DNA of 64,000 nucleotides from Hyphomicrobiales bacterium (GTDB lineage Bacteria; Pseudomonadota; Alphaproteobacteria; Rhizobiales; Beijerinckiaceae): NCBI GenBank assembly GCA_028290285.1, contig JAQGKD010000096.1:186001-250000 (forward strand), in the 5' to 3' direction. Each line of letters starts with the position of its first letter. Position 1 is the first letter of the stretch. The translations under genes were made by a program, and so were the position numbers. Of the stretch, positions 1 to 64,000 are shown piece by piece. The notes under the pieces were generated by a model. The model was not told the DNA's origin. It ran no database searches and worked only from the letters and a program-made list of their open reading frames with translations.

Positions 1-799
1 CACCTCGATGATCGTCGAGAAGTCGCCTTATTACGTGCGCACCAGCTTCACGCTGCCGCAGAACACGACGCCCATGGCCGAGTGGAGCGCCAAGAACGGC
101 ATCAAGAAGGTCGTCACGCTCGTCGCCGATTACGGCCCGGGCCTCGATGCCGAGAAGGCATTCAAGGCGAAATTCGAGGCGGACGGCGGCAAGGTTCTCG
201 ATCAGCTGCGCTCGCCCCTCATGAACCCGGAATTCGCGGCCTTCCTGCAGAAGGCCAAGGACCTCAAGCCCGACGCCCTCTTCCTTTTCGTGCCCTCGGG
301 CCAGGGCGCGAGCCTGATGAAGCAGGTCAACGAGCGCGAGCTGACCAAGGCCGGCGTCAAGATCATCGCCACCGGCGACGTGACCGATGACGACCAGCTC
401 AACGGCATGGGCGATGCGGTGATCGGCATGACCACCTCGCACAATTACTCCGCCGCGCACGATTCGCCCGAGAACAAGGCTTTTGTCGCCGCCTTCCTGA
501 AGGCGAACAACAACATGCGCCCGAACTTCATGGCCGTTGGCGGCTATGACGGCATGGCCTTGATCTACAAGGCGCTGGAAAAGACCAAGGGCGACACGGA
601 CGGCACCAAGCTGGTCGATGCCATGAAGGGCATGGCCTGGGTGAGTCCGCGCGGACCGATCTCCATCGATCCGCAGACCCGCGACATCGTGCAGAATGTC
701 TACATCCGCGAAGTGAAGAAGGTCGACGGCCAGCTCTGGAACGTCGAATTCGCCACGATCCCGAACGTGAAGGACAATACGCACGAGGCCGCCAAGTAA
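1..799 (+). CDS. Branched-chain amino acid-type ABC transporter substrate-binding protein (5' end outside the window)
   Basis: Peripla_BP_6-like text (KVVTLVADYGPGLDAEKAFKAKFEADGG...FMAVGGYDGMALIYKALEKT), directly upstream of livHMGF-like genes; ORF open to the window start. Confidence 0.85.
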   Translation, partial: TSMIVEKSPYYVRTSFTLPQNTTPMAEWSAKNGIKKVVTLVADYGPGLDAEKAFKAKFEADGGKVLDQLRSPLMNPEFAAFLQKAKDLKPDALFLFVPSGQGASLMKQVNERELTKAGVKIIATGDVTDDDQLNGMGDAVIGMTTSHNYSAAHDSPENKAFVAAFLKANNNMRPNFMAVGGYDGMALIYKALEKTKGDTDGTKLVDAMKGMAWVSPRGPISIDPQTRDIVQNVYIREVKKVDGQLWNVEFATIPNVKDNTHEAAK

Positions 800-824
800 G
801 GCGATTCATCCGCTCCGCTGCTGT

Positions 825-946
825 CCTTCTCCCGGTGGGAGAAGGTGGCTGTGGAGCAGCCGGATGAGGGGTTTCGTTCTCGCTCGAAATAGCGCGTAAC
901 CCCTCATCAGTCGGCTCTGCCGACAGCTTCTCCCACCGGGAGAAGC
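825..946 (+). repeat. RIME-like palindromic mosaic element, copy 1 (within the liv operon)
   Basis: ccttctcccggtgggagaagg...gccggatgaggggtt-N-aacccctcatcagtcggctctgccgacagcttctcccaccgggagaagc. Confidence 0.85.
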
Positions 947-1003
947 AAGACGTGCCCGGCATCAGCGCATGTCCGTTTTGCCGCCGAATTTCCGGAGACC
1001 TGC

Positions 1004-1864
1004 GTGCTCACCATCCTCTTCGACGGCGTCGCCTACGGCATGCTCCTGTTTGTGCTGGCCGTCGGTCTTTGCGTCACGCTGGGGCTGATGAATTTCATTA
1101 ACCTGGCGCATGGCGCCTTCGCCATGGCGGGCGGCTATCTCACCATCGTCCTGATGAACCAGGCCGGCGTCTCCTTCTATCTCTGCCTGCCCGCGGCCTT
1201 CATCTTCAGTGCCGCCATCGGTCTCGTGCTCGAGCGCACGCTCTATCGTCATCTCTACGACAAGACCCATCTCGATCAGGTGCTGTTTTCGATCGGCCTC
1301 GTCTTCATGTCGATGGCGATGGTCGATTACGCAATGGGTGCCAACCAGCAGATCGTGAACCTGCCTGAAAGCCTCAGCGGCCGCGTGAATTTTCTCGGCG
1401 CGAGCATCGGTGTCTACCGCATCTTCGTCATCGTGATCTGCGGTTTCCTCGCAGCGGGCCTGCAACTCGTCCTCACCCACACGCGCTTCGGCAGCCGCCT
1501 GCGCGCGGCGGTGGACGACGGGCGTGTCGCGCGCGGCATGGGGATCGACGTAACCTCGATTTTCGCCATCACCTTTGCCTTCGGTTCGGGCCTCGCAGGG
1601 CTCGGCGGGGCGCTCGGCACCGGCATCATCAGCTTCGATCCGACCTTTCCTCTGAAATACATGATCTACTTCCTGATCGTGATTTCGGTTGGGGGCACGA
1701 CGACGATCACCGGCCCCTTCCTGGCCGCGATCCTGCTGGGCGTGGCCGATGTGCTCGGCAAATATTACGTGCCCTCCGTGGGTGGCTTCATCATCTATAC
1801 GATCATGGTTCTCGTGCTGATCGTCAGGCCGCAGGGCCTGTTCTCGCGCAGCCCGGCCCGTTGA
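1004..1864 (+). CDS. livH: Branched-chain amino acid ABC transporter permease (LivH type)
   Basis: Hydrophobic permease with GLMNFINLAHGAFAMAGGY motif; operon context. Confidence 0.9.
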   Translation: MLTILFDGVAYGMLLFVLAVGLCVTLGLMNFINLAHGAFAMAGGYLTIVLMNQAGVSFYLCLPAAFIFSAAIGLVLERTLYRHLYDKTHLDQVLFSIGLVFMSMAMVDYAMGANQQIVNLPESLSGRVNFLGASIGVYRIFVIVICGFLAAGLQLVLTHTRFGSRLRAAVDDGRVARGMGIDVTSIFAITFAFGSGLAGLGGALGTGIISFDPTFPLKYMIYFLIVISVGGTTTITGPFLAAILLGVADVLGKYYVPSVGGFIIYTIMVLVLIVRPQGLFSRSPAR

Positions 1865-1871
1865 GGCGCTC

Positions 1872-2912
1872 ATGACCGACCAGACGCTCTCGACAAAGCC
1901 ATCGCCCGAAGCGGTCGCCGCACGCGGTATCCTGCTGGGACGCGCACGCTGGGGCATCGCCGAATACGCCTTCTGGGCCATCGCCATTGCGCTCTATTTC
2001 GTGATGCCCAACAAGCTGATGCTGCTCAGCGAGATCGCCATTCTCGGCCTGCTCGCTCTGTCCATCGACCTCGTGCTCGGCTTTGCGGGCATCGTCACGC
2101 TGGGGCAGGGCGCGTTCTTCGGCGTCGGCGCCTATGCGGCGGGTCTCGCGGCCAGATACGGCGCGGGCGAGGCGCCCTGGAGCGATCCGCTGGTCGGCCT
2201 CCTCATCGGCGGCGGCGTCGCGGGCCTGCTCGGCTTCGTCACCAGCTTCCTCGTGCTGCGTGGCTCCGACCTGACACGGCTCATGGTCACGCTCGGCGTC
2301 GCCCTGATCGTCGAGGAACTCGTCAACCAGATGAAATGGCTGACTGGCGGCTCCGACGGCTTGCAGGGCGTGATGCCCTCGGCGGTGCTCGGCTACTGGG
2401 ACTTCGATCTCTACGGGAAGACCGCCTATCTCTACTCGCTTGCCGTGCTCTTCGTGCTCTTCTTCATCGCGCGGCGCATCGTCAAATCGCCGTTCGGCCT
2501 GTCGCTGCTGGCGATCAAGGGCAATCCGCTGCGCACGCGCGCCATCGGGCTGCCCATCAACGGCCGCCTCGTCACGGTCTACACCATCGGCGCCATCTAT
2601 GCGGGCATCGCGGGCGCGCTGGTCACCCAGACGACGCAATTCGCCTCGCCCGATTATGTCGCCTTCCACCGCTCGGCGGACGCGCTGCTCATGCTCGTCT
2701 TCGGCGGAGCGGGGCACCTTTACGGCGGTCTCATCGGCTCGGTCATTTTCCGTGTGATGCAGGATTACCTCGGTAATATCACGCCGCAATACTGGCAGTT
2801 CTGGCTCGGTCTCATGCTGGTGCTGCTCGTGCTGTTCGTGCGGGGCGGCATTTTGGGCCTGCTCGCCAAGATGCGCGACCGCGTGATGCGCAAGGGGGAG
2901 AACGCTCCATGA
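1872..2912 (+). CDS. livM: Branched-chain amino acid ABC transporter permease (LivM type)
   Basis: LALSIDLVLGFAGIVTLGQGAFFGVGAYAAG motif; operon context. Confidence 0.9.
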   Translation: MTDQTLSTKPSPEAVAARGILLGRARWGIAEYAFWAIAIALYFVMPNKLMLLSEIAILGLLALSIDLVLGFAGIVTLGQGAFFGVGAYAAGLAARYGAGEAPWSDPLVGLLIGGGVAGLLGFVTSFLVLRGSDLTRLMVTLGVALIVEELVNQMKWLTGGSDGLQGVMPSAVLGYWDFDLYGKTAYLYSLAVLFVLFFIARRIVKSPFGLSLLAIKGNPLRTRAIGLPINGRLVTVYTIGAIYAGIAGALVTQTTQFASPDYVAFHRSADALLMLVFGGAGHLYGGLIGSVIFRVMQDYLGNITPQYWQFWLGLMLVLLVLFVRGGILGLLAKMRDRVMRKGENAP

Positions 2913-3664
2913 CCATCGTTCTCGAAGCGCGCCAGCTGGTGAAAAAGTTCGGCGGCATCACCGCGACCGATCACATCGACTTCCGCCTGCCCGAAGGCGC
3001 GCGCCACGCGCTCATCGGCCCCAATGGCGCGGGTAAGACGACCTTCGTCAACCTGCTGTCGGGCGTGCTGGTGCCCACCTCGGGCGAGATCCTGCTGGCG
3101 GGCAAGGACGTCACCGGCTGGTCGGCCCGCCGCCGAGCCCATGCGGGCATGGCGCGCACGTTCCAGATCAACCAGCTTTTCGCCGACCTGACGCCGGTGG
3201 AAACGCTGATGCTCACCATCGCCGAGCGTGAAAACGCGGGCTGGGCCTGGTTCCGGCCCGTGGGCGCGCGCACCGATTTCGTGGATGAAGCCGTGCAGCT
3301 TCTGGCCGATCTCGGCCTCTCCGACATCGCCCATCTGCGCGTCGGCGAACTCGCCTACGGCAAGCAGCGCCTGCTCGAAATCGCTGTGGCGCTGGCGCAA
3401 AAACCCAAGGTGCTGCTGCTGGATGAACCGGCAGCGGGCGTGCCCGAGCACGAGCGCGAGCAGATCCTCGACGTCGTGGCGGCGCTGCCCTCGACCGTCG
3501 CCCTGATCCTCATCGAGCACGACATGCATCTCGTTTTCCGCTTCGCGAAATCCATCTCGGTGCTCGTCAACGGTGGCCTCTTCGTGGAGGGCACGCCGGA
3601 CGAGATCGCCAACGATCCACGCGTGCGGCAGGTTTATCTCGGCGAAGAGGTCGTCCATGTCTGA
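2909..3664 (+). CDS. livG: ABC transporter ATP-binding protein (LivG type)
   Basis: Walker A GPNGAGKTT, Walker B VLLLDEPAAG; 4-nt overlap with the livM stop. Confidence 0.9.
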   Translation: MTIVLEARQLVKKFGGITATDHIDFRLPEGARHALIGPNGAGKTTFVNLLSGVLVPTSGEILLAGKDVTGWSARRRAHAGMARTFQINQLFADLTPVETLMLTIAERENAGWAWFRPVGARTDFVDEAVQLLADLGLSDIAHLRVGELAYGKQRLLEIAVALAQKPKVLLLDEPAAGVPEHEREQILDVVAALPSTVALILIEHDMHLVFRFAKSISVLVNGGLFVEGTPDEIANDPRVRQVYLGEEVVHV

Positions 3665-4394
3665 TCTCCTCGTCCTCGACGGGATCGCCGCCGGCTACGG
3701 CGAGGCCCAGGTTCTCTCCGGCATCTCCTTCAGCCTGGGTGAGGGCGAGGCGCTGGCGCTGCTCGGACGCAATGGCACGGGCAAGACGACGCTCATCAAC
3801 ACGATCGTCGGCCTGACGCGTCGCCGCGCGGGCACGATCACGCTGGCTGGCCGCGACATCACGAAGCTGCGGCCCGACCAGCGTGCGCTGGCGGGCATCG
3901 GCTGGGTGCCGCAGGAGCGCAACATCTTCCGCTCGCTGACGGTGGAGGAGAACATCACGGCGGTCCAGACCTACGGCCCGTGGAGCGTCGAGCGCATCTT
4001 TGGCATGTTCCCGCGCTTGCAGGAGCGGCGGCGCAACCTGGGCACGCAATTGTCGGGCGGCGAGCAGCAGATGCTGGCGGTCGGCCGCGCGCTGGCGCTC
4101 AATCCACGCGTCCTGCTGCTCGACGAGCCGCTGGAGGGGCTGGCGCCCATCATCGTCGACGAGTTGCTGGCGGCGCTGAGCAAGATCATCCGCGAGGAGG
4201 GCATGTCGGCGATCATCGTCGAGCAGAGTGCGCGGAAAATCCTGCCGCTGACACAGCGCGCCATCATTCTCGACCGCGGCACCATCGCGCATGCGGGACC
4301 GAGTCCCGAATTGGCCGCGGATGCGTTAAGACTGGCCGCACTGCTCGGAGTCGCGGGCAAACCCGGTACAGAGGCGGCCGGGGCCAGAAACTGA
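3657..4394 (+). CDS. livF: ABC transporter ATP-binding protein (LivF type)
   Basis: Walker A GRNGTGKTT, LSGGEQQMLAVGRAL, VLLLDEPLEGLAP; likely ATG at 3657 (MSDLLVLDG) inside the longer listed ORF. Confidence 0.9.
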   Translation: MSDLLVLDGIAAGYGEAQVLSGISFSLGEGEALALLGRNGTGKTTLINTIVGLTRRRAGTITLAGRDITKLRPDQRALAGIGWVPQERNIFRSLTVEENITAVQTYGPWSVERIFGMFPRLQERRRNLGTQLSGGEQQMLAVGRALALNPRVLLLDEPLEGLAPIIVDELLAALSKIIREEGMSAIIVEQSARKILPLTQRAIILDRGTIAHAGPSPELAADALRLAALLGVAGKPGTEAAGARN

Positions 4395-4425
4395 AGATTT
4401 CGAATTTTTCGGAGGATAAGAAAAC

Positions 4426-5532
4426 ATGCTACGCACCAAGCCGCCCTTCCGCGCCGACCATGTCGGCTCTCTCCTGCGCTCCGCAGCCCTCAAGGATGCG
4501 CGCATCAAGCATCAGCGCGGCGACATCTCCGCCTCCGATCTGAAGGCGTCGGAAGACATCGAGATCCGCAAGGTCATCCGCAAGCAGGAAGACATCGGTC
4601 TCCAGTCCATCACTGACGGCGAGTTCCGCCGCGCCTGGTGGCATTTCGACTTCCTCGGCCATCTCGAAGGCGTCGAGCTGATCGACGTCGACCAGGGCAT
4701 CCAGTTCTCTGGCGTGCAGACGCGCGCCCAGGCGCCCCGCGTCATGGGCCGGATCGACTTTGCCGATCACCCGATGATCGAGCACTTCAAGTTCCTGAAG
4801 GCCAACACCACCCGCACGCCCAAGATGACCATCCCGAGCCCGTCGATGCTGCACTATCGCGGCGGCCGAAAGATGATCAATATGGGCGTCTATCCGGATA
4901 TGGGCGGCTTCTACCACGACCTCGGTCAGGCCTATCACAAGGCTGTGCAGGCTTTCGCGCATGAGGGCTGCCGCTATCTGCAGCTTGACGATTGCAGCTT
5001 CGCCTACCTCTGCGATCCCGCGCAGCGCAAGATGCTGGCCGAGCGCGGCGACGACCCGGAGAAGCAGGGCCAGATCTATGCAGGCATGATCAACGCCGCC
5101 ATCGCCGGCCGCCCGTCCGACATGGCGATCACCATGCATCTCTGCCGTGGCAACTTCCGCTCGACCTTCGTGGCCTCGGGTGGTTACGAGCCGATCGCAG
5201 ACCTGCTGTTCAACCAGGTGAACGCCGACGGCTATTTCATGGAATGGGACAACGACCGCGCCGGCGGTTTCGAGCCCCTGCGCTTCCTGCCCAAGGGCAA
5301 GACGGTGGTGCTGGGCCTCGTAACCTCCAAGACCGGCACGCTGGAAACCCGCGACGACCTGATGCGCCGCATCGAGGAAGCCGCGCAATACGCCCCCATC
5401 GACCAGCTCTGCCTCTCACCGCAATGCGGCTTCGCCTCCACCGAGGAAGGCAACACGCTGGCCGAGGAAGAGCAGTGGGCGAAACTGCGTCTCGTGGTGC
5501 AGGTGGCCGAAGAGGTCTGGGGCAAGAAGTAA
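4426..5532 (+). CDS. Cobalamin-independent methionine synthase (MetE C-terminal domain) family protein, stand-alone (YxjG/YxjH-like)
   Basis: FRADHVGSLLR start, MHLCRGN and LSPQCGFAS metal-ligand motifs of MetE-type C-terminal barrels; 368 aa. Confidence 0.8.
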   Translation: MLRTKPPFRADHVGSLLRSAALKDARIKHQRGDISASDLKASEDIEIRKVIRKQEDIGLQSITDGEFRRAWWHFDFLGHLEGVELIDVDQGIQFSGVQTRAQAPRVMGRIDFADHPMIEHFKFLKANTTRTPKMTIPSPSMLHYRGGRKMINMGVYPDMGGFYHDLGQAYHKAVQAFAHEGCRYLQLDDCSFAYLCDPAQRKMLAERGDDPEKQGQIYAGMINAAIAGRPSDMAITMHLCRGNFRSTFVASGGYEPIADLLFNQVNADGYFMEWDNDRAGGFEPLRFLPKGKTVVLGLVTSKTGTLETRDDLMRRIEEAAQYAPIDQLCLSPQCGFASTEEGNTLAEEEQWAKLRLVVQVAEEVWGKK

Positions 5533-5550
5533 GGAAGGCAACGCTGCCCG

Positions 5551-5671
5551 CTTCTCCCGGTGGGAGAAGCTGTCGGCGGAGCCGACTGATGAGGGGTTAC
5601 ACTCTCTGTAATGAGAGTCCGAAACCCCTCATCCGCCTGCGCTGCAGGCACCTTCTCCCATTGGGAGAAGG
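5551..5671 (-). repeat. RIME-like palindromic mosaic element, copy 2 (inverted)
   Basis: Same modules in reverse order. Confidence 0.85.
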
Positions 5672-5731
5672 ACCGGCGGCATGGGATTATGCAACGCAAG
5701 TGCGTCTTTCGAGTGGGCGCACACCTTACCG

Positions 5732-5816
5732 CCGCCATTGCGAGCGAAGCGAAGCAATCCAGAGCGATCCCGCGACTCCTGGATTGCTTCGTCGCGACGC
5801 TCCTCGCAATGACGGC
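5732..5816. repeat. CATTGCGAG...GCAATCC palindromic repeat, full copy
   Basis: cattgcgagcgaagcgaagcaatccagag...ctggattgcttcgtcgcgacgctcctcgcaatg. Confidence 0.8.
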
Positions 5817-5894
5817 AAAGTTGACGCCTGAACTTTTTAACCCACGCCGCTGCCCCATCCCAAAGGTTGACGCCACCAAGCCGCACCTTATTAT

Positions 5895-5929
5895 GTTCAC
5901 GAACCGAATAGTTGTTCGCTATACGAACA
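5895..5929. promoter_or_regulatory. IclR/PcaR-type palindromic operator candidate upstream of the CoA-transferase/pcaHG block
   Basis: TGTTCG-CTATA-CGAACA (5913-5929) plus GTTC-AC-GAAC (5895-5904). Confidence 0.5.
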
Positions 5930-5999
5930 TCTCGATCCGCTCCCCATAGAGGCGGGCGAGATACAACGGCGGCCAGAACCGCCACGAAGGGAAGGCTCG

Positions 6000-6851
6000 A
6001 TGGCTAAATTCATGAGTCTCGCCGACGCAGTCGCCGAAATGGTGCGCGATGGCGATTCCGTCGCGATGGAGGGGTTTACCCACCTCATTCCCTTCGCGGC
6101 GGGACACGAAGTCATTCGTCAGGGCCGCAAGCATCTGACGCTCATCCGCATGACGCCCGACCTGATCTACGATCAGCTGATCGGCATGGGCTGCGCGGAC
6201 AAGCTCGTCTTTTCCTGGGGCGGCAATCCCGGCGTCGGTTCGACGCATCGCATCCGTGATGCCGTAGAGAATGCATGGCCCCATGCGCTCGCCATCGAAG
6301 AGCATTCGCATGCCGCCATGGCCAATGCCTATGAAGCCGGCGCGTCGAACCTGCCTTTCGCCATGCTGCGCGGCTATATCGGCGTCGACCTGCCCAAGGT
6401 GAACCCGCGCATCAAGAGCGTCACCTGTCCCTATACGGGCGAAGTGCTGGCGACTGTTCCCGCGATCCGCCCCGACGTCGGCATCATCCACGCGCAGCGC
6501 GCCGACCGCGAGGGCAACGTGCTCATCGAGGGCATCATCGGCTGCCAGAAGGAAGTCGTGCTGGCCTCCAAACGCACCATCGTCACGGTCGAGGAGGTGG
6601 TCGATCGGCTTGGCACCTCGTCCTACAATTCAGTGGTGCTGCCGCACTGGACGGTCGGCGCGGTCGTCGAAGTGCCCGGCGGCTCGCATCCCTCCTATGC
6701 GCAGGGCTATTACACGCGCGACAATTCCTTTTACATCGCCTGGGACAAGATCTCGCGGGATCGCGACACGTTCCTGGCTTGGATGAAGGAAAACGTTCTC
6801 GACAAGACGCCGGCAGCATTCGCCGCTCATGCGAAGAGGAGTGCTGCCTGA
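6000..6851 (+). CDS. CoA-transferase subunit A (glutaconate/3-oxoadipate CoA-transferase, GctA/CatI-like)
   Basis: Class I CoA-transferase alpha text (MSLADAVAEMVRDGDSVAMEGFTHLIPFAAGHEVIRQG); paired with the next gene and with pcaHG. Confidence 0.8.
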   Translation: MAKFMSLADAVAEMVRDGDSVAMEGFTHLIPFAAGHEVIRQGRKHLTLIRMTPDLIYDQLIGMGCADKLVFSWGGNPGVGSTHRIRDAVENAWPHALAIEEHSHAAMANAYEAGASNLPFAMLRGYIGVDLPKVNPRIKSVTCPYTGEVLATVPAIRPDVGIIHAQRADREGNVLIEGIIGCQKEVVLASKRTIVTVEEVVDRLGTSSYNSVVLPHWTVGAVVEVPGGSHPSYAQGYYTRDNSFYIAWDKISRDRDTFLAWMKENVLDKTPAAFAAHAKRSAA

Positions 6852-7618
6852 TGACCGATTTCACCCCCAACGAAATCATGACGATCGTCGCCGCGCGCGC
6901 GCTCAAGAACGACGACGTCTGTTTCGTCGGCATCGGCGCGCCCTCGGCCGCCTGCAATCTCGCACGCCTCACGCATGCGCCGCAGATCACGCTGATCTAT
7001 GAATCGGGCACGATCGGCACGCGTCCCAACGTGCTGCCGCTATCCATCGGCGACGGCGAACTTTGCGAAACCGCGCTCTGCACGGTCTCGGTGCCCGAGA
7101 TGTTCCGCTACTGGCTGCAGGGCGGCCGCATCACCGTGGGCTTCCTCGGCGGCGCGCAGATCGACCGCTTCGCCAATATCAACACGACGGTGGTGGGCCC
7201 CTACGACAAGCCGAAGGTGCGTCTGCCCGGCGGCGGCGGCGCGCCCGAGATCGCCACCAATTGCGGCGAGATCTTCATCACCATGCCGATGGGCAAGCGC
7301 GCCTTCATCGAAAAGCTGCCCTTCATCACCTCGATGGGCCACGGCCCCACGGGGAAGGAGCGCCGCGCATTCGGACTGAAGAGCCTCGGCCCCACCAAGC
7401 TGATGACCGATCTCTGCGTGTTCGAGCCCGATCCCGAGACCAAGGAAATGACGGTCGTATCGATCCATCCGGGCGTCACGCGCGAGCAGATCGCCGAGAA
7501 TTGCGGCTGGACGCCCCGCTACATCGACAATGTTCCCGAGACGCCCGCGCCGACAGCGCTGGAACTTGACACCCTCCGCGATATCCAGGCGAGGACCAAA
7601 GCCGCGCACGCGGCCTGA
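6851..7618 (+). CDS. CoA-transferase subunit B (GctB/CatJ-like)
   Basis: YESGTIGTRPNVLPLSIGDGELCETA; start ATG 6851 overlapping the subunit A stop. Confidence 0.8.
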   Translation: MTDFTPNEIMTIVAARALKNDDVCFVGIGAPSAACNLARLTHAPQITLIYESGTIGTRPNVLPLSIGDGELCETALCTVSVPEMFRYWLQGGRITVGFLGGAQIDRFANINTTVVGPYDKPKVRLPGGGGAPEIATNCGEIFITMPMGKRAFIEKLPFITSMGHGPTGKERRAFGLKSLGPTKLMTDLCVFEPDPETKEMTVVSIHPGVTREQIAENCGWTPRYIDNVPETPAPTALELDTLRDIQARTKAAHAA

Positions 7619-7699
7619 TCCCTTGCGCGACCAGAACAAGAACCCGCGCTCGCGCATGCCATCCGGCCTGTTGCGTGTCGCCAACATGGAAGAAACGCC

Positions 7700-8398
7700 A
7701 TGCCGTTGATTTATCCCAAGGAGAGCTTCTTCGAAGCTCATCCGAAATACGATTCGCCGACCTACAAGAGCACCGCCAAACGCCATCCCAAGAAGCCGCT
7801 CATCATCCTGCCGCACACGATGACCGAGCTGAACGGCCCGGTGTACGGTCATGAGATCCTCCAGCCGGAAGACGGCGACCTGACGCGCCAGCATCCCGGC
7901 GAGCCGCAGGGGGAGCGCATCATCGTGCAGGGCCGCGTTCTCGACGAGGACGGCCGCCCGGTGCCCAACACCCTGATCGAAATCTGGCAGGCCAACGCCG
8001 CCGGCCGTTATGTCCATGTGGTCGACGATCATCCTGCACCCCTCGACCCGAATTTTTCGGGCGCAGGCCGCGTCGTCACCGACGAGCAGGGACGCTATCG
8101 CTTCACCACGATCAAGCCCGGCCCCTATCCCTGGCGCAACCACCACAATGCGTGGCGTCCGGCTCATATCCATCTGTCGCTCTTCGGGTCTTCCTTCCTG
8201 TCGCGCCTCGTCACGCAGATGTATTTCGAGGGCGATCCGCTGTTCCCCTACGATCCCATCTTCAACGAAGTGCCGGAAGCTGCGCGCCAGCGCCTCGTTT
8301 CGAAATTCGACCTCGATGTGACCGAACCCGAATGGGCGCTCGGCTACACGTTCGACATCGTGCTGCGCGGCCGCAACGCCACGCCCATGGAGAGCTGA
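7700..8398 (+). CDS. pcaH: Protocatechuate 3,4-dioxygenase beta subunit
   Basis: Intradiol dioxygenase text (GRVLDEDGRPVPNTLIEIWQANAAGRY...HNAWRPAHIHLSLFG). Confidence 0.92.
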   Translation: MPLIYPKESFFEAHPKYDSPTYKSTAKRHPKKPLIILPHTMTELNGPVYGHEILQPEDGDLTRQHPGEPQGERIIVQGRVLDEDGRPVPNTLIEIWQANAAGRYVHVVDDHPAPLDPNFSGAGRVVTDEQGRYRFTTIKPGPYPWRNHHNAWRPAHIHLSLFGSSFLSRLVTQMYFEGDPLFPYDPIFNEVPEAARQRLVSKFDLDVTEPEWALGYTFDIVLRGRNATPMES

Positions 8399-8399
8399 C

Positions 8400-8984
8400 A
8401 TGTCCGGAATCACCCCCTCACAGACGGTAGGCCCGTATTTCGCCTATTGCCTCACTCCGTCGCGCTATCCGCTTCACGAGGTGTTCTCGACCGATCTCAC
8501 GGTGCCCGGCGTCGAAGGCGAACGCATCGTCGTCACCGGTCGCGTGCTCGATGGCGACGGCCTCGGCATTTCCGACGCCATGGTCGAGATCTGGCAGGCC
8601 GATGCCAAGGGCACGTTCGATCACGGCAGCGCATCGACCGTGAAGTCGAACAGCGGTTTCAAGGGCTTTGGCCGCGCCGAGACGACGGCGGACGGCACCT
8701 ACACCTTCACGACGGTCAAGCCCGGCCGCGTGCCCGGCGCCGACGGCAAGCTGCAGGCACCCCATCTCGCCGTGACCGTGTTTTCGCGCGGAATGCTGAC
8801 GCATCTCTTCACGCGGATCTATTTCGATGACGAGGCCTCCAACGCCGAGGACCAGGTGCTGAACCTCATTCCCGCCGACCGCCGCGCGACCATCGTCGCA
8901 AAGGCACACAAGGGGAGCCCGAAGGAATACGTGCTGGATATCCGCATTCAGGGCGGCGACGAGACGGTCTTCTTCGAAGCCTGA
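8400..8984 (+). CDS. pcaG: Protocatechuate 3,4-dioxygenase alpha subunit
   Basis: SQTVGPYFAYCLTP...GRVLDGDGLGISDAMVEIWQAD; adjacent to pcaH. Confidence 0.92.
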   Translation: MSGITPSQTVGPYFAYCLTPSRYPLHEVFSTDLTVPGVEGERIVVTGRVLDGDGLGISDAMVEIWQADAKGTFDHGSASTVKSNSGFKGFGRAETTADGTYTFTTVKPGRVPGADGKLQAPHLAVTVFSRGMLTHLFTRIYFDDEASNAEDQVLNLIPADRRATIVAKAHKGSPKEYVLDIRIQGGDETVFFEA

Positions 8985-9010
8985 TCGCGGCTGGGTACCA
9001 ATCAGTCCAG

Positions 9011-9041
9011 AGCGTCGCGATTTCGTCGCGGCGCTTTTTTT
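9011..9041 (+). terminator. Rho-independent terminator downstream of pcaG
   Basis: agcgTCGCGAtttcgTCGCGGcgct stem-loop followed by TTTTTTT. Confidence 0.8.
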
Positions 9042-9139
9042 ATGCTTGCGGCGGGATCGCTGCCGGGTCAGATTCATTCGTGTGAATGGAGACTGGAATG
9101 CGGCCTGTGCCTTGCGCCGCGCGTGAGAAGAGAGAGCTG

Positions 9140-9385
9140 ATGCCTCGTCTTGTCGCCCCATTGTCCGCCCGCACCGGTCCCGATGCGGAGGACATCGACT
9201 ACGCACATCGAGATTTCGTCAATCTCGCCGCAGCCGCGCTGCTGCTCGTCGTCGCGCTGATGATCACCTGGACAGTCGTGGCGCTGGACAGGCACGAGAA
9301 GACCCAGCGGTGCTTCGAGCAGGGCCGCAAGGACTGCGTGACCATTGCCGCGCCGCCGCACGGATTGCGCATTCCCGCCCATTGA
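9140..9385 (+). CDS. Small hypothetical protein with one predicted transmembrane segment
   Basis: ORF 9086-9385; LAAAALLLVVALMITWTVVAL hydrophobic stretch; start chosen at internal ATG. Confidence 0.4.
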   Translation: MPRLVAPLSARTGPDAEDIDYAHRDFVNLAAAALLLVVALMITWTVVALDRHEKTQRCFEQGRKDCVTIAAPPHGLRIPAH

Positions 9386-9393
9386 GACGCAGG

Positions 9394-10083
9394 TCAGCCT
9401 TCCACGCTCTCCGCCGCGTGCCGCTTCTTGAAATAGACGCCGAGCAGCAGCACCAGGACGGCTCCGACAGCGCCCGCGATCATCTCCAGAGTCGTCTCGG
9501 ACCAGGGTCCGAACACGCCGTGCAGGCGCGGCTCGGACACCATGAGTTCGCCGGCCACGAAGCCGAGCAGGGCCGCGCCCACCCAGACCAGCCAGGAGAA
9601 CCGCTCGATCAGGGTGATCACGAGCTGCGCCCCGAACACGATGAGGGGAACGGACAGTCCGAGCCCGAGGATCACGAGCAGCGTCGAATCCTTGGCCACC
9701 GCCGCGATGGCGAGCACGTTGTCGAGAGACATGACCATGTCGGCGATGGCGACGATGCGCACCGCCTGCCAGACCGAGCCAGCAGCCTTGACGTTCGATT
9801 CGTCGGTCTCGTCGGTCAGCAGCTTCACCGCGATCCAGACCAGCAGGACGCCGCCGCCGATCCGCAGATAGGGCAGCGCCAGAAGCGACACGACCATCAG
9901 GGTGAAGATGATCCGCAGGACAATGGCGACACCGGCGCCGAGCACGATCCCGAGCTTGCGGCTCTTGGGCGGCAGGCTGCGGCAGGCGAGCGCGATAACG
10001 ACTGCATTGTCGCCCGACAGCAGAATGTTGATCCAGATGATCTGAAGAAGCTGGATCAGAAAAGTGCCCGTATCGGCGTCCAT
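9394..10083 (-). CDS. TerC family integral membrane protein
   Basis: INILLSGDNAVVIALACRSLP, LLVWIAVKLLTDE, MSLDNVLAIAAVA motifs; likely start MDADTG at 10083. Confidence 0.88.
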   Translation of the reverse strand: MDADTGTFLIQLLQIIWINILLSGDNAVVIALACRSLPPKSRKLGIVLGAGVAIVLRIIFTLMVVSLLALPYLRIGGGVLLVWIAVKLLTDETDESNVKAAGSVWQAVRIVAIADMVMSLDNVLAIAAVAKDSTLLVILGLGLSVPLIVFGAQLVITLIERFSWLVWVGAALLGFVAGELMVSEPRLHGVFGPWSETTLEMIAGAVGAVLVLLLGVYFKKRHAAESVEG

Positions 10084-10176
10084 GCGTGAAAATCCGTCTC
10101 TTGGGGAATGGTTGTGCGTAGGCGGCGACCCTCCGGGGGTCAACCCCTTTGTGAAGAATTCACATGGCGTGCGCGC

Positions 10177-10866
10177 TCAACGGTTTCGCCGCAACTCGGT
10201 TGCGAGCACGATGAGCGCGGCTTCGACAGCCCGCGCCATGCCGGCCAATGTCGGCGGTGGCGGCATCTTGCTCATGCCGGGCGGCCTGCGCCCACGCGGT
10301 CTCGGCACGTGTATGAAACCTGCCAGGGCGGTTTCGGTGCCGAGCGTCAGATAAAGCGTCTGGTTGCAGACGTAGGACCCGGCGTCTATCGAGATCTGGC
10401 TGCGCGCCCCCGCTGCGCGAAGAGCATGCACCAGACGCTGAGATGGCACGCGCGCGGCACGGGCAGGGACCCCGCCGGGCGTAATAGACCGTGAAACTGG
10501 CGTTTGCCTTCGCGCGTCGGGGTGCAGCTGCGAGACGAAATTGCACGCCCGCGTCTCGACGCAAAGCGACCGTCGACGGCCGGCGAGGCCGATATGCAGC
10601 ACCGCCGAGGGACGCAGGCTCTCGATCAAGATCGCGAGCCGCTGGGGCGCAGCGGCGAAGACGACCGGCAGCACATGCCGCTCCAGCCGAATGCCAAGGC
10701 GCGCGAGCCGCGCAGTCGGTGCGCCAGCCAGAAGGCGAATGATGCCGGCCGAGGGATTGGATGGCGCGCCGGGAAAGGCGCCGAAACCGGTCAGCAGGAC
10801 GACTGGCATCGGCATATCGCTGTGCGCCTCAGCCTCTTTCACCCGCGCCGTTCCGACATTGTCCAT
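10177..10866 (-). CDS. pcp: Pyroglutamyl-peptidase I (peptidase C15)
   Basis: VVLLTGFGAFPGAPSNPS, GSYVCNQTLY (Cys) and FIHVPRP (His) motifs. Confidence 0.82.
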   Translation of the reverse strand: MDNVGTARVKEAEAHSDMPMPVVLLTGFGAFPGAPSNPSAGIIRLLAGAPTARLARLGIRLERHVLPVVFAAAPQRLAILIESLRPSAVLHIGLAGRRRSLCVETRACNFVSQLHPDARRQTPVSRSITPGGVPARAARVPSQRLVHALRAAGARSQISIDAGSYVCNQTLYLTLGTETALAGFIHVPRPRGRRPPGMSKMPPPPTLAGMARAVEAALIVLATELRRNR

Positions 10867-11059
10867 CGACCCGCCTTGCGATAATTAAGCCACAGTCATC
10901 CTCTGCATGGACCGGCGGGCATTCCGAGTCCCAATCTCGTCACCATTCACGCGCAGGTATGGCGACTGAGCCGCTGATTGTGCGAATCGCATTAAGCTTT
11001 CGTCAATCAATAAGGGCTTTTTCATAAGGTCCCGACGTATCCGGGAGAATTTCTGAAGG

Positions 11060-12316
11060 ATGTATCGCGTGAGTCAGGCTATGCCGACGCCGATCGAACA
11101 AAGCCCGCAACGCCCCGTAGCCGCACGCCTGCGCCGCTGGTCAGGCTCGCTCGTCGCGCTGACGCTCGCTGGCCTCCTCTCGGGCTGCATGGGAACAGGT
11201 CTCGATGGCATGAGCGCCTCGACCGGCAGCATGTTCGGCGCGAGCGATACTCAAGCCGCACGAACCACGCCGATCTTCGTGGCCTCGACGCGCAAGGTCG
11301 ATTCCCGCGTGTCGGGCGAATCCGTCGAGGATGGCGGGGCGCATTACGCTTTGTCCCTCGTCTCCGTTCCCCCCGGCCATCAGGCGGGCGCAATGGAATC
11401 GCCGACGTTCGGCAAGCCCGACCCGGCCAAGCATTTCGCCGTCGTCGGCGGCCGGGGCCTCGAGCCTGAGGATTTCCGGCTGCAGGTCGCGACCTATCTG
11501 TCGGGCCGCGTCGGTTCCAACCGCGACCTCCTGCTCTACGTTCACGGCTTCAACACGTCGCTCGACGAGGCCCGCTTCCGGCTGGCGCAGCTTGTCAACG
11601 ACGGGCGCTTCGGCGGCGTGGCCGTGCTCTTCACCTGGCCGTCGCAGTCCAACATGTTCTCCTACGTTTCCGACAAGGAGAGCGCGACCGCCTCGCGCGA
11701 CGCCCTGCAAAAGCTGATGAAGGACTTGTCGCAGGTCGAGGGCGTAGGCCGCGTCCATGTGCTCGCCCATTCCATGGGCGCCTGGCTCGCGATGGAGGCT
11801 CTGCGTGAAAACGCCATCGCCGGCAGCCGTAACCTCAACGGACGCCTCGGCGACGTCATGCTGGCCGCGCCCGACATCGACCTGTCGGTGTTCCGCCAGC
11901 AACTGACGCGCATCCCCGGCGCCAACATCTCGATCTTCGTGTCGTCGCACGACCGCGCCCTGTCGCTGTCGAGCAGCATCGCGGGCGCGCGGCCTCGGGT
12001 CGGCGCGCTCGATCCCGGCAGTTCGAAAGACCGTGCCGAGCTGGCGAAATTCGGCGTGAAGGTCTACGACCTCTCGTCGGAATCGACAGGCTTCATCGGC
12101 CACAGCATCTACGGCGACGTGCCCCAGGTGGTGCGCACCATCGGCGCGCAACTCGGAGCGCCACGCCGCGAGGATTCGTCCATGACCTCGATGATCGACG
12201 GCAACAGCACAGGCCCCGGGGAAGCCACCATGACGCCACTGGCGCCTGCGCCCAACCAGACTACGCCGCCATCGAACGCGGTCTCATCGAGCGCGCTACC
12301 CGCGCCGGGGCAATAA
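11060..12316 (+). CDS. Alpha/beta hydrolase of the DUF900 type, putative lipoprotein
   Basis: Lipobox-like LLSGCMG; LLYVHGFNTSLDEARFRLAQL; VHVLAHSMGAWLAMEAL. Confidence 0.8.
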   Translation: MYRVSQAMPTPIEQSPQRPVAARLRRWSGSLVALTLAGLLSGCMGTGLDGMSASTGSMFGASDTQAARTTPIFVASTRKVDSRVSGESVEDGGAHYALSLVSVPPGHQAGAMESPTFGKPDPAKHFAVVGGRGLEPEDFRLQVATYLSGRVGSNRDLLLYVHGFNTSLDEARFRLAQLVNDGRFGGVAVLFTWPSQSNMFSYVSDKESATASRDALQKLMKDLSQVEGVGRVHVLAHSMGAWLAMEALRENAIAGSRNLNGRLGDVMLAAPDIDLSVFRQQLTRIPGANISIFVSSHDRALSLSSSIAGARPRVGALDPGSSKDRAELAKFGVKVYDLSSESTGFIGHSIYGDVPQVVRTIGAQLGAPRREDSSMTSMIDGNSTGPGEATMTPLAPAPNQTTPPSNAVSSSALPAPGQ

Positions 12317-12328
12317 AGGCGGAAACTA

Positions 12329-12452
12329 CCTTCTCCCATTGGGAGAAGGTGGCATGCGAAGCATGACGGATGAGGGGTTACGCTCTCACTTCGGAGGGGC
12401 CGTAACCCCTCATCAGTCGTCTCCGCCGACAGCTTCTCCCACCGGGAGAAGC
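12329..12452 (+). repeat. RIME-like palindromic mosaic element, copy 3
   Basis: ccttctcccattgggagaagg...gatgaggggttacgctctcac...gtaacccctcatcagtcgtctccgccgacagcttctcccaccgggagaagc. Confidence 0.85.
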
Positions 12453-12472
12453 AGGGCCGCGTTCTTCTTCAC

Positions 12473-14629
<2,157 letters not shown>

Positions 14630-14700
14630 GGGCGGGTGTCCAGCTGTGAAACCTGCGCGGCGAGTCTTGCACACCTGTCGACCGGATGAGGCATTGACCC

Positions 14701-14789
14701 CGCCGTCATTGCCGAGCGGAGCGAAGCGATCCAGAGCGATCCTGCGACGTCTGGATTGCCCCCTCGCTGCGCTTCTCGCAATGATGAGC
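14701..14789. repeat. CATTGCGAG...GCAATCC palindromic repeat, diverged full copy
   Basis: gtcattgccgagcggagcgaagcgatccagagcgatcctgcgacgtctggattgccccctcgctgcgcttctcgcaatgatg. Confidence 0.75.
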
Positions 14790-14823
14790 CGTTTGACTGC
14801 GGCGTGCAAAACTCTCCACTGAA

Positions 14824-16662
14824 TTAGTAAGACGACTGCTGCGCGCGTTGCAAAACCTGGATGAGGTCGCAGCCCGCGAAGATGAATTCGGCGACGCCCG
14901 CCGCACGCAAGGGCGCCTCAAGGTCCCCCGGCCGCCCTGCGGCGTAGATATAGCGCGCCCCGGCGCTTGCGAGTGCGGACGCGGTTGTCGCGCCCATGCT
15001 CGCCACGAGCGCATCCGACGAACAGATGCAGGCAAGCGCCGCGCCGCTGGCAGTAAAGCCCGCCGCGCTCTCCTCGGGCGATGCCGAATGGTCCGCCGCG
15101 ATAGTCTCGAACCCGCCAGCCTCGAAGAAACTGCGCGCGAACATGGCGCGGACGGTGAAATCCGCGATTGTCCCGAGCGTCGCCAGATAGACGCGCGGCC
15201 GCTGGCCCGTGCGGGCGAGCACCGCGTCGGAATGGTCGCGAAGCCGTTCGAAATCCTGGGCGAGCCGCATAGGCGGAAACAACTGCGCCTCGGCCGACAC
15301 CACGGGTGCCTTCATCAGCACCTCGACGTCGGCCTCCGCGAGATTGGGGAACTCGCTCGTTCCTGTCAGCGGATCCTTGCGACGTGCGATATTCTTCAGC
15401 CGCGCCGCCCGCATGGAGGCCACGTTCCGCGACAGATCGGGCAGGAACGCGATGATTCCGCCTGCCGTCTCCGCCTTCTGGAAGAGAGCCCAGGCCGCCT
15501 GCGCCAGTTCATCCGTAAGTGTCTCGAAGCCACCGGCTCCCGCCGCCGCATCGGCGACGCGGCCGAGATTGGCCTCTTCGACCAGCACAAGCTGCGTATT
15601 GCGCGCGAGCCTGCGGGCGAAATCGTTGGGAAGTCCGAGCGCCTGCGTGAAAGGCAGCACGGTGAGATGATCCGCACCGCCCAGTCCCGCCGAAAAGGCT
15701 GCGACGGTGGCGCGCAGAAGATTCACCCAGGGGTCGCGCCGGCTCATCATGCGCCACGCGCTTTCCGCATGCAGCACGATGGGCTTGGCGGCGAGCCCGC
15801 AGGCCAGCTCCACCTGCTCCCAAAGGCGGCGCAAGGCGCGCAGCTTGGCAATGGTGAGGAATTCGTCGGCATCCGCCGCCATCCGGAAGGCGATGCAATC
15901 GCGCGCCTCTTCCAGGCTGAGGCCGGCGGCTTCGAGCGCCCGCAGCATGGTGATGGCGGAGGCCAAAGTATAGGCGAGCTCCTGCGCTTCCGAGCCGCCG
16001 CTGGCGTGAATGAGACGCCCATCCGCCACGCAGACCGGCGCGGCGTAGCCAGCCTCGCGCAGCCGCTGCACGGTTGCGGCGAACGTGCTGGAAAGCCCCG
16101 ATGAGGCACCCCGCGCCGCATCGCCGACGGGATCGAGCCCGAAATGCACATGCAGGTCGGCTGGCGCGAGACCGCGCGCGGCCACCAGCGCTGCGAGCTG
16201 TCGCGCCACATGTTCGGCGGCTCCGCCCGCATCGACCTCGATCGTGACACCAGCTTCGAGCACGACGCTTTCAAGCGCACGCTCGATGTCGGCGGACTCA
16301 GGAGCGAGCCCGAACCCATAGGCGCCCTCGGAGCCCCGAAAGACGAGATGCAGGCCGCCTGCGCCGTTTTCGAGATCGGTCAGCGCCTGTGCATTGGCCG
16401 CAGCGCTGTCGGGATGATCGACGCGCGCCAGCCTGTCCCAGGCGCCGCGATGGGCGGGCAGGATCGGCGTCGCGTCGCTCGCGCGGGGATAGAGCGGCTG
16501 GATGGCGATGCCGTCATAGGTGCGCCCGACGAGCTTCTCGAACGCGCCGCCTTTCAACACGTGGCCTACGAGCTTGTGCCAATGCGCCTCATCGACGGCC
16601 GGAAAGGTGCTGGCGAAGGCCGGCTCGGGCGAATGTTGTGAGGTCTTGATGTCGGCGGCCAT
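14824..16662 (-). CDS. mutA: Methylmalonyl-CoA mutase small subunit
   Basis: Homologous text to the large subunit ([37 protein letters not shown]); upstream partner of mutB. Confidence 0.9.
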
Positions 16663-16738
16663 GGTGCCCGTTCATATGATCGTGAGATCGTATTTCTGGC
16701 ACGGGCGGGGCGGCGAAACCAGACGCCCTTGGTCGTAT

Positions 16739-16775
16739 GCCGCGCCGCAGCGAAATCTCGCGGCGCGGCCTTTTT
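16739..16775. terminator. Strong GC hairpin (possible terminator) beyond the 16779-17168 gene
   Basis: gccgcgccgc...gcggcgcggc followed by CTTTTT on + strand. Confidence 0.45.
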
Positions 16776-16778
16776 CGA

Positions 16779-17168
16779 TCAGATGAACTGGTGCAGGCCG
16801 GGGACAGAACCGGCGATCTCGCCGACCTTTTCCTCGCCCACGTGCTCACGGGCGACCTGGAACAGCTCCTTGCCGACGGTCTGCATCTCGCCCATGCCGA
16901 GGCCCATGCCCTGCAGCTTGCCGGCGAGGGCCATCAGGCCGCCAGCGCCGCCGAACATGCCCATGAGGCCGCCGAGACCGCCGCCGCCGCCTTCTTCGGC
17001 GTTGGCTGCGATAAGCTCCGAGGCGCCGGGAATGGACTGGATCAGATGGCCGACCTGGGTGTCGGGGCCTTCCTTCTGCAGGAAGGCGAGAATGGCAGCC
17101 ACGGCCTTTTCCGCGGTCGCCGGGTCAATACCCGCTGCGGTGGCAATACGATCGATAATCTCTTGCAT
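16779..17168 (-). CDS. Conserved hypothetical protein with Gly/Leu/Met-rich linker
   Basis: [34 protein letters not shown]...[18 protein letters not shown]; start ATG at 17168. Confidence 0.65.
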
Positions 17169-17361
17169 GGAACCCTCGGGCAAAACTCGGGAGGCGAAAG
17201 CGCCGCCGCATATTTCAGGGGCACGCGGCCAAAAATCAAGCGCGGCGCAGCAAAACATGGCCTTGCGCCCGGTGGAAAGCAAATGCGCTCTGTCCTATAA
17301 GCGGGGGACTGCTTCGGCTCCGATTTGGGCCGGTGCGACACGAACCACCGGGACCGATCAC

Positions 17362-18924
17362 ATGGCGAATGATCCGAAAAACCAGCCGGGCAAAATCCTG
17401 GTCGGAAAGAGCGAGGACTTTCAATACCTCCTGCTTCCGCTGGGCAATCGCCACGGCCTCGTGACGGGCGCGACCGGCACCGGCAAGACGGTGACGCTGC
17501 AGGTCCTCGCCGAGGGATTTTCCAATGCGGGCGTGTCGGTTTTCGCCTCCGACGTGAAGGGCGATCTCTCCGGCATCGCCATGCCCGGTGATTCGAAGCC
17601 GCCCTTCGTCAAGCGGGCGGCCGAAATCGGGGTGGAATATACGCCCGATCAATTCCCCGTCGTGTTCTGGGATCTCTTCGGCGAGCAGGGGCACCCGGTC
17701 CGCGCCACCATCTCCGAGATGGGGCCGCTGCTGCTCTCGCAATTGCTCGAACTCAACGACACGCAGGAAGGTGTCATCAACATCGCCTTCCGCGTCGCCG
17801 ACGAGCAGGGGCTTCTGCTGCTGGACCTGAAGGACCTGCGCGCGCTGCTGCAATATGTGTCCGACAACGCCGCCGACCTGAAGACGCGCTACGGCAATGT
17901 GGCGGCGACCTCGGTGGGCACGATCCAGCGCCAGCTGCTGGTGCTCGAAAATCAGGGCGCGCTGAAATTTTTCGCCGAGCCCGCGCTCGATATCAACGAC
18001 TTCCTTCGCAAGGACCGCGAAGGGCGCGGCATCATCAACGTGCTCGCGGCAGACAAGCTGATGCGCTCGCCACGTCTCTACGCGACCTTCCTCCTGTGGA
18101 TGCTCTCCGAATTGTTCGAGACGCTTCCGGAGGTCGGCGACATGGACAAGCCGAAACTCGTCTTCTTCTTCGACGAGGCGCATCTGCTGTTCGACAATGC
18201 GCCGAAAGCCTTGATGGACGCCATCGAACAGGTCGTGCGCCTCATCCGCTCCAAGGGCGTCGGCGTGTATTTCGTCACGCAGAATCCGCTCGACGTGCCC
18301 GAGGTCGTGCTCGGCCAGCTCGGCAATCGTGTGCAGCACGCGCTGCGCGCTTTTACGCCGCGCGACCAGCGGGCGGTGAAAGCTGCCGCCGACACGTTCC
18401 GTCAGAATCCCAGCTTCGACACGGCGACCGTCATCACCCAGCTCGGCGTCGGCGAAGCCCTGGTGTCCATGCTGGAGGGCAAGGGCACGCCGGCCATCGT
18501 CTCTCGCGCGCTGATCGCGCCGCCTGACTCGCGGGTGGGTCCGATCACCGGGGACGAGCGCCAGAAGGTCATCTCGTCGAGCCCGCTTCTGGGCAAATAC
18601 GACACCGCCATCGACAGCGAATCCGCCTTCGAGGTTCTCGCGGCCCGTGCATCGGGCAAGGCGCTTCCGGGCAAGCCGGACGCACCCGGCCAGCCGCCGG
18701 TCGAGGCGGACGCTGCCGAGGGCGGCGGTCTGCTGGGCACCATCGGCGGCATGCTGGGCGGGCTTCTGGGCGGCTCGACGGGCGGCACAGGCAAGGGACG
18801 CCAGCGCATGTCGACCGGCGAAATGATGGCCCGCTCGATGGCGCAATCGGCCGCGCGGTCAATCGGCACGCAGATCAGCCGCGCCATCCTTCGCAACGTG
18901 CTCGGCGGCATGATGAAGCGCTAA
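17362..18924 (+). CDS. HerA-like ATPase/helicase (DUF853, YjgR type)
   Basis: [46 protein letters not shown]; Gly-rich C-terminal tail. Confidence 0.88.
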
Positions 18925-18972
18925 CAGCCCAAACGCCACGCACGACAGGTCTCGAACAACAGGAGCGCGAGC

Positions 18973-20355
18973 ATGGCCGCGATCGAACAGGTTCTCAGCA
19001 CGATCGATCAAAATCTCGACGCGGCGGTTCAGCGCCTCTTCGGGCTGCTCGCGATCCCCTCCGTCTCCACCGATCCAGCTTTCGCAGGCGATTGCGAAAA
19101 GGCCTGCCAGTGGCTCGTAGATGAGCTGGCCGGGCTCGGCTTCGACGCGTCGATGCGAAAGACGGCCGGACATCCGATGGTTGTCGCACATGCAAAAGCC
19201 AAGCGTCGCGACGTGCCGCATGTGCTCTTCTACGGGCATTACGATGTGCAGCCCGCCGATCCCGTCGAACTGTGGGAAAGCGATCCCTTCGCGCCCCATA
19301 TCGCGGACGCCCCGACGGGCAAGCGCATCGTCGCGCGTGGCGCTGCTGACGACAAGGGCCAGCTGATGACCTTCGTCGAAGCGTGCCGCGCCTTCAACGA
19401 GACAGGCGGCTTGCCTTGCGACATCACCATTCTTTTCGAGGGTGAAGAAGAAACCGGCTCCCCCTCGCTCCCCGCCTTTCTGGCGGAGAACAAGGCCGAG
19501 CTGAAAGCCGACCTGATGCTCGTCTGCGACACCAGCATGTGGGACAAGCGAACGCCCGCCATCACCACTATGCTGCGCGGTCTCGTGCTGGAAGAAGTGG
19601 TGATCCACGGCGCATCGCGCGATCTGCATTCAGGCATGTTCGGCGGCCCCGCGATCAATCCTATCCGCGTTCTCGGCCGCATCATCGCCGATCTTCACGA
19701 CGACCGGAACCGCGTCGCGCTTCCCGGTTTCTACGATGGCGTCGTCGAACTGCCCGACGATGTCGCGGCCCAATGGCGTGCGCTCGATTTCGATCCTCGC
19801 CGCTTCCTCGCCGATGTCGGGCTTTCGGAGCCCGCCGGCGAGCATGATCGCAGCGTGCTCGAACAGATCTGGTCGCGCCCGACCTGCGACGTGAATGGCA
19901 TCGTCGGCGGCTACACCGGCAAGGGCTCGAAGACGGTTCTCCCGGCACAGGCCAGCGCGAAATTCTCCTTCCGCCTCGTCGGTAAGCAGGATCCCGCCGC
20001 CATTGTCGAAAGCTTTCGCGCCTTCGTGCGTGCGCGCCTGCCGGTCGATTGCCGCGTGGAATTCGTCTCGCACGGGGCGTCACCTGCTTTGCAACTGCCC
20101 TTCTCGTCGGAAGCGCTCGGGCGTGCGCGTCGTGCCTTGCATCAGGAGTGGGACCGCGAGCCGGTGCTGGCCGGATCGGGCGGTTCGATCCCCATCGTCG
20201 GCGCCTTCAAGCAGGATCTCGGCATGGACACGCTGATGATCGGCTTCGGCCTGGATGACGACCGCATCCATTCGCCCAACGAGAAATACGAAATGTCCTC
20301 ATTCCACAAGGGCGCCCGGAGCTGGGCCCGAGTACTGGACTCGCTGTCGTCGTAG
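18973..20355 (+). CDS. M20 family dipeptidase/peptidase
   Basis: VLFYGHYDVQPADPVELW, ARGAADDKGQLMTFVEA, FEGEEETGSPSL. Confidence 0.92.
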   Translation: MAAIEQVLSTIDQNLDAAVQRLFGLLAIPSVSTDPAFAGDCEKACQWLVDELAGLGFDASMRKTAGHPMVVAHAKAKRRDVPHVLFYGHYDVQPADPVELWESDPFAPHIADAPTGKRIVARGAADDKGQLMTFVEACRAFNETGGLPCDITILFEGEEETGSPSLPAFLAENKAELKADLMLVCDTSMWDKRTPAITTMLRGLVLEEVVIHGASRDLHSGMFGGPAINPIRVLGRIIADLHDDRNRVALPGFYDGVVELPDDVAAQWRALDFDPRRFLADVGLSEPAGEHDRSVLEQIWSRPTCDVNGIVGGYTGKGSKTVLPAQASAKFSFRLVGKQDPAAIVESFRAFVRARLPVDCRVEFVSHGASPALQLPFSSEALGRARRALHQEWDREPVLAGSGGSIPIVGAFKQDLGMDTLMIGFGLDDDRIHSPNEKYEMSSFHKGARSWARVLDSLSS

Positions 20356-20391
20356 GCGTCGTCTTTGCGGGGAGGATACAAGCAGCTCGAC

Positions 20392-20513
20392 CCTTCTCCC
20401 AGTGGGAGAAGGTGGCCGTGAAACGGCCGGATGAGGGGTTTCGGACTCTCAGAACGGAGACCCCAACGCCTCATCAGTCGGCTCCGCCGACAGCTTCTCC
20501 CAATGGGAGAAGC
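20392..20513 (+). repeat. RIME-like palindromic mosaic element, copy 4
   Basis: Same modules, diverged central loop. Confidence 0.85.
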
Positions 20514-20547
20514 GAGGCCGCGTTCGCTTCATGGAAGACAGAGAAGC

Positions 20548-20596
20548 CCGTCATTGCGAGGAGCGTAGCGACGCGGCAATCCAGGAGTCGAAGGGC
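20548..20596. repeat. CATTGCGAG...GCAATCC repeat, half copy
   Basis: cccgtcattgcgaggagcgtagcgacgcggcaatccaggagtcg. Confidence 0.7.
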
Positions 20597-20625
20597 CGCG
20601 CTGAATCGATAGCCGGGCTACCGCC

Positions 20626-21462
20626 TCAATAACAGTTCTCAGGCCCCGGAAACGTGCCGGCCTTCACTGCCTGCACATAGGCCGCGACAGCCGCCTCGAT
20701 GCTTCCCGCACCCGGCATGAAATCCTTGGTAAATCGTGGCTTCTTGCCGGGATAAACGCCCAGCATGTCGTGCAGCACGAGGACCTGGCCCGAACAATCC
20801 GGCCCCGCGCCGATGCCGATGGTCGCCATGCGAGTCAGCGTGTGCGTGATCTCGCCGCCAAGCTTGGCAGGCATCATTTCCATGACGACGAGCGCTGCGC
20901 CCGCCTGTTCCAGCGCGAGGGCATCGTCGCGCAGGCGCTTGGCCGAATCCTCGGTCGCGCCCTGCACGCGGTAGCCGCCGAGCTGATGGACCGACTGCGG
21001 CGTCAGGCCGATATGGGCGCAGACGGGAACGCCTCGCTCGACAAGAAAGGCCACGGTCTCGGCGATATGTGCGCCGCCCTCGATTTTCACCATCTGCGCG
21101 CCCGCCGCCATCAGGCGCGCGGCATTGCGCATGGCCTGCGACATGCTCTCCTGATAGGAGCCGAAGGTCATGTCGGAGATGACAAGCGCACGGCTCGCGA
21201 CGCGTGAGACGCAGCCGGTGTGATATTCCATCTGCTCCAGCGTGACGGGCAGGGTGGTGCGATGTCCCTGCAGGACATTGCCCATGGAATCGCCGACGAG
21301 CAGAACATCCACGCCGCAGCGTTCGAGCAGCGACGCGAAGCTCGAATCATAGCAGGTGAGCATGGCGATCTTTTCGCCCTGCGCGCGCATGCGGCCGAGC
21401 TCGGCCAGCGTCACCGCCTTGCGTGCCTTCGGCTCGGGGGAGGCATCCTTCAGATAGGTCAT
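20626..21462 (-). CDS. panB: 3-methyl-2-oxobutanoate hydroxymethyltransferase
   Basis: [44 protein letters not shown]. Confidence 0.95.
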
Positions 21463-22325
21463 GTCTCTTCCCCTCGGTCGAATGAAACGGCGATATTGTC
21501 GATCAGGCGTGTCCGCCCGATCCGTGCGGCGACCAGCAGACGCGCGGCTCGCCCGGCCTGCACCGGGCCGAGCGAATCGGCATCCCGCAGGTCGAGATAG
21601 TCGAGCGCGAAGCCACCCTGTTCGATCTCCTCGCGGCCGTGCGCCAGAGCCTCGTCGGCCGAAGCGCCGGACGCGATCTGCGTCGCCATGGCGCTTAGCA
21701 CGCGGTGCAGAAGCGGCGCGGTGCGACGTTCCTCGGCAGAGAGATAGACATTGCGCGACGACATCGCGAGTCCATCCGCCTCACGCAAGGTGGGCGCGCC
21801 CTGGATTTGAACGGGAAGATCCAGATCGCGCACCAGTCGCCGGACGACCGCGAGCTGCTGAAAATCCTTTTCGCCGAAGACTGCGAGGTCCGGCATCGCC
21901 TGGATCAGCAGTTTCGCAACGACCGTGGCAACGCCCGCGAAATGCGTCGGCCGGAACTTGTCCTCGAGCCCGGCTTCGGCAGGGCCTTTCAGACTGATTG
22001 TGGTGGCGAAGCCCGCCGGATACATCTGCGTGGCATCGGGCGCGAACACGGCATCGACACCCTCGAGCCCAAGCTGTTCCAGATCGGAGGCGAAGCTGCG
22101 GGGATAGCTGCCGAAATCCTCGTTGGCCGCGAACTGGGTGGGATTGACGAAGATCGACACGATGCAGCGATCCGCCCGGGCGCGGGCGGCCTTTGCCAGG
22201 GAGGCGTGGCCGGCATGAAGCGCGCCCATGGTCGGCACCAGGGCGACGGTCTCGCGCGCGCCGCTCCAGAGGGTGAGTCGGCGGCGAAGGTCGGCGACTG
22301 TGTTCAGGACGAGGGGCTGGCTCAT
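21459..22325 (-). CDS. panC: Pantoate--beta-alanine ligase
   Basis: [65 protein letters not shown]; 4-nt overlap with panB. Confidence 0.95.
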
Positions 22326-22362
22326 GATCTCGAGTGCTCTGCGGCTGTCTGCGTGCTCATGC

Positions 22363-23031
22363 TCAGACATCCAATCCGGGCAGGCCGTCAAGCGTTTTGA
22401 GAACAGCGGCGGGGGCGAGGTCCGGATATTCGTCGGGCTGGGCGGTGCGGTTGATCCACACACAGCGCAGCCCGAAGGCGCGGGCGCCCGCGATGTCCCA
22501 GCGATTCGATGACTGGAACGATGTCTCCTCGGGGCCTATCCCGAACCGCTTCTCGACGAGGCGATAGGCCTCGTGGGCAGTCTTGTAGATGCCCAGGGAA
22601 TCGACGGAAAGCACCGCATCGAACCGATTTTCGAGCCCCGCCGATTCGACGGCGGCTGCCAGCATGCCGGGCGTGCCGTTCGAGAGAATGGCGGTCTTCA
22701 CGCCACGCGCCCGCAGCGCGTCCAGGGCCGGAGCGACGTCGGGAAAGGCATCGAGGTGGCGATAGGCATCGAGGAGGCTGGTGCGAAGCTCGGGCGTAAT
22801 GCCCCCGCAAACGGCCGCCGCCACGTCAAGCGCCTCGGCGGTCAGGACCTCGAAATCGCGATAGACATCGGCCAGCGAGCGCACCCACGTATATTCGAGC
22901 TGCTTGATGCGCCAGATCTCCGACAGGCGCCCGGCCTGCGGGCCGATGGCTTCGCGGTGGCGCGCCACGGCGGAATGAACGTCGAACAGCGTGCCATAGG
23001 CGTCGAACACATAAAGCGGCAGCAGCGGCAT
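22363..23031 (-). CDS. Haloacid dehalogenase type II (HAD family)
   Basis: LYVFDAYGTLFDVHSAV; TAILSNGTPGML; FQSSNRWDIAGARAFGLRCVWINR. Confidence 0.88.
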   Translation of the reverse strand: MPLLPLYVFDAYGTLFDVHSAVARHREAIGPQAGRLSEIWRIKQLEYTWVRSLADVYRDFEVLTAEALDVAAAVCGGITPELRTSLLDAYRHLDAFPDVAPALDALRARGVKTAILSNGTPGMLAAAVESAGLENRFDAVLSVDSLGIYKTAHEAYRLVEKRFGIGPEETSFQSSNRWDIAGARAFGLRCVWINRTAQPDEYPDLAPAAVLKTLDGLPGLDV

Positions 23032-23093
23032 GCACCTCTCCCCGGAAACCGTCTTCGGCCAAAGGAGAGCCATGCCGCGCGGCGCACGGCAAC

Positions 23094-23327
23094 TTAGCCC
23101 TTCGGCGAAGCGCTCTCGTCACGCTTCCCGGGCGTGCAGGTGTTGATCTCGACGAGCGCATAAACGGGGCAATAGCCGATGAAGCCGGTCAGCAACGGAA
23201 TCGTGCCCAGCCAGCCGAGCTGGTTCCATCCAGTCGCGGGGAAGCCGATCCTGAGCGCATAGGCAATCAATGCGCAGCCGATGACGACGCGGAGGCTGCG
23301 GTCGATTTTGCCGAGATTTGTGCGCAT
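23094..23327 (-). CDS. DUF2892-type small inner membrane protein
   Basis: MRTNLGKIDRSLRVVIGCALIAYA...WLGTIPLLTGFIGYCPVYALVEINTC. Confidence 0.8.
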   Translation of the reverse strand: MRTNLGKIDRSLRVVIGCALIAYALRIGFPATGWNQLGWLGTIPLLTGFIGYCPVYALVEINTCTPGKRDESASPKG

Positions 23328-23405
23328 TCGGGCTCCTCGCTCATGCTGCCAGCGCGCACTATCGTCAATGGCGGGCGAGCAGGGGAGGTCGCGAATTGAC
23401 GCGCG

Positions 23406-24974
23406 TCAAATTTCGGCGGGCGGTGCGGCCACGCTACGCGGCAGCGGCTTGAGCTTGCCGGGACGCACGCCGAGCAGGCGCAGGATGACGAAAAGGGTCG
23501 CGCCGTAGGCAAGCAGGCCCGCCGTGCCGATCAGGGCCAGCTGGCCCTCGACCGCGAAGCTGCCGAACATTGAGGCCACCTGCACAGCTGGAGCCATCCC
23601 GAAGATCGCGACGCCCGCCAGCAGGCAGGAGGCGAGCGCCGTGGCAAGCGTGACCCGGGCCAGCAGGCTGTCGGGCTGCATCGCACCCGCGCGGATCGCG
23701 AGTATCGTGAGCAGGCCGAAATTGATCCACGCGCCCGCAGCCGTCGCGCTGGCCAGCCCCGCTGCGCCGAAGGGTGTGAAGAGCACGAGCTTGAGCAGCA
23801 CGTTGATGCCAACGGCTGCGAGCGAGATCAGCATCGGCGTCCGCGTATCGCCGCGCGACTGGAAGCTTGCGACCGCCGACCGGATCAGCACGATGGCGAA
23901 GAGCCCGAAGCCATAGGCGCACAGCACCCGCGCGGAGGCCTCGGCGGCTTCCTCGGTGAAGCGCCCGTGCAGGAACACGGCCCGCATGATGAGGTCCGGC
24001 ATCAGCGTGAAGGCGACGAAGAAGGGTGCCGAGAGGGCGATGGTCAGCGCCATCGTGCGGTTCTGGGCATAGAGCGCGCCCCCCGTGTCGCCGCTCGACA
24101 GCCTGCGGCTCATTTCCGGCAGGAGAACGGTGCCCGCGGCGATGCCGATGACGCCGATCGGCAATTGATAGATGCGGTCTGCATAATAGATCGAGGAGAT
24201 GCCGCCCGTCGGCAGCATGGAGCCGATGATCGTATCGACGAACAGCGCGATCTGCACGCCCGCCGAACCAATGACGGCGGGACCCAGCGCGCTGAAGAAC
24301 TGCTTTACGTCGGCGCTCCAGCGCGGCCGTGCAAAGCCGCCGAGAATGCCCGAGCCGCGCGCGGCGGCGAGCAGAAGCACGAGTTGCAGAACGCCCGCGA
24401 CCGCAATGCCGAAACTCGCAGCGATGCCGGCATTGGGAAAATATGCGGCGACCGCGAGGAAGCCGATCATCACGACATTCAGCAGCACGGGCGAGAAGGC
24501 TGCGGCCGCGAATTTCCCATGTGCATTGAGCACGCCCGAAAACAGCGTCACCAGCGTGATGAACAGCAGGTAGGGAAAGGTGATCCGCGTCATCGTGACG
24601 GCGGCGCTCATCTGTCCGGGATCGTTGCTGAGCCCCGGCGCGAGCAGTTCGACGAGCTGCGGCGTGAACGCCCAGGCGAGCGCGAGCATGACGAGCTGCG
24701 AGATCAGCAGCAGCGTCAGGATCTGCCCGGCAAAGCGGCGCGCGTCCGACATGCTCTCGCTTTCGAGAACGCGCGCATAGCTCGGCACGAAGGCCGCGTT
24801 GAACGCGCCTTCGCCGAAAATCGCCCGGAAGTGATTGGGCAGCCGGAAAGCGATGTAGAACGCATCCGCCAGCGCGCCCGCGCCCAGCACCGCTCCCAGC
24901 ATGACGTCGCGCAGAAAGCCCGTCATGCGGGAGAGCAGCGTCATGCCGGCGACTGAGAGGAGGTTCCTATACAT
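23406..24974 (-). CDS. murJ: Lipid II flippase MurJ
   Basis: LLSVAGMTLLSRMTGFLRDVMLGAVLGAGALADAFYIAFRLPNHFRAIFGEGAFNAAFVPSY. Confidence 0.95.
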   Translation of the reverse strand: MYRNLLSVAGMTLLSRMTGFLRDVMLGAVLGAGALADAFYIAFRLPNHFRAIFGEGAFNAAFVPSYARVLESESMSDARRFAGQILTLLLISQLVMLALAWAFTPQLVELLAPGLSNDPGQMSAAVTMTRITFPYLLFITLVTLFSGVLNAHGKFAAAAFSPVLLNVVMIGFLAVAAYFPNAGIAASFGIAVAGVLQLVLLLAAARGSGILGGFARPRWSADVKQFFSALGPAVIGSAGVQIALFVDTIIGSMLPTGGISSIYYADRIYQLPIGVIGIAAGTVLLPEMSRRLSSGDTGGALYAQNRTMALTIALSAPFFVAFTLMPDLIMRAVFLHGRFTEEAAEASARVLCAYGFGLFAIVLIRSAVASFQSRGDTRTPMLISLAAVGINVLLKLVLFTPFGAAGLASATAAGAWINFGLLTILAIRAGAMQPDSLLARVTLATALASCLLAGVAIFGMAPAVQVASMFGSFAVEGQLALIGTAGLLAYGATLFVILRLLGVRPGKLKPLPRSVAAPPAEI

Positions 24975-24977
24975 GCC

Positions 24978-25994
24978 TCACGCCCGCACTTGCGTCGTCG
25001 GTCGCGTCGGATCCGATGGCGTCACTGTGCGGTCGTCCTCGAGACGCTCGGCCACGAGATAGAGCGGCCGGCGTTTCACCTCCGCGAAGATGCGGCCGAT
25101 ATATTCGCCGAGAATTCCGAGCGACATCAGCTGCACGCCCGCGAAGAAGGTGATGGACACGATGAGCGAGGCAAAGCCCGGCGTATCGGCGCCCCACATC
25201 ACGGTCTGCACGACGAAGTAGATCGCCATGACGAGCGCCATCATGGAGATCACGGTGCCGACATAGGTCCAGACCTTCAGCGGCAGGGTCGAGAACGACA
25301 TGAGCCCGTCCAGCGCGAAGCGCGTCAGCTTGCGATAACTGAATTTGGAAACGCCGCTGTGGCGCTCGGCCACATGGAAGGGAACGCCGATCGAGCGAAA
25401 GCCGATCCAGGCGAACATTCCCTTGGAAAATCGGGCGCGTTCCCCCATGGACTTGAGCGCCTCCACGGCCTGTCGGTCGAGCAGGCGATAGTCGCCCGCA
25501 CCCTCGGGCAGGCCCATCTCGCCGAAATTCTGGAAGAGCTGGTAGAAGCGCCGCGTCAGCATGCGCCGCAGCGCCGAGTCCTTCGTGCGGTCGACCCTGG
25601 TGCCATAAACGTTCTTGTAGCCTTCACGCCAGCGCGAGACGAAGGTCTCTATCATTTCGGGGGGATGCTGCAGGTCGGCGTCCATGATAACGACCGCGCG
25701 CCCGCGCGCATGGTCGAGGCCAGCGGCGATGGCGATCTCCTTGCCGAAGTTGCGGCTGAAGGACACGGCGCGGTAGCGGGGATCGCGTCCATGCAGGTCG
25801 CGCAGAACAGACAGCGTTTCGTCGCTCGAACCATCGTCGATGAAAACGATTTCGTAGGACGAGACCGAGCGTTCGAGGATGGGCACGAGGCTCGCGACCA
25901 GCGGCTCCAGGTTTTCCGATTCGTTGAAGACCGGCACGACGACCGAAAGTTCCGGCCTGTCTGTGCTGCCCGTTTCTGGCAGGGGAGGGCTCAT
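24978..25994 (-). CDS. Glycosyltransferase family 2 with C-terminal transmembrane segments
   Basis: LSVVVPVFNESENLEPLVASLVPIL...IVFIDDGSSDETL; C-terminal hydrophobic helices. Confidence 0.9.
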   Translation of the reverse strand: MSPPLPETGSTDRPELSVVVPVFNESENLEPLVASLVPILERSVSSYEIVFIDDGSSDETLSVLRDLHGRDPRYRAVSFSRNFGKEIAIAAGLDHARGRAVVIMDADLQHPPEMIETFVSRWREGYKNVYGTRVDRTKDSALRRMLTRRFYQLFQNFGEMGLPEGAGDYRLLDRQAVEALKSMGERARFSKGMFAWIGFRSIGVPFHVAERHSGVSKFSYRKLTRFALDGLMSFSTLPLKVWTYVGTVISMMALVMAIYFVVQTVMWGADTPGFASLIVSITFFAGVQLMSLGILGEYIGRIFAEVKRRPLYLVAERLEDDRTVTPSDPTRPTTQVRA

Positions 25995-26115
25995 GCAATC
26001 ATCCGTGTCGTGCGCCCGAATTCGGGCCTGCTCGATGCGTATTGCCCGGTGACGTTTTGTGCAAGCGCGCTGCGCGCCCGTCGGCTAGGGTATGGCCCCC
26101 ACACATGGAACCCCC

Positions 26116-26940
26116 ATGGCAATTGCCCCGAAATTCATGCTTTGCGCGGATGATTACGCCCTGACGCCCTCTGTCAGCCTCGGCATCATCGAGGCCATCG
26201 AGGCGGGACGCCTCGACGGAACCGGGGCCATGACGACGCGGCCGCATTGGCCCGAAGCTGCCCGCGACCTCGCCAGCCTGGGTTCGGCGGCGCAGGCAGG
26301 CCTTCATCTCGACCTGACGCTCGGGCCGCCGCTCACCCGAATGGACAGGCTGGCGCCGAAGGGTCGCCTGCCGACGATTGGCACGCTGATCCGGCTCTCG
26401 CAGGCAGGCAAGCTGCCAGAGGCCGAGATTCGCGGCGAGATCGCCGCCCAGATCCAGGCTTTCGGGGAGGCCTACGGCCAGGCTCCGGCGTTCGTGGACG
26501 GCCACCAGCATGTCCAGATGCTGCCGGGCATTCGCGACTGGCTGTTCGATGAGCTGGAGCGGCTGGGCCTCACCGGTCAGGTTTGGCTGCGCGACAGCGG
26601 CGACCGCATCGAGCGGATTCTGCGCCGTCGCGTCGAGGCGCCCAAGGCGATGCTGGTCGCGCTTGCAGGGCGCGGTTTTGGTGCGGAAGCCCGCCGCCGT
26701 GGCTTTGCCACTAACGAGGGGTTCGCCGGCTTCTCCGCCTTCGACATTCGGCGCGATTATGCCGCCGATTTCGCGCGATTCTTGCTGGCGCCGGGACCGC
26801 GGCACCTGATCATGTGCCACCCGGGCCGCGTCGACGGCGAACTGGAGCGCCTCGATCCGGTCACCTTCACCAGGGAGCAGGAGCTGGAATTCCTGCTTTC
26901 CGACCGCTTCGCGGAGCTGATGGCCAAACGCGAGACATGA
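26116..26940 (+). CDS. ChbG/HpnK family (YdjC-like) deacetylase
   Basis: FMLCADDYALTPSVSLGIIEAIEAGRLDGTGAMTT...AGLHLDLTLG; FVDGHQHVQMLPGI. Confidence 0.85.
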   Translation: MAIAPKFMLCADDYALTPSVSLGIIEAIEAGRLDGTGAMTTRPHWPEAARDLASLGSAAQAGLHLDLTLGPPLTRMDRLAPKGRLPTIGTLIRLSQAGKLPEAEIRGEIAAQIQAFGEAYGQAPAFVDGHQHVQMLPGIRDWLFDELERLGLTGQVWLRDSGDRIERILRRRVEAPKAMLVALAGRGFGAEARRRGFATNEGFAGFSAFDIRRDYAADFARFLLAPGPRHLIMCHPGRVDGELERLDPVTFTREQELEFLLSDRFAELMAKRET

Positions 26941-26944
26941 AAAA

Positions 26945-26966
26945 GGGCCACCCCGGAGGGTGGCCC
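26945..26966. terminator. Hairpin terminator between convergent genes
   Basis: GGGCCACCC-cgga-GGGTGGCCC preceded by AAAAA and followed by TTC. Confidence 0.75.
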
Positions 26967-26988
26967 TTCGTACCGGACGCCGAGTGGC

Positions 26989-27495
26989 TTAGCGCTCGTA
27001 CTTCACTTCCGGCAGTGCCTTCAGCTGATCCTTGCTCATGTTGACGACCGCATGATCGGGGTACATCCGGTTGTTGCGCGTGCTGGCCGTGGTGACCGTC
27101 GTGCCCGGACGATTCTCGGTCGTGGTGGTCGTGGTCGTCGTCTTGGCTGCGGAACCCGCTGCGCTCATCGGGGCATCCGAGAACTTCACGTCATTGAATT
27201 TCAAGGCAACGTGATGCTTGCCCATGCCGAGGAAGCCGCCGACTTCGACCACCACGGCGTCGACCTGACCCTTGGCGTCCATCAGCAACTCGTCGATCTC
27301 GCCGATCTTTTCGTTGGCATTGTTGTAGACATTCACCCCGTTGAGCTTCGAAGCGCGCCAATGATTGGTGAGCTGCGAATCGGAGGCCTGCATGGCTGCC
27401 GGGGCAGACGTCTGGGCCAGCACGGGACCCGCGAACGCCGCGGACGAAAGCGCGGCTGCGGCAAGAACGGTGAGGGTGCGCTTGGAAACAGTCAT
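26989..27495 (-). CDS. Exported PRC-barrel domain protein
   Basis: Signal peptide; WRASKLNGVNVYNNANEKIGEIDELLMDAKGQVDAVVVEVGGFLGMGKHHVAL. Confidence 0.85.
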   Translation of the reverse strand: MTVSKRTLTVLAAAALSSAAFAGPVLAQTSAPAAMQASDSQLTNHWRASKLNGVNVYNNANEKIGEIDELLMDAKGQVDAVVVEVGGFLGMGKHHVALKFNDVKFSDAPMSAAGSAAKTTTTTTTTENRPGTTVTTASTRNNRMYPDHAVVNMSKDQLKALPEVKYER

Positions 27496-27641
27496 GTGGT
27501 CCTCCAGAATTTTGGCCCGCTATTTGCGGGCGCCACGCACACAACAGCTCAACCGCATGTAAGTTCATCGGCTGTTCAAAGTTTTGTCTTCGCACTGAAC
27601 TCAATTCGGCGGAACTTTCAGCAAAATTGGACTGAGCGGCC

Positions 27642-27657
27642 GTTAACCACACTTTAA
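27642..27657 (-). promoter_or_regulatory. Candidate CtrA box TTAA-N7-TTAAC
   Basis: Minus strand TTAA-AGTGTGG-TTAAC, perfect to the CtrA consensus. Confidence 0.5.
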
Positions 27658-27712
27658 GCGGCACGCTCGACATTGTGCGGATGCATCTAACCAATTTGCA
27701 GAAGGCACCGCG

Positions 27713-28783
27713 TTGAACTTGTCTCCAGAGCCCACGAGCCGGAGCCGCAGCCTGGCGCCCGCGCTATTCCTGTGCGCAGCCCTCATCTTTCCGATTGTCA
27801 CGGCTATCATTTACGTCGCGCCCGTGGTGTCGCCGGACCCACGCTACGTCTTGACGTATGGCGTTGCCGCCAGTCTCCTCATCGTCACGATCTTTGCGTG
27901 GCTGGCCGTCTGGCTCCAGCGGCCTGTGCTGCGCGAAGTCGTTGCGGCCCAAGTGGAAACGAAGACGGCGCCAAAGGTCGCGCCGCCGCTGAATGCGCTC
28001 GATCCTGAGACACGTGCAGAACGTCGCGCGCGCATGGCGGCGCTCATCGAGCAGGTGAGGGCCGAAACGCAGCAGAGCTTCGATGTGCAGGAGGGTGATC
28101 CAGACGTCCCCGTCCTCGCGCGACGCCTCGCCGCCATCGCCAGCGACAGCACCCGGTGCGCGGAGCGCGCGACCTTGCTTCTGGCTGCCGCTGACGGCAG
28201 CCTCATGCGTCTGGCTGCTCATACCGCGCTGGTATCTCGTTCCGCGCTGAACATCGAGGGGCAGATCGAGGGCGCACGCGCTATCGCCCAGGACGCCGCG
28301 CGAACAGCCACGCAAAGCACGGCTTCGATGCGTGGTCTCTCCGACAAGGCGCACGAGATCGGCGAGCTCATTGACATCATTCAGGCGATTGCGGCCCAGA
28401 CGAGCCTGCTCTCGTTGAACGCTGCGCTGGAAGCTGCGCGGGCCGGGGAGGCGGGGCGCGGCTTTGCCCTGGTCGCGCAAGAGGTGAAATCGCTGGCAGG
28501 ACAAACGGCGCGCGCGACAGATCGCGTGGCCGAACATGTTTCGGCCATTCAGATCGCGACGGGCACGGCGATGGGCGCGATCGCCGCCATCGCAAAAACT
28601 GCCAGCCGCGTCGAGGCCACAACGCAGGGCCTTGCCGCTTCACTGCTCGATCAGGCGGAGCTGACGCGGGATTTGATGTCTCGCACGGCCGATGCGCAAC
28701 GCGAGACGCGCGAAAGCCTCGACGAACTCTCCTGCACCGTCAAATCGGCGGAAGGCAGGGATGACCTGGGTCGGCCTGCGTGA
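27713..28783 (+). CDS. Methyl-accepting chemotaxis-type signalling protein
   Basis: Two N-terminal hydrophobic helices; [47 protein letters not shown] hairpin signature; apparent TTG start. Confidence 0.85.
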
Positions 28784-28858
28784 AGACCTCCCGTCCGCAG
28801 GTATTTCCGGACCGGCGCCCCGGAAGGGCGCCGGCTCGGTTGTCGATCGACGCGCTGC

Positions 28859-29458
28859 TTACTTGGCGGCCGCGTCGTAGAGTTCTGCGACATAGTCCCA
28901 GTTCACGAGGTGATCGACGAAGGCCTTGAGATAGTCGGGGCGGCGATTGCGATAGTCGATGTAGTAGGAATGCTCCCAGACGTCGCAACCCAGGATCGGC
29001 GTAGCGCCGTGCACGAGCGGGTTCTCGCCGTTCGGGGTCTTCATGACGGTGACCTTGCCGTCCTTGAGGGCCAGCCAGGACCAGCCGGAACCGAACTGCG
29101 TCACGCCGGCCTGAATGAAGTCTTCCTTCATCTTGTCGATCGAGCCGCAACCATCGACGATGGCCTTCTCGAGCTTGCCCGGAATGCTGCCGCCGCCATT
29201 GGGCTTCATCCATTTCCAGAAATGAAGATGGTTGTAATGCTGCCCGGCATTATTAAAGAGGCCGGCGTTCTTGCCGAACGAGCCCTTGACGACGTCCTCG
29301 AGCGACTTGCCTTCCCACTCGGTTCCCTTCAGCAGATTGTTGCCGTTGGTGACATAAGCCTGATGGTGCTTGTCATGATGATACTCGAGCGTCTCCTTGG
29401 ACATATAAGGTTGAAGAGCATCATGGGCATAAGGCAGATCGGGAAGGGTGAAGGACAT
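28859..29458 (-). CDS. sodB: Superoxide dismutase (Fe/Mn)
   Basis: FTLPDLPYAHDALQPYMSKETLEYHHDKHHQAYVTNGNNLL; GCDVWEHSYYIDYRNRRPDYLKAF. Confidence 0.95.
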   Translation of the reverse strand: MSFTLPDLPYAHDALQPYMSKETLEYHHDKHHQAYVTNGNNLLKGTEWEGKSLEDVVKGSFGKNAGLFNNAGQHYNHLHFWKWMKPNGGGSIPGKLEKAIVDGCGSIDKMKEDFIQAGVTQFGSGWSWLALKDGKVTVMKTPNGENPLVHGATPILGCDVWEHSYYIDYRNRRPDYLKAFVDHLVNWDYVAELYDAAAK

Positions 29459-29688
29459 GGCTCGCGCTCCTCGTAGTCTCGAATGAGAGGCCGGCCCCAG
29501 ACGCCTCGTCCGTGATCGGCTTGCGCATACTTAAGGAGAGAGACGGCGGAGGGCAACCGGGGCAGCTATATGTCCGAAAATGGGTCAGTTTTGCCAAGCC
29601 CTATATTTATGGTTTATTTTTTGTGCGCGCAGGCGAAGCGAATCTTGTTGTCGCCGTCGTACGCCTCGTTCGAGTGGGACCTGATTGC

Positions 29689-31209
29689 ATGAAATGGATT
29701 GTTGCCGCGGTAGGATTGCTACTCGTTATCGCTGGTGCGATAGCGATCCAGGACGGCATCAGCATCATCCAGGTGGAACGTGGATGGGCCGGCGTGATCT
29801 CCGGCACCGTCGCTTTATCGGCAGGTGTTATCGTTTTAGGGGTGGCTGCGGTCCTGGCTCAACTCGACAGGATCGCCACCTTGCTGGCCGAGGCGGCCTT
29901 CGCGACCCCCATCGCGGAATCCGCGCCCGAGCCTTCGGTTGCGCCGGACTCGCCGGTAGTCGGCAGCGGGCCGCGCACGCTCCGGTCGATGCTGCGGTCG
30001 GCCATGCATAAGCAGGAGCAGGTCGACGAAGCGCCACTCACGCCCGTGCCGCCGATGCCTCTCGACGTCGCGGTCGAGCCTCTTCCGGTCCGGACGGACG
30101 AACTCGTCGGCGACAGTGAGCCTGCGCCCGTCACCCGCGCAGCACCGGCATGGCCTTCGGAGCAGGCGACCTCATTCGCCGACAGGCTGAAGCAGATGAA
30201 GGACAAGCGTGAGGAGAGCCGCGACCGGCCCGCATACGACAAGCCCGACCCCGCGGCGGACACGAAGGCGCCACGCGATTTCCACTTCAAATTCCCGCCG
30301 ATCGCGCCCCGTTTCGGCGGCGATCCCCCGCAGCCGGAGCGTGTCGTGCCGTTGCCGGTCGAGCTGCGCGGCACGCTGCATCAGGAGAGTTCGGAGTCAT
30401 TGCCGGTGTCCGCCGCCGAGCCGGAGCTGTCAGTGATGGAAGAGGTCGCGCAGCCCGTGACCGAAACGGTGATCCTGGAGCAGGTGACCACGGAACTGGA
30501 ACCGGTGCACGTGGCGCTGCCGCCAGATGAGACGCCGGCGGAACAACCGCGCCAGTCACCGCTTTTCAACCCGCCCTGGAGAACGCCGCAGAAGGCGCCG
30601 GCGGCGCCTGAAACCTCGGACGATCTGCAGGGCAAGCCGGAGCCGGCCAAGGATGACGATGAGGAAGGTGCCCGTCTCGGTAACGACGAGCGCAGCCTGG
30701 AAGAGCTCGAAGCCATGGTTGCAGAGCTCGAAGCCCAGGCGGCCGGGTTGCAGGATGTCGAGGCCGCCGACGAGCAGAAGGCGTTCCAGGCGCAGGAACA
30801 TCTGACTGAAGAAAACGACAGGCCCGAACCGCCCCCCGAGCCCGAACCCGCCAAGCCCGAGCAGAGCTGGCCCCGGCCGGTCGTCCCGGAGCCGCCGCTC
30901 GCGCCGATAGGGAGTGCCGACTGGCTCGAACGGGCGCTGTCGGGTGTGGATGAGGAGCCTGCGCCACCCCCATTCGTCCCGAAGATGGCGTCCCGTTTCG
31001 CACCCGAGGCTCAACCCGCGCCGCCCTTGGTGGAGACCCCACCGCGCGTCGAAATAGCCGAAGAGCCGACCGTGATCGGCCGCTACCAGACGGATGGAAC
31101 GGCCTATGTCATGTACTCGGACGGGTCGATCGATGCCGAGACGGACAGGGGCGCGTTCCGTTTCGGTTCGCTGGCTGAGCTGAAGGCCTTCATCGAGAGA
31201 AGCGCCTGA
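29689..31209 (+). CDS. Membrane-anchored Pro/Glu-rich hypothetical protein
   Basis: Two N-terminal hydrophobic helices from ATG 29689, long Pro/Glu-rich region, short structured C-terminus (VIGRYQTDGTAYVMYSDGSIDAETDRGAFRFGSLAELKAFIERSA). Confidence 0.6.
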   Translation: MKWIVAAVGLLLVIAGAIAIQDGISIIQVERGWAGVISGTVALSAGVIVLGVAAVLAQLDRIATLLAEAAFATPIAESAPEPSVAPDSPVVGSGPRTLRSMLRSAMHKQEQVDEAPLTPVPPMPLDVAVEPLPVRTDELVGDSEPAPVTRAAPAWPSEQATSFADRLKQMKDKREESRDRPAYDKPDPAADTKAPRDFHFKFPPIAPRFGGDPPQPERVVPLPVELRGTLHQESSESLPVSAAEPELSVMEEVAQPVTETVILEQVTTELEPVHVALPPDETPAEQPRQSPLFNPPWRTPQKAPAAPETSDDLQGKPEPAKDDDEEGARLGNDERSLEELEAMVAELEAQAAGLQDVEAADEQKAFQAQEHLTEENDRPEPPPEPEPAKPEQSWPRPVVPEPPLAPIGSADWLERALSGVDEEPAPPPFVPKMASRFAPEAQPAPPLVETPPRVEIAEEPTVIGRYQTDGTAYVMYSDGSIDAETDRGAFRFGSLAELKAFIERSA

Positions 31210-31212
31210 GCC

Positions 31213-31767
31213 TCACTTGATGAGCGGCAGAAGCGCCTTGAAGTCGGCGGTTCCCGCTTCGCCCAGCCATTCGAACGCGACCATTTCGGTTGTCAGCGGC
31301 ACGATTCCGGCCTGAACGAGACGGGAAATCGCCACCGCCTTCGAGGCTGGCTCCCGCGACGCGACGGCGTCGGTCACAACCGCCACCGCGTAGCCTGCCG
31401 CATGCAGGTCCAGTGCCGTCTGCGTCACGCAGATATGCGCTTCGATCCCGCACAGGACGACCTGCGACCGGCGCTGCGTTCGGAGCGCAGACATGCGCTC
31501 TGCAAGCGCCGGAGTGCGGAAACAGGAGAAGCTCGTCTTGGGCAGCACGACGGCCTCTCCCGCCGCCGCGTCGAGTAGCGATGAGACGGTCGAGCCGAGC
31601 CCGCGCGGATATTGCTCCGAGATCGTGATGGGGATGCCGAGATGACGTGCTGCCCGGATCAGGATGCCGATCTGGGCCGACGCATGCGCGCCGCCGTGCA
31701 TGGCCGGCAGGAGCCTTTCCTGAACGTCGACGACGAGGAGTTGGGCGGCATCGCGCTTGAGTGTCAC
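31213..31767 (-). CDS. Isochorismatase-family cysteine hydrolase
   Basis: QLLVVDVQERLLPAM; VVLCGIEAHICVTQTALDLHAAGYAVAVVTDA; GTG start. Confidence 0.88.
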   Translation of the reverse strand: MTLKRDAAQLLVVDVQERLLPAMHGGAHASAQIGILIRAARHLGIPITISEQYPRGLGSTVSSLLDAAAGEAVVLPKTSFSCFRTPALAERMSALRTQRRSQVVLCGIEAHICVTQTALDLHAAGYAVAVVTDAVASREPASKAVAISRLVQAGIVPLTTEMVAFEWLGEAGTADFKALLPLIK

Positions 31768-31768
31768 G

Positions 31769-33865
31769 TCACATTCCTCTCTCGCCCTGCACGCAATCCA
31801 CCGCGAACGCATATTCGACGGCGATTTCCTTCAGCCGGTCGAAACGGCCCGCCGCGCCTCCGTGGCCTGCATCCATGTTGGTGCGCAGGAGAATGGGACC
31901 GCCCGCCGTCATGCGGTCGCGCAGGCGCGCCACCCATTTCGCGGGCTCCCAATAGGTAACGCGCGGATCGGTAAGGCCCGCCTGCGCGAGGATCGCGGGA
32001 TAGGCCTGCGCCCGCACATTGTCGTAGGGCGAATAGCTCAGGATCGTGTCGAAGGCCGCGCGGTCGGTGATCGGGTTGCCCCATTCCAGCCATTCGGGCG
32101 GCGTCAACGGCAGCTCCGCATCGAGCATGGTGTTCAGCACATCGACGAAGGGAACGTCAGCGATGATGCCGGCGAAAAGCTCGGGCGCCATGTTGGCGAC
32201 AGCCCCCATCAGCATGCCGCCGGCGCTGCCGCCGAGCGCGACGATGCGGCCTTCGCGCGTGACGTTCGAAGCCGCGAGATGGCGCGCCGCCGCAATGAAG
32301 TCGGTGAATGTATTCGTCTTGCGATCGAGCTTGCCGTCTTCGTACCAATGCCAGCCCTTGTCCGTGCCGCCCCTGACATGGGCAATGGCATAGACGAAGC
32401 CGCGATCCACCAGCGAGAAGCGATTGGCGCTGAACGACGCGGGGCTCGCGTGGCCATAGGCGCCATAGCCTTGCAGCAGCAGCGGCGCGGAGCCGTCGAG
32501 TGGCGTGTCGCGCGCGTAGAGCAGGGAGACCGGCACGCTTTCGCCGTCGGTCGCCGTCGCATAGACGCGGCGTGTCACATAGGCCTTCGGGTCGTGGCCC
32601 GAGGGAATCTCCTGCCGCTTGCGCAGGACCCGTGTGCGATCGCGCATGTCGTAGTCGGTAATCTCGCGCGGCGTGGTCATGGACGAATAGGAAAAGCGCA
32701 GAACATGCGTGTCGAACTCGAGCATCCGTTCGAGGCCCAGCGAATAGGCCTCTTCCTCGAAGGCTATGTGGTGCTCGTCGCCGCTGGCGATGTCGCGGAC
32801 GATGATGCGCGGCAAGCCGTCCTCGCGCTCCAGCCGCACGAAATGATGGGAAAGTGCGAGGATGGAGGTGATCATGCGCCCGCGCCGGTGCGGGATGAGA
32901 TCTCGCCACGCGCCGGGGGCAGCGACAGAGGCCTCGACGACCTTGAAGTCCTCGGCACCGTTTGCATTGGTGCGGATGAACAGACGCTCCCCATGTGCTT
33001 CGACGTCGTAGCGAAGGCCGGGTGAGCGCGGCAGGACCATGCGCGGCGGGGCAGAGGGCTCCCGCAGGTCGATGAGGTGAGCCTCGTTCGAGTCGTGATC
33101 GTGCAGGTCTATCACGCAGAACTGCCGGGATTGCGTGGCGTGGATGCTCACGAACCAGCCGGGATCCTGTTCCTCGTAGATGCAGGCGTCCTGGACGGTG
33201 TCCGTCCCCAGTACATGCAGGAACACGCGATGGGGGCGGTGATTGTCGTCCAGGCGCACGTAGAAAAAAGCCCGAGAGTCGGCGCTCCAGACGACATTGC
33301 CGGCCGTCTCGCTCACCACGTCGTCGAGATCCGCGCCGGTCTCGATGTCGCGCACGCGCAGGGTGAAGAGCTCGGAGCCCTTCTCGTCAGCGCTCCAGGC
33401 GAGCAGGCTGTGGTCTGGCGAGTGACGCGCCGTGCCTATGGAGAAGAACGCCTTTCCCTCTCCCAACTCGTCGCCGTCGAGCAGCAGGATCTCATCCGCC
33501 GCCGTCTCCCGCGACCGCCGGCAGACGAGCGGATGCTGCCCGCCTTGCCGATGGCGCCGGTAATAGACGAATGCCCCGTCGGGAGCGGGTACATCGACAT
33601 CGTCTTCCTTGATGCGTGCTCGCATTTCCGCGACCAGATGGGTCTGGAGCGCCTCGTTGGGCGCGAGCATCGCCTCTGCATAGGCCTTCTCGGCCTCGAC
33701 GACGGCCCGGATATCGGCAGGCAGCACGGTTGGGTCGCGCAGCACCTCCTGCCAGTTCTCCGCCTTGAGCCAGGCGTATTCGTCTGATATCTCAACACCA
33801 TGGACGCTGGTGGCGTGGGGGCGTTTTTCCACGCGGGGCGCATGGATGGGTTGGATATCCGTCAT
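31769..33865 (-). CDS. ptrB: Oligopeptidase B (S9 family)
   Basis: APLLLQGYGAYGHASPASFSANRFSLVDRGFVYAIAHVRGGTDKGWHWYEDGK; ALGGSAGGMLMGAV. Confidence 0.93.
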   Translation of the reverse strand: MTDIQPIHAPRVEKRPHATSVHGVEISDEYAWLKAENWQEVLRDPTVLPADIRAVVEAEKAYAEAMLAPNEALQTHLVAEMRARIKEDDVDVPAPDGAFVYYRRHRQGGQHPLVCRRSRETAADEILLLDGDELGEGKAFFSIGTARHSPDHSLLAWSADEKGSELFTLRVRDIETGADLDDVVSETAGNVVWSADSRAFFYVRLDDNHRPHRVFLHVLGTDTVQDACIYEEQDPGWFVSIHATQSRQFCVIDLHDHDSNEAHLIDLREPSAPPRMVLPRSPGLRYDVEAHGERLFIRTNANGAEDFKVVEASVAAPGAWRDLIPHRRGRMITSILALSHHFVRLEREDGLPRIIVRDIASGDEHHIAFEEEAYSLGLERMLEFDTHVLRFSYSSMTTPREITDYDMRDRTRVLRKRQEIPSGHDPKAYVTRRVYATATDGESVPVSLLYARDTPLDGSAPLLLQGYGAYGHASPASFSANRFSLVDRGFVYAIAHVRGGTDKGWHWYEDGKLDRKTNTFTDFIAAARHLAASNVTREGRIVALGGSAGGMLMGAVANMAPELFAGIIADVPFVDVLNTMLDAELPLTPPEWLEWGNPITDRAAFDTILSYSPYDNVRAQAYPAILAQAGLTDPRVTYWEPAKWVARLRDRMTAGGPILLRTNMDAGHGGAAGRFDRLKEIAVEYAFAVDCVQGERGM

Positions 33866-34292
33866 GGCGTTCGTTCTGCCCTCTGCGCGCGACCAAGCCC
33901 GGGTTTGAGATCGGGCCTGCAGGAAGTCTCCCCCTGTAGATGTCAGTCCGCGACGCGTCGTGCAAGGCGCGGTTGAGCTGCGCGCGGATGGAGAAAACGC
34001 GACCTTCCGTAAAGCAACGCCGGGAGCTTTCAGATTAATTGCAAAGCTTCGTTATCTTGCCTCTAGGCGGCGCCTAAGTTATTCCAGTGTGTGAATTTTT
34101 CAGAGCATGGTCGATGATAATTCGTGGTGGTTTGGCCCGCTGTTTTCCAATATACCGGCTTGCGGGAAGATTTGTTCCGAGATAAAAAATGCGAGTCATC
34201 GTAGATCATCTCGGTTCGTTCCCGATATGCCGCGTTCCGACAGAGTTCCGCCCGCCCTTGAAGCGGCGGTTATAAAAAGGCGACGCCACGTT

Positions 34293-34709
34293 ATGAGCGA
34301 CGACAACAATCAAAGCAGTTACATAGAGCTGGCAGCCGATATCGTTTCGGCCTACGTCAGCAATAACTCCGTCCCCGCCAGCGATCTTGCGTCGCTGATC
34401 AACGACGTTCACTCCGCTCTTGTACGCGTTACCTCTGGTATTGCTCCAGTTTCGGTCGAAGCCTTGAAGCCGGCGGTACCTGCGAAAAAGTCGGTGACGA
34501 ACGACTTCATCATTTGCCTGGAAGACGGCAAGAAGTTCAAATCCCTGAAACGGCACTTGCGAACCCAATATAATATGTCACCCGAAGAATATCGGGAGAA
34601 GTGGGGACTTCCCCCTGACTATCCGATGGTGGCTCCCAACTACGCCAAGGCGCGTTCGCAGCTCGCCAAGCAAATGGGGCTCGGCCAGCAGCGCCGGCGC
34701 GTAAAGTAA
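34293..34709 (+). CDS. MucR/Ros family transcriptional regulator
   Basis: [17 protein letters not shown]...LPSLIN-like region; [59 protein letters not shown]; start ATG 34293. Confidence 0.9.
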
Positions 34710-34716
34710 GCAGCTC

Positions 34717-35049
34717 TCAGCGAACCGGGCGGGTCTTCAGCGCCCGGCTCTCCGCGTGAAACGCGGCGCAAAGCCGGAGATGCCGCTCTGGGTCGTAGGT
34801 CCAATGTCCCGCCCGGCCGCGCGTCCTCTCCGAGCGCAGCGCCCTCGCCAGCTTGCTGACGATCGCCTCCGTGGTCTGGGGCTCGGCCCCTCTCAAATCC
34901 TCCAGCCCCATGGGCAGAAGACGAGGCAGCATCTTGGCTCGGTCGTAGTCGATCGTCCGCGCCGGCCGCGATCTTGCGAGGCCGTCCTGGCCAGTCCTGC
35001 GCACTCGCGGCTGCCGTTCACCCTCGTCACGTATGTTCCAGATTGTCAT
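34717..35049 (-). CDS. Conserved hypothetical protein
   Basis: MTIWNIRDEGERQPRVRRTGQDGLARSRPARTIDYDRAKMLPRLLPMGLEDLRGA; divergent from the next gene; start at 35049. Confidence 0.5.
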   Translation of the reverse strand: MTIWNIRDEGERQPRVRRTGQDGLARSRPARTIDYDRAKMLPRLLPMGLEDLRGAEPQTTEAIVSKLARALRSERTRGRAGHWTYDPERHLRLCAAFHAESRALKTRPVR

Positions 35050-35178
35050 GTCCCGTCTCCGTCCAAGCAGGCCCGGCCCGTGTCGGCCGCCTTGGGAACA
35101 TAGCATGAACAAATGGGTTGTTAAGAAAAAAATCCTGTCATAGGATCGTGCTCCGTTCATTGCCTCGGAGTAGATTTC

Positions 35179-36018
35179 ATGACCGCCTCGACCTCCCTTC
35201 GCCTTCTCGCCGCGCTGGCGCCGCAACATGCCTATGGCTGGCTCGGGGACGGGGAGGGTACCGCCGGCATCCGCATAGTGACGCGGCGCAGGAATGTCTC
35301 GGTGGAGACGGGCTGCTTCCCGCCCGAGGCCGCCGAAACCCTGGTCGCTCGCGGCCTCGCAATCTGGGAAGCACCCGGCCCCGCGCGCCGGGCGCGCCTT
35401 ACCCTGACGGACAGGGGCCGCGACAGCGCGGCTCTCGCCAGCGGACCCGAGGCGCTGGAAGCGGCCCGGTTGCTGCACGGCGACGTCGGACGCCGTGGCA
35501 TGATCGTGGAAGGAGAGGCGGCCCTCGTCGTTGTGGACGATGCCGAGAGCCCTCTTGTCTGGCTCTCCAAACGGCGCGGGCGCGACGGCAAGCCGCTGAT
35601 TGGCCCGGCCGAACTGGAAGCCGGCGAACGTCTTCGCCGCGACCTGACGCTGGCGCAGACATTGCCGAGCGTGACCTCGCGCTGGAGCGGCATGCCGGGC
35701 GCGGGAGGAAGCGGCCCGTCGCCGGGCCATATGAGCGATCTCGTTTTGGCCGCGCGGCAACGCGTGGCGCGGGCCATGGACGCGGTCGGCCCGGAGTTCT
35801 CAGGCCTTCTCGTCGATGTCTGCGGCTTCCTGAAAGGGCTGGAGCGGATCGAGAGCGAGCGCAACTGGCCGCGCCGCTCCGCCCGCATCGTGCTCGACCT
35901 GGCTCTGGTCCGGCTCGCCCGCCATTACGGTATCGGCACGCACGCGTCGGGCCCCGAGCATGCGAAACGAATGCGCCATTGGGGTGCGCAGGATTACCGG
36001 CCCAAGATCGAGGCGTGA
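35179..36018 (+). CDS. DUF6456-type protein
   Basis: LLVDVCGFLKGLERIESERNWPRRSARIVLDLALVRLARHYG C-terminal domain. Confidence 0.65.
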   Translation: MTASTSLRLLAALAPQHAYGWLGDGEGTAGIRIVTRRRNVSVETGCFPPEAAETLVARGLAIWEAPGPARRARLTLTDRGRDSAALASGPEALEAARLLHGDVGRRGMIVEGEAALVVVDDAESPLVWLSKRRGRDGKPLIGPAELEAGERLRRDLTLAQTLPSVTSRWSGMPGAGGSGPSPGHMSDLVLAARQRVARAMDAVGPEFSGLLVDVCGFLKGLERIESERNWPRRSARIVLDLALVRLARHYGIGTHASGPEHAKRMRHWGAQDYRPKIEA

Positions 36019-36025
36019 GGGGAGA

Positions 36026-36457
36026 TCAGGCAGTCGCCATGGCGTGGCGCGCATCGGATTTGATGCGCTCCACCATGGACCGCACGCCATTGGAGCGTTG
36101 CGGCGTGAGATGGGCATCGAGGCCGAGGCGCTGGAAAAGATCCTGCGCGTCGGTCGAGACGATCTCCGGCGCGCTGCGATCCGAGTAGAGCGTCAGGATC
36201 AGATAGACGAGCCCCCGAACGATATGGGCATCGCTGTCGCCCTTGAAGCTCAGCACCGGCTCACCGCCGGGGCCGCTGCCCACGTGAGTTTCGAGCCAGA
36301 CCTGGCTGGCACAGCCGCGCACCTTGTTGGCTTCGCTGTGTGCAGCCTCGTCCAGCGGCTCGAGTTCGCGGCCGAGCTCGATCAGGTACCGATAGCGGTC
36401 GTCCCACTCGTCGAGCAGTTCGAAATTCTCGATGATCTCGTCGATCTTGGAAACCAT
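36026..36457 (-). CDS. sufE: SufE family Fe-S metabolism protein
   Basis: IIENFELLDEWDDRYRYLIELGRELEPL...NKVRGCASQVWL. Confidence 0.92.
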   Translation of the reverse strand: MVSKIDEIIENFELLDEWDDRYRYLIELGRELEPLDEAAHSEANKVRGCASQVWLETHVGSGPGGEPVLSFKGDSDAHIVRGLVYLILTLYSDRSAPEIVSTDAQDLFQRLGLDAHLTPQRSNGVRSMVERIKSDARHAMATA

Positions 36458-36525
36458 GATCCGGGACGCAACCTCTTGCCTGAGCTTCCCGCTCTATATG
36501 GGGCGTCGTGGGGAGAGCGCCAGCA

Positions 36526-36819
36526 CTAACTTGCCGACCGCCGGGGCGGCAGTGGAATGCCGCCTTTCCAGGCCGGTGCGAGGTCGCTCGGAAGCAGCGA
36601 ATTCTGTGACGTGCGGGTGCCCAGAGCCTTGCCGACGCGAGCGGCATGTTGCGCACAGGCGGCCGGATCCTGGAGGCAAAGCGACTGCGCCTTGTCCGCG
36701 ATGGCGGCGCCTACCTGCTCGGCCCCGCTCGTGAGATCGGCTCGCACCTCCTCTGCGTCCCAGGGAAGGGAGGAGAAGACGAGGCCAAGCCAGAACGCGC
36801 ACCGGATCAGGAAGAACAT
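36526..36819 (-). CDS. DUF5330-type small exported protein
   Basis: MFFLIRCAFWLGLVFSSLPWDAEE...CLQDPAACAQHAARVG. Confidence 0.65.
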   Translation of the reverse strand: MFFLIRCAFWLGLVFSSLPWDAEEVRADLTSGAEQVGAAIADKAQSLCLQDPAACAQHAARVGKALGTRTSQNSLLPSDLAPAWKGGIPLPPRRSAS

Positions 36820-37086
36820 GTCGGATCACCAACGGGGTGGATCGAAGAGCTGCAACGATGCTGCCCATACGAAACCTACAGGGGACACCTCAAATGCCGG
36901 TCAAATAAACCTGTCGATTCAGACACCTCCTGTTTAGACGCTGTTCACCATAAAGCGCTGCGAAAGCAACGAAGCCTAAACCATGCCGCGTTGTTTCCGT
37001 CCCGGAAGGGCGCCGCATGTCGAATTTACCGATCCGAGGCGCGCCGGGGCCTTCCCGCTTAGGGTTCACTTAAGGCGAGCCTGCGA

Positions 37087-38970
37087 ATGTGTTTGGGACA
37101 AGGCAGCGCAGGCGAGAAGCCGATCGCTGCCCGGAGTGGACGCGTCGTGAGTTATTTGTCGAGTTTGGAAAATCAGATTGCGGCTTTGGTGCACCCCGAC
37201 GTGCGCGCGAGCCCCCACGAAAAATCGCGCCATGCGCTGTTCATCGGCACGCGTCTCGCGATGGCCCTGATTGCAGCCGTATCCGGCCCGATCTGCCTGG
37301 CCGTCAACGGCGCGCCTCCGCTCTGGCAATCGCTCGCCTTTGCCTGGGCGATGGTGCCGCTTCTGGCCGTAGTCGTGGTATCGCGCACGGGCCGGATCGA
37401 ACTCGGCCACGTGCTCTGCATCTGCGCGCTCTGCGGCCTCTCGGTCACCGTCGGGTTCGGCGCCGGCGCGGTGTCCAGCGCGGCTGTCGTCTGGCTGGTT
37501 CTCGCACCGCTCGAAGCCGCTCTCTCCCTGTCCGCGGGCATGGTCGCGCTCGCCGCGATTTCCGCTCTCTTCCTCAGCGTCGTGATGAACGTGGCGCAGC
37601 AGTTCGGCTTGGTTGCCCCGGCCGGTTCTGCCGTCGGCGTCGATCTGCTGTTCAGCGCCATCGCCATCGTCTATGCGCTGGGACTCGCGGGCTGCTGGCT
37701 CCGCCTCAGCGAACTGCGTGAGCGCCGCGAGCGCATGGATGCCGTGCGCTATGCAACCCTGTCCGAGGCGCTGGGCGACCTCGTGCTTCGCTACGACCGC
37801 TCGGGCGCCGTTGTTTCGGCCAGCTGCGAAGGCGACGCGATCTTGCAACTCAGCGCGCGTTCGATGATGGGGCGCGGCTTTTTCGAACGCATTCAGGTGG
37901 CCGACCGTCCGGCTTTTCTGAAGGCAATCGCGGATGCGGCCGCCGGCTCTAACACGACGATCGCGACCGTTCGCCTGCGGACCTCCAGCATCACCAGCGA
38001 GCGCGGTTCGTTCGAAGAACCTGTTTTCGTATGGGTCGAGATCCGTGCGCGCAACATCGGCGTCGATCCGGCGCTCCGCGAGGACGACGCCGCCGTCATC
38101 GCCGTCATTCGCGACGTGTCCGATCGCATGGAGTCGCAGCGCGCCATCGAGAAGGCGCGGGCGGAGACGGAACGTGCGCAGGGATGGAAAGATCGTTTCC
38201 TCGCCAATGTCAGCCACGAACTGCGCACGCCGCTGAACGCGATCATCGGCTTTTCCGAAATGCTGGGAAACCCGGAGCTGGCGCCGCGCGAGGAAGCCAA
38301 GCGTCGTGAGTATGCCAATATCATCAACACCTCGGGCCAACATCTCCTGTCGGTGGTCAACTCCATCCTCGACGTGTCCAAGATCGAATCGGGAAGCTTC
38401 GAGGTTGTCGCCGAACCCTTCGACGTCGCGCCGCTGATCGATTCCTGCTGCGACATGGTTCGTCTCAGGGCGGAGGAAACGCGTGTCGAACTCGTGCGCA
38501 TGTGCCCTGCCAGGCTCGACGAACTCGTCGCCGACAAGCGCGCCTGCAAGCAGATCCTCCTCAATCTCCTGTCGAACGCCATCAAGTTCACCCCGGCTGG
38601 CGGGCGCGTCACCATAGGCGTGCGCCCCGAGGGGAACTCACTCGCGCTCTACGTTGCGGACACCGGGATCGGCATCACCGCGCCCGACCTTCCGCGCCTC
38701 GGCGATCCCTTTTTCCAGGTGCGGTCGGCTTACGATCGACCCTACGAAGGCACGGGCCTCGGCCTTTCCGTGGTCAAGGGGCTTGTCGGATTGCACGGCG
38801 GCACGATCTCTCTCGAGAGCGAGCCCGGCAAGGGAACCTGCGTGACCGTGCGTCTGCCGCTGGATTGCCGGCGCTCGATGCCCGCGAGCCAGGAATGTGC
38901 CAAAATCGAAGTGATCTCGCGGGCTGTTCCTATGTCCCCCGCATTTCCGATGGTGAAGAAAATTGCGTGA
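37087..38970 (+). CDS. Membrane PAS sensor histidine kinase
   Basis: FLANVSHELRTPLNAIIGFSEMLG; ILLNLLSNAIKFTPAGG; GTGLGLSVVKGLVGLHGG; N-terminal multi-helix region. Confidence 0.9.
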   Translation: MCLGQGSAGEKPIAARSGRVVSYLSSLENQIAALVHPDVRASPHEKSRHALFIGTRLAMALIAAVSGPICLAVNGAPPLWQSLAFAWAMVPLLAVVVVSRTGRIELGHVLCICALCGLSVTVGFGAGAVSSAAVVWLVLAPLEAALSLSAGMVALAAISALFLSVVMNVAQQFGLVAPAGSAVGVDLLFSAIAIVYALGLAGCWLRLSELRERRERMDAVRYATLSEALGDLVLRYDRSGAVVSASCEGDAILQLSARSMMGRGFFERIQVADRPAFLKAIADAAAGSNTTIATVRLRTSSITSERGSFEEPVFVWVEIRARNIGVDPALREDDAAVIAVIRDVSDRMESQRAIEKARAETERAQGWKDRFLANVSHELRTPLNAIIGFSEMLGNPELAPREEAKRREYANIINTSGQHLLSVVNSILDVSKIESGSFEVVAEPFDVAPLIDSCCDMVRLRAEETRVELVRMCPARLDELVADKRACKQILLNLLSNAIKFTPAGGRVTIGVRPEGNSLALYVADTGIGITAPDLPRLGDPFFQVRSAYDRPYEGTGLGLSVVKGLVGLHGGTISLESEPGKGTCVTVRLPLDCRRSMPASQECAKIEVISRAVPMSPAFPMVKKIA

Positions 38971-39571
38971 AGCTCTCGCCCGTGCCGACCACGATTTCGT
39001 TTTGACCGGCTCCTCGCGGCGTCGCGACTCCGGCTCTGCCCGTTCGCGCCGCTTTGCCTGGATCGCGCCCTTCGCGCGCCGTCCCGGCCAGACCATTCTG
39101 TGCGCAGTCTTCACGGCTGTGCTGACCGGCATTCTCGCCAATGCCATGTTCTTCCAGACGGCGCGCCATCCCGCGCCGATCTTCGGCGGCCCGGTCGTCG
39201 CACGTCCCACATCCATGATCCCGGCACTGCCGACCGCGCCACCCGCCAACGCCATCCCGGTTCCGGTTCCCCGTCCGGTCGAATTCGCACCTGCGACCGC
39301 GCCTCGCGACGCCGTGGAAGCGCCGAAAGACCAGATCGGCAACCTGCTGAAGGGCTCGTCCGCGCCCGCCGCCGATGGCGGGAAACTCGTCGCGGCCCAG
39401 CGTGCGCTCGCTCGGCTCGGCTATCCAGTCAAACCCGACGGCGTGATGGGTGCGACGACGCGCCAGTCCATCGAGAAATTCGAACAGTCGCGCAAGCTGC
39501 CCGTGACCGGCGACTTGTCCGCCCGCACGTTGCGTGAACTCTCCGCGCAAACCGGCATCGCGGTGCCATAG
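38963..39571 (+). CDS. Peptidoglycan-binding domain protein
   Basis: AQRALARLGYPVKPDGVMGATTRQSIEKFEQSRKLPVTGDLSARTLRELS; one TM helix; TTG start overlapping the kinase stop. Confidence 0.85.
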   Translation: MREALARADHDFVLTGSSRRRDSGSARSRRFAWIAPFARRPGQTILCAVFTAVLTGILANAMFFQTARHPAPIFGGPVVARPTSMIPALPTAPPANAIPVPVPRPVEFAPATAPRDAVEAPKDQIGNLLKGSSAPAADGGKLVAAQRALARLGYPVKPDGVMGATTRQSIEKFEQSRKLPVTGDLSARTLRELSAQTGIAVP

Positions 39572-39574
39572 CTC

Positions 39575-39919
39575 ATGCATTTACGCGCGGATATCTGGGT
39601 CGCGGCCTATCTGCGCAGATGTGGAGTCGAAGGGGCTTTCGCAGTCCTGCGCAAGCGCGGATCTCCCGAAGCCGGTGCGATCTTCGTCAAGGTCGACAGG
39701 CTCGACGGGCAGGCGGCGGTCTATGGACCCGCGCCGCAGAGCCAGCTCGCCGACCGCGAGGGCGTTGATCGCCTCTGGGCGCGCATGCATGCCGAACCCT
39801 GGATCGACCCGCTGGCTGCCGAAGAGCGCCTGCGCCGCGAAATGGCCTTCGATCCCGATCTCTGGCTCATCGAAGTGGAAGACCGCAAGGGCCGGTGCTT
39901 CCTCGATCTCGCCGAATAG
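39575..39919 (+). CDS. DUF1491 family protein
   Basis: RADIWVAAYLRRCGVEGAFAVLRKRGSPEAGAIFVKVDRLDG...WIDPLAAEERLRREMAFDPDLWLIEVEDRKG. Confidence 0.85.
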   Translation: MHLRADIWVAAYLRRCGVEGAFAVLRKRGSPEAGAIFVKVDRLDGQAAVYGPAPQSQLADREGVDRLWARMHAEPWIDPLAAEERLRREMAFDPDLWLIEVEDRKGRCFLDLAE

Positions 39920-39939
39920 GCTGGCCCGCCGGGCGTCTC

Positions 39940-41094
39940 TTACCGTGCCTGAATCCGCTTCAGCGTGTCCTGCGTGGACCGGCGCAGTTCGGTGACACGG
40001 GCGGAAGCCGCCGTGCGGCCGGGAACCGGCCGGGCCGAGGGATCGAGCACCGGCACATGTTGGCCACGGGCCGCACGGGCAGGCGTGCCGATCATCGCGC
40101 GCAGGATTTGTCCCGCGACCTCCTGGGACGTCGAGGCGGCGAGCCGCGTCAGCATCGAAACCTTGCCGAAGGAATGCGAGATCTCGGGATCGGCGAACAG
40201 GAAGATGCGCGTTGCAACCACCGGGCTCATGCCAACGGCGCGGAGAGCAATGGCCAGCGGCTCGCCGCCCGGATCCGCAATGATCGCGCTCATCAGGGCG
40301 GGATCGCAGTCGCAGGCCTCGGCGAGAGCGGCGTGAAGTGCGTCTGAATCCCGGTCCAGCGCCGCCGCTTCGATGCGTCTGGCGGCGGGCGTCTGGGAGG
40401 CATCCGCCCAGCCGGTGACGGGAGCCTCGTCTCCAGCGGCTCGCTTCGCAGAGGCAAGCATCATGGCGCGCTGACGGGATGTGGCGCTCAGGAACAGCCC
40501 TGCGACTTCGGGGCGATGGGGCAGCCGCTGGCAGAGCAGGGCGGCGACGCCGCTATCTTCGCGGCCGTGATCCACGAGGACATTCAGGGCATCGGCGCCG
40601 AGTGGCGCTGCCTCGTTGGCCGCGAGCGCGCGCAACACCTCGGGTTCGCCCCGCATCGCAAGGGTCTTCACCATGGTGGCGTCGAGGTCGGCGCGTTGGG
40701 CCACGGCCGCAGCAGCGGCTGGCAACCCGAGAGACGCTGCGGAATCGATGGAGAGCGTGGACACATGCCGGCATTTCGCCAGCAGAAGGAGGGCGCCTGG
40801 ACCGCCGCGCGCAACCAGTCGATCGACAACCTCCACGGGCGCATCGGGATTGTCCCATAACGCACCCGCGACATGCAGGATCTCGTCAGGGCTGGCGTCG
40901 TCGACGACGCGGCTGGCGATCTCGGCGAATTGCCTGATCTCGTCGTCAGTATGTGACTGACGCATGACAAAGAGATCCGTCAGCACGCGCAACAGCACGG
41001 GACGGGTCGCACCGTTCTCGTTGGGCCCGCACGCGGCGAGCTTCTGGAGAGCTTCGGACATAAAATCGTGAGCGAAGGGACGCATCGCGGACAC
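39940..41094 (-). CDS. DUF2336 domain-containing protein
   Basis: VLLRVLTDLFVMRQSHTDDEIRQFAEIASRVVDDASPDEILHVAGALWDNPDAPVEVVDRL. Confidence 0.8.
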   Translation of the reverse strand: MSAMRPFAHDFMSEALQKLAACGPNENGATRPVLLRVLTDLFVMRQSHTDDEIRQFAEIASRVVDDASPDEILHVAGALWDNPDAPVEVVDRLVARGGPGALLLLAKCRHVSTLSIDSAASLGLPAAAAAVAQRADLDATMVKTLAMRGEPEVLRALAANEAAPLGADALNVLVDHGREDSGVAALLCQRLPHRPEVAGLFLSATSRQRAMMLASAKRAAGDEAPVTGWADASQTPAARRIEAAALDRDSDALHAALAEACDCDPALMSAIIADPGGEPLAIALRAVGMSPVVATRIFLFADPEISHSFGKVSMLTRLAASTSQEVAGQILRAMIGTPARAARGQHVPVLDPSARPVPGRTAASARVTELRRSTQDTLKRIQAR

Positions 41095-41464
41095 ACTCTG
41101 GAACTGTCCTGACGATAGCGCGGAGTCGTTGACGCAACATTAACCTTCGAAATTCCTAATGGGTTCGCAGGGTAGGTAAGTTCGCGTCACGTACGAGTCT
41201 GATCGTCCTGGGAGACAGCAATATGTGCAATATCGTGAAATTCAGACCGGGGAGCGGTCCGCCGCGGCCGGAGGTCTCACGCATCGGCCTCAGCGCAGAA
41301 ATTCTTTTTTTTACAGGCGTTCGCTATGAGCGCCCGATGGTCGCGCCACCGCAGGAAGGTACGCGCCGCCGCCGGACGAAGGCGCCGCTCATGAAGAGCT
41401 CGCCCAAGAAAGACAATGGACGCGGTCGCAAGCGGCTGGCGTAAAAGAGCAGGCCTGCCGGGGT

Positions 41465-42037
41465 CTAGCCCTCGCAGGACACGGAAGTGATGCGGCTTTG
41501 CGCATCGCTCATGAGACTCGGCCGCTCCGCCAGCGCCCGAAGGAGCACGAAGCCCTGAAGTGTCGGGGATTCCAGGCGCAATTCCTGCGGCAATTCCTCA
41601 TCGCTGTCCCGGCTCTCGATCTCGTCCAGCTGGTCGCGCGTCGCGATCACGACTTCGAGCCGGCCGCGCGAGGCACCCCGGTCCGTCATCGAATAGAACG
41701 TCTGCCCGTAGCGTCCGTGAAAGGACAGGAGCAGCAGCGCGTTCGGCGTCAGGATCGTGCGCAGACGCACCGGCCCGCGCGCGAGATCGAAGCGGCAAAC
41801 GCCCATCGCCATGGCCGGATCTTCGAAAGGCAGAACCTCCGTGCCCGGCGCCGACGCTGGCAGGAGGGTCATCTTGTTGAGAGGCGCGAGTGCCGCCACG
41901 CGCGCGAAGGGATCGTTGGGCGCGAGGCGCGGCATGATCAGGATCGATGCGATATGCACGATGCCTGCGATCAGGAGCGTGGCGAGCAGCCAGGGTGCGG
42001 GGCCCAGCAGGATTTGGCGAAGCCGTTTCTTGTTCAC
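41465..42037 (-). CDS. DUF1254-type exported/membrane protein
   Basis: RLAPNDPFARVAALAPLNKMTLLP...VCRFDLARGPVRLRT; paired with a DUF1214-like gene. Confidence 0.7.
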   Translation of the reverse strand: MNKKRLRQILLGPAPWLLATLLIAGIVHIASILIMPRLAPNDPFARVAALAPLNKMTLLPASAPGTEVLPFEDPAMAMGVCRFDLARGPVRLRTILTPNALLLLSFHGRYGQTFYSMTDRGASRGRLEVVIATRDQLDEIESRDSDEELPQELRLESPTLQGFVLLRALAERPSLMSDAQSRITSVSCEG

Positions 42038-42612
42038 GCGCAGCGCTCCGCGACGACGGCAGGCACTTCACTCGCATCCAGCGTCGACGCAGTTGCGCTG
42101 TTGGGCGTGTCGTAGAGGCGCAGGACGAGGAAAAATGCCCGGTCGGGAGCGACGGGCAGCCAATTGCCCGGGCGCGCCGCGCGCGACACGACGATCGAGG
42201 ACCCGCCCTGCCAGTCGCGCACGATCTCGCTCGACGTGAAGCCGTAGCGTCCGCTCGCATTGTCGGCGATATGCCCCTCGGGGCTGGTCACGGTGACAGT
42301 CCAGAATCGCGCGGTGGGGATCGCGCCCGAGATCACATAATCGCAGGCGGGTGACAGTGGCCGTCCGGCACTGTCGGTGCGCGCAATCAGGCTCAGGCCC
42401 TCCGCCGAGCCCAGCGGGATCTGTCCCGTGCGCGAGATGACCGCGCGTGCATAGGGGTCGGCATCGTTGGAGCCCGCCTTGGGCCATGTCGTCCACGGGC
42501 CTGCCTGCACGGCATCGAAGCCGAACCCTCGCTCCACGCTTTGCGCCGTCGCGAAAAGACCCAGAGCAGTGCCGGCGAGCGTCGCGACCACCGTTTTGAC
42601 CAGAATGCTCAA
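42034..42612 (-). CDS. DUF1214-type protein
   Basis: DADPYARAVISRTGQIPLGSAEGLSLIARTDSAGRPLSPACDYVISGAIPTARFWTVTV; overlap with downstream partner. Confidence 0.75.
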   Translation of the reverse strand: MSILVKTVVATLAGTALGLFATAQSVERGFGFDAVQAGPWTTWPKAGSNDADPYARAVISRTGQIPLGSAEGLSLIARTDSAGRPLSPACDYVISGAIPTARFWTVTVTSPEGHIADNASGRYGFTSSEIVRDWQGGSSIVVSRAARPGNWLPVAPDRAFFLVLRLYDTPNSATASTLDASEVPAVVAERCA

Positions 42613-42664
42613 GCGCGCTTCTCTCCGCAGGGGAATCGATCTGACTGGATCATCGGCTGCGAGC

Positions 42665-44953
42665 TTACTCGATAACGATCCAGCCGCCGACAGAGCGCTT
42701 GCGTTCGCCCTGCGAGCGCGGAGTCTGATCGGAGGCGAAGGTCACGGAAGAACCGCTGTCCACGCGCTTTCCGCCCAGCTTCTCGGCGTTGTTGAACAGG
42801 TCCTCGATCGAGCCGAGGGTTTCGGTCGCCCGGCGCGAGAGAGTGGCCGGGCGCTGTGGCGCACCGAGGTCGCCATGGCTCGAAGACCCGGCGCTCGCCA
42901 CGGCCTGTCCGGTGCCGCTGATGCCATAGGGGTTCTTCAACTCGATGCCCTGATGGGCATAGGCCATGATCTCGTGCCATGTGCGGGCGGGCAGGGTGCC
43001 GCCGGTCATGTTGTTCATGGAGGTGGAATCGTCGTTGCCGAACCAGACCGTGCAGACGTAATTGCCGGTGAACCCGTCGAACCAGGCATCGCGGTAGGAA
43101 TTCGTCGTGCCGGTCTTGCCCGCGGCGACCACGCCTTCGAGCTGGGCGGCGCGCGCGGTGCCGCCAGCGACGACTTCCTTCAGCATGTTGTTCATCTCGG
43201 CGATCTTCTCGGCCGGGATCACCTGGGGCATGACCGGCCCGTCACGGTCCCGGCGATAGATGACCGCGTCACGCGAATTGCGGATCTCGACGGCGGCGTA
43301 GGGCGCGGCCTTGCGGCCGCCATTGGCGAAGACCGCATAGGCGCTGGCCATGTCGATCATTTTCACGTCGCCCGCGCCGAGCGGCAGCGAGACGGTGTCG
43401 GTGAGCGGCGTCGTGATGCCCATGGCATGCGCGTTTTCGAGGATCTTCTGGCGGCCGAGCTTGGCAAAATTCCACTGGTTGGCGTCCTTGCCCTTCCAAT
43501 AGGCCTGGCCGATCATCACCGAGAGGCGCACGGCCACCGTGTTGAGCGACTTCTGAAGGGCGACCACCAGGGGCAATTGTCCAGCCGAAGCACCACCGTA
43601 ATTGTGCGGGCACCAATTGCCGAGGCAGATGCCGGAACCGTCCACGATGCTGGTGGCGCGCACCCGGCCCGTCATCAGCGCGGTCAGGTACACGAAAGGC
43701 TTGAACGAGGAGCCCGGCTGGCGAACGGCGTCGGTCGCCCGGTTGAACTGGCTCGCGCCATAGTCGCGCCCGCCGACAATGGCGCGCACGGCTCCCGAGG
43801 GTTCGAGGACGACGGCCGCGCCCTGCTTGGCGCGATATTGCTTGCCGTATTGGCGCAGCGCATCCTCGATGACCGTTTCGGTGTGCTTCTGCAAATTGTT
43901 GTCGAGCGCGGTGCGAACGGTCAGAACGCGGTCGTTGCCGAGCTTCCCGCTTTCCGAGAGCTTCAGCACTTCGTCATAGGCCCAGTCGAGATACCAGTCC
44001 GGGCTGCTCTCGCGGCGACGATCGACAGGCGTCGCCGGATTGCGGCGCGCGGCATAGATCTGGCCCTCGGTCAGGAACCCGGCCACGACCATGTTCTGCA
44101 GCACGTCGCTCGCGCGGGCACGCGCGGCTGGCAGGTTGATGTGCGGTGCGAATTTCGTCGGCGCCTTGAACAGGCCCGCCAGCATCGCGGCCTCCGACAG
44201 AGAGAGGTCGCGCACATTCTTGTCGAAGTAGAATTCAGCCGCGGCCTGAATGCCGAACGTGCCGCCGCCCATATAGGCGCGGTCGAGATAGAGCTTCAGG
44301 ATCTCGCGTTTGGGCAGATGGAATTCGAGCCAGACCGCGAGATAAGCCTCCTTGACCTTGCGCTCGATGGTGCGCTCGTTGGACAGGAAGAGGTTCTTGG
44401 CCAATTGCTGCGTGACGGTCGAGCCGCCCTGCACGACGCCGGTCGAGCGCGCATTGACCGTGAGGGCGCGTAATGTGCCGATCGGGTCGATGCCATAGTG
44501 ATCGTAGAAACGCCGGTCCTCGGTCGCGAGCACGGCCTGGAGCAGGTAGTCGGGAAACTGCTCGAGCGGAACGGAATCGTCGTGCTTGATGCCGCGCCGC
44601 CCGACCTCCTGGCCGTAGCGGTCGAGGAAGGTGATGGCGAGATCCTGCTTCTTCAACCAATCGTCGGAAGTCTCCCGAAAGGCGGGAACAGCCAGCGCCA
44701 GCGCCAGGACCGACCCGGCAAGACCCAGCGTCAGGCCCTCGCAGGCAAGCTCGACGCCCACGCGCCGGAAGCCGCCGACATGCAGGCGATCCATGAAGGC
44801 GGCAAAATCGTCATAAAGGCCACGCGAACGCTGCAGGCCCGAATAGATCGAGGAATCGACCCACGAGTCGAACGCCAGCATGGCCCTGGACACGCGGCGA
44901 AAAAGTCGGGATCTGGCGATTTCCTCGAACACGCGGATGCGCTCTCCTGCCAC
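42665..44953 (-). CDS. Penicillin-binding protein 1A (transglycosylase/transpeptidase)
   Basis: AVLATEDRRFYDHYGIDPIGTLRA; GGSTVTQQLAKNLFLSNERTIERKVKE; RQPGSSFKPFVY; AGKTGTTNSYRDAWFDGFTGNYV. Confidence 0.95.
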   Translation of the reverse strand: MAGERIRVFEEIARSRLFRRVSRAMLAFDSWVDSSIYSGLQRSRGLYDDFAAFMDRLHVGGFRRVGVELACEGLTLGLAGSVLALALAVPAFRETSDDWLKKQDLAITFLDRYGQEVGRRGIKHDDSVPLEQFPDYLLQAVLATEDRRFYDHYGIDPIGTLRALTVNARSTGVVQGGSTVTQQLAKNLFLSNERTIERKVKEAYLAVWLEFHLPKREILKLYLDRAYMGGGTFGIQAAAEFYFDKNVRDLSLSEAAMLAGLFKAPTKFAPHINLPAARARASDVLQNMVVAGFLTEGQIYAARRNPATPVDRRRESSPDWYLDWAYDEVLKLSESGKLGNDRVLTVRTALDNNLQKHTETVIEDALRQYGKQYRAKQGAAVVLEPSGAVRAIVGGRDYGASQFNRATDAVRQPGSSFKPFVYLTALMTGRVRATSIVDGSGICLGNWCPHNYGGASAGQLPLVVALQKSLNTVAVRLSVMIGQAYWKGKDANQWNFAKLGRQKILENAHAMGITTPLTDTVSLPLGAGDVKMIDMASAYAVFANGGRKAAPYAAVEIRNSRDAVIYRRDRDGPVMPQVIPAEKIAEMNNMLKEVVAGGTARAAQLEGVVAAGKTGTTNSYRDAWFDGFTGNYVCTVWFGNDDSTSMNNMTGGTLPARTWHEIMAYAHQGIELKNPYGISGTGQAVASAGSSSHGDLGAPQRPATLSRRATETLGSIEDLFNNAEKLGGKRVDSGSSVTFASDQTPRSQGERKRSVGGWIVIE

Positions 44954-45027
44954 TTCCGAAGTCTTTACACTTCATCAACCTTCTTGACGCCCGCTCGATC
45001 CGAGCGCAAGTGCCAATTCCGAGATCC

Positions 45028-45043
45028 TTAAGTGAAAGTTAAT
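45028..45043. promoter_or_regulatory. Candidate CtrA box TTAA-N7-TTAA
   Basis: TTAA-GTGAAAG-TTAAT between divergent PBP1a and YcgN-type genes. Confidence 0.4.
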
Positions 45044-45096
45044 CCCGGCTCGTCCCCTCTGAAAGGGGGCAGCCGGCATCTCCGCAAAGAGCACCT

Positions 45097-45573
45097 ATGA
45101 CAGATGATTCGCCGGTCCCCTTCTGGAAGCAGAAGAGTCTGGAAGAGCTAACGAAATCGGAATGGGAAAGCCTCTGCGACGGCTGCGGTCGCTGCTGTCT
45201 CGTCAAGCTCGAGGATGAGGACACGGGCGATATCCATTCCACGAGTGTCGGCTGCAAGCTGCTGGACGGACAGACCTGCCGCTGCGCGGATTATGTCCGC
45301 CGCAAGCGCCGCGTTCCCGATTGCGTCAAACTGACGCCCGAAGGCGTGCGCACGATCAAATGGCTGCCGCCCACCTGCGCCTACAAACTCGTGGCGGATG
45401 GTGAGGACCTGAAGTGGTGGCACCCGCTCATCTCGGGGACGCCGGAGACCGTGCACAAGGCCGGCGTTTCCGTGCGTGGCAAGGTGGTGGCCAACGAGAT
45501 GGATGTGGAAGTTGAAGATCTGCCCGAGTTCATCGTGGCCTGGCCGAACAAGGTGCCCAAGGGGGCGCGCTAG
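45097..45573 (+). CDS. YcgN/UPF0260 cysteine cluster protein
   Basis: [36 protein letters not shown]; Cys cluster. Confidence 0.93.
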
Positions 45574-46430
45574 GGCAGCCCGGCCTGGCGCAAAATCGCC
45601 TGCGTCGCGGCCAGCACCCGCTTCGCCCGCTCAGCCGCAGGCAGGTGCGCGATGGCAGCACTCGGCGCTTCCACGCTGATCGGCGTCCCCGCTGGAAACG
45701 CCGCCAGCAGCTCGGCCAGCGGCAGCACGCCTTCACCCGGCAAGCGCCGCGCGGTGCGGGATTCCGCGCGCAACTGGTCGAGCGTGCGCTCGCCCACGGG
45801 CATCGGCCCGGCATCGCAGAAATGCACCAGCTTCAGAAGCTCGGGCTCGACGCCAGCGAGATCGCGCGCAGTGCCGCCCGAGCGAGAGAGATGCAGCAGG
45901 TCGATGACCAGCGCCGCATTCGGCCGCTCCGACGCTAGTGCCAGCTCCCGCGCCGCCGCGAGGCTCCGACACGAGCTGTAGGGATTGAACTCCACGAGAA
46001 CGCCGAGGCCCAGCGCGGCGCAGAGATCGCAGAGCGCCCGCAGGGTCGCGAGCCGCCGCGCCTCGTCGGCATCCTCGACCGGGCACACGATGAACCGCGC
46101 GCCGAGTTCGGCTGAAAACGCGAGAACCGGCTGTAAGGCCGCGACATCGAGATCCGGCTTGATCGGAAAGACGCCGACTTCGAGCATCCGCATCCCCGTC
46201 GTGCGCATAAGGTCGCGGACGTCGCGTTCGGCGGCTGCGTTGCCGACCACGACGGCGTCGGTCGCCAGCAGCGGATTGAGCCTTAAGCCCACGGCGGGAA
46301 AGCCCGCTTCATGGGCTGCGCGGATCTGTCCGGCCGGACCGGCATCGAGAATGGTGAGGGCGGCGAGCGAGACGAGCGGCATGATGTGATCTCCGGCGTC
46401 ACTCATAAGCGCGGGCTGGCTTTTCGACAA
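45570..46430 (-). CDS. Sugar phosphate isomerase/epimerase-type TIM barrel protein
   Basis: [66 protein letters not shown]. Confidence 0.78.
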
Positions 46431-46526
46431 ACCATCCGCGCCCTCGCTTGCGCTTTGGCGCGGAATCCGGTCATGTCCCGCAATGAGCGGCCGTCATGAA
46501 ACGGCCCCAGAGGGAGCACCAGGGAC

Positions 46527-48077
46527 ATGACATCCAGCGCCGAAAGCATCACGCAGCCGCCGATCAACGATCTGCGCGAATGGCTCGCCCGCGTCGAAGC
46601 AATCGGCGAACTCGTGCGGGTGAAAGATCCCGTCGAGCGCGACGAGGAAATGAGCGCGATTTCCTATCTCGTCGCCAAGCAGAACCCGTCGCCCGCCATC
46701 TTGTTCGAACGCGCGGTGGGCTTCGACAATTCCTCCATCGGTGCGCAAACCCTGTGGAACGTGCTCGGGCCGAGCGTGCGCCGCATCGCGCTGACGCTCG
46801 GTGAACATCCCGATACGCCGACCGTCGAACTGATCCGCCGTACCAAGGACAAATTGCGCAAGCGCCTGCCGCCGCAGGAGATCGCGCGCGAGGATGCGAG
46901 CGTCTACCAGAACACGCGGACGGGCGACGACATCGACCTGTCGCTGCTGCCGATTCCGCGCCACTGGCCGCGCGACGGCGGACGTTATGCGGGCACGGCG
47001 GATGCCGTCATCACGCGCGATCCCGACACCGGCTATCTCAACGTCGGCACCTACCGCATGATGGTGCAAAGCAACTCGCAGGTAGGCCTCTATCTGTCGC
47101 CCGGCAAGGATGCGCGCCTGCACATCGCGCGCGCCTGGGAGCAGGGCAAATCGCTGCAGGTCGCGGCGGCCTGGGGCATCGATCCGCTGTACATGCTGGT
47201 GGGCTCGCAGACCTTCCCGAAAAACGTGTCGGAATATGAATTCGCCGGCGGCATCAAGGGGGCGCCCGTGCCCGTCGTGCGCGGCACGACGACGGACCTG
47301 CTCATTCCAGCCCATGCGGAACTGGTGATCGAGGGCGAGATCCGCCCCAATGCCATGATGGCCGAAGGCCCCTTCGGCGAATTCACCGGCTATTACGGCA
47401 AGCCCGAAGCGGCCTGCCCGATGGTGCAGATCACGGCCATGCATTATCGCAACAAGCCCATCCTCACCAACGCGTTGATGGCCGATTATCCGTCCTGCGA
47501 GCAGAGCGGCTTCTTCTCGATCATCCGCTCGGCAAAAATCTGGGACGATCTCGACAAGCTCGGAATCCCGGGCATCCACGGCGTCTATTCGCATCCCGCC
47601 GCCGCCGGTGGTTTCGGTATGACCGTGATCGCACTGGAACAGAAATACGCGGGCCATGCCGCGCAGGTGCTGGCGCTCGCGGCGCAGGTTCCGGGCGGCG
47701 CCTATTACACCAAGTGGATCATCGCAGTCGATCACGACGTCGATCCCACCGACATGAACCAGGTGATCTGGGCCATGGCCAGCCGCTGCAGCCCGATCGA
47801 CGACATCGACATCCTGCGCAACACCTGGTCGACCCCGCTCGACCCGACGCAGAACCCGCCGGAGAAGCGGCCCTATGGCTCGAAGGCGCTCATCAACGCC
47901 TGCAAGGACCATCGCTACATCCCGACCTTCTCGACCCGCACGACACTGCGCAAGAGCACCTACGACAAGGTGGCCGCCAACTGGGCAGACCTGGGCCTGC
48001 CCGGCGTGCCGCCGCAGGTGCGGGCCTACGAGAGCGAGGACACGTTTGTGTATCGCGAGGAAGGGCAAATGGGCTGA
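46527..48077 (+). CDS. UbiD family decarboxylase
   Basis: NDLREWLARVEAIGELVRVKDPVERDEEMSAISYLVAKQNPSPAILFE; RMMVQSNSQVGLYLSPGKDARLH; EGPFGEFTGYYG. Confidence 0.92.
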   Translation: MTSSAESITQPPINDLREWLARVEAIGELVRVKDPVERDEEMSAISYLVAKQNPSPAILFERAVGFDNSSIGAQTLWNVLGPSVRRIALTLGEHPDTPTVELIRRTKDKLRKRLPPQEIAREDASVYQNTRTGDDIDLSLLPIPRHWPRDGGRYAGTADAVITRDPDTGYLNVGTYRMMVQSNSQVGLYLSPGKDARLHIARAWEQGKSLQVAAAWGIDPLYMLVGSQTFPKNVSEYEFAGGIKGAPVPVVRGTTTDLLIPAHAELVIEGEIRPNAMMAEGPFGEFTGYYGKPEAACPMVQITAMHYRNKPILTNALMADYPSCEQSGFFSIIRSAKIWDDLDKLGIPGIHGVYSHPAAAGGFGMTVIALEQKYAGHAAQVLALAAQVPGGAYYTKWIIAVDHDVDPTDMNQVIWAMASRCSPIDDIDILRNTWSTPLDPTQNPPEKRPYGSKALINACKDHRYIPTFSTRTTLRKSTYDKVAANWADLGLPGVPPQVRAYESEDTFVYREEGQMG

Positions 48078-48112
48078 GGGGGCGCCCGTCTGGAATTAGG
48101 CGCGGCCTAAGT

Positions 48113-48136
48113 TGCCGTCATTGCGAGCGACGGGGC
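48113..48136. repeat. CATTGCGAG repeat, short remnant
   Basis: ttgccgtcattgcgagcgacgggg. Confidence 0.5.
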
Positions 48137-48173
48137 GGGTGAGGTATAAGACAGTATTCCTCGGCGCGCCGGA

Positions 48174-48295
48174 CCTTCTCCCGGTGGGAGAAGGTGCCCG
48201 TGAAACGGGCGGATGAGGGATTCCCGCCTCTCAAAACTTACCCCGTAACCCCTCATCAGCCTGCTCCGCAGGCAGCTTCTCCCACCGGGAGAAGC
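48174..48295 (+). repeat. RIME-like palindromic mosaic element, copy 5 (just upstream of the GTA cluster)
   Basis: Same modules, diverged central loop. Confidence 0.85.
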
Positions 48296-48433
48296 GGGGC
48301 GCGTCGGTGCAAATAGGATTTTACTCCTTGACACCGACCCGCTCCTCGGGTAGGTTTACGCCATACTCCAGAAATGTGAGCGAAGGGGCCGGGCGGCGAC
48401 GCACCGGCTTTTTGCGTTTCAGAAAGGCCGCTG

Positions 48434-48958
48434 ATGACACCACGCAAGCCCAGCGCGGCGGCGATTGCAAAGGCGCGCGCACTCTATGACGACGGCCTGA
48501 CGCCGCTGCATGAGATCGCCGCAACCTTGAAACTCAGCCGTCACGCCTTCCTGACATTGCGGCGCAAGCTCGACTGGCCGACGAGGCCCGCGCCCCCCAC
48601 GGCGACGAAACCCGCATCGAAGCCGCGCCTTCCTGACGAAGGCGGCCTGGACGAACCCATAGACACCGGCGCCCTGAAGCGGCGGCTCGCCCATGCCCTC
48701 AGGCGCGAAATCGCGCGGGTCGAGAGCGAGCTGGAAAACGTCGCGCCGCCCGGGGCCGAGCGCAAGGCGCGCATCCTCGCTTCGCTGGTCAAGACGCTCG
48801 CCGATCTCAGGCGGCTCGACGACACCATGAAACAGGCCAGCCAGGGAGGCGCGCAGGATGACGGACGCGACGACGGACCTCCCCGCGACCTGGCCACATT
48901 GCGGCAGGCGCTTGTCGAGCGTCTTGAAGACCTGCGCGGACAACGGGACGCTGGATGA
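48434..48958 (+). CDS. GTA small terminase-like protein (gp1 position), HTH N-terminus
   Basis: IAKARALYDDGLTPLHEIAATLKLSRHAFLTLRRKLDWP; immediately upstream of TerL. Confidence 0.7.
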   Translation: MTPRKPSAAAIAKARALYDDGLTPLHEIAATLKLSRHAFLTLRRKLDWPTRPAPPTATKPASKPRLPDEGGLDEPIDTGALKRRLAHALRREIARVESELENVAPPGAERKARILASLVKTLADLRRLDDTMKQASQGGAQDDGRDDGPPRDLATLRQALVERLEDLRGQRDAG

Positions 48959-50243
48959 ACTCCTCGCCGGATTTTCGGCGCGCGATCTGGAGACGCTGCT
49001 GGCCGCCTGGGAGATGCAGGCGCGGGAAGATCAATTGCCGCCGCCGCAAGCCAGCGGGGGCGGCCCCTGGACGGTCTGGCTCGTCATGGGCGGGCGTGGC
49101 GCGGGCAAGACGCGCACAGGCGCCGAATGGGTGCGCGGCGTGGCGCTCGGCCTGCCGGGTTTTTCACACCGGCCCGTCGGCCGCATCGCGCTCGTCGGTG
49201 AAACGGCGGCCGATGTGCGCGACGTCATGATCGAGGGCGTGTCTGGCCTGCTCGCCATTCATTCACGCGACGAACGCCCCTTGTGGGAGCCCTCGCGGCG
49301 GCGTCTCGCCTGGCCCAATGGCGCGACCGCGCAGACATTCTCCGCCGAGGATCCCGAATCCCTGCGCGGTCCACAATTTGAATGCGCCTGGCTCGACGAA
49401 CTCGCCAAATGGCGGCACGCGGAGGAGACATTCGACATGCTGCAATTCGGTCTTCGCCTCGGCCAGCATCCACGACAGGTCGTGACCACGACCCCGCGAC
49501 CCGCGCCTCTGCTGAAGCGGCTTCTCGCGGATCCGAAAGCGGCGGTGTCGCGTGCTGCGACGCAGGCCAATGCACAGAATCTCGCAGCCGATTTTCTGCA
49601 GCGCATCGTCACACGCTACGCCGGCACGCGGCTCGGACGCCAGGAACTCGATGGAGAAATGGTGGAAGAGCGGGCCGACGCGCTGTGGACACGCGACATG
49701 CTGGAAGCGTGCCGGCGGCCCGCAGCCCCGCCCATGCGCCGCATCGTGGTGGCCATCGACCCGCCTGCTTCGTCGCATCAGCGGGCCGATGCCTGTGGCA
49801 TTGTCGCGGCGGGCATCGATGCCGACGGTCACGTGCATATTCTCGAAGACGCGTCGCTCGGCGCGGCGCGGCCGGCCAAATGGGCACGTGTCGCAGTGGC
49901 GCTTTATGCAAAGCACGAGGCCGACGAACTCGTCGCCGAAGTCAACCAGGGCGGCGAGATGGTCGCAGCCGTCATCAATGAAGCCGATGCGAAAGTCCCT
50001 GTGCGGCAGGTGCGCGCGACACGCGGCAAATATCTGCGGGCAGCGCCCGTGGCGCAGCTCTACGAGCAGGGCAGGGTACATCACATCGGCGCTTTCCCTG
50101 CGCTCGAGGACGAAATGTGCGCCTTCGGCCCGACGGGACTCGACAATGGCCGCAGCCCCGATCGTCTCGATGCGCTGGTCTGGGCGGTCACCGCGCTCGC
50201 ACTCGGACCACATGCTGGCGAGCCGAAGGTCCGCCGCGTCTAG
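48858..50243 (+). CDS. GTA terminase large subunit (gp2)
   Basis: WTVWLVMGGRGAGKTRTGAEWVRGVA (Walker A), FECAWLDELAKW (Walker B), nuclease-type Asp motifs; exact start uncertain. Confidence 0.92.
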   Translation: MTDATTDLPATWPHCGRRLSSVLKTCADNGTLDELLAGFSARDLETLLAAWEMQAREDQLPPPQASGGGPWTVWLVMGGRGAGKTRTGAEWVRGVALGLPGFSHRPVGRIALVGETAADVRDVMIEGVSGLLAIHSRDERPLWEPSRRRLAWPNGATAQTFSAEDPESLRGPQFECAWLDELAKWRHAEETFDMLQFGLRLGQHPRQVVTTTPRPAPLLKRLLADPKAAVSRAATQANAQNLAADFLQRIVTRYAGTRLGRQELDGEMVEERADALWTRDMLEACRRPAAPPMRRIVVAIDPPASSHQRADACGIVAAGIDADGHVHILEDASLGAARPAKWARVAVALYAKHEADELVAEVNQGGEMVAAVINEADAKVPVRQVRATRGKYLRAAPVAQLYEQGRVHHIGAFPALEDEMCAFGPTGLDNGRSPDRLDALVWAVTALALGPHAGEPKVRRV

Positions 50244-50287
50244 GCACTTTTACCAAATCATCGCCTCGAACTGAGAAGAGGAACGTC

Positions 50288-52120
50288 ATGCCCTCCATCC
50301 TTTCCCGCCTCGCGGGACGGGCCGGATTTGCGCGCGCGAATCCGCCCACGCCCATGCTCGCCGCCAAATCCTCGCGCACGGCGGCGCTGTTCGGCTTCAA
50401 CCTGCCGGGACTGACGCGCTTCCAGCCCCGCACCTCGCCCGAACTGACGCGCCACGGCTATGAGCGCAACCCCGTCGTGTTCCGCTCGGTGCGGATGATC
50501 GCCGAGGCCGTCGCATCTGTGCCCTGGCTCGTCTACGAGCAAGGCATGGAAACGCCGGACCATCCGCTGCTCGCGGTCCTGGCCAATCCGAATGCAGGGC
50601 AATCGGGAACGGCCCTTCTGGAAGCGCTGGTCTCGAACCTGCTGTTGTTCGGAAATGCCTATGTCGAGGCCGTGTCCATCGACGGAACCCTGCGCGAGCT
50701 GCATGCTTTGCGGCCCGATCGCATGTCGATCGTGCCCGGTTCGAACGGCTGGCCGGCGGCTTTCGAATATCGCGCGGGCGCCGAAAAAGTGCGCTTCGAT
50801 GCCGGTGCGGGCGTGAGCCCGATCCTGCATCTGAAATTCTTCGCGCCGCTCGATGATTATTACGGCCACGCACCGCTGGCCGCCGCTGAAACCGCGCTCG
50901 ATATTCACAACTCGGCGAGTTGCTGGAACCGCGCCTTGCTCGACAACGCCGCGCGTCCCTCCGGCGCGCTGGTCTATTCCGGCCCCGAAGGCGCGACGCT
51001 TTCAGAAGAACAATTCGACCGGCTGAAAAACGAACTAGACGAGAGTTTTTCAGGCGCACGCAATGCGGGACGGCCGCTGCTGCTCGAAGGCGGTCTCGAC
51101 TGGAAGCCGCTGTCCCTGTCGCCCAAGGACATGGATTTCATCGAAGCCAAGGCTGCTGCCGCGCGTGAAATCGCACTGGCCTTCGGCGTCCCGCCCATGG
51201 TGCTCGGCCTGCCCGGCGACAACACGTTCTCAAACTACCAGGAAGCCAACCGCGCCTTCTGGCGGCAGACCATCGTGCCCTTCGTCAGCCGCCTCCAGAA
51301 GAGCTTTGAAAGCTGGATGCAGGCCGATTTCGGCACATTCGAACTGCGCGCAAATCTCGACGGCGTCGATGCTCTGAGCTCGGAACGCGCGAGCGAATGG
51401 GCGCGCATCGGCGCCGCGAGCTTCCTCACGGACGACGAAAAGCGCGAGGCCGTGGGTTATGCGCCCCGTGGCGCGAAGGGGACGTTGCCCGATGGCAGCT
51501 TCGATGGTTCGCCTGTCGAGGCGGGCGTCGACGGCGGTGGTGCACTCGATCCGGGTGGTAACGGGGGTGCCTGGGAGAGTCAGCCGCGTGATGATATCGG
51601 GCGCTGGACGAGTGAGGGAGGTGGGGCTGGCGTGCCCCGGACGGAGGCAGATATTGGCAAGCCTACCATCCTTTTCAACGAGGACGGAGGTCCTTACAGG
51701 AACCCTTTTGCCGATAAGACAGATGGAGTCATTAGATATCCGGCTAATTTCCCCCCCGCCTTTTTCATTGAAAAAGGTGCTGCTAATTGGAACGCTCCGG
51801 GGAACTCAATGCTGGGTCTGATTGCTGCTGATCTTTCGAAATTTCGCCAAGGTGGTGAATGGGATATTCAGCGTCTAACGGGTACATCAGGCGAACCGCG
51901 CTATGTCGATTACTCAACAGTCGCCATTGGAGTCTACGCTGCGTCAGCCGGGGTGCCTCAAGACCTTACCTTGTACGCACAAGATGCCTATGCAAAGCGG
52001 TATTCGCGCTTTGCACCCGGTACAGAATTCAGTACCGTGTACGAGAATTTGCCGCTGCGCAACGAATTGAATACAAAAATTGGCTATGACCTCTTCAGAA
52101 CCATCCAGGCCCGAAGGTAG
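50288..52120 (+). CDS. GTA/phage portal protein (gp3) with an additional C-terminal toxin-like domain
   Basis: HK97-type portal text (NPVVFRSVRMIAEAVASVPWLVYEQG...EANRAFWRQTIVPFVSRLQKSFESWM...) to about residue 400, then WESQPRDDIGRWTSEGG linker and an unrelated C-terminal module. Confidence 0.88.
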   Translation: MPSILSRLAGRAGFARANPPTPMLAAKSSRTAALFGFNLPGLTRFQPRTSPELTRHGYERNPVVFRSVRMIAEAVASVPWLVYEQGMETPDHPLLAVLANPNAGQSGTALLEALVSNLLLFGNAYVEAVSIDGTLRELHALRPDRMSIVPGSNGWPAAFEYRAGAEKVRFDAGAGVSPILHLKFFAPLDDYYGHAPLAAAETALDIHNSASCWNRALLDNAARPSGALVYSGPEGATLSEEQFDRLKNELDESFSGARNAGRPLLLEGGLDWKPLSLSPKDMDFIEAKAAAAREIALAFGVPPMVLGLPGDNTFSNYQEANRAFWRQTIVPFVSRLQKSFESWMQADFGTFELRANLDGVDALSSERASEWARIGAASFLTDDEKREAVGYAPRGAKGTLPDGSFDGSPVEAGVDGGGALDPGGNGGAWESQPRDDIGRWTSEGGGAGVPRTEADIGKPTILFNEDGGPYRNPFADKTDGVIRYPANFPPAFFIEKGAANWNAPGNSMLGLIAADLSKFRQGGEWDIQRLTGTSGEPRYVDYSTVAIGVYAASAGVPQDLTLYAQDAYAKRYSRFAPGTEFSTVYENLPLRNELNTKIGYDLFRTIQARR

Positions 52121-52583
52121 CCCATGGGGCTGCTGGTTCGCCCTCGTGCTGATGCTCGCGGCTTTCGTTTGGCTGGTGGTCTACGTGTCGGAACTGTTGC
52201 AGCCGACCGAGACTCGCTCTGTGACCGATACGGTTCTCTCGCCGTCGGGCAGGCTTAAGGCGGAAGTCCTCGATGTCTGGTGGTCGGGTATGCTTTTGAC
52301 GGTTGTCACCAGCGAGGTGCGGATCTCGAAGGTCGATCATCCCGAGGTTGGCGGCCTGGCTCTCGGTTACAGCGGTTCGCGCGATCTGCCGGAGTGGCTG
52401 GACGACCACACCTTGCTTATACCGCTGCCAAATCATGCTGCTGTGGGGGAGCGTGCTCTGAAAGTCTTAGGGGTAGACGTGCGTCTTCAATTCAAGCCGG
52501 ACATTCCATTGACGCGCCGACTGAAATTGGAACGGCAGAACGTGCCGAAGGAGATGTGGTGGCGATTCGATGTTCCTCCGTAG
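52086..52583 (+). CDS. Single-TM accessory protein overlapping the portal stop; candidate immunity protein
   Basis: WFALVLMLAAFVWLVVYVSELL TM helix; 35-nt overlap with the portal ORF in another frame. Confidence 0.6.
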   Translation: MTSSEPSRPEGSPWGCWFALVLMLAAFVWLVVYVSELLQPTETRSVTDTVLSPSGRLKAEVLDVWWSGMLLTVVTSEVRISKVDHPEVGGLALGYSGSRDLPEWLDDHTLLIPLPNHAAVGERALKVLGVDVRLQFKPDIPLTRRLKLERQNVPKEMWWRFDVPP

Positions 52584-52586
52584 CGC

Positions 52587-53408
52587 ATGCCGACCAGCGT
52601 CGTGGCCGATGTTCAGGACCTGAATTTCATGGATGGTTTTCAACGGTTTTTCACATTCGCTGCCATGCTGGAGCGCAAGGACATTGCGTTCCGGATCGAT
52701 CGGCACGCACCCGATGGCCTCACGGTTACGTTCATCTTCCAAGGCTCCTGTATCGAGGCCTCCTTCGAGCAGGAGCTGATGAACTTTTCGTATTTCTCGA
52801 TCCGGAGCGGACCGCATTCCGGCGAGGCCGCCCTTTCCCGACTCATCTCCGAACAGAGCGATAATTCGCTTCCGGTTGCCGTTGAGCGCGCGACAGGGGT
52901 ACTGGATCGCTGCCTCGGTTGCCTCGCAATGCTCAAGGCGGACAACATCACATACCGGATCGACCAGTTCGCGCCGGACTGCCTGACCGTTTTCTTCACG
53001 CTCGTCGCACTGCGGGTGGAGGTGAGCGTCTTTCAAGATCGGCTGGAGTTCGTCACCTACGCTGGACCGGAGGACGTGTATCGCGAAGCCGATCTACTGA
53101 AATTCTTCCCCGACCTCGCAGACGAGCCGTGCCCGAATGTTCCGAAGATCAAACAAATCCAGGGCAGACGCTGGATGCTCGAGCCCAGCGCGATCTCTCA
53201 GGACACGGCTTCCGAAATTCTGACGCTCCTCACGCGCCACGCCGCGGAAATGAACAAACTCATCATAGAGTTCCAGCAAACGCTCGGCCGTGACGAGTTC
53301 AACGAGGCGCGGAGATGCCTTGGGACCGTCATGGGTGAATCCTACCTTCAGGCCATGTATCCGCTCTTCGAACTCTATCCCGAGCTGAAGCCGGAAGGCC
53401 TGCGCTAA
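52587..53408 (+). CDS. Accessory protein with two tandem related domains; candidate immunity protein
   Basis: Internal repeat MLERKDIAFRIDRHAPDGLTVTFIFQGSCIEASFEQELMNFSYF / MLKADNITYRIDQFAPDCLTVFFTLVALRVEVSVFQDRLEFVTY. Confidence 0.65.
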   Translation: MPTSVVADVQDLNFMDGFQRFFTFAAMLERKDIAFRIDRHAPDGLTVTFIFQGSCIEASFEQELMNFSYFSIRSGPHSGEAALSRLISEQSDNSLPVAVERATGVLDRCLGCLAMLKADNITYRIDQFAPDCLTVFFTLVALRVEVSVFQDRLEFVTYAGPEDVYREADLLKFFPDLADEPCPNVPKIKQIQGRRWMLEPSAISQDTASEILTLLTRHAAEMNKLIIEFQQTLGRDEFNEARRCLGTVMGESYLQAMYPLFELYPELKPEGLR

Positions 53409-53527
53409 CCCGCACACCCGCATCCATTCATCCGCGCAAGGACGCGTGACACCCGTGCTGCCGCAAGGCAGCGGCGGTCGCGCGCGTGCGCGTGGATGAC
53501 CACTCGGCCCCATGACATGGAGACGCC

Positions 53528-53716
53528 ATGACGGACATCACGCAAAGCATCATTTCGCGGGGAGATCTTGCGCATCTGACGCTTTTCCTTTGGGCGAGCG
53601 GCGCGTCGAGCCTGCTCGTTTTCGCGCTGCGCGAGACCGCCGCGGCCAACCGCCGCTTCGACGAATTTGTTCGCGAGCTCGCCCGCTTCAACCGCCGCTT
53701 CGGAGATGACAAATGA
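53528..53716 (+). CDS. Small membrane ORF at the GTA g3.5 position
   Basis: MTDITQSIISRGDLAHLTLFLWASGASSLLVFALRETAAANRRFDEFVRELARFNRRFGDDK. Confidence 0.6.
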   Translation: MTDITQSIISRGDLAHLTLFLWASGASSLLVFALRETAAANRRFDEFVRELARFNRRFGDDK

Positions 53717-53880
53717 ACCTTTTATCGAAGCCCGCACAGCTGCGCCGCGCAACTGGCCCAGCACCCAATCCGCGCCGCGTGTTCAAGCGCTTCGTGCGTG
53801 TGCTGGAACGGCTCGCACCGTCCGAGCCCCTGCGCGGCAGCGCGCCTTTCTCCGCCGCTATCCCCAGGGAGAAGCCCTGA
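53713..53880 (+). CDS. Small basic ORF between g3.5 and the prohead protease
   Basis: ATG 53713 to TGA 53880 (MNLLSKPAQLRRATGPAPNPRRVFKRFVRVLERLAPSEPLRGSAPFSAAIPREKP); ATGA overlaps on both sides. Confidence 0.4.
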   Translation: MNLLSKPAQLRRATGPAPNPRRVFKRFVRVLERLAPSEPLRGSAPFSAAIPREKP

Positions 53881-54467
53881 TGCTCACAAAGAAGATCATG
53901 AGCGCGGACGAATATGCGTGCGGCCCGAACCTGACCAAGCGCGCCCCGCCGATGGCGGTCGCGGGCGACGGCATGTTCGAGGGGTATGCGAGCCTGTTCG
54001 GCATCGTCGATCTCGGTGGCGACGAAGTGATGCCGGGCGCCTTCCGCACCTCGCTTGCACGACGCGATGCAAAGCACGTCCGCATGCTGTGGCAGCACGA
54101 TCCCGCGAGTCCTATCGGGAAATGGCTGTCTATGACCGAGGATGCGCGTGGGCTCAAGGTCAAGGGCCAGCTGAACCTGGCGGTGGCCCGCGCACGCGAG
54201 GCGCTCGCGCTGATGCGCGATGGCGCGGTGGATGGATTGTCCATCGGCTTCCGCGTCAAGCGCGCAAGCAAGTCGCGAGGCGGCAGCACGCGCAAGCTGA
54301 TGGAACTCGATCTTTGGGAAGTGTCCATCGTGACCTTCCCGATGCTGCCGCAGGCGCGTGTCTCGGCGGTAAAGCGCGAGCGCGCTCCGCAGCGCGTCGC
54401 AAACCTGCAACCGCCTGTCGGCGATGTCGCGACGCTGATGCGTCGGGCCGCCGCTTTGATGAAGTGA
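53880..54467 (+). CDS. GTA/HK97-family prohead protease (gp4)
   Basis: FEGYASLFGIVDLGGDEVMPGAFRTSL; MLWQHDPASPIGKW; DGLSIGFRV; LWEVSIVTFPM. Confidence 0.92.
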   Translation: MLTKKIMSADEYACGPNLTKRAPPMAVAGDGMFEGYASLFGIVDLGGDEVMPGAFRTSLARRDAKHVRMLWQHDPASPIGKWLSMTEDARGLKVKGQLNLAVARAREALALMRDGAVDGLSIGFRVKRASKSRGGSTRKLMELDLWEVSIVTFPMLPQARVSAVKRERAPQRVANLQPPVGDVATLMRRAAALMK

Positions 54468-54484
54468 AGAAAGGATCGATACGC

Positions 54485-55738
54485 ATGACGCAGACATTTT
54501 CGCCGAGCCTCGAAGTCAAGTCCTCCGCCGAGGACGCAGTGGCGGCCTTCAACGAGTTTCACCGCACGTTCGGTGCGTTCCGTGAAACGAACGACGAGCG
54601 CATTGCACAGCTCGAGCAGCGCTACTCGTCCGACGTCGTGACGGAGGAGAAGCTCGCCCGCATCGACACCGCGCTCGACGACACCCGCCGCCGCATGGAC
54701 CGCATGCTCGTTGAAAAAGCCCGTCCGCCGCTGCATGGCGCCGAGCGAAACGATGCGCCCCACAGCCGCGAACACAAGGCCGCCTTCCGCGCCTATATGC
54801 AAACAGGCGAGGCTGCCGGACTGAAGACGATCGAAGGAAAGGCAATGTCGGCGGGCTCAGGCCCTGACGGCGGCTACCTCGTTCCCGCACCGGCCGAGCG
54901 CGAAATTCTGGATCGGCTGGCCAATATCTCCCCGATCCGCAGCATCTCCTCGGTGCGCGCCATTTCCACGGCGAGCTTCAAGAAAGCGTTCTCGACGAGC
55001 GGCCCCGCAGCCGGCTGGGTCGCTGAAGCCGATCCGCGCCCGCAGAGCGCCAACCAGCAGCTTGCAGATCTCACCTTCCCGGCCATGGAGCTCTACGCCA
55101 TGCCGGCGGCGACGCAGACATTGCTCGACGACGGCGTGGTCGATGTCGAACAATGGATCGCCAGCGAGATCGACACCGTCTTCGCCGAACAGGAAGGCGC
55201 CGCCTTCGTCAACGGCAACGGCACCAGCAAGCCGATGGGCTTCCTGGCCTACCCGAAGTCCACTGTCGCGAGCTGGGCCTGGGGCAAGACGGCCTATCTT
55301 CCCACGGGCGTTGCCGGAGCGTTTGCCGCTGCAAATCCGTCGGATCTTCTCGTCGATCTCATCTATTCGCTGCGGGCAGGCTATCGCCAGAATGCGCGCT
55401 TCGTGATGAACCGCAAGACACAGGCGCAGATCCGTAAGTTCAAAGCTTCGACCGGAGAATATCTGTGGCAGCCGCCCGCCAGCCTCGGCGGCAGCGCGAC
55501 GCTGATGAACTTCCCCATCGTCGAAGCCGAGGACATGCCCGACATCGCAACGGACAGCTTCTCGGTCGCATTCGGCGACTTCCAGCGTGGCTATCTGATC
55601 GTCGATCGCATTGGCATCCGCATCCTGCGCGACCCCTATTCCGCCAAGCCCTACGTGCTCTTCTACACCACCAAGCGCGTGGGCGGCGGCATTCAGGATT
55701 TCGACGCGATCAAGCTGCTGAAGTTCGGCACGACCTAA
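54485..55738 (+). CDS. GTA/HK97-type major capsid protein (gp5)
   Basis: Coiled-coil N-terminus; GPDGGYLVPAPAEREILDRLANISPIRSISSVRAIS; GAAFVNGNGTSKPMGFLAYP. Confidence 0.93.
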   Translation: MTQTFSPSLEVKSSAEDAVAAFNEFHRTFGAFRETNDERIAQLEQRYSSDVVTEEKLARIDTALDDTRRRMDRMLVEKARPPLHGAERNDAPHSREHKAAFRAYMQTGEAAGLKTIEGKAMSAGSGPDGGYLVPAPAEREILDRLANISPIRSISSVRAISTASFKKAFSTSGPAAGWVAEADPRPQSANQQLADLTFPAMELYAMPAATQTLLDDGVVDVEQWIASEIDTVFAEQEGAAFVNGNGTSKPMGFLAYPKSTVASWAWGKTAYLPTGVAGAFAAANPSDLLVDLIYSLRAGYRQNARFVMNRKTQAQIRKFKASTGEYLWQPPASLGGSATLMNFPIVEAEDMPDIATDSFSVAFGDFQRGYLIVDRIGIRILRDPYSAKPYVLFYTTKRVGGGIQDFDAIKLLKFGTT

Positions 55739-56488
55739 TCAACGCGCGGCCCAGCTGCGCAGGACGCTCTCGAACCAGCTGCGTTGCGGCGCGAGCAGAG
55801 CGGCCTGCGTGACGTCCCCGCACGCCTTCTTGCCCTCGCCAGTTGACCAGACGGTGACAGCCACCAGGGTCTCGCCGTCTGGCGTGAATACAGGCCCGCC
55901 GGAATCTCCGGTGCATGCGCCGAGCCCACGTCCATCAGCGTCTTTTGCCCAGAGCAGGATGCTGGAGAGCGGCGCGCGCGCCGCGAGCAATCCGCTGCGC
56001 AAGGTGCCGCCTGTGCGCCCGTCCTTCTCACGCGTGAGCCCGAAACCCGCGATGCGATAGCGGGCGCCCACTCGCACGTCCGGTGTCCAGTCGATCGTGA
56101 CCGGGCGCAACCGCGCGGGCAGGGGCGTCGCTGTGCGCAGAAGTGCGAGATCGATCGAACGCTCGCGCGTGCGCGGTGCATCGGGTCTGAACTCCGGATG
56201 CACGGCGCTCTGCGCAACCTGGATGAAACCGCTTTCGCCTTCGCCCGGCAGATGGATGCGCAGATCTCCTGCGGGTCCCGCGCAATGGGCGGCGGTGAGG
56301 ACGGCATCTTTCGCCACGACAATGCCGGTGCAGAAGCCCGCGCCGCGCGCATCGCGCTTGAGCACCATCACGACATAGGGCGCGAGCGCGCGATCCTCCA
56401 CCGCCGGTCCAACGAGCGCCGTGGCGGATGTCGCCATTCCCATGAGTACAAGCGGGACCAGTGCGCCTGCTCCGGATCTTTTCGACAT
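55739..56488 (-). CDS. Trypsin-like serine protease (S1), exported
   Basis: Signal peptide; LTAAHCAG, SIDLALLRT, GDSGGPVFTPDG triad motifs; antisense to the GTA genes. Confidence 0.9.
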   Translation of the reverse strand: MSKRSGAGALVPLVLMGMATSATALVGPAVEDRALAPYVVMVLKRDARGAGFCTGIVVAKDAVLTAAHCAGPAGDLRIHLPGEGESGFIQVAQSAVHPEFRPDAPRTRERSIDLALLRTATPLPARLRPVTIDWTPDVRVGARYRIAGFGLTREKDGRTGGTLRSGLLAARAPLSSILLWAKDADGRGLGACTGDSGGPVFTPDGETLVAVTVWSTGEGKKACGDVTQAALLAPQRSWFESVLRSWAAR

Positions 56489-56539
56489 GCAGTCTCCTCA
56501 GCGAGTTCTGCTTCCTACCCCAGAACCGATGGAGTTCCA

Positions 56540-57112
56540 ATGACGCCGATCCTCATGACCGGCCCCGTTGCCGAGCCGCTCTCGCTCGACGAGGCGCGGG
56601 CGTGGTTGCGTCTCGACACGCATGCCGAGGATGATCTCGTGACGTCCCTCGTGCGTGCTGCACGCAGCGCCATCGAGCAGGCGACGCGTCGCGCGCTGAT
56701 GGCGCAGAGCTGGCGCCTGCGCCTTGACCGCTGGCCGCCAAACGGCATCGTGAATGTTCCACTTGCGCCTGTATTCGCGATCGAGGCCGTGCGCGTTTTC
56801 GATGCCGCAGGCGTTGCGATCCCGCTCGCCCTCGGTGGCTTCCGTCTCGACCAATCTTTCGGAACGCGCATTTTCTGCGACACGCCGCCGCCGGCGCCCG
56901 GGCGTCTCTATGGTGGAATCGAGATCGATCTCACTGCTGGATATGGTGCCAGCGCCGCAGCGGTCCCGGAGCCGCTGCGCCAGGCCATGCGCCTGCTGGT
57001 GGCCTTCTGGTTCGAACATCGCGGCGATGCGTTGCACGACAATGCCGTGCCGCACCTTCCGGCCGCTGTCGCGGCGCTCGTGGTGCCGTTCCGCTCGGCG
57101 AGGCTCGGGTGA
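56540..57112 (+). CDS. GTA head-tail connector (gp6)
   Basis: EPLSLDEARAWLRLDTHAEDDLVTSLVRAARSAIEQATRRALMAQSWRLRLDRWP. Confidence 0.9.
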   Translation: MTPILMTGPVAEPLSLDEARAWLRLDTHAEDDLVTSLVRAARSAIEQATRRALMAQSWRLRLDRWPPNGIVNVPLAPVFAIEAVRVFDAAGVAIPLALGGFRLDQSFGTRIFCDTPPPAPGRLYGGIEIDLTAGYGASAAAVPEPLRQAMRLLVAFWFEHRGDALHDNAVPHLPAAVAALVVPFRSARLG

Positions 57113-57435
57113 GCGCGGGGTCCGTCGGACGCCTTCGCCAGAGGCTTGTTGCCGAAGAGCCCGTGGATGCAGACGACGAGGCGGGTGGCGCCACACGCAC
57201 ATTCGCCGCGCGATTCGAGGTGTGGGCCGAGATCGACACGCAAAGAACGCAGCCGGATTTCATGGCCGCGCGTGAAGAAACCGTTGTCACGCACCGCATT
57301 CGCCTGCGTGCCGGGAACGCGGTGGCGGCAGGATGGCGCCTGCGCAAGGGGACGCGGGTCTTCGACGTCGTCAGCTGCGCTCCCGACGATGTGTCGGGCG
57401 GCTTCTGCTCGTATCGTTGTCGGGAGATCGTGTAA
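57109..57435 (+). CDS. GTA head-tail adaptor (gp7)
   Basis: Head-closure-like text (FEVWAEIDTQRTQPDFMAAREETVVTHRIRLR); GTG start overlapping gp6. Confidence 0.8.
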   Translation: MSAGSVGRLRQRLVAEEPVDADDEAGGATRTFAARFEVWAEIDTQRTQPDFMAAREETVVTHRIRLRAGNAVAAGWRLRKGTRVFDVVSCAPDDVSGGFCSYRCREIV

Positions 57436-57845
57436 TGGGCGCCATCGCGAGTTTCGCCTTGCGCAAGGCCGTGCGCGCTGTCCTCGCATCCGACACAGCG
57501 CTCGTCGATGCGCTCGGGGCAGCGAAAATCTTCGATGAAGTGCCGCGCGGAATGAGCGCGCCCTTCATCACCTTCGGCGACACGCAATGGCGCGATTGGT
57601 CCACGGCGACGGACCGGGGCGCGGACCAGGTCTTCACCCTCGACATCTGGACCGATCATCGCGGCGTACGCCAGGCACTGGAGCTGGCGGAGCGCGTAGC
57701 AGCATTGCTGGACAGTGCTCAGCTCACGCTCGATGGACACCGCCTCATAGACCTGCGCCTCAACGCGCTCGACTCGCGCCGCGATGCGAATGGCCGCCTA
57801 GCCAGGGCGAGCCTGCGCTTTCGTGCGCTCACTGAAACAATCTGA
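57435..57845 (+). CDS. GTA DUF3168 tail terminator-type protein (gp8)
   Basis: LRKAVRAVLASDTALVDALGAAKIFDEVPRGMSAPFITFGDTQWRDW. Confidence 0.88.
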   Translation: MGAIASFALRKAVRAVLASDTALVDALGAAKIFDEVPRGMSAPFITFGDTQWRDWSTATDRGADQVFTLDIWTDHRGVRQALELAERVAALLDSAQLTLDGHRLIDLRLNALDSRRDANGRLARASLRFRALTETI

Positions 57846-57858
57846 CGGAGTGTAATTT

Positions 57859-58269
57859 ATGGCAGCGCAAAAGGGCAGGGACCTTCTTCTCAAGATCGAC
57901 GACGGCACAGGCGCCTTCGTGACGATCGCAGGCTTGCGGACACAACGGCTCGCACTGAATGCGGACACAGTGGATGTCACCCATGCCGAGAGCCCGGGCC
58001 GCTGGCGCGAATTGCTCGCGGGCGCAGGACCGCGCCGCGCGAGCCTCGCGGGCACGGGCGTGTTCAAGGATGCGGCTTCCGACATTCTGATGCGGCAGGT
58101 TTTCTTCGACGGACTTATTCGCAACTGGCAAATCCTCGTGCCGGCTTTCGGCATCATCCAGGGCCTGTTTCAGATTTCCAGCCTCGACTGGCGGGGCGAT
58201 CACGCAGCCGAAGTGACCTTCGAGATTGCCTTGGAATCCGCAGGTGCTCTCACCTTCACCGCTCTTTGA
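57859..58269 (+). CDS. GTA major tail tube protein (gp9)
   Basis: MAAQKGRDLLLKIDDGTGAFVTIAGLRTQRLALNADTVDVTHAESPGRWRELLAGAG. Confidence 0.9.
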   Translation: MAAQKGRDLLLKIDDGTGAFVTIAGLRTQRLALNADTVDVTHAESPGRWRELLAGAGPRRASLAGTGVFKDAASDILMRQVFFDGLIRNWQILVPAFGIIQGLFQISSLDWRGDHAAEVTFEIALESAGALTFTAL

Positions 58270-58279
58270 GGAGGCACGC

Positions 58280-58639
58280 ATGGCCAACCGTAGACGTGGC
58301 GAGATCGAAGCGGAATTGGGCGGCAGGCGGTGGACGCTGTGCCTGACGCTGGGTGCCCTGGCTGAACTGGAATCCACCTTCGGAAGCGACGACCTGCCCG
58401 ATCTCGCGCGGCGCTTCGAGAGTGGCCGCATTCGCGCGCAGGATCTCCTCGCAATCATCGGCTGCGGATTGCGCGGCGGCGGCAATGCGATCAGCGACGC
58501 TGAGGTGGCGCTGCTGCCCTCGTCCGAAGGATTGCCCGGTTATGTGCACATCGTCGCGGAACTTCTCGCCGCCACCTTTGGCACTGTTGCGCAACCAAGC
58601 GGTGGCGCTGCTTTCCCTCAGCAGCCGCAGGAGGCCTGA
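58280..58639 (+). CDS. GTA family tail chaperone (gp10)
   Basis: GEIEAELGGRRWTLCLTLGALAELESTFGSDDLPDLARRFESG. Confidence 0.88.
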   Translation: MANRRRGEIEAELGGRRWTLCLTLGALAELESTFGSDDLPDLARRFESGRIRAQDLLAIIGCGLRGGGNAISDAEVALLPSSEGLPGYVHIVAELLAATFGTVAQPSGGAAFPQQPQEA

Positions 58640-58701
58640 AGCCGAACCACGCGCATGTCGGAGAAAGCGCGCAGGTCGCGCCCTTTCCCTGGGATGAAGC
58701 G

Positions 58702-58872
58702 ATGAGTTTCGGTCTCGGCCTTCTGCGGCATGCACCCAAGGAATTCTGGGCTATGACACCGCGCGAATTACACGCTGCCATGGCAGCATTTAACCACACG
58801 ACGCCTCGCGAGTTCGAGCGCGCCAATCTCACGACCCTGATGAAGGCCTTTCCCGACGAGGTGATGACATGA
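58702..58872 (+). CDS. GTA phage tail assembly chaperone (gp10.1/rcc01693 type)
   Basis: MSFGLGLLRHAPKEFWAMTPRELHAAMAAFNHTTPREFERANLTTLMKAFPDEVMT; frame read manually; start may lie upstream. Confidence 0.75.
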   Translation: MSFGLGLLRHAPKEFWAMTPRELHAAMAAFNHTTPREFERANLTTLMKAFPDEVMT

Positions 58873-59438
58873 CGGTATCCGATCAACTCACATCGCCCTT
58901 CGCCGCAGGCGATCTCGCACAGGTGGGGTCCGCGCTCGACGGCCTGAACATATCTGCCGATCGTGTTGCGAAGTCGCTGACCGGCGCATTCGCCAGCGCG
59001 ATCACCAGCGGAAAATCCTTCGAGCAGACCGTACAAAATATTGGCCTCAGCCTATCAAAGATGGTGGTGAGTTCCGCCATGCAGCCGGTGACACAAGGGC
59101 TTTCATCAATGCTCTCGTCCGCCTTCAGTGGAATCACCGGAGGTGGGAGTACGACGGCGGTGCAGCCGTTTGCGGACGGCGGCATCGTTTCACGGCCGAC
59201 CTTTTTCGGATCGGGTGGCGGGCTAGGCCTGATGGGCGAGCGCGGCGCCGAAGCCATTGTGCCACTGTCGCGCGGCCCCGACGGAAGGCTCGGGCTGGCG
59301 GCGAGTGGAAACCAATCGCGCGCCGCTCAGGTGACAGTGCAGATCACCACGCCTGATGCTGAGAGCTTCCGCAACTCGCAGGTGCAGATTTCCGGCGCTC
59401 TGGCGCGCGCGGTTGCTCGCGGCCAGCGCGGATTATGA
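58869..59438 (+). CDS. Short GTA tape measure protein (gp11)
   Basis: Helical N-terminus then PFADGGIVSRPTFFGSGGGLGLMGERGAEAIVPLSRGPDGRLG. Confidence 0.88.
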   Translation: MTVSDQLTSPFAAGDLAQVGSALDGLNISADRVAKSLTGAFASAITSGKSFEQTVQNIGLSLSKMVVSSAMQPVTQGLSSMLSSAFSGITGGGSTTAVQPFADGGIVSRPTFFGSGGGLGLMGERGAEAIVPLSRGPDGRLGLAASGNQSRAAQVTVQITTPDAESFRNSQVQISGALARAVARGQRGL

Positions 59439-59450
59439 GGAGAGCAACGC

Positions 59451-60092
59451 ATGCCTTCATTTCACGAGGTCCGCTTTCCCCTTGATATCTCCATGCACGG
59501 ACGCGGCGGCCCTGAACGGCGCACGGATATTGTCGTGACGGGATCAGGCCGCGAACAACGCAATGCGCGCTGGTCCGATTCACGCCGCCGCTACGATGCC
59601 GGCTACGGCGTGAAGTCACTTGCGGCGATTGGGGCGGTCGTCGCCTTCTTCGAAGAGCGGCGTGGCAAGCTCTATGGTTTCCGCTGGCGCGATCGTGCCG
59701 ACTACAAATCCTGCGCAGCCGATTGCAATCCAGCGCCGACCGACCAGTTTCTTGGGGTCGGGAATGGCGTGAATACGCGCTTTCCACTGCGCAAGTCCTA
59801 CGGCATGCACTTTGCGCCCTATACGCGCGACATCGTGAAGCCGGTGAACGGAAGTCTGCGCATGGCCGTCAATGGCGTCGAGCATCTCGCCGGTCGCGAC
59901 TTCGATCTCGATGAGACGACTGGCATCGTTACATTTCGGGCGGGGCATGTGCCGACTCCAGGCGCGAGTGTCACAGCAGGCTTCCTGTTCGACGTGCCGG
60001 TCCGATTCGATACCGATTATCTCGAAATTGATCTCGCAGCCTTCGATGCCGGCGACATTCCAAAGATACCATTGATCGAAATTCGTCCATGA
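59451..60092 (+). CDS. GTA DUF2460 distal tail protein (gp12)
   Basis: FHEVRFPLDISMHGRGGPERRTDIVVTGSGREQRNARWSDSRRRYDAGYG. Confidence 0.92.
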   Translation: MPSFHEVRFPLDISMHGRGGPERRTDIVVTGSGREQRNARWSDSRRRYDAGYGVKSLAAIGAVVAFFEERRGKLYGFRWRDRADYKSCAADCNPAPTDQFLGVGNGVNTRFPLRKSYGMHFAPYTRDIVKPVNGSLRMAVNGVEHLAGRDFDLDETTGIVTFRAGHVPTPGASVTAGFLFDVPVRFDTDYLEIDLAAFDAGDIPKIPLIEIRP

Positions 60093-60104
60093 GCGGAGGC
60101 GCAC

Positions 60105-60995
60105 ATGCGCAAAACAACACCCGAACTGCAAGCGCGCCTCGACGCAGACGCCACGACTTTCTGTCATTGCTGGAAGCTCGTTCGCCGTGACGGAGTGAAG
60201 CTAGGCTTCACGGATCACGACAGGGATCTCGCATTCGGCGATACGACCTATACGGCCCGAGCGGGTCTCGATGCAGCCAGCGCGGAGAGTTCGCTCGGCT
60301 TCGCGATTGGCGGAACCGAGGTGTCTGGCGCCTTGTCGACGGACACGTTGCTGGAAGCCGATCTCGTCAGCGGGCGTTACGACGCAGCGAGCTTCGAGAC
60401 GTGGCTTGTAGACTGGACCGACCCAGCGCAGCGCATGCTGCTCGACATATCGACAATCGGCGAGGTCAAGCGTTCGGAATACGCGTTTACTGCTGAACTG
60501 CGAAGCCTCGCACACAAGCTGGACCAGGTGCGCGGACGCCGCTATCAGCAAGCCTGTTGCGCCGACCTGGGCGACGCGCAATGTGCCGTACGTCTCGATG
60601 TCGCTGCCTTTCAGGCGCATGCGACCGTGATCGCGTCGGGTGGCCCTTCAGAATGCGTCGCGCAGCTCGCTACCTATGATGCGGGTTGGTTCACCGGTGG
60701 CCGCGTGGAGTTCACGACGGGTGACAATGCCGGGGCGCTGGTCAGCATCAAGTCGCATCGTGTTTCAGACGCCGGAGATGTGCTGATCTTCTGGACGCCA
60801 CTCGCTGCCGCGATACGGCCGGGCGATAACTTCACTGTCACGGCCGGTTGCGACAAGAGCTTTGCGACATGCGGATTGAAATTCAGCAACGTCCCGAACT
60901 TCCGGGGCTTCCCGCATATTCCCGGCAACGATGTCTTGATGAGCTATCCGGGACAGAGCGATCCTCTCATGGATGGCGGGAGTCTGTTTCGATGA
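60105..60995 (+). CDS. GTA DUF2163 hub protein (gp13)
   Basis: TFCHCWKLVRRDGVKLGFTDHDRDLAFGDTTYTARAGLDAAS; GCDKSFATCGLKFSNVPNFRGFPHIPGND. Confidence 0.92.
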   Translation: MRKTTPELQARLDADATTFCHCWKLVRRDGVKLGFTDHDRDLAFGDTTYTARAGLDAASAESSLGFAIGGTEVSGALSTDTLLEADLVSGRYDAASFETWLVDWTDPAQRMLLDISTIGEVKRSEYAFTAELRSLAHKLDQVRGRRYQQACCADLGDAQCAVRLDVAAFQAHATVIASGGPSECVAQLATYDAGWFTGGRVEFTTGDNAGALVSIKSHRVSDAGDVLIFWTPLAAAIRPGDNFTVTAGCDKSFATCGLKFSNVPNFRGFPHIPGNDVLMSYPGQSDPLMDGGSLFR

Positions 60996-61426
60996 GTGAT
61001 CTCACGCGAGAAGTGGTGGTCGATGCTGCGCGTCGCTGGATCGGCACGCCCTACCATCACCAGGCATCGCTTGTCGGCATTGGTTGCGACTGCCTCGGCC
61101 TGGTGCGTGGCGTGTGGCGGGATGTGATCGGCGCGGAGCCGGAACTTGCGCCCCCTTATACGCCTGACTGGGCAGAAGCGAGCCGCGAGGAACGGTTGAT
61201 CGATGCGGGGCTACGTTGGTTTGCGCCGGTGGATGCGGGTGCATTCGCAGCCGGCGATGTCCTGGTGTTTCGCTGGCGTGACGGATTGCCCGCCAAACAT
61301 CTCGGCATTGCTACATCTCAGAGCACGATGATTCACGCACACGACGGGGCTTGTATCTGCGAAGTCGCAATTTGCCCCGCATGGCGCCGCCGCATTGCCT
61401 GCGCTTTTGCCTTTCCGGGTCTCTGA
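60992..61426 (+). CDS. GTA NlpC/P60 peptidase (gp14)
   Basis: ARRWIGTPYHHQASLVGIGCDCLGLVRGVWRDVIG (Cys motif); HLGIATSQSTMIHAHDG. Confidence 0.92.
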   Translation: MSDLTREVVVDAARRWIGTPYHHQASLVGIGCDCLGLVRGVWRDVIGAEPELAPPYTPDWAEASREERLIDAGLRWFAPVDAGAFAAGDVLVFRWRDGLPAKHLGIATSQSTMIHAHDGACICEVAICPAWRRRIACAFAFPGL

Positions 61427-61453
61427 CCCTCCTTCTGCTCCTGCGAGGACGCC

Positions 61454-64000
61454 ATGGCAACGCTCGTTCTTCAAGCTGTCGGCTCAGCCGTCGGCAATGC
61501 GCTTGGTGGGCCGATAGGCGGGATCATCGGGCGTGCCGCTGGCGCACTCGCTGGAAGCGCCATCGATCAAAGGCTCTTCGGCGGCGCGCGTCATGTTGAA
61601 GGCCCGCGCCTGACGACGCTCGCGGGACTCGCTGCAACCGAGGGCTCGCCTGTGCCTCGCGTTTACGGTCGCGCGCGCATTGGCGGCCAGATGATCTGGG
61701 CGACACGGTTCAACGAGACTTTGGATACGACACGCGGTGGCGCGAGCGGGGGCAAGAGTTCCGGGAACGCATCCACGACCTATCGCTACGCAGCCAATTT
61801 CGCGGTTGGGCTTTGTGAGGGCAGGATCGCTTTCGTCCGTCGCATCTGGGCCGATGGAAAGGAACTGGACCTCGGCAACTTCACATTCCGCGTCTATCGC
61901 GGCACGCAGGACCAGCATGCCGATCCGCTGATAGTCGCCAAGGAAGGTTTAGACCAAGCGCCGGCGTATCGGGGCCTGGCATACATTGTTTTCGAGAACA
62001 TGCCGCTTGCTGATTTCGGCAACCGCATCCCGCAGCTGAGCTTCGAGGTTGTTCGTCCCGTGGACGGCCTTGCAACCATGGTCCGAGCTGTCGATCTCAT
62101 CCCCGGTTCTTCTGAATATGCCTACTCCGTGCGGCCGCTCGTGCAAAATGCGTCCGGCGTCACCAATAGTGAAAATCGGCATCAGCTCTTCGCGACGAGT
62201 GATTGGACCGGGTCTTTGGATGCGCTCCAGGCACTTTGTCCGAACCTGAAGAGCGTCGCACTGGTTGTCTCCTGGTTCGGCGACGATCTTCGTGCAGGCC
62301 AATGCACATTGGCGCCGCGTGTCGAAGGCCGCGCCAAGACGATCTCAGGTGCAAGCTGGGGCGTCGCCGGTCTGTCGCGTGCCACGGCCCGCACGATCTC
62401 GCTAATCGATAGCCGTCCTGCATATGGGGGGACGCCATCGGACGAGGTTGTCGCCGGCGCGATACAGGACCTGCGCGCGCGCGGCCTTTCGGTGCTGTTT
62501 TATCCTTTCGTGATGATGGACATTGCTAAAGGAAATTCGCTGGTCGATCCCGTCAGTGGACAGGCGGGACAGAAGCCCTATGCGTGGCGCGGCGATGTCA
62601 CCTGCGCAGCGGCTGACGGCACCAACGCTGTTGCCGGCGAACTGGCGACGTTCTTCGGCTCGACCTCGCCTCTATCGAGCGAATGGTCGTTTCGCCGGTT
62701 CATCCTGCACTATGCACATCTTTGTGTGGCGGCGGGAGGCGTCGATGCTTTTCTTGTCGGTTCGGAAATGCGTGGCATTACATGCCGGCGTGATGAGACG
62801 AGCGCTTTTCCGGCAGCACTCGCACTGGCCCGTCTCGCATCGGACGCCAAAGCGATACTGGGTACGAATACGAAGATTTCATACGCCGCGGACTGGACGG
62901 AATATGGTGCCTGCGTGAATAGCAGCGGCGCGGATGTCCGTTTTCCGCTTGATGCGATCTGGTCCTCGCCCTCGGTCGACTTCATTGGCATCGATGCATA
63001 TTTTCCGCTTTCCGACTGGCGCAAGGACGCCGTTCATCTCGACCAGCAGGAATCGGAATCGATTTACGATCTCGCTTTTCTGACGCGACGGGTCGGTGCG
63101 GGCGAAGGGTTCGACTGGTATTACGCCAGCGAACAGGCGCGCCAGGCCCAGCAGCGCACGCCAATCACAGACGGCGCTTATGGCAAGCCCTGGGTCTTCC
63201 GGCAAAAGGATCTCGTGAGCTGGTGGTCGCAGCTACATTTCGAGCGAGTGTCCGGTGTCGAGCGTTCAACGCCCACCGCGTGGTTGCCGTGTTCTAAGCC
63301 GATCTGGTTCGTGGAAGTGGGCTGCCCCGCGATTGATCTGGGCGCAAACGCACCAAACGTGTTTCCCGATGTGAAGGCGGATAAGGTCGAGCTTCCGCCC
63401 TTCTCGACCGGGGAGCCCGACGCTTTCATGCAGCAACGCGCGCTGCAGGCGATGATCGCGCGCTTCGATCCACGCTGCGAAAGCCATGAGTCGCAATGGA
63501 ATCCGGTCTCGCCTATCTTTGGCGGTCGCATGGTCGATCCCGATCGCATTTACGTCTGGGCTTACGATGCGCGGCCTTTTCCAGCCTTTCCGATGCTGGC
63601 GCAAACGTGGACGGATTCGGTCGCTTGGGACACCGGTCATTGGCTTAACGGGCGGCTCGAAGCGACGGCGCTCGACCGGCTCGTGCAGGCCATACTCGCG
63701 GATCTTCTGGACGAACCCTGGTCAGACCTGCCGCCGCTCGAAGGTATGGTAGAGGGTTTTGTCGTCGATCGACTTGTATCGCCGCGTGGGCGCTCGAGCC
63801 GCTCGCTTCATATTTTGGTTTCGATGCGATCATATCGTCTGGAGATGTTCGATTCGTCGATCGTCGTGGGGGCGCGATCACGCGCGTGACAAGCGACGAT
63901 GTCGTTCCGGCGAAGGATGGCACTCTTCTCCAGCTGACGCGTGCCGACGATACGGACCTGCCGCACGAACTGAGCCTCGCCTTCACCGATTCCGAATGGG
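61454..64000 (+). CDS. GTA host-specificity/megatron protein (gp15), frameshifted near 63785-63791 and truncated by the window end
   Basis: First frame 61454-63889 is gp15-like to ...EGFVVDRLVSPR; homologous reading resumes in another frame from 63790 (ALEPLASYFGFDAIISSGDVRFVDRRGG...LTRADDTDLPHELSLAFTDSEW). Confidence 0.88.

Follow-up and report, generated by a model that had tools for sequence, protein, structure and literature searches.

The gene at 52587..53408 (forward strand) of the window, the 64,000-nucleotide stretch of DNA analyzed here, encodes a 273 aa protein (P0001) that is best read as a polyimmunity protein, with two R-type and one helical C-type immunity domain predicted on a single chain. 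The putative toxin-immunity cassette in which its gene lies occupies the portal gene's 3' end in a gene transfer agent (GTA) of the RcGTA type, GTAs being domesticated phages that shuttle DNA between bacterial cells. We assign a probability of roughly 0.8 to this proposal as a whole. The proposal builds on features that can be read in the DNA and its translations, namely the repeats within P0001, the solitary relatives of its modules, a precise insertion at the portal gene, variable tails behind a linker, orphan cassettes and the presence of a known toxin family in the same slot.

The architecture of P0001 was delineated from its open reading frame, a self-alignment and its relatives. The earlier note had described two tandem copies of one domain followed by a distinct C-terminal tail, and both parts of that description stand. 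Self-alignment paired residues 26-67 (R1 core, 52662..52787) with residues 114-155 (R2 core, 52926..53051) over 42 aa without gaps, with a BLOSUM62 score of 79; among 2000 shuffles the mean score was 24.0 (sd 4.4, maximum 51) and none reached 79. R2 retains the family signature, of the RVEVxxFxDRxEF type, and R1 has diverged from it (CIEASFEQELMNF), the two copies being thus unequal. A 172 aa homologue in G249, a genome of the same genus, contains both repeats and is 38% identical over residues 12-177, which indicates that the duplication predates the split of these species. The C-terminal third of P0001 did not align above chance with either repeat half, and its C-domain (residues 197-273, 53175..53405) exists elsewhere by itself, as 77-118 aa proteins that G249 and Salmonella contigs encode. 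An AF2 model of R2 based on a five-sequence alignment has a mean pLDDT of 74 and the order helix, four strands, helix; the full 273 aa protein modeled without an alignment gave a pLDDT of 40 and was unusable. From their sequence similarity, the two halves are predicted to share the same fold. Foldseek searches with the R2 model returned no match at E<=0.001 and no convincing PDB relative, and hence no fold name is claimed for it. Searches of PDB sequence profiles gave no match for R; for the C-domain and for X, the tail of the window portal, they gave nothing beyond weak, partial matches that we attribute to chance.

The cluster that harbors P0001 contains genes for the portal, an HK97-type prohead protease and capsid, a TIGR02215 connector and members of TIGR02217, TIGR02218 and TIGR02219, together with matches to NF048004 (GTA_megatron, E=0) and NF058675 (RcGTA_tape, E=2.4e-39, below the curated cutoff of that family). 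The window thus holds the RcGTA-type head-to-baseplate gene set with GTA-specific families, and by its gene content the cluster is an RcGTA-type gene transfer agent, in a draft genome with 7% estimated contamination. A trypsin-like protease gene (55739-56488, minus strand; PF00089, E=8e-21) lies antisense between the GTA capsid and connector genes, and relatives of it occur on the minus strand in 22 of 80 GTA loci.

The portal gene (50288..52120, forward strand, as are all remaining features) encodes an HK97-type portal core (TIGR01537, E=6.6e-71; PF04860, E=1.2e-87), a linker, GGAWESQPRDDIGRWTSEGGG (51563..51625), of a kind common to other tailed GTA portals, and the variable tail X (51626..52117), a putative toxin with a GC content of about 0.50. 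Overlapping the portal stop is the gene for P0003 (52086..52583), a small protein with a single transmembrane (TM) segment, and the P0001 gene begins four bases after it. A g3.5-like small GTA gene (53528..53716) closes the cassette and precedes the prohead protease gene (53880..54467), whose homologue carries a tail in L017, L044/L166 and L084. The portal of G589 is 80% identical to the window portal and lacks a tail; DNA similarity between the two genomes extends up to 51459 and resumes at 53519, as it does with relatives, leaving a gap of 2060 bp in the window versus 60 bp in G589. The entire cassette (51460..53518, about 2.06 kb), comprising linker, tail X, P0003 and the polyimmunity gene between portal and g3.5, is therefore delimited as an insertion relative to G589. 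Its composition also departs from the surroundings, with a GC content of 0.63-0.70 outside, 0.495 within the tail and 0.57-0.61 across the immunity genes. In G587, 86% DNA identity to the window runs to 51621, that is, through the linker, and is followed by divergence; the visible G587 tail is similar to that of G249, although the G587 portal is frameshifted in that draft.

Such frameshifts, in G587 and L040, together with linkers lacking a toxin in L045, L052 and L068 and a split toxin in G181, show that sister loci can degenerate, and could be taken to mean that the window cassette is likewise an inert remnant, a decaying prophage-type insertion in which toxin and immunities no longer matter. 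We consider this very unlikely for the window, where the portal is intact and all three cassette genes are open, with overlaps or short gaps between them.

Relatives of P0001 provide grounds for reading it as a polyimmunity protein. Of 298 same-family genomes, 33 had a match to it, which in most cases concerned a single R domain. An iterated profile applied to all fetched loci returned 48 R ORF records, some of them overlapping copies of one locus, and in 23 of these a small, recurrent toxin-like domain, Y, was located just upstream on the same strand; no Y was detected upstream in over half of the records, in part because the fetched loci are short. In many Y ORFs the domain is preceded by a linker such as QPRWPAGDPRGGQW or QPRVPAGNSDGGRW. 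Fusions of Y, each followed by R, involve the GTA portal in L092, a prohead protease (PF04586, E=8e-32) in L017 and, in L013, the final third of a portal. The recurrence of R directly downstream of Y makes immunity to Y-type toxins the best reading of this domain. A solitary C directly follows the portal toxin of G249, and further solitary copies occur in Salmonella contigs, one of which has an Rhs-like C-terminus further upstream, as judged by eye. Hence, two types of immunity-like domain are joined on the P0001 chain, each of which is found alone beside toxins, R after Y and C after the G249 portal toxin. The immunity-like character suggested for P0001 is supported by these small proteins downstream of toxin-like tails, and co-occurrence with such tails in other genomes, whose absence would have counted against that suggestion, turned out to be widespread. 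R, C, X and Y matched no Pfam family, and those scanned against NCBIfam matched none there.

C-type immunities were also observed in arrays near other phage head genes in L024 and L029, of the same family, where one array sits behind a protein with a QSRDDHGRWT linker; portal-type tails may not be limited to GTAs. A relationship between the G249 portal toxin and the L024 tail was tested and none was found. A 4021-base record deposited as a Salmonella phage (L002, OR850965.1) has the look of an Rhs locus from a chromosome, orphan immunities included, and is probably mislabelled.

The question of which protein protects against the window's own tail was addressed through homologues of X: an orphan cassette in G249, a copy behind QPRHPAGTPEGGRW in L118, another on a Neokomagataea plasmid and those of two viral contigs. 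In every setting seen, the window included, X is directly followed by a small protein with an N-terminal hydrophobic stretch, making P0003 the better candidate for the cognate immunity. Of these proteins, that of G249 clearly resembles P0003 and that of L118 does so marginally, whereas no resemblance could be detected for the remaining two compared; the pairing between X and P0003 is therefore in part positional. P0003 is the probable immunity to tail X of the window portal, and R1-R2-C is likely a spare immunity set, as judged from the company that its modules keep. The alternative, in which P0001 is the cognate immunity of this tail, its repeats form a built-in dimer and P0003 does something else, draws on the position of P0001 in the same cassette as X, four bases past the P0003 gene, and on the conservation of the duplication in G249, whose locus also contains an X homologue. 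We regard it as unlikely, given that the small membrane protein directly follows every X homologue seen whereas R and C modules are also in the locus only in G249, that R partners Y toxins elsewhere and that the two repeats of P0001 are unequal. The earlier note had placed P0001 as an immunity beside a toxin-like portal tail, with a design suited to several toxins, and that much agrees with the data; its further proposal that P0001 neutralizes this particular tail is not favored, in view of the membrane protein that follows X in every setting seen. The duplication, which it had read as a possible dimeric binder, belongs to modules that match immunities to other toxins, and P0001 is therefore more likely kept against the toxins of relatives. 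Ntox44 (PF15607) was considered for X and rejected: it had no match in G000 or G538, and X had no Pfam hit with E-values up to 10. X does not belong to the CdiA-type RNase A family (PF18431) either.

Tailed portals were then surveyed across GTAs. The linker is present in 11 of 80 sampled GTA portals, with variable tails behind it, and absent from the remaining 69, most of which end within a few dozen residues of the core. The tails are mutually unrelated, and RNAse_A_bac (PF18431) ends the portals of L091 (E=1.5e-16), one of the 11, and of L180 (E=5e-13), which lies outside the 80. L091 is labelled Vicinamibacteria, yet its portal is close to those of Hyphomicrobiales, and it is therefore probably misbinned; L180 comes from a genome with a listed completeness of 100% and makes the more secure case for RNase A. 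The small proteins after the L180 and L040 tails resemble CdiI_2 (PF18593), below threshold, and more PF18431 cassettes lie downstream of the tailed portals of L055 and L092. Linker tails occur on prohead proteases too (L044/L166, L084), and both X and Y occur as cassettes away from portal genes. In L116, the portal tail (L116:1-1938) follows the linker FNPHHDDLGRF and contains the stretch GSSVTGYSYRTGE...SDLDLAI, which is nucleotidyltransferase-like, with no Pfam family above noise.

Because a structural protein carries these tails, and because several of them, X included, fall in no recognized family, they might be structural or DNA-ejection accessories, with the small genes downstream encoding assembly chaperones instead of immunities. 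We consider this very unlikely, as most GTA portals have no such tail (the linker is missing from 69 of 80), the tails are unrelated to one another, two of them end in a CdiA-type RNase A domain, and X and Y cassettes exist independently of portal genes. The reading as toxins and immunities is consistent with the traits of polymorphic toxin systems found here: a conserved carrier with highly variable C-terminal tips, a gene of the immunity type immediately after the tip, and orphan tips accompanied by duplicated stretches of the carrier DNA. Copies of portal 3' DNA or of the linker were identified beside orphan tips or immunities in L034, L055, L040, L052 and L092, with 82-93% identity for the main pairs, as assigned to loci by the order and length of rows that had no locus separators. 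The placement of these copies beside orphan cassettes suggests tip exchange. Scans of viral contigs recovered a GTA fragment (L170) in which, as in the window, an R immunity precedes g3.5 and the protease; beyond L170 and the two X-bearing contigs, these scans gave no matches.

We infer from these observations that X and Y are toxic, that the immunity-type proteins neutralize their toxins and that the toxins are carried by particles. The portal C-terminal end faces the capsid interior in related portals, and the prohead protease acts inside the procapsid, so both carriers would place toxins in the head. The portal tail would thus be an antibacterial toxin riding on or in the GTA head, the membrane protein P0003 would shield the producer from its own tail, and R1-R2-C would guard against other tips in the lineage or in neighbors, with every module binding its particular toxin and so blocking it. 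Tips would be swapped by recombination through duplicated linker and portal DNA. Harm would probably come to unrelated recipients and to cells that have lost the cassette, so that carrying a GTA and receiving DNA would be tied to kinship. Clip, stem, wing and crown make up the dodecameric RcGTA portal, whose channel narrows to 28 A (PMC7296036). A folded toxin would face this narrow channel, and exit by linker cleavage or release upon lysis is possible. More generally, we give even odds to the idea that some Hyphomicrobiales GTAs are armed, with the portal dodecamer, and sometimes the prohead protease, bearing interchangeable toxins that harm recipients or revertants without matching immunities, and with immunity arrays and fusions like P0001 recording past and neighboring tips.

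The retention of GTAs despite the death of the producer on release is a long-standing puzzle. Toxin-immunity cassettes in a GTA portal gene offer a concrete reason for it, either addiction or a benefit restricted to kin, and armed GTAs, if true, would constitute a kin-discrimination or addiction mechanism that aids GTA persistence. The evidence suggests that some GTA particles are built with toxins, which would add the GTA portal to the carrier classes of polymorphic toxins and brings along several toxin and immunity families that Pfam does not name (X, Y, R, C and the TM partner).

No description of GTA portal toxins was found in the full-text literature searched, which includes a minority of the subscription journals, and the closest parallels come from other systems. 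Polyimmunity proteins and loci bring together, on one polypeptide or as arrays, immunity domains from different families that serve as backup against numerous toxins (Zhang et al. 2012, PMC3482391). P0001 likewise joins several immunity domains on one chain; unlike in known polyimmunity proteins, neither its R nor its C domain matches a model in Pfam or NCBIfam, and its carrier is a GTA portal cassette. The MuF polymorphic toxins of temperate phages, including Bxa, have a variable toxin C-terminus on a phage head protein encoded beside the portal gene, with adjacent immunity genes (PMC5576092, PMC11699363), whereas here the carrier is the portal itself, or sometimes the prohead protease, of a GTA. 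Membership in the MuF group was rejected, since Pfam profiles detected Phage_portal but no MuF domain in the window portal and in eight others. The CdiA-CT RNase A toxins and their CdiI_2 immunities (PF18431, PF18593) are matched by the PF18431 domains at the ends of the L091 and L180 portals, the toxin being located on a GTA portal and not on CdiA. Finally, the window shares its gene order and GTA-specific families with RcGTA-type GTAs and differs from those described in the papers searched by its portal tail and immunity cassette.
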